Origin: Xanthomonas sp.
GTDB taxonomy: Bacteria > Pseudomonadota > Gammaproteobacteria > Xanthomonadales > SZUA-5
Length of the DNA stretch: 35,922 nt
Direction: 5' to 3'
NCBI GenBank assembly: GCA_020693165.1
Contig: JAIMJQ010000024.1
Span: forward strand, 1 to 35,922
The notes below the pieces were generated by a model, which saw nothing but the letters and a program-made list of their open reading frames with translations, was not told the DNA's origin and made no database searches. Of this stretch, positions 1 through 35,922 are shown piece after piece (within the stretch, counting starts at the first letter, position 1; each line of letters starts with the position of its first letter). A program made the position numbers and the translations under genes.

Positions 1-194
1 TGGGTTCATGGAAAGCAACCCGCTTCTGTTCGAAGCCGCACACGAACCATGAACCTTGTCATTGCGAGGAGCGTAGCGACGAAGCAATCCAGCGACTTTG
101 CCTCTGCTCTGGGTGTATCGAAGAAGAGGCGCTGGATTGCTTCGCTGCGCTCGCAATGACGAATCAATGACTTACGCCATGGGTTCATGGAAAG
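1..194. repeat. 179-bp tandem palindromic repeat, copy and partial copy
   Basis: The GGGTTCATGG box at 2-11 recurs at 181-190, a period of 179 bp. Between the two lies a long inverted repeat: the left arm 58-92 starts GTCATTGCGAGGAGCG and the right arm 132-160 ends GCGCTCGCAATGAC, with a loop of about 40 bp. The same unit occurs with the same 179-bp period at 5151-5489. The GTCATTGCGAGGAGCG / GCGCTCGCAATGAC type of palindrome is widespread in proteobacterial intergenic DNA and often produces spurious translations. The array continues leftward out of the window. Confidence 0.85.
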
Positions 195-250
195 CCTGTC
201 GAACCATGAACGGAACTTGTTCCAGGGTTCCCAACCACCGCGAATTCAAC

Positions 251-296
251 GGTTTCTTCTGCTGTTCTCCGCGTTCTCTGCGTCTCCGCGTTCAAC
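251..296. repeat. Low-complexity CTCCGCGTTCTCTGCGTC-type repeat arm
   Basis: Three near-direct iterations of a TCTCCGCGTTC / TCTCTGCGTC motif lie just downstream of the DUF2784 gene. They resemble one arm of dispersed repeats that pair with a CGCAGAGACGCGGAG-type arm. I see no full partner arm here, so this may be a partial copy. The motif runs up to the stop of the neighbouring gene. Confidence 0.35.
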
Positions 297-702
297 CCAC
301 CGCAGCGGCGCGCGCCCGTCGCCAGCGGATCGGCACCCACCACAGCGTCAGCACCACGGCGAGACCAAACAACGAGTAAACCCATGCCAGGACAGCGAGT
401 GAGGCGTCGACGAAGATCAGTTCGCTCAACCAGTGCGCAATGAATTGCTCGTCGTGATGCGCCTGGCCGGCTTCGCGCCGCAATTGCGCTTCCCACACCG
501 TCAGCGGGCACAGTTCGTCGAGCCAGGTCTGGGCAACGACGAAGGCGATGCTGGCCACGTGGGTGACCCGAAACAGCGGGCGGCGGACGAACTCCCAGCC
601 GCGCCACGCGCCGATCCAGATCAGCGGCAAGCCGGCGACGATGAAGACGATGATCAGCGCGTGGACGACCAGGATCAGGTCGGCCAGCGCGCCGGCGCTC
701 AT
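292..702 (-). CDS. DUF2784 family inner-membrane protein
   Basis: A 136-residue protein with hydrophobic segments near residues 8-30, 46-60 and 98-122, so probably three membrane spans. It carries the DUF2784 signature in its middle: a conserved CPLTVWE stretch followed by LRRE, near residues 64-76. The biochemical role of this family is not known to me. The start codon overlaps the stop codon of pepP in an ATGA arrangement (699-702), so it is the third gene of the ygfB-pepP operon and probably translationally coupled. In many gammaproteobacteria ubiH occupies this position. The C-terminus is short and basic (RWRRAR). The family call is by motif and topology only. Confidence 0.8.
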   Translation of the reverse strand: MSAGALADLILVVHALIIVFIVAGLPLIWIGAWRGWEFVRRPLFRVTHVASIAFVVAQTWLDELCPLTVWEAQLRREAGQAHHDEQFIAHWLSELIFVDASLAVLAWVYSLFGLAVVLTLWWVPIRWRRARAAAVG

Positions 703-2066
703 GCGGCGCGCTTGCTGCGCCGTCTCGACGCGTTCGCCGACGGTCGTGCCGCGGCCGCTTGCGCCATCACCGCCTCGATGGCGTCGATCTCCTTGACGAC
801 GCCGGCGGTGAGCACCTCCGGACCGTTCTTCGTGACCAGCACGTCGTCCTCGATGCGCACGCCGATGCCGCGCCAGGGTGCGGGAACATCGCGCGCATCG
901 GCGGCGATGTAGATGCCGGGCTCAACGGTCAACACCATGCCAGGTTCGATCAGGCGCGGGTGGCCGTCGATGCGGTAGTCGCCAACGTCATGCACATCGA
1001 GACCGATCCAGTGACCGGTCTTGTGCATGTAGAAATCCCTGTAGCGCTCTTCTTTCAGGTTCTTCGCCAGCGAGCCCTTGAGCAGGCCGAGCTTGATCAG
1101 TCCTGCAGTGATGGTTCTGACGGCAGCGTCGTGGACGTCGTTCCAGTGGCGACCCGGCCGCGCCTCGGCGATCGCCGCCAGTTGCGCGTCCAGCACCAGT
1201 TGGTAGATCGCGCGTTGTTCCGTGCTGTAGCGACCGTTGACCGGAATCGTGCGGGTGACGTCGCTGGCGTAGCAGGCGTACTCGGCGCCGGCATCGACCA
1301 GCAGCAGGTCGCCATCCTTGAGCTCTGACTGATTGGCGCGATAATGCAGCACGCAGGCATTGGCGCCGGCGGCAACGATGGGTTCGTAGGCGGGCACCGA
1401 CTGGTGGCGCCGGAAGGTGTGCAGGATTTCGGCTTCGATCTCGAACTCGGTCATCCCCGGCTGGCACATGCCGAGCACCCGCGTGTGCGCCTCGGCGGCG
1501 ATGCGCGCCGAGCGTCGCATCAGTTGCACCTCGCCACGGCTCTTGAACAACCGCAGTTCGTGCAGCAGGTAGCCGAGCGCGATGATCTCGTGCGGCGCGC
1601 GCGCGCCGCGGCGCACTTCGGCACGCACGCGGTTGATCCAGCCGAGCACGCGCAGGTCGAACTCGGCATCGCGCCCGAAGTGGTAATAGACGCGCTCGCG
1701 GCCCTCGATCAGTCCCGGCAGGATGTCGTCGATGTCGGCGATCGGAAACGAGTCATCAACCAGCAATTGCTCCGGCGCCTGCTCGGGGCCGAGGCGCGGG
1801 CCGTCCCACTGCTCGCGCGCGCGGTCGCGCTCGCGGCAGAACAGGATCGATTCGGCCGCTTCGCGACCGGGCACCAGCACCAGCACCGAATCCGGTTCCT
1901 CGAAACCGGTCAGGTAGACGAGATCGCTGTCCTGGCGATAGGGGTAATGGGCGTCGTTGTTGCGGATGCGCTCGGGCGCGGCCGGAACGATGACGATGGC
2001 GCCGTGGCCGGCGAGCTCCATCAACTGGCGGCGGCGACGACGGTGTTCGCTGGCGACGACGCTCAT
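699..2066 (-). CDS. pepP: Xaa-Pro aminopeptidase (aminopeptidase P II)
   Basis: 455 residues, slightly longer than E. coli PepP because of a basic, Ala/Arg-rich tail. PepP removes an N-terminal residue that precedes proline, using a dinuclear Mn centre. The N-terminal AMP_N domain spans about residues 5-140 (YRQDSDLVYLTGF near 43-55). The M24 pita-bread domain follows at about 175-430. All five metal ligands of the family are visible: D258 (LLVDAGAEY), D269 (ASDVTRT), H352 (HKTGHWIGLDVHD), E382 (TVEPGIY) and E406 (RIEDDV). The conserved histidines H241, H348 and H359 are also present. The ATG overlaps the ygfB stop (ATGA, 2063-2066), as expected for the conserved ygfB-pepP pair. Cytoplasmic. 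Confidence 0.95.
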   Translation of the reverse strand: MSVVASEHRRRRRQLMELAGHGAIVIVPAAPERIRNNDAHYPYRQDSDLVYLTGFEEPDSVLVLVPGREAAESILFCRERDRAREQWDGPRLGPEQAPEQLLVDDSFPIADIDDILPGLIEGRERVYYHFGRDAEFDLRVLGWINRVRAEVRRGARAPHEIIALGYLLHELRLFKSRGEVQLMRRSARIAAEAHTRVLGMCQPGMTEFEIEAEILHTFRRHQSVPAYEPIVAAGANACVLHYRANQSELKDGDLLLVDAGAEYACYASDVTRTIPVNGRYSTEQRAIYQLVLDAQLAAIAEARPGRHWNDVHDAAVRTITAGLIKLGLLKGSLAKNLKEERYRDFYMHKTGHWIGLDVHDVGDYRIDGHPRLIEPGMVLTVEPGIYIAADARDVPAPWRGIGVRIEDDVLVTKNGPEVLTAGVVKEIDAIEAVMAQAAAARPSANASRRRSKRAA

Positions 2067-2617
2067 CGCAGTGCCGCCGGGGCGTCGCGCAAGTCCTCGC
2101 GCAGCAGCAGCGCGCCGACTCGCGCGAATTCGATCAATTCGGCCAGCGCAGTTTCGTCGACCTCCTCGTCGCGATCGTGGCTGATACTGGATCGGGCGAT
2201 TTCGGCGAAGTCGTGGAGCACCTCGCGGCCGTCGGTCGACAGTCGCTTCTCGTCAGCGAAGCCGCCCAGCCCGAGCCCGCCGACGAACCCCTGGCACCAT
2301 TGCAGCAGCGCGTCAGTGCGCTCGGTCAGTGGATGCTCGCTGTCGGGCAGCAGCGGTTCGAACGCGAACTCGACGTCGTCGAGGTCGCTACCGCTGCGCC
2401 GAAACAGCCGCGCGACTGCAGCGCGCGCTGTTGCGTCGGCATCGGCGCTGAGCAGTTCGCGCAGCGACATCGCCTCGAGGAAGCGCTGCTCGCCCTGGCC
2501 GCCGGCGCACAGGTAGCCGCACAGGCTGCCGTGCAGGTCGGCGGCGCCGAGCCCGGCATTCAGCGAGCGCAGGGCCTGGGCGAGTTCATCGAAATCGGGA
2601 GAGGTCTCAAGATCCAT
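2063..2617 (-). CDS. ygfB: UPF0149 family protein (YgfB)
   Basis: 184 residues, the usual size for the YgfB/UPF0149 family. It shows the family landmarks: an N-terminal FDELAQALRS helix, AADLHGSLCGYLCAG near residues 23-37, and WCQGFVGGLGL near 110-120. YgfB is a small helical cytoplasmic protein, and its direct conservation next to pepP is well known. The reading frame stays open upstream, antisense to the GGDEF gene. I chose the ATG at 2617 because the family homology begins there and the divergent promoter region lies just upstream. It is the first gene of the operon ygfB-pepP-DUF2784. A TAAAAT box at 2644-2649 (reverse strand) could be its -10 element. Confidence 0.9.
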   Translation of the reverse strand: MDLETSPDFDELAQALRSLNAGLGAADLHGSLCGYLCAGGQGEQRFLEAMSLRELLSADADATARAAVARLFRRSGSDLDDVEFAFEPLLPDSEHPLTERTDALLQWCQGFVGGLGLGGFADEKRLSTDGREVLHDFAEIARSSISHDRDEEVDETALAELIEFARVGALLLREDLRDAPAALR

Positions 2618-2734
2618 CGGTCGGTCATCGGCGGCGACGCGCGATTTTAGTGCAGTCCGGGGCAAATAGTCGCAGCCACTACAAGCGTGCGGCGCGCAAT
2701 CTCGGTCGGCCGGGCAACCGCGTCCGCCGCCAGC

Positions 2735-2740
2735 TAGAAT
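2735..2740 (+). promoter_or_regulatory. Possible -10 box of the GGDEF/EAL gene
   Basis: TAGAAT lies 25 bp upstream of the ATG at 2765, in the 147-bp divergent gap between ygfB and the GGDEF/EAL gene. No convincing -35 hexamer is seen 17 bp upstream. The AT-poor surroundings make the box stand out, but it remains a weak call. A GGGAGAGAG Shine-Dalgarno-like stretch follows at 2748-2756. Confidence 0.3.
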
Positions 2741-2764
2741 GCGGCCTGGGAGAGAGATCACACC

Positions 2765-5035
2765 ATGCGCCGACTGCAGCCGACCGCGATTTTGCTCGGA
2801 CCGATCCTGGTCGGCTGCCCGCGATGGGCGCACGCCGCGTCGGCGGCGATCAATCCCACGGCTGCCGTGCTGGCGTTCCTTGCGCTGGTCGCCGCCACCT
2901 GCATGGGCTGGCTGGCGGGCCGGCGCTCGGCGACGCGCCGGGGTGGCCTGTCGACGGAGGCGATGGCAGCGGACCAACGGCTGATGTGGGCGCTGTGGGG
3001 CAGCGGCGACAGTTTCTGGACCTGGGAGGTCGAACGCGATCTGCTGTCCTGGGCCAGCGCCGATTCGATGCTCGGTTTCCGCGACCGCACATCCTTGAGC
3101 GGCAAGCGGTGGCGCGAAAGGTTGGTCCATCGCGACGACCGCGAACGTGTCGAGACTGCGATCAACGCGCATCTGGCGGGCACCGATCAACAGTACGAGG
3201 TCGAGTATCGCTTGCGCGACGCCGCCGGTCAGTGGAACTGGGTTCGTTCTCGCGGCCGCGTGGTTGCGCGCGACGACGGTGGGCAACCCAAGCTGGTTGC
3301 CGGGACTTTCCGCGTGATCGAGCGCGAGCGCGCCGAGGATGCGCAGCGGCGCATCAGCGCCGAGGTCATCAGGCACATGCTCGAAGGCGTTTCGATCACC
3401 GACCTTGATTTCCACTTCGTGTCCGCCAACCCGGCGTTCCTGCGACTGACCGGCTACACGGCCGAGGAACTGGCCGGCCAGCCCGCCAATTTGCTCGATT
3501 CGGCACGCCATGATCGTGCCTTTTACGATGAGGTGCGCATCCAGTTGCGTGCTCACGGCCATTGGTCGGGCGAGATGTGGCAGCGCCGCCGTTCCGGCGA
3601 TGACTTCCTCGCCTGGCTGCAGATCGCCGAGGTACTGAACCCGGAAGGCGCGCGTAGCCATTTTGTCGCGGTGATGGCGGATATCACCGACCGCAAGCGC
3701 GCCGAGCAACGCCTGCGCTATCTCGCCCACTATGACCAGCTGACCTCGTTGCCGAATCGCGCCTTCCTGCGCCAGCGACTGCGCCAGCGCATCGACGGCG
3801 GCGGCAGCCGCCGCTTTGCGCTGATGTTCATGGACCTCGACCGCTTCAAGCACGTCAATGACTCGCTCGGACACGCGGCCGGCGATGAGCTGCTGCGGCA
3901 GGCGGCGAAGCGCCTGGCCCACGTGGTCGGCGACTCCGAGAACGTGGCCCGCTTCGGTGGCGACGAGTTCACCGTGATCGCCACTGGCGATACCAGCAAC
4001 GAGGGCGTCGAGCGGTTGGCGGGAGAGATACTCGACGTATTCGCCGGGCCGCTGCTGGTGGCCGGGCAGGAACTGGCGATCTCGCCGTCGATCGGCATCG
4101 CCTACTACCCCGACCATGGCCGCAACATGGACGAGCTGCTGCGCCACGCCGATGCCGCGATGTACGACGCCAAGGCGCGTGGTCGCAACACTTACCGCGT
4201 GTATTCGGCACGTCTTGCCGAGGACGCGACCGAGCGTACGCGGCTTGAGGCGGCGCTGCGCAAGGCGCTCGATCGCGACGAAATTCGACTGGTCTACCAG
4301 CCCAAACTGAGCCTGCGCAGCGGTCGTATCACCGGTGTCGAGGGCCTGTTGCGCTGGCATTCGGCCGATCTTGGCCATGTGCCGCCATCGCGCTTCATTC
4401 CGCTGGCCGAGGAGACCGGTCTGATCCTGTCGCTCGGCGAGTGGGCGCTACGCCAGGCGCTGTCGCAGGCGCGCGCCTGGGCGGACATGGGCATGCCCGA
4501 GCTGCGCATTGCCGTCAACGTGTCGGCGCTGCAGCTGACCCGCGGCGGCTACGCAGAACTGGTCAAGATGGTCCTCGACGGCCATGGCTTGTCGCCGAGC
4601 TGGCTCGAGATCGAGCTCACCGAGAGCGCGCTGATGGCCGATCCCAAGCGCAGCGGCAGGACGGTTGCCGAATTGCGCGAACTCGGCGTGCGCGTCGCCA
4701 TCGACGACTTCGGCACCGGCTATTCCTCGCTGAGCTACCTGCGCGGACTCGCCATCGACACCGTCAAGATCGACAAGAGCTTCGTCGACGGCATCGAGCA
4801 CAACGTCGACGATGAGGTGCTGACCTCGACGATCGTGCTGATGGCGCATTCGCTCGGCCTGAGCGTGGTGGCCGAGGGCGTCGAGACCGAGCGCCAGCTG
4901 ACCTTTCTGCGCGGCGAGAACTGCGACGAGATCCAGGGCTACTGGCTGGCTCGCGCGCTGGAAGCGGACGCCTGCCGCCAGTTCGTCGCCGGCTACCGGA
5001 TGCCCAAGGGGCTGGTGTTGCCGGGGGCGGGCTGA
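2765..5035 (+). CDS. PAS/GGDEF/EAL c-di-GMP turnover protein
   Basis: 756 residues. An N-terminal signal or membrane anchor (about 5-27) and a second hydrophobic segment (32-51) precede two PAS folds at about 80-185 and 200-310. A GGDEF domain (about 315-480) follows, with an intact GGDEF active site at 398-402. The EAL domain (about 495-745) keeps the metal and catalytic residues: E526, N585, E620, the DDFGTGYSS loop with D647/D648, K671, E704 and Q724. The signature reads EGL rather than EAL, a substitution that leaves the metal-binding Glu in place. The RxxD inhibitory site upstream of GGDEF is absent (GDSE). It is probably a bifunctional or phosphodiesterase-dominant enzyme whose net direction cannot be read from sequence. 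The ATG at 2765 has a good upstream purine tract. Confidence 0.92.
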   Translation: MRRLQPTAILLGPILVGCPRWAHAASAAINPTAAVLAFLALVAATCMGWLAGRRSATRRGGLSTEAMAADQRLMWALWGSGDSFWTWEVERDLLSWASADSMLGFRDRTSLSGKRWRERLVHRDDRERVETAINAHLAGTDQQYEVEYRLRDAAGQWNWVRSRGRVVARDDGGQPKLVAGTFRVIERERAEDAQRRISAEVIRHMLEGVSITDLDFHFVSANPAFLRLTGYTAEELAGQPANLLDSARHDRAFYDEVRIQLRAHGHWSGEMWQRRRSGDDFLAWLQIAEVLNPEGARSHFVAVMADITDRKRAEQRLRYLAHYDQLTSLPNRAFLRQRLRQRIDGGGSRRFALMFMDLDRFKHVNDSLGHAAGDELLRQAAKRLAHVVGDSENVARFGGDEFTVIATGDTSNEGVERLAGEILDVFAGPLLVAGQELAISPSIGIAYYPDHGRNMDELLRHADAAMYDAKARGRNTYRVYSARLAEDATERTRLEAALRKALDRDEIRLVYQPKLSLRSGRITGVEGLLRWHSADLGHVPPSRFIPLAEETGLILSLGEWALRQALSQARAWADMGMPELRIAVNVSALQLTRGGYAELVKMVLDGHGLSPSWLEIELTESALMADPKRSGRTVAELRELGVRVAIDDFGTGYSSLSYLRGLAIDTVKIDKSFVDGIEHNVDDEVLTSTIVLMAHSLGLSVVAEGVETERQLTFLRGENCDEIQGYWLARALEADACRQFVAGYRMPKGLVLPGAG

Positions 5036-5078
5036 CGCAGCGGACCGTGCGACCGGCGGCTTCCAGGTGAGCGTCATT

Positions 5079-5125
5079 GGAAAGTTCTCTTTTCCTCTTC
5101 CGGAAATGCACACTGACCATGAACC
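5079..5125. repeat. GGAAAGTTCTCTTTT ... CCATGAACC element, copy 1
   Basis: The sequence starts GGAAAGTTCTCTTTT and ends CCATGAACC, with an internal TCCGGAAATGCA. A related 46-bp copy lies at 5484-5529, on the other side of the tandem array. The two copies therefore bracket the array in direct orientation. Confidence 0.6.
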
Positions 5126-5150
5126 CGCTCAGGGCGAACGGTGTCTATTG

Positions 5151-5489
5151 GATTCAATGACTTACGCCATGGGTTCATGGAAAGTGGCCCGCTTCTGTTC
5201 GAAGCTGCACACGAAACATCGACCTTGTCATTGCGAGGAGCGCAGCGACGAAGCAATCCAGCGACTTTGCCTCTGCTCTGGGTGTATCGAAGAAGAGGCG
5301 CTGGATTGCTTCGCTGCGCTCGCAATGACGAATCAATGACTTACGACATGGGTTCATGGAAAGGAGCGTAGCGACGAAGCAATCCAGCGACTTTGCCTCT
5401 GCTCTGGGTGTATCGAAGAAGATGCGCTGGATTGCTTCGCTGCGCTCGCAATGACGAATCAATAACTTACGACATGGGTTCATGGAAAG
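5151..5489. repeat. Tandem array of 179-bp palindromic repeat units
   Basis: GGGTTCATGG boxes lie at 5171-5180, 5350-5359 and 5476-5485. The first interval is 179 bp, identical to the period at 1-194. It contains the inverted repeat with arms 5227-5261 and 5301-5329. The second interval is 126 bp: the unit starting near 5362 has lost 53 bp, including the outer part of its left arm, while its right arm (5427-5455) is intact. The linker CAATGACTTACGCCATGG, with small changes, precedes each box. Confidence 0.85.
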
Positions 5490-5529
5490 TTCTCTTTTTC
5501 GGCCCGAAAATGCAACCGGGCCATGAACC
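5484..5529. repeat. GGAAAGTTCTCTTTT ... CCATGAACC element, copy 2
   Basis: This is the partner of 5079-5125. Its terminal CCATGAACC (5521-5529) is the exact reverse complement of GGTTCATGG at 5477-5485. The segment can therefore fold into a hairpin enclosing a second small GC-rich stem (GGCCCG ... CGGGCC). Confidence 0.6.
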
Positions 5530-5574
5530 ACGCCGCTACGGCGCGGCTGCTCGTCGGCAGCACCCGAAGCGCCG

Positions 5575-6063
5575 TCATCGACAAGGATCGCGTCCGCTGG
5601 CGCGGGCGTAGGGTCCGGCACGCTCGTCACGTTCGCTGCCGTTGCGCAATGCGGAGGCCGGCCGTTCGATTTCGCGGCAGGCATGTTCGCGGGACACCCG
5701 TGCCTGCCTGACCGAGCCGGCCCTGCCGCCGGCGCTGCGACAGGGTCCATGTTGGTACCAGGTCTGGTCCCCGGTACTGCACTGGTAGGAGTCGGGCGGT
5801 CGCGTGGCGCGTGCGGATCGGTTCACGCGGCTCTGGCTGAGGCGTTGCGGCTTCTGGTCGTCGTCGCCCGCTACGGCAGGCGCCGCCGTTGCCGGTTGCA
5901 GCGGCAGAATCCACTGGCGTACGCTTGCGCCTGCACATTCAGCGCTATCGCTGAACACGCGCTCGCCGTGGACACCACGGCACTCGCTGACCCGAATCTC
6001 GGCGGCCATCGAGCCCGCACAGCAGATCGTCAGCAGCAGGCACAGACCAATACGCAAGTACAT
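5575..6063 (-). CDS. Small secreted protein, DUF4124-like N-terminus
   Basis: 162 residues from the ATG at 6063. An upstream in-frame start at 6102 would put a non-signal extension in front of an obvious signal peptide (MYLRIGLCLLLTICCAGSMA, cleavage near residue 20). The mature N-terminus resembles the DUF4124 pattern of a short beta hairpin with paired cysteines (VSECRGVHGERVFSDSAEC). A second similar segment follows (YQCSTGDQTWYQHGPC, near residue 90). The remainder is Arg/Ser/Ala-rich and probably disordered. The function is unknown. It is likely periplasmic, with disulfides. No operon partner is seen. Confidence 0.6.
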   Translation of the reverse strand: MYLRIGLCLLLTICCAGSMAAEIRVSECRGVHGERVFSDSAECAGASVRQWILPLQPATAAPAVAGDDDQKPQRLSQSRVNRSARATRPPDSYQCSTGDQTWYQHGPCRSAGGRAGSVRQARVSREHACREIERPASALRNGSERDERAGPYARASGRDPCR

Positions 6064-6182
6064 GTGGCGGATCCTCGATGGCAAAGGGTTCGGACGCAGC
6101 ATGGCAACTGCGATCTCGCCGCGGAATCAGACATACGCTGACTTTGCGGTAGGAAATTTCCGACTGCCGGGGGCGTTGCTGC

Positions 6183-6219
6183 ATAGGCGCAGGCTATGAA
6201 CATCATTGGTACAAGTGTG
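6183..6219 (+). promoter_or_regulatory. Candidate OxyR operator upstream of katG
   Basis: The 37-bp segment fits the tetranucleotide pattern of OxyR sites, ATAGnTnnnAnCTAT-N7-ATAGnTnnnAnCTAT. The first half reads ATAGGCGCAGGCTAT and matches 8 of 10 specified bases. After exactly 7 bp the second half reads ATTGGTACAAGTGTG and matches 6 of 10. It lies 70 bp upstream of the katG start. OxyR control of katG is well established in gammaproteobacteria; the assignment here is from motif only. Confidence 0.5.
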
Positions 6220-6234
6220 TTGCTCTATCGCTGA

Positions 6235-8499
<2,265 letters not shown>

Positions 8500-8538
8500 T
8501 GACTGAAGTCAGGTCCGCAACGGCCAGAAGTGAACGAC

Positions 8539-8584
8539 CTCGGCCTGGTTCCGGTTTTATCCGGACCAGGCCGAGTGTTCTTTG
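8539..8584. terminator. Bidirectional hairpin terminator after katG
   Basis: The stem CTCGGCCTGGTTCCGG / CCGGACCAGGCCGAG (8539-8575) is nearly perfect, with one bulge and a TTTTAT loop. It is followed by TGTTCTTT. It sits between katG (+) and the convergent alpha/beta hydrolase gene (-), so it can serve both. Confidence 0.8.
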
Positions 8585-8644
8585 TGCGCACGATCGCCCT
8601 TCGGCAAACAGGCGCACCGACTGCGGCGACTGGAACTCCTACCG

Positions 8645-9550
8645 CTACGCGGCAACTCCTCGCTGCGGCAACGTCACTACCGGCGGCAGCGTCGGTGGTC
8701 CCGCCGGTACCGCGTGTACGGCATCGATGGCAAGGCCCTCGGGCAGCGGTTGGCCGCCCAGAAATGCCAGCAGGCAGGCATTGGTCGCGCCGATCGCATC
8801 GAACGGCGTGCCGTGGCGCGAACCGGCAACGACCGCCAGTTCCGCGCGCATGCGTCGTGCCCAGTCGCGCTTTTCGTCGAGTCCGGTGTAATCGAACTCT
8901 CCCGCGATCATCAGGTGCGGCGGCAGCAGGCGCTCGATGTGTTCCGCCGCACACCATGCGGCCAGCGCCCGAGCGCAGCGCAGATACGGTTCGATCCGAT
9001 TGGCGCCGAGCACGTCGATGACGCGTTGGCGCATCGCCGACTGGTGCGGTGCGGGAAACAGCCGGCGTCCGACCATCCGCGCGGTGCGCGGCAAGCCCAG
9101 CGTCTTCACCAGCGCAATCTGCAGGTTGAGTTCCAGCCATTTGCGCCAGTGGTCGACGCGGTAGCTCGGCAGACTGTTGATGGTGACCAGTCGGGTCACG
9201 CGTTGTCCTTGCTGCAACGCCATTTCCAGTGCCACCGCGCCGCCCATCGAAAAGCCGGCAATCGCGGTCTGCTGAATATCCAGGCGGTCCAGCATCTGCC
9301 AAAGATCCGCGGCGAATCCGCCGATCGACACCGCGCCGTGACCGAGCGGGCTGGCGCCGCAGCCACGCAGGTCGGGCACCACCAATTGGTAGTGCTGCGA
9401 CAGGGGTCCGATCTGGAATGCCCAGTCGTCTCCGCTGGAGCCGAGTCCGTGGATCAGCAGCAGCGACGGGCCGGCGCCATAGCAGCGCAGGTGCAGATTC
9501 GGGTGGTCAGCCTGGGGCAAGCGCGCGCTACCGATGGAACGGACGCGCAA
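8645..9550 (-). CDS. Alpha/beta-fold hydrolase
   Basis: 301 residues. The alpha/beta hydrolase fold is clear: oxyanion-hole HGLGSSG (34-40), a nucleophile elbow GFSMGG with S101, and a probable acid D220 (AGEFDYTGLD) and base H246 (GSRHGTPF). The substrate cannot be deduced. The cap region (about 130-205) is helical and basic. No ATG fits. The TTG at 9550 is preceded by GAGGTAGG at a suitable distance, so a TTG start is proposed. The gene follows the lipoprotein gene by 33 bp and is probably cotranscribed with it. The C-terminal 30 residues are Pro/Val/Ala-rich and lie outside the usual fold. Confidence 0.8.
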   Translation of the reverse strand: MRVRSIGSARLPQADHPNLHLRCYGAGPSLLLIHGLGSSGDDWAFQIGPLSQHYQLVVPDLRGCGASPLGHGAVSIGGFAADLWQMLDRLDIQQTAIAGFSMGGAVALEMALQQGQRVTRLVTINSLPSYRVDHWRKWLELNLQIALVKTLGLPRTARMVGRRLFPAPHQSAMRQRVIDVLGANRIEPYLRCARALAAWCAAEHIERLLPPHLMIAGEFDYTGLDEKRDWARRMRAELAVVAGSRHGTPFDAIGATNACLLAFLGGQPLPEGLAIDAVHAVPAGPPTLPPVVTLPQRGVAA

Positions 9551-9583
9551 GCCTACCTCAGTGCGCCTGGTGGATCGGCTCGA

Positions 9584-10348
9584 TCACTCAAGTGCGCCGT
9601 GTCCGTCCGTCGGCTGCGCTGGCGCATCGGCGGCGTCAACCGCTTCGGGCTGCGCGGCTACGGCGGCAACTGCGGGCGGGAAGCCAAGGCCCATTTCGCT
9701 GACCACCGGCGGCTGCTCGCGCACCGGCGGAATGTCCGAGGTGAATTCGGAGTCGCCGCGCGGATAGCCGTCAGCCAGTTCGACGCCCGCGGGCAGTTCG
9801 GGCGGCGCCAGGCGGATCGACAGTTGTCCGGGCGCAAGCAACGCGGTCGACAGGGATCCGTCGGTCCAGTTGCTGACATAGCCGCCGTAATCCCAGTCGA
9901 AGCCGAGGAACCGGAACGGCTTGCCATTCAGACGTTCGAGGTCGAGCGTGGTCATGCCCAGGCGCAGGCCCATCGGCCCGGTCCAGCGCGATCCGGCGTC
10001 GCGAATGTGGATTGCGGTGATCGCACCGCCGGGGTTGCCGTCGATGAAGTAGACGAAGGCGCGCCGCGTCGGGTCGTCTGGATGGATCACCGCGCCAGGT
10101 TCGGTTTGTCCCTCGCCCAGTGGCACCGCTTGCTCGACCACTGCCTCGGCGCCGTAACGTCGACGCAGCGCAGCTAGATCCATGTCGCCCCGGAAGCCGT
10201 TGCCGCCGACGGCGAGCACGTGCAGATCGCCTTCCGGGATCGGCGGCGCCGGTACCGCGATCGGAACCGGTGCAGCAGGTGGCGGCGGCGGTTCCGACCC
10301 GGAACAGCCAACCAGAAGGAGCAAGCAGGGCAGGGCGTGCAGGCGCAT
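9584..10348 (-). CDS. Putative outer-membrane lipoprotein of unknown function
   Basis: 254 residues from the ATG at 10348. The N-terminus MRLHALPCLLLLVGC is a type II signal peptide with lipobox LVGC (lipidated C15, Ser at +2). A Pro-rich linker (SEPPPPPAAPVP) follows. The folded part (about 40-220) has no family I recognise: GDMDLAALRRRYG, a PTRRAFVYFIDG strand, TGPMGLRLGMTTLDLERLNGKPF and a WDYGGYVSNWTDG segment. The pattern of a short Gly-rich turn followed by LERLNGKPF recalls proteins that read small periplasmic domains, but I do not assign one. The C-terminus is Ala/Pro-rich. A longer frame upstream lacks features of a real N-terminus. Intervals of 33 bp to the hydrolase gene and 124 bp from the CAP gene suggest one transcription unit. 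Confidence 0.7.
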   Translation of the reverse strand: MRLHALPCLLLLVGCSGSEPPPPPAAPVPIAVPAPPIPEGDLHVLAVGGNGFRGDMDLAALRRRYGAEAVVEQAVPLGEGQTEPGAVIHPDDPTRRAFVYFIDGNPGGAITAIHIRDAGSRWTGPMGLRLGMTTLDLERLNGKPFRFLGFDWDYGGYVSNWTDGSLSTALLAPGQLSIRLAPPELPAGVELADGYPRGDSEFTSDIPPVREQPPVVSEMGLGFPPAVAAVAAQPEAVDAADAPAQPTDGHGALE

Positions 10349-10472
10349 CGGCAAGGACCGTCTGGGCAGTTTCGGATCAGAACAACGCGATTGTGGCATC
10401 GCCAGCGCCGGCCAGCTCCCGCGAAAGCGCCTGCATTCGTAAATCAATGCGTTCAGCAGTCGAGCGGTCGCA

Positions 10473-11096
10473 TCACTGCTCGAAGGTGGCGATGAACAGC
10501 GGCTCACTCTGGCACGCACCCATGGCGCCGCCTGGATCGTTGCCATCGCCGAACCAGATCACCGCGTAGTTGCCGGCAACCCCCACGCCCATGCCGTGAA
10601 AGGTCACGCCAGCCCAGCTACCCTGGTTGAGGACGACGTCGCGGTGGGCCGGGCTCGATTGCCATTGCGACAGCGCTTGCGCAGCGGTCATCGGGGCGCC
10701 GGAATCGGCTGTGATTTCGAAGCCGTTGCCGCTATAGGCGTTGAGCGAGATCTGTCGCGGCTTGTTCCACATCTGCGCCGCTTGAGCGTGATCCGGCGTA
10801 TAGCAGACCGCCTGCCACAGCGACGGCATGGCGCCCGACCAGCTGTGCGAATTGCAGTTGCCGCCGACCGCATTGTTGGCGATCCGATCCCACACCTTGA
10901 ACTGGCCGGTGGTGCTCAGCCAGCGCGTGGCCGGCAGCGCTGCCTTGCCGTTCTGAACGCGATACGCGTTCACCAGTTGCACCAGCGCAGCTTCCTCGGC
11001 ATTGAGGCAGACGCCGGTGTTGGCGGGAACGGGTGCGGTCTGGGCGCACACAGCCGGTGCGAGGGCCGTCAGACAACAGAAGAGCAGTATTCGCAT
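10473..11096 (-). CDS. Secreted CAP-domain (SCP/PR-1-like) protein
   Basis: 207 residues from the ATG at 11096, with a signal peptide MRILLFCCLTALAPAVCAQ. The mature protein carries a CAP fold: an NAYRVQNGKAALPATRWLS helix, the metal-site region GGNCNSHSWSG, and the later SSPAHRDVVLNQ and YAVIWFGD segments. The two conserved histidines typical of the CAP cavity are therefore visible. Paired cysteines (GVCLN, GGNC, AVCY, GACQ) suggest disulfides. CAP proteins in bacteria are secreted, with poorly known activities. An upstream in-frame ATG at 11126 would precede the signal peptide and is less likely. It is the probable first gene of the set running to 8645. Confidence 0.8.
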   Translation of the reverse strand: MRILLFCCLTALAPAVCAQTAPVPANTGVCLNAEEAALVQLVNAYRVQNGKAALPATRWLSTTGQFKVWDRIANNAVGGNCNSHSWSGAMPSLWQAVCYTPDHAQAAQMWNKPRQISLNAYSGNGFEITADSGAPMTAAQALSQWQSSPAHRDVVLNQGSWAGVTFHGMGVGVAGNYAVIWFGDGNDPGGAMGACQSEPLFIATFEQ

Positions 11097-11212
11097 CGTG
11101 CTCGATGGGCAATCAGACGCGGGCATTTTATCATCCTGGCGAGCGCCGCAGGCGTGACCGGTGTCGCGCGCCGTGGTCCTTTGCAGGACGGGGCTTGCTC
11201 CGCTGCTTCTGC

Positions 11213-12055
11213 TCAGACTCCGAGCTGCCTGGCGTGATGCCGCAAGTGATCGGCGACGAAGCTCTGGATGAAGTAATAGCCGTGGTCATAACCGGCATGG
11301 CGACGCAGGGTCAGCGGCTGGCCGGCGTGCGCGCAGGCCGCTTCGAAGCGTTCCGGCTGCAACTGCGTCGCCAGGAATTTGTCGCCGAGGCCCTGGTCGA
11401 TCAGGATTTCGCCCGGGTAGCGTGCCTGCGCGATCAGCGCGCAGGCATCGTGCGCGGAACATGCCGCGGGGTCGTCGCCGAGCAATCGCGGCAGCGCTTT
11501 CTGGCCCCACGGCACCTGCGTCGGTGCCACGATCGGAGCGAAGGCCGACACACTGCGGAAACGTCGTGGGTGTCGCAGCGCCAGGGTCAGCGCACCGTGG
11601 CCGCCCATCGAATGGCCGAAGATGCCGCAGCGATCGAGGTCGGCATTGAACTCGGCGCCGATCAGCTCGGGCAGTTCAGCGACGACATGGGATTCCATGC
11701 GAAAGCGCGACGACCACGGCGCCACCGTCGCATCGACATAAAATCCTGCGCCCTCGCCGAACTCCCAGTCGCCGGTGGCGCCGTCGATGCCGGTATCGCG
11801 CGGACTGGTGTCCGGCGCAACCAGCATCAGCCCGAGTTCGGCGGCCACCCGCTGCGCACCCGCCTTGATTGCGAAGGTCTCCTCGGTACAGGTCAGTCCG
11901 GCGAGGTAGAACAGCACCGGCACGCGTCCGGCCGTCGCCTGCGGCGGCCGGTAGACGGAAAAGCGCATCGGCGAATTGCACGCCGTCGACGTGTGGCGAT
12001 AGAAGCCCTGCACGCCGCCGAAGCAGGCGTGCTCGCTGATGACTTCCAGCGCCAT
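11213..12055 (-). CDS. fghA: S-formylglutathione hydrolase
   Basis: 280 residues, the normal length for the esterase-D type enzyme. It hydrolyses S-formylglutathione to formate and glutathione, the last step of glutathione-dependent formaldehyde oxidation. The alpha/beta hydrolase triad is visible: S149 in GHSMGGHGA, D225 in QGLGDKFL and H258 in GYDHGYYF. The oxyanion region FYLAGLTCTEETF (49-61) is characteristic of this family. The start codon overlaps the adhC stop by one base (TGATG at 12053-12057), which implies translational coupling. A longer open frame through adhC is only a shadow. Cytoplasmic. Confidence 0.95.
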   Translation of the reverse strand: MALEVISEHACFGGVQGFYRHTSTACNSPMRFSVYRPPQATAGRVPVLFYLAGLTCTEETFAIKAGAQRVAAELGLMLVAPDTSPRDTGIDGATGDWEFGEGAGFYVDATVAPWSSRFRMESHVVAELPELIGAEFNADLDRCGIFGHSMGGHGALTLALRHPRRFRSVSAFAPIVAPTQVPWGQKALPRLLGDDPAACSAHDACALIAQARYPGEILIDQGLGDKFLATQLQPERFEAACAHAGQPLTLRRHAGYDHGYYFIQSFVADHLRHHARQLGV

Positions 12056-13164
12056 CAGTAGATCACCACGCTGCGGATCGACTCGCCGCGGTGCATCAGA
12101 TCGAAGCCCTCGTTGATCTGCTCCAGCGGCATCGTGTGGGTGATCAGGCTGTCGATGTCGATGCGGCCATCCATGTACCAGTCGACGATTTTCGGCACGT
12201 CGGTGCGCCCGCGCGCGCCGCCGAAGGCGCTGCCGCGCCAGTTGCGCCCGGTGACCAGCTGGAACGGGCGCGTCGAGATTTCCTTGCCGGATTCGGCCAC
12301 GCCGATGATCACCGAGGTGCCCCAGCCCTTGTGGCAGCACTCCAGCGCCTGGCGCATCAAGGTCGGGTGGCCGACGCACTCGAAACTGTAGTCGGCACCG
12401 CCCTGGGTCAGTCCGACCAGGTATTGCACCAGATCACCTTCGATCTCCTTCGGATTGACGAAATCGGTCATGCCGAACTTCTCCGCCAGCGCGCGCTTGG
12501 CCGGATTGATGTCGACACCGACGATCTGCGCCGCGCCGACCATGCGCGCGCCCTGGATCACGTTCAGGCCGATGCCGCCAAGCCCGAACACCACCACGCG
12601 CGAGCCGGCTTCGACCTTGGCCGTGTAGATCACCGCGCCGATGCCGGTGGTGACGCCGCAACCGATGTAGCAGACCTTGTCGAAGGGCGCATCGGGACGG
12701 ATCTTCGCCACCGCGATTTCCGGCAGCACGATGTAGTTGGCGAAGGTCGAAGTGCCCATGTAGTGGTACAGCGGCTTGCCGTCGAGGGAGAAGCGGCTGG
12801 TTCCGTCCGGCATCAGGCCCTGGCCCTGGGTGCTGCGGATCGCCTGGCACAGATTGGTCTTCGGATTCAGGCAGTACTCGCACTCGCGGCATTCTGGCGT
12901 GTACAGCGGGATCACGTGATCGCCCCGGCGCACGCTCTTCACCCCGGCACCGACATCGACGATGACGCCGGCGCCTTCATGCCCGAGGATCGACGGAAAC
13001 AGACCCTCGGCGTCGGCGCCCGACAGCGTGTAGGCGTCGGTGTGGCAGATGCCGGTGGCCTTGATCTCGACCAGCACTTCGCCGGCGCGCGGGCCTTCGA
13101 GGTCGACCATTTCGATGCAGAGCGGGGCTCCTGCCTGGTGGGCGACTGCAGCGCGGACTTTCAT
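12055..13164 (-). CDS. adhC: S-(hydroxymethyl)glutathione dehydrogenase / class III alcohol dehydrogenase
   Basis: 369 residues, the exact usual length of the class III enzyme (also named frmA or flhA). It oxidises S-hydroxymethylglutathione to S-formylglutathione with NAD. Catalytic zinc ligands are C40 (ATGICHTD), H62/E63 (LGHEGAG) and C169 (GCGVTTG). The structural zinc site is C92, C95, C98 and C106 (CRECEYC ... NLC). The NAD-binding GLGGIG lies at 194-199. The ATG at 13164 has an AAGGAT ribosome-binding site and begins the conserved KVRAAVA; upstream in-frame starts are unnecessary. It is the first gene of the two-gene adhC-fghA operon. No FrmR-type repressor gene is adjacent. Confidence 0.96.
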   Translation of the reverse strand: MKVRAAVAHQAGAPLCIEMVDLEGPRAGEVLVEIKATGICHTDAYTLSGADAEGLFPSILGHEGAGVIVDVGAGVKSVRRGDHVIPLYTPECRECEYCLNPKTNLCQAIRSTQGQGLMPDGTSRFSLDGKPLYHYMGTSTFANYIVLPEIAVAKIRPDAPFDKVCYIGCGVTTGIGAVIYTAKVEAGSRVVVFGLGGIGLNVIQGARMVGAAQIVGVDINPAKRALAEKFGMTDFVNPKEIEGDLVQYLVGLTQGGADYSFECVGHPTLMRQALECCHKGWGTSVIIGVAESGKEISTRPFQLVTGRNWRGSAFGGARGRTDVPKIVDWYMDGRIDIDSLITHTMPLEQINEGFDLMHRGESIRSVVIY

Positions 13165-13232
13165 GGCGGGATCCTTGGAGTCGATGGCGATCAGCCAAGC
13201 ATACATAGCGCGCGTCGAAACCCTGTGCTCTG

Positions 13233-13272
13233 GTAGCCCGGGGTACGCGCCACCGGCGGGTGCCCCAGGTAC
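13233..13272. repeat. Imperfect GC-rich hairpin in the adhC-deaminase divergent region
   Basis: GTAGCCCGGGGTACGCGCC (13233-13251) pairs imperfectly with the segment 13255-13272, which ends GCCCCAGGTAC. It resembles REP-like 'TAGCCCGGG' palindromes of proteobacteria. It lies 69 bp upstream of the adhC start and could act as an insulator or simply be a repeat. Confidence 0.35.
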
Positions 13273-13339
13273 TTGGCGCACGCCGCGGCCGCCGGTGCAT
13301 CGCTGCGCGCTACGCCAGACAGCCTCGATCGCGCTCGTG

Positions 13340-13373
13340 CCCCCCCCCCATTCGATGCCCGGCTCGCTATAAG
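13340..13373 (+). promoter_or_regulatory. Poly-C tract plus TATAAG -10 box before the deaminase gene
   Basis: Ten consecutive C residues (13340-13349) end 18 bp before TATAAG (13368-13373), a 5/6 match to the -10 consensus. The -10 box lies 30 bp before the ATG at 13404. With 17-bp spacing the -35 position falls in the C tract itself, so no normal -35 hexamer exists. GAGGAAC at 13391-13397 is the ribosome-binding site. Confidence 0.45.
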
Positions 13374-13403
13374 CTGATTTCACCGAAAACGAGGAACAAC
13401 GCC

Positions 13404-13841
13404 ATGGACCCCTTCCTGCAAGCCGCCATCGAAGAAGCCGAACTGGGCCTGTCCGAGGGCGGCATCCCGATCGGCTCGGTGCTGGTGCGCGATGGCAAAA
13501 TCATCGGCCGCGGCCACAACCGTCGCGTGCAGAAGGGCAGCACGACCCTGCACGGCGAGATGGACGCACTCGAGAACGCCGGTCGCCAGCCGGCTCGGGT
13601 CTATCGCGAGTGCACGATCTACACCACGCTGTCGCCGTGCCCGATGTGCTCGGGCGCGATCCTGCTGTACGGCATTCCGCGCGTGATCGTCGGCGAAAAC
13701 CGCAGTTTCCTTGGCGAAGAAGCGCATCTGCGCAGCCGCGGCGTTGAGGTGACGGTAGTCGACGACCCGCGCTGCATCGAACTGATGCGCGAATTCATGG
13801 CCGCCAAACCCGAATTGTGGAACGAGGACATCGGCGAGTAG
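13404..13841 (+). CDS. Cytosine deaminase of the fungal (Fcy1) type / nucleoside deaminase
   Basis: 145 residues, a single cytidine-deaminase-like domain. The zinc site is H50-x-E52 (TTLHGEMDAL) with the PCPMC motif giving C79 and C82; E52 is the proton shuttle. Several features match the yeast cytosine deaminase pattern rather than tRNA adenosine deaminase TadA. These are N39 in GRGHNRR, LYGIPRVIVGEN after the second zinc motif, and a C-terminal WNEDIGE corresponding to the substrate-closing W-x-x-D-I tail of the yeast enzyme. The likely reaction is cytosine to uracil, in pyrimidine salvage, but another small aminated base cannot be excluded. The ATG at 13404 is preceded by GAGGAAC. It ends 18 bp before the convergent diguanylate cyclase gene. 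Confidence 0.85.
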   Translation: MDPFLQAAIEEAELGLSEGGIPIGSVLVRDGKIIGRGHNRRVQKGSTTLHGEMDALENAGRQPARVYRECTIYTTLSPCPMCSGAILLYGIPRVIVGENRSFLGEEAHLRSRGVEVTVVDDPRCIELMREFMAAKPELWNEDIGE

Positions 13842-13859
13842 CGGGCCGCCAGGACAAGC

Positions 13860-16727
13860 TCATCGGCTACCGGTGTCCTCGCAGCCGACGACGCGGTCGC
13901 GACCGTCGTGCTTGGCCTGATAGAGCGCCTGGTCTGCCCGATGGTACAGGGCTTCGGCGCTTTCGCCGGTCCGCGCGCGCGCCCAGCCGGTGCTGACGGT
14001 GACCTGCTTCGACACCGGCGAGTCCGGATGCGCAAGCCCGCGCTGCCGGAGTTGCACGCGCACCCGTTCAGCCAGCGCCGCCGCTACCACGTGATCGGCG
14101 TGCGGCAACAGCAACGCAAACTCCTCACCGCCGAGGCGTGCGGCGAGGTCGTCCTCGTGGCGCACCGCGTGGGCGAGCAACTCGCCGATGCTGCTCAGGC
14201 AGCGATCGCCGGCCTGGTGGCCGAGCGCGTCGTTGTAGCGTTTGAAGTGGTCGACATCGAACAGCAGCAGCGCCGGACGCCCGCCGCCGGCCAGCGCGCG
14301 CGTCAGCATCGCGTCGAACACTCGGCGGTTGGCCAGTCCGGTCAGCGCGTCGGTCGATGCCAGCCGTTCCAGCGCCAGGGTCTTTTCGGCAACCTCGTCG
14401 AGCAAGCGCTGGCGTTGCCTTCGCAGCGCACGGATGTGCGCAATCGGCAGCGCCGAGAGCGCCAGCAGCAGCGCGGCCGCGAGGCCAATGCGCACACTCT
14501 GGCGCTCCAGCAGGCGCGGCTCGATGGTGAACGCATGGGCGGTCACCGCGGCCGGAGTGCCGGTTCCGGGCAGGATCGCGCGCAACTCGAAGCGATAACT
14601 GCCAGGACCGAGCGCGGGAAACAGCGCGCTGCGGTTGTCGCCGACTTCCACCCAGTCGGCGAGCAGCGGCAGCAGCCGATAAGCGAACGCGGCATCGCCA
14701 CCGACCGCCGCCGGTAATGCCGTGTAGCGAATACCGACCCGGCGCGTGCCCGCCGGCAGCACCCGCGCACGCGCCGGCGGCGACCAGCCGTCGTCGCTCT
14801 CGATGCCGGTGATCACCGGACTCACTGCCACCCGGCGCTGGTCGAGGCCAGCCGGGTCGACGCGACTGACGCCGTTGGTGGTGGCGAACCACAGCGATCC
14901 ATTGCGCGCGGCGATCGCTGGCGACTGGCCGCCGCCATTGAACTCGGTGCTGGTCAGTCCGTCGGCCAGATCGAAGCGCTGCGCCACCGGTTCCTCGGCG
15001 CGGCCAGCGGCGTGCAGGCGCAGATCGGCGACGTTGAAGCGGAAAAGTCCGACGTTGCTCGGCACCCACAAACCGCCGCGGTCGTCGGGCAGCAAGGCAT
15101 GGAACCCGCGCCCGTAGCTGCGCTGGAAGGCGTCCAGCGGGTGGAAGCTGCCGTCCTCGGCCTGCCAGCCTAACCGCGCGCCGGCCAGCCAGCGGCGACC
15201 ATCCGGATCGACCCACATCGCGCGCAGCCCGCCGACTTCGGCACCGAGCAGTTGCTGGTAGCCGCTGCCGTCGCGTCGCCACAGCCCGCTGCGCGCACTG
15301 ACCAGCAACAGGCCGTCCCGGTCCGGGTAGATGGCGATGATACGATCGGCACTCTCCAGCGGTGGCGCTTCGACCGGCTCGGCGCGGTCGCCATTGACCC
15401 GCCAGAGTCGGTCGCCGCCGGCCCAGATCTGGCCCTGCGCGTCCCGGTTCAGGCTCCATACCTGCAGATCGTCGGTGCCTTGGATCAGGCGGAAACGGCC
15501 CTCCGTCAGGGCGTACAGACCGCCCTCGGTGGCTACCAGCATGTCGTCATCGCGCTCCAGCAGGCTGCGAGTGACTGCCCGGTAGCCCGCTCCGGCGGCG
15601 CCGATGATCTGCACCTGGCTGCCGTCGCGCCAGGAGATACCGGCATTGCTTCCAGCCCAGATACGCCCGCCGCGATCCTGGTACAGGGTCCAGATGAACG
15701 CACTGGCCAGACCGTCCGCAGCTTGCCAACGCCAGAACGCGCTCGGTCGGATGCGATTGAGGCCGGTACCCGGGCCGGCGGCCCACACCGCGCCGACGCT
15801 GTCCTGGTGCATCCAGTAGAAGGTGTCGCCCTGCAGGCCATTGCCGGAATTGACGACAGTCTGCACTTCGCCGTCGACCAGATGGGCAAGCCCGCCGCCG
15901 GACGTCGCTGCCCAGATGCCACCGCTGCCATCGTCGATCACCTGGCGTGCGACATCGTTGGGAAATCCGTTGCTGCGGTCGTAGTAGCGCCAGCCGGTGG
16001 CATCCATCCGCGCCAGTCCGCTGCCGCGGGTTCCCACCCACAGCGCGCCATGAACGTCCTGGTGCAGCGACCAGATATAGGTGTCCAGAGGCGCCTGGTC
16101 GATGCGCTCGCTGCGTCCGGCCTGGCGCCAATACAGGCCGCGATCGGTACCGATCCACAGCCGTCCGCTGCGATCCTCCAGCAGCGCCGACACCGGCAGG
16201 CGCTCGTGTTCAGTTGCCGGCGCACGCACCTTGCGCGTAGCGAGCGGATCTTCGATCGCGAACAGCCCTTGTCCAGTGCCCACCAGCAGCGCCCCGGCGC
16301 GGCCGATGGCGAGCGCGCGCACGTCGATCGCCGGCACCTGTGGCAGCAGTTCGACCGCGGTGCTGACGTTGTCGCTGCCGACACGTACCAGACCGCGTTC
16401 GCGGGTGCCGAACCAGAGCGCGCCGTCAGCAGTCTGCGCCGCCACACTGGCGCCGCGCAGCAGTTCGGCATCGGCGCCCTCCAGGCGCAGCGGCTGGAAT
16501 CCGTAGCCGTCGAACAGCGTCGGCCGCTCGTAGAAACTGGTGACCAGCAGGTGCCCGTCCTGCAGCGGCAGCACCATGTTCAGCGAATCGCTGGGCAACC
16601 CGGCGCGACTGGTCCAGGCATCGACACGCCAGGCTTGCGCGCACGCGGGCTGACCTGCGAGCGCGATCGCCGCCGCGGTGAGCAGCGCAATGGCCTGCGT
16701 GATCCAAGTGTGCCGGCCCGACACCAT
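13860..16727 (-). CDS. Beta-propeller sensor diguanylate cyclase
   Basis: 955 residues. A signal peptide (about 1-31) leads into a large periplasmic region of two-component-regulator propeller repeats. About thirteen blades' signatures are visible, for example LWIGTDRGLYW, LWVGTRGSGL, IWAGSNAGISW and LWFATTNGVSRV. A Y_Y_Y domain (about 655-735) follows, with VGIRYTAL and GSYRFELRA. A membrane span lies at about 744-768, then a short coiled linker and a cytoplasmic GGDEF domain. The active site is GGEEF at 866-870, so cyclase activity is expected. At the canonical inhibitory-site register the residues are HEDD; an Arg lies one position earlier, so the RxxD site is probably weak. The architecture senses an extracytoplasmic ligand and makes c-di-GMP; the ligand is unknown. 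Confidence 0.92.
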   Translation of the reverse strand: MVSGRHTWITQAIALLTAAAIALAGQPACAQAWRVDAWTSRAGLPSDSLNMVLPLQDGHLLVTSFYERPTLFDGYGFQPLRLEGADAELLRGASVAAQTADGALWFGTRERGLVRVGSDNVSTAVELLPQVPAIDVRALAIGRAGALLVGTGQGLFAIEDPLATRKVRAPATEHERLPVSALLEDRSGRLWIGTDRGLYWRQAGRSERIDQAPLDTYIWSLHQDVHGALWVGTRGSGLARMDATGWRYYDRSNGFPNDVARQVIDDGSGGIWAATSGGGLAHLVDGEVQTVVNSGNGLQGDTFYWMHQDSVGAVWAAGPGTGLNRIRPSAFWRWQAADGLASAFIWTLYQDRGGRIWAGSNAGISWRDGSQVQIIGAAGAGYRAVTRSLLERDDDMLVATEGGLYALTEGRFRLIQGTDDLQVWSLNRDAQGQIWAGGDRLWRVNGDRAEPVEAPPLESADRIIAIYPDRDGLLLVSARSGLWRRDGSGYQQLLGAEVGGLRAMWVDPDGRRWLAGARLGWQAEDGSFHPLDAFQRSYGRGFHALLPDDRGGLWVPSNVGLFRFNVADLRLHAAGRAEEPVAQRFDLADGLTSTEFNGGGQSPAIAARNGSLWFATTNGVSRVDPAGLDQRRVAVSPVITGIESDDGWSPPARARVLPAGTRRVGIRYTALPAAVGGDAAFAYRLLPLLADWVEVGDNRSALFPALGPGSYRFELRAILPGTGTPAAVTAHAFTIEPRLLERQSVRIGLAAALLLALSALPIAHIRALRRQRQRLLDEVAEKTLALERLASTDALTGLANRRVFDAMLTRALAGGGRPALLLFDVDHFKRYNDALGHQAGDRCLSSIGELLAHAVRHEDDLAARLGGEEFALLLPHADHVVAAALAERVRVQLRQRGLAHPDSPVSKQVTVSTGWARARTGESAEALYHRADQALYQAKHDGRDRVVGCEDTGSR

Positions 16728-16987
16728 CGACTCTCATGTCCGCGTAGGCGTTGCCAGAGTCTACGGCGTTGGCTGGCCTCAAGGCGCGCGGCATGCTCGC
16801 CGCATGGGCGCGAGTTCCTTCTTCAGCGCTCCAGCGCGCAGCTTTGCTCAAGGAGTTCGCGCGCCATCTGTGGGAGGCCCGGTTGCCCATGGCGGTGCGC
16901 TCATTCGCGCATCGAACCTGCTTTCTACTGGTGTAGCCTTTGCGTCGGCCGCAGGCAGCGGCCGTTCAACGAATCCAGGACTGGACC

Positions 16988-17809
16988 TTGGCAGAACACA
17001 CTCCAGAATCTGCCGCTGCGGCAGCGCCGCCGTCGCCGGGCGAGTTGCAGGTGCGCGGCAGCCATGCCTCGCTGCCTGCCGACAGCAGGACTCCGCCGAT
17101 GCTGGTGTCCTACCCGAAGTCGGGCCGCACCTGGCTGCGCTACATGCTGCACCTGGCCGGCTTCGAGATCGCCGTGACCCACGCCGGCATGGGCAGCGCC
17201 GGCAAGGACTTTTTCCGCGACTACCGCGGCGTGCGCAAGTCGCGGGTGGCCGGACGTCTGCCGATATTCCTGCATCGCAATCCGATCGACACCATCGTTT
17301 CGCTGTACTTCCAGGTGCAGCGCAAGGATCTGGCGCTGGCGCAGGCGCGACACCCGCTGCGCTTCGCTCACGCGCGCTGGCGCGGGCGCCTGCCGCCTGC
17401 GGACATCGAGCAGTTCGTGCGCGATCCGCGTTTCGGGGTCGAAACCGCGTGTCGCTACAACCGCGGCTGGATCGATTACCTGACGCCGCGCGAGCCGGCG
17501 CTGGTGCTGAGCTACGAGTGGCTGCGCGCCGATCCGGCGGCGGGAGTTGCCGCCGTACTCGAATACATCGGCCACACGCCGACGCGAACCGTCGCCGAAA
17601 TCGTCGAGCAGTCGGCGTTCGAGGCGATGCAGCGCAATGAACGCAGCGGCAGGCTCGCTGGCGTCGCCGGAATGGGCGTCGCCGATGCCAACGACCCCGA
17701 GAGCGGCAAGGTGCGGCGCGGCGAGGTCAAGGGTTATGGCCGCTATCTGGCGCCGGCGACTATCGAGGAGTTGCGCGCCATCGCCGCCCGCCATGGTTTC
17801 GACGCCTGA
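16988..17809 (+). CDS. Sulfotransferase domain protein
   Basis: About 273 residues if TTG 16988 is the start; it has AGGA seven bases upstream. TTG 16940 is an alternative. The first 35 residues are Ala/Pro-rich and unconserved, so the exact start is uncertain. The sulfotransferase fold is shown by the 5'-phosphosulfate loop YPKSGRTWLRYML and the 3'-phosphate motif HRNPIDTIVSLYFQ. A C-terminal RRGEVKGYGRYL corresponds to the RKGxxGDWK-like PAPS-binding segment. It would transfer sulfate from PAPS to an unknown acceptor. No PAPS synthesis or carbohydrate/secondary-metabolite genes adjoin it. It is alone between the diverging cyclase gene and the converging DUF3011 gene. Confidence 0.8.
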   Translation: MAEHTPESAAAAAPPSPGELQVRGSHASLPADSRTPPMLVSYPKSGRTWLRYMLHLAGFEIAVTHAGMGSAGKDFFRDYRGVRKSRVAGRLPIFLHRNPIDTIVSLYFQVQRKDLALAQARHPLRFAHARWRGRLPPADIEQFVRDPRFGVETACRYNRGWIDYLTPREPALVLSYEWLRADPAAGVAAVLEYIGHTPTRTVAEIVEQSAFEAMQRNERSGRLAGVAGMGVADANDPESGKVRRGEVKGYGRYLAPATIEELRAIAARHGFDA

Positions 17810-17898
17810 GTTTTCGAGCCGAACTCGCGCGCATTTCTCACACCGGTCGTGGACGCTGGCGAAGCGCGGCCTGTTCGGGTCAGTCCTGCCGCGCACAA

Positions 17899-17932
17899 CC
17901 GGAGTGCCGGGATGTCCCGCATTCGGCTCCGG
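17899..17932. terminator. Nested hairpin between convergent genes
   Basis: CCGGAG (17899-17904) pairs with CTCCGG (17927-17932), and an inner CGGGA/TCCCG stem sits in the loop. It lies between the sulfotransferase stop and the DUF3011 stop. There is no T tract, so terminator function is tentative. Confidence 0.3.
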
Positions 17933-17945
17933 GGCGCAGCGACCT

Positions 17946-18197
17946 TCAGTAAATGGCGAACTCGGCCCGACAGCCGTTGCTCACCCAGACGCGATTGCGT
18001 TCGCTACCCCACGAACGCCCGTAGGTGCATGGGTTCGAGCTGTTCTGCTTGTAGACCTCGACGTGTCCGCGGACCGGCAAGTTGCAGTAGACGAAGCGGT
18101 TGTCCCTGGATTCGCAGCGAATGGTCTCGGCCTGCGCGGCGTGCGCGCCCAGCAGCAATGCGCCTGCGCCAATCAGGGCCAGCCGACAACGACTCAT
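17946..18197 (-). CDS. DUF3011 family secreted protein
   Basis: 83 residues with a signal peptide (MSRCRLALIGAGALLLGAHAAQA). The mature part follows the DUF3011 pattern common in Xanthomonadales: IRCESRDNRFVYCNLPVRG, then EVYKQNSSNPCTYGRSWG and VWVSNGCRAEFAIY. Four cysteines probably form two disulfides. The function is not known. Its ATG overlaps the final TGA of the EF-hand reading frame (ATGA at 18194-18197), so its translation was presumably coupled to that gene, which is now disrupted. A longer open frame upstream is only the wrong frame of the EF-hand gene. Confidence 0.8.
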   Translation of the reverse strand: MSRCRLALIGAGALLLGAHAAQAETIRCESRDNRFVYCNLPVRGHVEVYKQNSSNPCTYGRSWGSERNRVWVSNGCRAEFAIY

Positions 18198-18600
18198 GAG
18201 TTGGAACCCTGCTGGTTCTTGCGGGCTGCGGCAAGCGCATCGATTTCGGCCGCATCCAGTTGCCCTCCTGGTCGCCATCGAAGCGGTCGAATACGGTCTG
18301 CAGCGAAGCGCCGAAGTCCGCCCAGCTGACTTTGCCGGCAGCCGCGTGCGCGTCGGCACCCGCGACCCATTCTGGCGGCAACTCGTCGCTATCGAGGCTG
18401 CCGTCGCCGTTGCGGTCGCTGTCATCGAAGCGGCGCAGCATCGCGTTGCGCTATTCCTCGAAGCTGATCTTGCCGTCGATGTTGCGATCCATCCGCTGCA
18501 GCAGGCGCTGCGCGGTATTCACCGGCTCCGCGGCAAAGCTGCCGGTGCTGCACAACAGGACCAGCGCGGCTGCGCCAGTCGTCCACCCATTGCTTGTCAT
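18194..18600 (-). pseudogene. EF-hand calcium-binding protein, disrupted by a stop codon and a frameshift
   Basis: The start ATG at 18600 has a good ribosome-binding site (AGAGGAAC) and a signal peptide (about 1-24, ending GSFAA). The first EF loop DRNIDGKISFEE is complete. It is followed at once by TAG (18451-18453), after which the same frame continues with RNAMLRRFD and a second EF loop DRNGDGSLDSDE. A third loop begins as DGDQEG near 18262-18272. There one base is missing: shifting frame restores QLDAAEIDALAAARK and a stop that overlaps the DUF3011 start. The span of 407 bp is one short of a multiple of three, as expected. Both lesions lie in otherwise well-preserved sequence, which points to recent decay; sequencing error is the alternative. 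The protein would have been periplasmic or secreted. Confidence 0.8.
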
Positions 18601-18950
18601 GGATTGTTCCTCTGTTGCGACTTGCGTCGATGATCGCGCCGTCAGACTGCGCAATCTGCGGATTCCCGCGGACGCGAGCAGCGTTGCAATAATGGCTTGC
18701 CGCAATATCCTGCCGTTCAGGCGCGCCCTGCTGCTGCCCGTTGTCACTGGGGTGCTCAGTTGTTCTGAATACGTTTGCACGCCGGCCGCAGTGCCGGCGA
18801 CGGCGATTAAGCTCCCCCGACGCAATGTCGAAGGCGGCTGGCGCCCTCGCTGTTGCGGCTGGCGACCGTGACCTGTCTTTGTAGCCACCTTCGATGGCGT
18901 TCGGGCTATACGTCCAGTGTGCCGAGTCCCCGTCTCAGCGAGAGTGTTCG
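18601..18950. other. Divergent intergenic region, EF-hand pseudogene to glgP
   Basis: 350 bp with no supported gene. It must hold the promoter of the glgP-glgB-glgX-malQ operon. A possible -10 box TATACG lies at 18907-18912, 39 bp before the glgP ATG, but no clear -35 hexamer is at the right distance. The short frames here have no recognisable protein features. Confidence 0.5.
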
Positions 18951-21446
18951 ATGACCGATAGTTCTGTTGCCAGCAACGGCGCCAATTCCGCATTCAATGA
19001 CGCCACTCGCGCGGAGCTCGCGATCGAGCTGCTGCCGCGCGCGGCCAGCGTGGAGCAGCGCCGAGCGGCGCTGCTGCGGGCACTGGGCAGCGTCTGCCGC
19101 GGCGAATTGCTGCGACGCTGGGCGCGCACCCAGGCGGCTGACGCGCAGGCACTGGCGCAGGGTCGGGCGCGTCGGGTGCACTATTTGTCGATGGAATTCC
19201 TGATCGGTCGCGCGCTCAACAATGCGTTGTCGGCGATGGGCGTGGTGCCGGGGCTGCAGCCGCTGCTGGACAGCTTCGGGCTGCGACTCGGCGATGTGCT
19301 TGAAGGCGAAGCGGATGCGGCGCTCGGAAACGGCGGGCTGGGTCGCCTGGCCGCCTGTTTCCTCGATGCATTCGCCGAGCTTGGATTGCCGGCGTTTGGA
19401 TATGGGCTGCGCTATCAGTACGGCATGTTCGCGCAACAGATCCAGGACGGGCGCCAGGTCGAAGTCGCCGACGACTGGATGCCGGATGGCAATCCGTGGG
19501 AAGTCGCGCGCCCGGAACTGCGCTATGGGGTCGGCTTTGGCGGCCGCGTCTATTCCGACGGCGACGGTCGCCGCTGGACGCCCGGCGAACTGATCAACGC
19601 CCGTGCCTATGACTTCATCGTGCCGGCGCAGCACGGCGAGCATGTCGCCACCTTGCGCCAGTGGCACGCAAGCACCGCCGAATCGATCGACTTCAATGCC
19701 TTCTGTCGCGGCGACTATGCCGCTGCAGCGCAGCAGCGGATTGCTGCCGACGCTTTGAATTGGGTGCTGTATCCGGACGACAGTACCGACGCCGGTCGCG
19801 AGTTGCGTCTGAAACAGGAGTATCTGCTGGTTTCAGCCTCGCTGCAGGATCTGCTGGCGCGGCATCTGCGCGAGGGGGGTCTGATCGAGCATCTGGGTCG
19901 CCGCAACGCGATCCATCTGAACGACACGCATCCGGCGCTGGCGCCGGCGGAACTGATGCGCCTGCTGATGGACGAGCACGGCCTTGATCGCGTGAGCGCG
20001 TGGCGCATCACCCGCCAGGCACTGTCCTACACCAACCACACGTTGCTGCCGGAGGCGCTGGAAACCTGGCCGGTCGCGATGCTGACGCGGCTGCTGCCGC
20101 GACACATGGAGATCATCTTCGAAATCAACGAGCGCCTGTTGGCCGAGGTGCGCGCGCGCATTCCCGGCGACGAGGCGCTGGTGCAGCGGGTTTCGGTGAT
20201 CGAAGAGGCCGACGGCCGCCAGGTGCGGATGGCGGGTCTGGCGATCGTCGCCTCGCACAAGGTCAACGGCGTCGCCGCGCTGCATTCAAGGCTGATGCAG
20301 GACACCATCTTCGCTGACTACGCGCGCCTGTACCCGCAGCGATTCTTCAATGTGACCAATGGCGTCACGCCGCGGCGCTGGTTGCAGCAAGCCAACCCGG
20401 GCCTGTCGGCCTTGCTCGATCGGCGGATCGGCCCGGGCTGGCGCCGCGACCTCGAGCTATTGGCGCAGCTGCGCGCGGGGGCCGACGACGCGCAGTTGCA
20501 AAGCGAGTTCATGGCGGTCAAGCAAGCCAACAAGGAGCGACTGGCTGGGCTTGTCCGACGCGAACTCGGGCTGATCGTTGATCCGACCAGTCTGTTCGAC
20601 GTACAGATCAAGCGCATCCATGAATACAAACGGCAACTGTTGAACCTGTTGCACGTGGTTGGACGCTACCAGGCCATGCTCGCCAACCCTGAAGGCGAAT
20701 CCGGGCGCGGCTGGACCGCGCGTACGGTGATCCTCGCCGGCAAGGCGGCATCTTCCTATCGGACGGCGAAACTGATCGTGCAGCTGGCACACGACATCGC
20801 CCGCGTCATCAACAGCGATACACGCGTGGCCGATCGGCTGAAGCTGGTGTTCGTGCCCAATTACGGCGTCAGCCTGGCGGAGGTCATCATTCCTGCGGCC
20901 GACCTCTCGGAGCAGATTTCCACCGCCGGCACCGAAGCGTCGGGCACCGGCAACATGAAGCTGGCGCTCAACGGCGCTTTGACCATCGGCACCTGGGACG
21001 GCGCCAACATCGAGATGGCGCAGGCGATCGGCGTCGACGATGTGTTCATCTTCGGCTGCAGAGTCGAGGATATCGCAGGCCTGCGCGCCACCGGCTACGA
21101 TCCGCAACTCTACGCCGAACAGGACTACGCGCTGCGCCAGGTGCTTGATGCAATAGCCGATGGCGCTTTTTCGCCGGGCGAGCCGGGTCGCTATCGAGAC
21201 CTGATCCATGGCCTGCTGCATCGCGACCGCTATTTCCTGCTTGCCGATTACAGCGACTACGTGGCCGCACAGGCGCGCGTCGATGCGCTGTTCGAGACGC
21301 CGCATCGGTGGGCCGCCAAAGCGCTGAGAAACATCGCCGGCATGGGCATGTTTTCCGTCGATCGCAGCGTCCGCGAGTACTGGGATCAGGTGTGGTCGCC
21401 TGCGGCGCTGGCCGCCAGCCATCAGGATGGCCGCAGTCATGCTTGA
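18951..21446 (+). CDS. glgP: Glycogen/maltodextrin phosphorylase (copy 1)
   Basis: 831 residues, the full length of a GT35 phosphorylase. It releases glucose-1-phosphate from alpha-1,4-glucan ends, using pyridoxal phosphate. Conserved segments are HYLSMEFLIGRALNNAL near 80, LGNGGLGRLAACFLDAFA near 125-142, the IKRIHEYKRQLLN block near 548-560, and the PLP-lysine segment GTGNMKLALNGALTIGT with K670. The ATG at 18951 was chosen because upstream sequence is not conserved; a frame opens at 18894. It is the first gene of the glycogen operon. Its stop lies just inside the glgB coding sequence. A second phosphorylase is encoded at 27584-30070. Confidence 0.95.
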   Translation: MTDSSVASNGANSAFNDATRAELAIELLPRAASVEQRRAALLRALGSVCRGELLRRWARTQAADAQALAQGRARRVHYLSMEFLIGRALNNALSAMGVVPGLQPLLDSFGLRLGDVLEGEADAALGNGGLGRLAACFLDAFAELGLPAFGYGLRYQYGMFAQQIQDGRQVEVADDWMPDGNPWEVARPELRYGVGFGGRVYSDGDGRRWTPGELINARAYDFIVPAQHGEHVATLRQWHASTAESIDFNAFCRGDYAAAAQQRIAADALNWVLYPDDSTDAGRELRLKQEYLLVSASLQDLLARHLREGGLIEHLGRRNAIHLNDTHPALAPAELMRLLMDEHGLDRVSAWRITRQALSYTNHTLLPEALETWPVAMLTRLLPRHMEIIFEINERLLAEVRARIPGDEALVQRVSVIEEADGRQVRMAGLAIVASHKVNGVAALHSRLMQDTIFADYARLYPQRFFNVTNGVTPRRWLQQANPGLSALLDRRIGPGWRRDLELLAQLRAGADDAQLQSEFMAVKQANKERLAGLVRRELGLIVDPTSLFDVQIKRIHEYKRQLLNLLHVVGRYQAMLANPEGESGRGWTARTVILAGKAASSYRTAKLIVQLAHDIARVINSDTRVADRLKLVFVPNYGVSLAEVIIPAADLSEQISTAGTEASGTGNMKLALNGALTIGTWDGANIEMAQAIGVDDVFIFGCRVEDIAGLRATGYDPQLYAEQDYALRQVLDAIADGAFSPGEPGRYRDLIHGLLHRDRYFLLADYSDYVAAQARVDALFETPHRWAAKALRNIAGMGMFSVDRSVREYWDQVWSPAALAASHQDGRSHA

Positions 21447-23673
21447 TGAAGCTGCGGTGGAAGCGCTGCTGGCAGCGCGTCACTCAGACCCGTTCGCGGT
21501 ACTCGGCTTGCACCATGACGCAGTCGGCGCGCTATGGCTGCGCGCGCTGCTACCGGGGGCAAGCAGCGTCGAAGTGCTCGACGCGATCACTGGGAAACGC
21601 CTGGTGGCGCTGGCGCTGCGCCATCACGACGGTTTGTTCGAAGGGCGCATACCGGTGCGGCGCAAGCGTTTCGACTACCGCCTGCAGGTGCGCTGGCACA
21701 ACGGCAGCAGCGACGTCTACGCCGACGCCTATTCCTACGGCGTGCTGGTCAGCGACGAAGAGCTGCAGGCCTTTCACGAGGGGCGCCATGGGCGTCCGTA
21801 TGCGCTGCTGGGGGCGCATCCGATGTGCATGGGCGAGGATGCACACGTCGGTGGGCGCATCCCGGCATCGCGATCAACGGCTGCGAACCAGGTTCGCGCC
21901 TACAGCGGCCCGGTCCACGGTACCCGCTTCGCAGTCTGGGCGCCGAACGCGAGTCGGGTCAGCGTGGTCGGCAGCTTCAACGGCTGGGACGGCCGACGTC
22001 ACCCGATGCGCCTGCGTCACCCATCCGGCATCTGGGAGATCTTCGTCCCGCATGTCGCCATCGGCGATCTCTACCGGTTCGAGATTGTCGACAGTCAGGG
22101 TCTGCTGCTGCCGCTGAAATCCGATCCGTATGCCTTTGCCGCGCAACTGCGCCCGCAGACGGCCAGTCGCGTGACCGGGTTGCCGCCCGAGCGGCACCTT
22201 CCCGCCGGGCGGGCTGCAGCCAACGAGCGCCATGCACCGATCTCGATCTATGAGGTGCACGCTGCGTCGTGGCGGCACGCCGCCAGCAGCGGCTTCCCGG
22301 ACTGGCGCGAGCTGGCAGCGCAATTGCCGGCCTATGCCGCCGGCCTTGGCTTTACCCACATCGAGCTGCTGCCGATCAGCGAGCATCCGCTCGATGGCTC
22401 CTGGGGCTACCAGCCGGTCGGCCTGCATGCGCCCACTGCGCGCCATGGCGATCCCGCAGGGTTGGCCGAATTCGTCGACGCCTGCCACGCCCACGGCCTC
22501 GGCTTGCTGCTCGACTGGGTGCCGGCGCATTTCCCGTCCGACGCGCATGGGCTGGCAAAGTTCGATGGCACCCCGCTTTACGAGTATGCCAACCCGAAGG
22601 AAGGCTTCCATCGCGACTGGAACACGCTGATCTACAATTTCAGCCGCACCGAGGTGCGCAGCTTCCTGATCGGCAGCGCACGCTTCTGGATGGAGCGCTA
22701 CGCGGTCGATGGTTTGCGCGTCGATGCCGTCGCTTCGATGCTCTACCGCGACTACTCGCGCAATGCCGGCGAGTGGCTGCCGAATGCTTTCGGCGGGCAC
22801 GAAAACCTGGAGGCAATCTCGCTGTTCCGCGCGCTGCACGAGCAATTGGGCCTGGAGTGTCCCGGCTCGGTCACCATCGCCGAGGAATCCACCTCATTTC
22901 CCGGCGTCTCGGCGCCGACCTATGCCGGCGGGCTCGGTTTCCATTACAAATGGAACATGGGATGGATGAACGACACGCTGCGCTATATGAGCGTGGACCC
23001 GATTTACCGGCGCTGGCATCACGACCGCATGAGCTTCGGTCTGGTTTACGCCTTCAGCGAGAACTTCGTGCTGCCGATCTCGCACGACGAAGTCGTGCAC
23101 GGCAAGGGCTCGATGCTGGGCAAGATGCCCGGCGATGACTGGCAGCGCTTTGCCAGCCTGCGGGTCTACTACGGCTTCATGTGGGGACATCCGGGCAAAA
23201 AGCTGCTGTTCATGGGTCAGGAGTTTGCCCAGCCGACCGAATGGAATCATGAGCAGGCGTTGCCCTGGCATTTGCTCGACGATGCTCGGCATGCCGGAAT
23301 GCAGCGCCTGATCCGCGATCTGAACCACCTGTATCGACGCCTGCCGGCGCTGCATCGACTCGATTGCGAGAGCGGCGGTTTCAAGTGGCTGGTCGGCGAC
23401 GATCGCGACAACTCGGTCTATGCATGGGCGCGGCACGACGGCAACGGCGCTAGCGTCGTCGTCGTGTGCAATTTCACGCCGGTGCTGCACCATCATTATC
23501 CGCTGCCGATGCCCGCGGGCATGCGCCGCTGGCGCGAAGTGCTGAACAGCGACTCGTCCTGCTATGGCGGCAGCAACCAGGGCAATGGCGGCCATGTCCT
23601 CAAGGCCGATGCCCAGGGATGCATGCATCTGGTACTGCCGCCGCTGGCAGCCCTGTTCCTGGTGCCGGCATGA
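21439..23673 (+). CDS. glgB: 1,4-alpha-glucan branching enzyme
   Basis: 744 residues, GH13 subfamily 9. It cuts alpha-1,4 chains and re-attaches them as alpha-1,6 branches. An N-terminal N1 module begins HSDPFAVLGLHHD, and a CBM48 module (about 145-250) contains VVGSFNGWDGRRHPM. The catalytic barrel follows: nucleophile D429 (GLRVDAVASMLYRDY), acid/base E482 (TIAEESTSFPGV) and transition-state Asp D550 (PISHDEVVHGKGSM). Start: ATG 21439 is preceded by AGGATGG at about 8 bp and overlaps the glgP stop by 8 bp. ATG 21427 would add four residues. Its TGA overlaps the ATG of glgX. Confidence 0.95.
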   Translation: MLDEAAVEALLAARHSDPFAVLGLHHDAVGALWLRALLPGASSVEVLDAITGKRLVALALRHHDGLFEGRIPVRRKRFDYRLQVRWHNGSSDVYADAYSYGVLVSDEELQAFHEGRHGRPYALLGAHPMCMGEDAHVGGRIPASRSTAANQVRAYSGPVHGTRFAVWAPNASRVSVVGSFNGWDGRRHPMRLRHPSGIWEIFVPHVAIGDLYRFEIVDSQGLLLPLKSDPYAFAAQLRPQTASRVTGLPPERHLPAGRAAANERHAPISIYEVHAASWRHAASSGFPDWRELAAQLPAYAAGLGFTHIELLPISEHPLDGSWGYQPVGLHAPTARHGDPAGLAEFVDACHAHGLGLLLDWVPAHFPSDAHGLAKFDGTPLYEYANPKEGFHRDWNTLIYNFSRTEVRSFLIGSARFWMERYAVDGLRVDAVASMLYRDYSRNAGEWLPNAFGGHENLEAISLFRALHEQLGLECPGSVTIAEESTSFPGVSAPTYAGGLGFHYKWNMGWMNDTLRYMSVDPIYRRWHHDRMSFGLVYAFSENFVLPISHDEVVHGKGSMLGKMPGDDWQRFASLRVYYGFMWGHPGKKLLFMGQEFAQPTEWNHEQALPWHLLDDARHAGMQRLIRDLNHLYRRLPALHRLDCESGGFKWLVGDDRDNSVYAWARHDGNGASVVVVCNFTPVLHHHYPLPMPAGMRRWREVLNSDSSCYGGSNQGNGGHVLKADAQGCMHLVLPPLAALFLVPA

Positions 23674-25907
23674 TCACGCACCTGCCTGCTGCGCTATTGC
23701 CCGGGCGTCCGGCCCCTTTCGGTGCCACATTGGTTGACGCCGGCATCAACTTTGCCGTGTGGTCGGATCACGCCGTGCGCATCGAACTTTGCGTGTTCGA
23801 TGGCGATGGCGCGCGCGAGCTGTGCCGCTATGACCTGGAAGGCCCGGAGGATGGCGTTTTCTGCGGCCTGCTGCCGGGACTCGGCGCCGGGCTGGTTTAT
23901 GGCTTTCGGGCACATGGACCGTATGCGCCAGAGCGCGGTCACCGGTTCAATCCGAACAAGCTGCTGCTCGATCCCTATGCCCGCGAGATCGTCGGCAAGT
24001 TCTGTCTGGAAGACGTCCAGCACGGTTATGAGCTCGGTCATCCAGACGGCGCGCGCTCTTTCGACAGCCGTGACAACGGGCTGGTGGCGCTGAAGGCGCG
24101 AGTGCTGGCGCCGTTCCCGGCGGTCGACTGGCAACGCCCGCAGCGGCGCACCACCGACGTGGTGCTGTACGAGGCGCACGTCAAGGGCTTTTCGATGCAG
24201 CTGCCGGGCCTGCCGGAACAACTGCGCGGCAGCTATGCGGCCCTCGCGCACCCGCTGGCCATCGCTCATTTCCAGCGCCTCGGCGTGACCACGCTGTCGC
24301 TGCTGCCGGTGCAGCAGCGGATCAGCGAACCCGGTCTGGCGCGCGCGGGACTGAGCAATTACTGGGGCTACAACACCATCGGGTTCTTTTGTGCGGATCC
24401 AAGGATGGCGGCAGCAGGCAAAAGCGGGGCAGGGGGCAGGGGGCAGGGGGAATGGCATAGCGCACCTTCTGGCACCGTCGCACACCCCCATGACCGCGAC
24501 ACTGCATTTGCGAGCGACTCAGCCGGTCCCCTGCCCCCTGCCCCTTGCCCCGCTTTTCTCACCCCCGCCGAAGAATTCCGCCAGATGGTGCGCGCGCTCC
24601 ACGCCGCCAACCTCGAAGTCGTCATCGATGTGGTTTACAACCACAGTGCCGAGGGCAGCGAGCTCGGTCCGACCATCAGCTTCCGCGGCCTCGACAATGC
24701 CAGCTGGTATCGCGGGCTGCCCGGCGATCCCGGTCGTTGCGAGAACTTCAGCGGCTGCGGCAATACCCTCAATGTGGCGCATCCGCGGGTGACCCAGTTC
24801 GTGCTCGACTCCCTGCGCTTCTGGGTGCGGGAAATGGGAGTCGATGGTTTTCGTTTCGATCTGGCCACCACCCTTGGGCGGACTGCGCACGGTTTCGAGC
24901 CGGACGCTGCGTTTTTCGTGGCGTTGCGCCAGGATCCGGTGCTGGCGCAGGTCAGGCTGATTTCCGAACCCTGGGACCTCGGCCCCAACGGCTACCAACT
25001 CGGACGCTTTCCGGGTCGCTTCCTCGACTGGAACGATCGTTTCCGCGATGCCGTGCGCGGCTACTGGCTGCAACGTGGCGTCACCCGAGGTGAGTTCGCG
25101 CGGCGCTTCTGCGGTTCCAGCGATCTGTTCCACCACGGCCAGCGCCGCCCCACCGCAAGCGTCAACTTCATCAGTGCGCATGATGGCTTCACGCTGGCCG
25201 ACATGGTCAGTCATGCGCACAAGCACAATCACGCCAACGGCGAGAACAACCAGGATGGTCGCAGCAACGAGCCGAGCGACAATTTCGGTGTCGAGGGCGC
25301 GACCGTGGATGGTTCGATCCTGATCGTGCGCCGACGCGTGCGCCATGCCTTGCTGGCGACCCTGCTGCTCGCCCAGGGAACTCCGATGCTGCTTGCCGGC
25401 GACGAGTCCGGAAACAGTCAGCAGGGCAACAACAATGCCTATTGTCAGGACAATCCGATCGGGTGGCTCGACTGGGTTCCGACACACGACGACAGTGTCG
25501 AACTGGTGCGCGCGTTGTTGCGTCTGCGTGTCGCTGAGCCACTGCTGCATTGTGGCGACTGGTTTGGCGGCGCCCACGACGATGCTGACGTGCGGGTGCT
25601 CTGGCGTACGCCGAGCGGCCGCGAGATGCAGGTCCACGATTGGCACGACCACCAGCAACGCGCCTTCGGCTGCGAACTGATCGAGGCGCAGGCAACCGCG
25701 CCGCGCCTGCGCCTGTTGTTCAATCCCGAGGCGGCACCGGTGATGTTCGAGCTGGGTGCGCGGGATTGGCGCGTGCATCTGGACAGCAGCGGCGAGCATA
25801 TGGCCATCGGCGCCGAGCCAATCCCGATTTCCGACACCCAGATCCTTGCGCCAGCCCGCAGCCTGCTGGTGCTGACGCGGCCCTCAAGTTCCGAGACCAC
25901 TCCATGA
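23670..25907 (+). CDS. glgX: Glycogen debranching enzyme (isoamylase type) with palindromic insertion
   Basis: 745 residues, longer than the roughly 660 of E. coli GlgX. It hydrolyses alpha-1,6 branches of phosphorylase-limit dextrins. The N-terminal CBM48 module (about 10-150) starts GRPAPFGATLVDAGINFAVW. Catalytic residues are D397 (GFRFDLATTLG), E433 (ISEPWDLGPNGYQLG) and D505 (SAHDGFTLADMV). Between the conserved NYWGYNTIGFF and VIDVVYNHSAEG segments, residues about 251-296 are a Gly/Pro-rich stretch encoded by a 138-bp inverted-repeat element (24420-24557). The frame is kept and no stop arises. The ATG overlaps the glgB TGA (ATGA at 23670-23673), and the stop overlaps malQ likewise. Confidence 0.93.
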   Translation: MITHLPAALLPGRPAPFGATLVDAGINFAVWSDHAVRIELCVFDGDGARELCRYDLEGPEDGVFCGLLPGLGAGLVYGFRAHGPYAPERGHRFNPNKLLLDPYAREIVGKFCLEDVQHGYELGHPDGARSFDSRDNGLVALKARVLAPFPAVDWQRPQRRTTDVVLYEAHVKGFSMQLPGLPEQLRGSYAALAHPLAIAHFQRLGVTTLSLLPVQQRISEPGLARAGLSNYWGYNTIGFFCADPRMAAAGKSGAGGRGQGEWHSAPSGTVAHPHDRDTAFASDSAGPLPPAPCPAFLTPAEEFRQMVRALHAANLEVVIDVVYNHSAEGSELGPTISFRGLDNASWYRGLPGDPGRCENFSGCGNTLNVAHPRVTQFVLDSLRFWVREMGVDGFRFDLATTLGRTAHGFEPDAAFFVALRQDPVLAQVRLISEPWDLGPNGYQLGRFPGRFLDWNDRFRDAVRGYWLQRGVTRGEFARRFCGSSDLFHHGQRRPTASVNFISAHDGFTLADMVSHAHKHNHANGENNQDGRSNEPSDNFGVEGATVDGSILIVRRRVRHALLATLLLAQGTPMLLAGDESGNSQQGNNNAYCQDNPIGWLDWVPTHDDSVELVRALLRLRVAEPLLHCGDWFGGAHDDADVRVLWRTPSGREMQVHDWHDHQQRAFGCELIEAQATAPRLRLLFNPEAAPVMFELGARDWRVHLDSSGEHMAIGAEPIPISDTQILAPARSLLVLTRPSSSETTP
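24420..24557. repeat. 138-bp GC-rich inverted-repeat element inside glgX
   Basis: The left arm 24420-24450 begins AAAAGCGGGGCAGGGGGCAG. The right arm 24527-24557 is its reverse complement with only one internal mismatch over 30 bases. The loop is 76 bp. Arms of the GGGGCAGGGGGCAG type are known as dispersed palindromic repeats. The element is 46 codons long, so its insertion leaves the glgX frame open. Confidence 0.85.
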
Positions 25908-27448
25908 TCGAGCTCCATCAGCGCAGTGCCGGCGTCCTGCTCCATATCACCTCGCTGCCTGGACCATTTGGTATTGGCGATTTCGGGCCGGGCGCCTACC
26001 AGTTCGTCGACTGGCTGGTCGCAGCCAACCAGCGTGTGTGGCAATGGCTGCCGATCAATCCGATCGGCCCCGGCAACTCCCCGTACCAGAGTGTCAGCGC
26101 GTTCGCTGGCAGTCCTTTGATGGTGGCGCTGGAGCCGCTGGTGGCGAGCGGTTGGTTGCTGCCACCGACGCTTCCGGAAGGCGGCTTCGACAGCGCTCGC
26201 GTGGAATTCGAGCGGGTGGTGCCGTGGCGGTTGGCGCAACTGCGGCAAGCCGCGCGGGGATTCTTTGCCAATGCCAGTGCCATCGAGCACGCGGAGTTCG
26301 CGCACTGGTGCAGCGAACAGGCGAGCTGGCTTGACGACTACTCGCTGTTCATGGCGCTGGAGGCGGCGCACGTTGGCGCTGCCTGGTGGTACTGGCGGTC
26401 GGACTTGCGTGATCGTGTTCCGGGCGCGCTGGTCGCAGCGCGACTGGAGTTTGCCGACGAAATCCGCTTCTGGCAGTTCGTGCAGTGGTGCTTCGATCAG
26501 CAGGCCTCGGCGCTGAAGCGGTATGCCAACCAGCGCAACGTGAGCCTGATGGGCGATCTGCCGATCTTCATCGCCCATCACAGCGCCGACTGCTGGGCGC
26601 GTCCTGACCTGTACTACCTGGATGACCATTTCCAGCCCACGGTAGTGGCTGGATGCCCGCCGGATGCGATGGCGCCGACCGGCCAGCGCTGGGGCAATCC
26701 GTTGTATCGCTGGGAGCGCATGGCCGCAGAGAACTATGCCTGGTGGACGGCGCGTCTGCGTCGTGCGCTACATCAGGCCGATGTGATCCGCATCGACCAT
26801 TTCCGCGGCTTTGCGGGCTATTACGCGATCCCGGCGAGTTGCCCGACTGCCGAAGAGGGCGAATGGGTGGACGGCCCCGGCAAGGCCTTGTTCGATGCGA
26901 TCAGTGCCGAACTCGGCGAGTTGCCGATCGTCGCCGAGGACCTTGGGCTGATTACCGCCGATGTCATCGAATTGCGCGATGGTTGCGGCTTTCCCGGCAT
27001 GAAGATCCTGCAATTCGCATTCAGTGGGGATGCCCGCAACGAATTTCTTCCGCACAACTACACGCGGCATTGTGTCGCCTACACCGGCACGCACGACAAC
27101 GACACGGTGCGTGGCTGGTGGCACAAGGCCAGCCCGCGCGAGCGCGCCTACGCGGGCAGATATCTGGCACCCGGCGCCATCGACGTGCACTGGGCGATGA
27201 TCCTCGCGTGCTGGAATTCGGTCGCAAATATCGCCGTGGCGCCGTTCCAGGACGTACTTGGCCTCGACAGCAACCACCGGATGAACATCCCCGGTACCAT
27301 GGGCAACCACAACTGGAGCTGGCGCTTCCGTTGGGACATGGTCGGCGACGAGGCCGCCCGCGTGCTCGGTTTGATCACTGCCGCAAGCGGGCGCGGGTCG
27401 GTCGAGCCGATGCTGGCCGAGGACGCTCAGCTTGAAGCAATGGCGTAG
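25904..27448 (+). CDS. malQ: 4-alpha-glucanotransferase (amylomaltase)
   Basis: 514 residues, the size of the compact GH77 enzymes such as Thermus amylomaltase. It transfers maltodextrin segments between chains, freeing glucose and making longer chains that phosphorylase can use. Catalytic residues are visible at the expected places: nucleophile D298 (DVIRIDHFRGF), acid/base E345 (IVAEDLGLIT) and D398 (GTHDNDTVRGWW). The N-terminus RSAGVLLHITSLPGPFGIGD is typical. The ATG at 25904 overlaps the glgX TGA (ATGA), so this is the last gene of the coupled four-gene operon. It faces the second glgP gene across 135 bp, in which I see no strong terminator. Confidence 0.95.
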   Translation: MIELHQRSAGVLLHITSLPGPFGIGDFGPGAYQFVDWLVAANQRVWQWLPINPIGPGNSPYQSVSAFAGSPLMVALEPLVASGWLLPPTLPEGGFDSARVEFERVVPWRLAQLRQAARGFFANASAIEHAEFAHWCSEQASWLDDYSLFMALEAAHVGAAWWYWRSDLRDRVPGALVAARLEFADEIRFWQFVQWCFDQQASALKRYANQRNVSLMGDLPIFIAHHSADCWARPDLYYLDDHFQPTVVAGCPPDAMAPTGQRWGNPLYRWERMAAENYAWWTARLRRALHQADVIRIDHFRGFAGYYAIPASCPTAEEGEWVDGPGKALFDAISAELGELPIVAEDLGLITADVIELRDGCGFPGMKILQFAFSGDARNEFLPHNYTRHCVAYTGTHDNDTVRGWWHKASPRERAYAGRYLAPGAIDVHWAMILACWNSVANIAVAPFQDVLGLDSNHRMNIPGTMGNHNWSWRFRWDMVGDEAARVLGLITAASGRGSVEPMLAEDAQLEAMA

Positions 27449-27583
27449 TCAGCCTGGTGCATCCGCGCGACGCCGATGACGCCGGCCATGTCGACATTCT
27501 GCTTGGGAGCAGCCGTTGAGCCGCGATTCGACGCGAAGTCATGACGTCCGCGACACCTCTGCATGGGCGTTGCGCGTGGCGCA

Positions 27584-30070
27584 CTACTGGCGATTGATCG
27601 CCGACACGGTGGGCAGCTTCCAGATCTCGCGGTTGTAGTCGCCAATCGTGCGGTCGGTCGAAAACTTGCCGCTGGCGCTGGTATTCATGATCGCCGAAAT
27701 CGCCCAGTTTTCGGCGTTCTGGTATAGCGCCGCAGCGCGCTGCTGCGCCGCCACGTAATCGGCGAAATCGGCACATACCATCCAATAGTCGCCAGCGTCG
27801 GTGAGGCTGTGCAAGATGTCATCGAAAATCCCCGGCTCGCACGGATTGAAATGGCCGACGCGGATCAGATTGATGACGCGGGCGAGGTTTTCATCGGCGG
27901 CAATCACCGACCCTGGGTTATATTCTGGGCGCAGCGCAGCGATTTCCCGTGTGGTTTTTCCAAACAGGAAGAAGTGCTCGGCGCCGACTTCTTCGCGAAT
28001 TTCAATATTAGCACCATCGAGCGTGCCAATGGTCAGTGCGCCGTTCATCATGAACTTCATGTTGCCGGTACCCGAAGCCTCCTTGCCGGCGGTGGAAATT
28101 TGCTCACTCAGGTCGGCTGCGGGACAGATCACTTCCATCAGCGAAACGCTGTAGTTGGGGATGAAGGCGACACGCAACCAGTCGCCGATCTCCGGGTCCT
28201 GATTGACCACATCGGCAATGGAAGTGATGAACTTGATGATCAACTTGGCCATCGCATAACCCGGCGCCGCCTTGCCGCCAAACAGCACGCAGCGCTTCAC
28301 CATCCCGCCAGTATCTCCACGCTTGATCCGCGCATACAGATGGATGACATGCAACGCGTTGAGCAGTTGGCGTTTGTATTCGTGGATGCGCTTGACCTGA
28401 ACGTCGAACAACGCGTCCGGCGGAAACTCGACCCCGCACTGGTGTTTGATCAGCGCGGCGAGGTCTCTCTTGTTGGCTGCCTTGATTGCCCGCCAGCTTG
28501 CCCGGAAAGCGCTATCGCGGGCCATCGGGGCGAGTTGGTGCAACTGCTCAAGATCGGTGATCCAGCCATCGCCGATGGTCTTGGTGATCAGCGCCGAGAG
28601 GCGCGGATTGGCCAGTGCCAGCCAGCGCCGCTGGGTGACCCCATTGGTCTTGTTGTTGAATTTGTCTGGCGCGAACTCATGAAAATCGCGCAGCAGACCC
28701 TCGGTCAGCAGACGGCTATGCAATGCAGCGACACCATTGACCGAAAAGCTGCCGACAATCCCCAGCCACGCCATGCGCACCATTGGCGTCGGGCCGTCGT
28801 CGATGATCGACATCCGTGCTTGGCGGTGGGTGTCGCCAGGCCAGCGATTGGCGACTTGCCGCAGAAAGCGGGCATTGATCTCATGGATGATCTCCAGATG
28901 CCGCGGCAGCAACGTCCGGAACAGGGCGACCGGCCAACGTTCCAGCGCTTCGGGCAACAGCGTGTGGTTGGTATAGGCCATGCAGCGGTTGGTGATGCTC
29001 CAGGCCATGTCCCATTCAAGGCCATGTTCATCCATCAGCAGCCGCATCATTTCCGGTATGGCAATGGTGGGGTGGGTGTCATTGAGTTGACATACGTGCT
29101 GCTCGGCGAAATGGGTGAAATCCTCTCCGCGAACCCGCTTCCAGCGCCGCAAGATGTCCTGCAAACTCGCCGAGGCGAGGAAGAACTGCTGCTTCAGGCG
29201 CAGCTCCTTGCCGTGCGCGCTTTGGTCGTTGGGGTACAGCACTTGCGAAATGCGCTCGGCATCACTCTGCGCCGAGACCGCTGCGGCGTAATCGCCGGCG
29301 TTGAACTCGGCCAGATTGAACTGCTCCAGCGAAGAGGCGCGCCACAAGCGCAGCGTGTTTACCGTGCCATTCTTGTAACCCGCGATCGGAAAATCGTGGG
29401 GAATCGCAAGGACATCGTCGGTGTCGGCCCAGCGCCAGCGCGCATGGCCATGTTCGTCGGCGTACATTTCGCTGTGGCCGCCAAACTTGATTCGCATCGT
29501 GTACTCGTGGCGGACGATTTCCCATGGAAAATCGTGCGCCAGCCAATGGTCGGGATCCTCGACCTGATAACCCTTGACGATGCGTTGCAGAAACATGCCG
29601 TAGTCATAACGGATGCCATATCCGATCACGGGTAACTGCAAGGTTGCGCAGCTGTCGAGAAAGCAGGCTGCCAGACGCCCCAGGCCACCGTTGCCCAGAC
29701 CGGCGTCATGCTCTTCCTCGGCAATATCCTCCAGGCGCAGACCAAGTTGCCGCAGCGCGTGTTCCATCTCCTCGGTCAGTCCCAGGTTCAGCAGGGTATT
29801 GCCGAGCGCCCGACCCATCAGATATTCAAGCGAGAGATAGTGACCACGGCGCGCGTTGGACTGGAAATAGGCGCCGCGTGTGGCTTCCCAGCGATCCATC
29901 AGGCGATCGCGCACGGCGAGCACGGTTGCGGTATAGCGATAGCGATTGCTGTCGTTGTAGCGATCGCGTCCGAGCGTGTAGGTCAGGTGACGCTGGATGT
30001 CGTGCTGCAGGCTCTCGGCGTCCATGCCCAGGGCAGGCAGGGGCGGGGCATCGGGAATAAGGCTGTTCAC
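27584..30070 (-). CDS. glgP: Glycogen/maltodextrin phosphorylase (copy 2)
   Basis: 828 residues if the GTG at 30070 is the start. The frame is open to 30250, but the upstream part looks non-coding; an internal ATG at 30025 is also possible. This is a second full GT35 phosphorylase. Landmarks are RRGHYLSLEYLMGRALGN near 85-102, GLGNGGLGRLAACFLDS near 134-150, VKRIHEYKRQLLNALHV, and the PLP site GTGNMKFMMNGALTIGT with K672. Sequence segments differ clearly from copy 1, for example LDGANIEIREEVG against WDGANIEMAQAIG. They are therefore diverged paralogues, not a recent duplication. It converges on malQ and diverges from ppdK. Confidence 0.94.
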   Translation of the reverse strand: MNSLIPDAPPLPALGMDAESLQHDIQRHLTYTLGRDRYNDSNRYRYTATVLAVRDRLMDRWEATRGAYFQSNARRGHYLSLEYLMGRALGNTLLNLGLTEEMEHALRQLGLRLEDIAEEEHDAGLGNGGLGRLAACFLDSCATLQLPVIGYGIRYDYGMFLQRIVKGYQVEDPDHWLAHDFPWEIVRHEYTMRIKFGGHSEMYADEHGHARWRWADTDDVLAIPHDFPIAGYKNGTVNTLRLWRASSLEQFNLAEFNAGDYAAAVSAQSDAERISQVLYPNDQSAHGKELRLKQQFFLASASLQDILRRWKRVRGEDFTHFAEQHVCQLNDTHPTIAIPEMMRLLMDEHGLEWDMAWSITNRCMAYTNHTLLPEALERWPVALFRTLLPRHLEIIHEINARFLRQVANRWPGDTHRQARMSIIDDGPTPMVRMAWLGIVGSFSVNGVAALHSRLLTEGLLRDFHEFAPDKFNNKTNGVTQRRWLALANPRLSALITKTIGDGWITDLEQLHQLAPMARDSAFRASWRAIKAANKRDLAALIKHQCGVEFPPDALFDVQVKRIHEYKRQLLNALHVIHLYARIKRGDTGGMVKRCVLFGGKAAPGYAMAKLIIKFITSIADVVNQDPEIGDWLRVAFIPNYSVSLMEVICPAADLSEQISTAGKEASGTGNMKFMMNGALTIGTLDGANIEIREEVGAEHFFLFGKTTREIAALRPEYNPGSVIAADENLARVINLIRVGHFNPCEPGIFDDILHSLTDAGDYWMVCADFADYVAAQQRAAALYQNAENWAISAIMNTSASGKFSTDRTIGDYNREIWKLPTVSAINRQ

Positions 30071-30288
30071 GCGGACGACCTGATCATTGCGGAGTTCGAG
30101 CACGGCTTGCGACCAACTGCCGAGTGTGCCCGCGCACCCCGTATGGCGCAAGGCTGCTGCTGTGCAGTCGCCGAATCTGGTCCGAGTGCCGCTGATCATT
30201 GAGGCTGCGCAAAGTCCGTGCGGCGGGCGTGGACGAATATCTGCCGCCAAGCATCACCTCGATCCACACTCCCAGGCAGGTACCTCCC

Positions 30289-33009
<2,721 letters not shown>

Positions 33010-33137
33010 TCGAAGCGCGCTGATGGCCATGCATCGATAACGCGGGAAAGTCGTCAGCGACGGGGCCCCGGTTTGGCCTCCATGCTTGCGCCTTCACGTG
33101 GTGTTGGCCAGACTGCCGAGCAATCGGAGGAGCGCCA

Positions 33138-34757
33138 GTGGCCATCGAACACGACATCCGCATACGCCTGGAAACACTGAACCGGATCGGCGTCGCGTTG
33201 TCGTCGGACCGCGACATCGGCAGCCTGATGGAGCGCATCGTCGAGGCGGCGCGCCAGTTCACGATGGCGGACGGCGCGACCTTCTATCGCAAGTCCGGCG
33301 ACACCCTGGTGTTCGACCTGCTGCGCAATGTCTCCCTCGGACTGGACCTCGGCGGTCGCGGTGGCGAACCGATCAATCTGCCGGAAATCGCGTTGCACCA
33401 TCCCGACGGCAGCCCGAACCACTCGCTGGTGGTCGCCTACGCCGCGTTGACCGGTACCACGGTCAACGTCGAGGACGCCCACACCGAGCCGGGTTTCGAT
33501 TTTTCCGGCACGCGTGCCTTCGATGCGCGCACCGGCTATCGCTCGCAGTCGTTCCTGACGGTGCCGATGAAGAACCATGCCGATGCGGTGATCGGCGTGC
33601 TGCAGCTGATCAACGCAGGCGGTCCGGATGGCGCGGTGCGCGCGTTCACCGATGCCGATCAGCAACTGGTGGAATCGCTGGCCTCGCAGGCGGCCATCGC
33701 GCTGAACAACCACACGCTGATCGAACAGATGGCGGAGCTGTTCGAGTCGCTGATCACGCTGATCAACAGCGCCATCGACGAGAAGTCGCCGTACACCGGC
33801 GGCCATTGCGAGCGCGTGCCGACGCTGACAATGCTGTTGGCCGACGCCGCCTCGCGGACCGGCGTCGGGCCGCTGGCGGGTTTCCGCATGAGCGACGCCG
33901 ACCGCTACGAACTGAAGATCGCCGGCCTGCTGCACGACTGCGGCAAGATCACCACGCCGGTGCATGTGGTCGACAAGGCGACCAAGCTGGAGACGCTGTT
34001 CGATCGCATCCATCTGGTCGACACCCGCTTCGAGGTGCTGATCCGCGATGTCGAGATCGCGCATCTGAAGGGCGAGCTGGACGCCGATGCCTGTCGCGCG
34101 CAGATCGAGCAACTGCGCGCGGATCGCGAGATCCTCCGGCGCAACAACACCGGCGGCGAGTTCATGTCGGATGCCGCGATCGCCGAGATCGAGCGCATCG
34201 CCGGCTACCGCTGGCTCGGGCCGGACGGGCAGGTGCAGCCGCTGCTCAGCGCCGAGGAGGTGATGAACCTCAGCATCCGCCGTGGCACGCTGAATGCCGG
34301 CGAGCGCGAAATCATCAACAACCACATCGTGTCGACCATCCGCATGCTGGAGGCGTTGCCGTGGCCACCGCACCTGCGCCGGGTGCCCGAGTACGCCGGC
34401 GGCCATCACGAGCGCATGGACGGCAAGGGCTATCCGCGCGGTCTCACCCGTGAGCAGATGAGCATCCAGGCGCGGGTGATGGGCATCGCCGACGTGTTCG
34501 AGGCGCTGACCGCTTCCGATCGCCCGTACAAGGCGCCGAAGACGCTGTCGGAATCGATCCAGATCCTCGGCCGGATGAAGCAGGACCAGCACATCGACCC
34601 GGACCTGTTCGATGTGTTCGTGCGCGAGCGCGTCTACCTCGACTACGCACGGCGTTTCCTCGATGCCAGCCAGATCGACCGCATCGACTGGCACAACGTG
34701 CCGGGCGTGGGCGCTGAACTGGCGGAGTATCTGATCGCCACCGAGGCGCAAGCCTGA
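33138..34757 (+). CDS. GAF/HD-GYP domain protein (probable c-di-GMP phosphodiesterase)
   Basis: 539 residues from a GTG start with a strong GGAGG seven bases upstream. A GAF domain covers about 10-195 (QSFLTVPMKNHADAVIGVLQLIN). The HD-GYP domain starts with YTGGHCERV (219-227) and LLHDCGKITTP, H266/D267. It is then interrupted by an insertion of about 100 residues (about 281-388), and resumes with INNHIVSTIRMLE (H396), GGHHERMDGKGYPRGL (H423, H424, E425; GYP 431-433) and IADVFEALTASDRPYK (D452). All metal ligands and the GYP motif appear present, so hydrolysis of c-di-GMP is likely. The protein has no membrane segment. It follows ppdK by 128 bp. Confidence 0.9.
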   Translation: MAIEHDIRIRLETLNRIGVALSSDRDIGSLMERIVEAARQFTMADGATFYRKSGDTLVFDLLRNVSLGLDLGGRGGEPINLPEIALHHPDGSPNHSLVVAYAALTGTTVNVEDAHTEPGFDFSGTRAFDARTGYRSQSFLTVPMKNHADAVIGVLQLINAGGPDGAVRAFTDADQQLVESLASQAAIALNNHTLIEQMAELFESLITLINSAIDEKSPYTGGHCERVPTLTMLLADAASRTGVGPLAGFRMSDADRYELKIAGLLHDCGKITTPVHVVDKATKLETLFDRIHLVDTRFEVLIRDVEIAHLKGELDADACRAQIEQLRADREILRRNNTGGEFMSDAAIAEIERIAGYRWLGPDGQVQPLLSAEEVMNLSIRRGTLNAGEREIINNHIVSTIRMLEALPWPPHLRRVPEYAGGHHERMDGKGYPRGLTREQMSIQARVMGIADVFEALTASDRPYKAPKTLSESIQILGRMKQDQHIDPDLFDVFVRERVYLDYARRFLDASQIDRIDWHNVPGVGAELAEYLIATEAQA

Positions 34758-34980
34758 AGCTCGGAGTGCGTCGTCCCCGGCAACGCTCCATTGGCGTTCC
34801 TGATCTGGCTTGCCTGGGCGTCTTGCCGACAGCTTTTTGTCTGCAAAGGACGCAAAGGACGCAAAAGGAAGCAATATCCGTGGTTGGCGTTTCCAATTTT
34901 CTGGTTCGCTGTTTCCGGCTTTCCTTTGCGTTCTTCGGGTCCTTTGCGGATAAAGGCATTTCACCATCACGACACCGACC
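34758..34980. other. Intergenic gap with an inverted-repeat element at 34841-34955
   Basis: CTGCAAAGGACGCAAAGGAC (from 34841) and its continuation to about 34877 pair imperfectly with 34912-34955, which contains TTTCCTTTGCGTTCTTCGGG and TCCTTTGCGGATAAAGG. The GCAAAGGACGCAAAGG class of dispersed repeats is common in proteobacterial intergenic DNA. The element lies 26 bp before the pseudouridine synthase start, so it could affect its transcript leader. Confidence 0.6.
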
Positions 34981-35703
34981 ATGACCGAACCCGTACGACT
35001 GTCGAAACACCTCGCGGCGCTATTGCCGTGTTCGCGCCGCGAGGCCGAGCTGTACATCGCCGGTGGCTGGGTGCGGGTGGACGGCGAGGTGGTCGAGGAA
35101 CCGCAGTTCAAGGTGACCACGCAGAAGGTCGAGCTGGATCTGCACGCCGAACTGGAATCCGCGTTGCCAGCGAGCATGCTCTGGCACAAGCCCGCCGGTG
35201 TCGATGCGGATACCGCCGGCGATCCGCTGTCGGGCTTGATCCGGCCGGCGTCGCGCTCGGCCGACGACGCTACCGGCGTGCGCACGCTGCGGCGCCACTT
35301 CACCCATCTGGACTCGGTGCTGGTGCTCGATCCCGAGGCCAGCGGGCTGGTGATGCTGACGCAGGACCGCCATCTGGCGCGCAAGCTCGGCGGCGATTTC
35401 AACCGCTTCGAACAGGAGTACGTGGTCGAGGTCGAAGGCCACTTGCCGCCGGGTGGGCTCGAGCGGATGCAGCGCGGCGAGGGCATCGAACGCCAGGCGC
35501 CGCCGTTGCTCAAGGTCAGCTGGCAGAGCGAGGCGCGCCTGCGCATCGCCGCCAAGGCGATCCTGCCGGGGCAGATCCAGCAGTTGTGCAAGGCCGCAGG
35601 GCTGGACGTGAAGTCGATCAGGCGCATCCGCATCGGACGCCTGCCGATGGCGAAGCTGGCGCCGGGGGAGTGGCGTTATCTGGCTGCGGACGAGCGGTTG
35701 TAG
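34981..35703 (+). CDS. RsuA-family rRNA pseudouridine synthase
   Basis: 240 residues. An N-terminal S4 RNA-binding domain (about 5-52) shows RLSKHLAALLPCSRREAELYIAGGWVRVDG. The synthase domain begins MLWHKPAGV near 66-74. The catalytic segment reads VLDPEASGLVMLTQD, so D117 takes the place of the catalytic Asp in the family motif GRLDxxTxGLLLLT; the Thr and the Gly-Arg before it are not conserved. The probable substrate is a uridine in rRNA, but the exact site (RsuA, RluB, RluE or RluF type) cannot be read. The ATG at 34981 follows an inverted-repeat element. A palindrome lies 16 bp after the stop. Confidence 0.85.
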   Translation: MTEPVRLSKHLAALLPCSRREAELYIAGGWVRVDGEVVEEPQFKVTTQKVELDLHAELESALPASMLWHKPAGVDADTAGDPLSGLIRPASRSADDATGVRTLRRHFTHLDSVLVLDPEASGLVMLTQDRHLARKLGGDFNRFEQEYVVEVEGHLPPGGLERMQRGEGIERQAPPLLKVSWQSEARLRIAAKAILPGQIQQLCKAAGLDVKSIRRIRIGRLPMAKLAPGEWRYLAADERL

Positions 35704-35719
35704 GCTTTCGCTTCAGTGG

Positions 35720-35737
35720 GTCCAGACTTGTCTGGAC
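35720..35737. terminator. GTCCAGAC hairpin after the pseudouridine synthase gene
   Basis: GTCCAGAC-TT-GTCTGGAC is a perfect 8-bp stem, 16 bp downstream of the stop. It is followed by GCTCTTCC rather than a clean T run. It is the inverse orientation of the core found in the array at 35755-35922. Confidence 0.4.
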
Positions 35738-35754
35738 GCTCTTCCTGGATACGA

Positions 35755-35922
35755 TGCAGAAGCGTCCAGACAAGTCTGGACCCACAAGAGCGGGCCAGAA
35801 GCGTCCAGACAAGTCTGGACCCACAAGAGCGGGCCAGAAGCGTCCAGACAAGTCTGGACCCACAAGAGCGGGCCAGAAGCGTCCAGACAAGTCTGGACCC
35901 ACAAGAGCGGGTCAGAAGCGTC
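35755..35922. repeat. 39-bp tandem array with palindromic cores
   Basis: GTCCAGACAAGTCTGGAC starts at 35764, 35803, 35842 and 35881, a strict 39-bp period, and a fifth unit begins at 35920. Each core is an 8-bp inverted repeat. The 21-bp remainder begins CCACAAGAGCGGG; one base differs in the last complete unit (GGTCAGAAG rather than GGCCAGAAG). The array runs off the window edge. Confidence 0.95.

Follow-up and report, generated by a model that had tools for sequence, protein, structure and literature searches.

In-frame palindromic elements with G-rich heptad arms in glgX and other conserved genes of a Xanthomonas sp. genome and its relatives

Results

A 138-bp palindrome occupies 46 codons of glgX

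The stretch of DNA analysed here (the window; 35,922 bp, contig JAIMJQ010000024.1 of assembly GCA_020693165.1, Xanthomonas sp.) carries the gene order glgP-glgB-glgX-malQ, which is intact around a palindromic element located inside glgX (Table 1). Two separate glycogen/starch-family phosphorylase genes, at 18,894–21,446 and at 27,584–30,250 (minus strand), flank glgB-glgX-malQ. The genome itself (G000) is a draft of 149 contigs, 77% complete, with N gaps at some copies of the element described below.

Table 1. Features at the glgX locus, in window coordinates.
Feature	Coordinates	Strand	Evidence
glgB (context), overlaps glgX start	21427..23673	+	NF003811 910 bits
glgX (glycogen debranching enzyme, 745 aa, carries insert)	23670..25907	+	TIGR02100 837.6 bits; Foldseek 2wsk
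palindromic element, 138 bp, = GlgX residues 251–296 (KSGAGGRGQGEWHSAPSGTVAHPHDRDTAFASDSAGPLPPAPCPAF)	24420..24557	+	inverted repeat; not in relatives; pLDDT <50 at 254–293
left arm, G-rich: AAAAGC then GGGGCAG heptads	24420..24449	+	
loop, 78 nt, between arms; no significant similarity to other copies' loops	24450..24527	+	
right arm, C-rich, GCTTTT at end	24528..24557	+	
malQ (context), overlaps glgX stop	25904..27448	+	NF011080 671 bits

An earlier note on this DNA, made from the letters alone, had described the element as 30-base arms with one mismatch around a 76-bp loop. The arms and the overall extent are as described, with 29 of 30 arm positions complementary (97%), while the loop is two nucleotides longer than stated. 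The glgX reading frame remains open throughout, so that the element is read as 46 residues from K251 to F296 with no stop codon, in line with the in-frame insertion that the note had proposed. GlgX scores above the TIGR02100 cut-off (640.9 bits) and aligns with the model in two stretches, the better of which starts at residue 300, just past the insert. The downstream part of the enzyme is intact, as claimed, with catalytic residues D397, E433 and D505 invariant in 51 aligned GlgX sequences. A plasmid search with glgX returned just ordinary distant glgX genes.

The left arm contains a perfect tandem GGGGCAG array (24,426–24,450; 3.6 units) in which four G-tracts of 4–5 bases, separated by two-base spacers, form a putative G-quadruplex motif. 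A 20-nt arm pattern, searched with up to three mismatches, matched twice in the window, where chance would give 0.01 matches and no shuffle gave two, and the glgX element is the sole pair of such G-rich heptad arms within the window. Folded as RNA together with its flanks, the element gave −109.1 kcal/mol (z = −7.8 relative to shuffles); folded alone, it gave z = −10.8.

Relatives carry a short variable loop at the insertion site

In 31 relatives, including the congener G001 (matching Lysobacterales MAG contig JALHRS010000006.1) and the family member G005, the 46 residues are missing, and the conserved DPR and EFR motifs are joined by a short loop whose length varies. The sequence reads DPRLGAAAADPTALIAEFR in G001 and DPRMAAAG-[46 aa]-LTPAEEFR in GlgX of the window. 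With the element subtracted, the latter loop is three residues shorter than that of G001, so a small loss of residues may have accompanied the insertion. The note had also anticipated duplicated residues at the junction; none were evident.

AlphaFold2, run on the 51-sequence alignment, returned a model with pLDDT 88.8 and pTM 0.91, pLDDT falling below 50 at residues 254–293 of the insert; insert-free GlgX was represented by the natural orthologues in that alignment. The top Foldseek match of the model was E. coli GlgX (2wsk; TM 0.96 by target length). In the structural check suggested earlier, the GlgX fold is thus predicted to stay intact, with the insert forming a disordered loop on it.

The element belongs to a dispersed, lineage-restricted family

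Exact matches to the arm sequence GGGGCANGGGGCANGGGG number 93 in the element's own genome (213 with up to one mismatch), as a search for further copies proposed in the note had foreseen, and 690 and 64 in the congeners G001 and G002. Three family members (G004, G005 and G007) hold 31–92 arm matches, while three others have none; there is next to nothing elsewhere in the order, and only five of 368 other genomes of the class have matches, with 1–3 each. The family is therefore dispersed and lineage-restricted. Its layout consists of convergent GGGGCAN heptad arrays, each a potential G-quadruplex judging by its G-tracts, around mostly unrelated loops. Among neighbouring arms less than 260 nt apart, 66 pairs run G-rich then C-rich, against three in the reversed order and five on the same strand.

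The outer end AAAAGC...GCTTTT is common to many copies. The loop is conserved in a class of short-loop copies (36–50 nt), and copies of a class with CAC arms contain an inner palindrome, GTGGGTCCAGAC...GTCTGGACCCAC. Beyond the short-loop and GTGGGTCCAGAC classes, no homology was recognised among the loops of long copies, a grouping that was read by eye, as clustering chained some loops through leftover heptads.

Other palindromes were seen in the same material. The contig end (35,709–35,922) holds a palindrome, GTGGGTCCAGACTTGTCTGGACGC, and after it a tandem array of 39-bp units (4.3 copies); the same inner palindrome also occurs between CAC-type heptad arms elsewhere in G000 and in G001. A second dispersed palindrome family is represented by a 126-bp unit (~97% identical) present twice in tandem at 5,236–5,489 (GAAGCAATCCAGCGACTTTGCCTC...), with a related inverted repeat at 80–144.

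In-frame copies recur in conserved protein genes

Copies were called in-gene from coding-frame scores to either side of the element and a frame that stays open through it, followed by a Pfam check; candidates L148:635, L152, L163 and L311 were dropped at this stage, their spanning ORFs having no family match. In its own genome, the family is found in frame in valS (138 bp, with an N gap in the loop), mutS (between domains I and II, as also in G001), hrpA (within DUF3418) and a transglutaminase/DUF2126 gene. G001 carries a copy in the PHP region of DNA polymerase III alpha, and G002 has four in-frame elements in polyketide/PUFA-type synthases. Two such G002 synthases (L286 and L279) contain several heptad palindromes in apparent interdomain linkers, partly tandem-duplicated.

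In-frame valS copies are also present in the congeners. The insert sites in valS, mutS and hrpA are common across the genus, and outgroups have an empty site in all three genes. Since valS is expected to be essential, its product should work with the insert, at least there. The hrpA site of G001 (L338) is occupied by another kind of hairpin-forming stretch, not built of heptads (z = −3.8), which suggests that this site takes palindromes of several kinds. In G001 valS (L332), a second and separate in-frame expansion (REIREGILKGNPSWPKNW... and ASATNNVADADIY...), not heptad-like, lies at approximately residues 298–314 of the G000 protein.

Heptad arrays are readable in any frame

As the repeat unit is seven bases long, and thus not a multiple of three, a GGGGCAG array cycles through all frames and yields one peptide from any of them: (GAGGRGQ)n, or (LPPAPCP)n from the complementary arm. 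Stop codons are missing from all six frames in 56 of the 64 possible GGGGNNN heptads. Each of the 59 gap-free elements keeps one or more frames open, with a mean of 3.8 of six versus 3.2 in shuffles. With arrays free of stops, a copy needs no more to reside in frame than a net length that is a multiple of three, a loop that is open and a site that tolerates it. In-frame residence alone is consequently no sign of selection for a peptide.

Arms differ between species and match within them at valS

In G000, 22 of 23 pairs had arms of one shared heptad type (mean 11.7 and maximum 20 over 5000 shuffles), and in G002 this held for 17 of 17 pairs (mean 10.5, maximum 15). The coupling fails in G001, with 5 of 16 pairs. 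This sample is biased, the regions having been picked with the window element as query. At the valS site the heptads are of the CAG type in G000, the CTG type in G002 and GGGACCC units in G001, in each case mirrored in both arms. The outer ends of the element, including GCCCCGCTCCTGCTCC, are common to G000 and G002, and the empty-site outgroups lack GCCCCGCTCCTGCTCC. Arms paired within their own species match at 21/21 and 24/26 positions, against 18/21 and 22/26 for cross-species pairing, and at this one site neither the loops nor the lengths are conserved from species to species.

The simplest reading of these alignments would be one ancestral insertion followed by a coordinated change of the arms; repeated insertion at one spot is the alternative. 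The two arms agree inside each species but not across species, which suggests hairpin-templated correction of one arm by the other. Template switching at quasipalindromes is a documented route by which hairpin arms are made and mended (PMC8794818), and it also appears as an arm-repair route in the available text of PMC7202029 and PMC8604942.

Discussion

We consider that the GlgX segment is probably a copy of a lineage-restricted hairpin family, residing as a neutral passenger in a length-tolerant surface loop, with its arms kept by slippage and template switching. The parts of this explanation differ in strength: membership of the family and insertion into the protein are near certain, and the template-switch component stands about even. 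An element would have inserted into a surface loop of GlgX that tolerates changes in length. Where a copy adds a multiple of three bases and its loop is open, it would be read through and become a disordered protein loop, with the arrays encoding a Gly-rich peptide from the G arm and a Pro-rich one from the C arm. Insertions that break an enzyme would be lost, and those in variable loops or interdomain linkers would survive. The arms would be kept complementary and homogenised by replication slippage and hairpin (quasipalindrome) template switching, with no dedicated transposase. A further-reaching version, which we put forward tentatively, is that a hairpin mechanism at the DNA level continually rewrites palindromes within essential proteins, as the joint change of arm type in valS would indicate, so that non-coding repeat dynamics write and rewrite disordered loops that stay readable since no frame is a wrong one for a 7-nt unit.

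Mobility in the strict sense, and the way in which copies spread, are something we can only infer. The earlier note had regarded the element as a mobile repeat tolerated as a protein insertion; the insertion is borne out, and the mobile part is not. A rival reading is a conventional mobile element of the MITE or REP type, which a RAYT or another transposase would move in trans and which landed in frame by chance. It would account for dispersed copies of MITE-like size with matched inverted arms and AAAAGC...GCTTTT outer ends, for the presence of RAYT-type genes in most genomes of the family, and for the conserved loop of the short-loop subclass. Against it, G002, which is 99% complete, carries elements with no Y1/RAYT transposase match at all, and G000 has two matches, one of them with stops (G001 has five), so that RAYT is not supported as a general mover. 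No GTAG or CGTC tag was seen on the elements, neither glgX nor valS showed a recognisable target-site duplication, and whole-unit copying lacks support, as the dispersed long-loop copies share arms and no recognisable loops. We therefore find this explanation unlikely.

The element might instead silence or attenuate glgX, with the stem and its TTTT, or a G-quadruplex in the mRNA, stopping RNA polymerase or the ribosome and leaving glgX (and malQ) a pseudogene or under regulation. The stem is very stable and is followed by TTTTCTC; the glgX copy keeps its four T, whereas in 10 other in-gene copies the T runs do not exceed two; malQ overlaps glgX in a tight operon, which would make a terminator within glgX polar; and G-quadruplexes in ORFs can suppress expression, according to work cited in the accessible part of PMC4692102. 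We nevertheless judge attenuation improbable, given the intact frame with every catalytic residue kept, the comparable in-frame hairpins in valS, and a run of only four T behind a long loop. The difference in T runs from other element ends is slight (1/11 in-gene versus 22/100), and thus gives no clear sign of selection against in-gene terminators. A selected function of the Gly/Pro-rich peptide or of the mRNA structure in GlgX is very unlikely. The valS, mutS and hrpA sites are shared across the genus, which speaks for inserts retained for long, but loops and lengths are not conserved between species at one site, unrelated genes are hit, and the GlgX insert is predicted to be disordered and is missing from G001 GlgX. 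Finally, we regard as extremely improbable that a repeat-driven join placed the element into glgX during assembly. The draft state of the genome and the N gaps at some copies could be read that way; however, the loop and both flanks are unique, the conserved glgX segments all continue across the element, the surrounding gene order is undisturbed, and the congeners, which were assembled independently, likewise have such in-frame elements in valS and mutS.

The closest known systems include the G-quadruplex heptad repeats described by Rehm et al. (2015, PMC4692102), with GGGAATC as the unit in Xanthomonas and GGGGA(C/T)T in Nostoc. The present elements share with them tandem G-rich 7-nt units with at least four G-tracts, as well as dispersal, lineage enrichment and convergent pairs. 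In the available text, Xanthomonas genomes have 70–75 convergent inverted pairs each, at sites that are kept between species while length varies. Here, the units are GGGGCAG/CAC/CAA/CTG, most neighbouring arms are paired convergently, and several copies sit in frame well inside conserved proteins; in Xanthomonas, 7–11% of repeats are intragenic, and the accessible part of that paper reports no analysis of protein insertion. In structural terms the glgX element resembles a MITE, with 30-nt terminal inverted repeats, a length of 138 bp, inside the 70–300 bp range of MITEs, and no transposase of its own.

In their mode of residence, the elements resemble the Rickettsia palindromic elements (RPEs), which are palindromes of ~150 bp in frame in unrelated, presumably functional genes, where the protein structure is predicted to tolerate them (Ogata et al. 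2000, 2002, as summarised in PMC10969869 and PMC3733652). In both cases conserved protein genes carry in-frame insertions and relatives have the empty site (here glgX, valS, mutS and hrpA). Sequence and host lineage are different, and RPEs, as those summaries have it, encode a conserved peptide, whereas here the arms alone recur; with no conserved whole-unit sequence or peptide and with unrelated long-copy loops, assignment to the RPEs was rejected. Intragenic REPs with GTAG/CGTC tags (Di Nocera et al. 2013, PMC3733652) likewise place palindromes in coding genes, including tRNA synthetases (X. oryzae), dnaE2 and repair genes. They are 20–40 bp long, and the GTAG ones often go with RAYTs, in contrast to a 138-bp unit with 30-nt heptad arms, AAAAGC/GCTTTT ends, no such tag seen and one RAYT-less carrier. 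Long inverted repeats within protein genes are known from nematomorph mitochondria too (PMC6649704, accessible part); those are in animal mitochondria and of unrelated sequence, whereas here the palindrome itself is an added loop, missing from relatives.

In the literature compared, which lies mostly outside subscription journals, the novelty lies in a combination of features, with heptad-armed palindromes recurring as insertions in proteins and three species sharing orthologous sites. That such repeats can enter genes with no stop in any frame is simply explained by the seven-base unit. With sister elements in frame in essential genes of this bacterium and of its relatives, a DNA-level repeat appears to keep adding putatively disordered loops to working proteins, and the orthologous sites allow testing how palindromes keep their arms complementary. 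In-frame palindromes, known first from Rickettsia and later as short REPs, thus extend here to a G-quadruplex-heptad type in another lineage, reaching valS, mutS and DNA polymerase III alpha.
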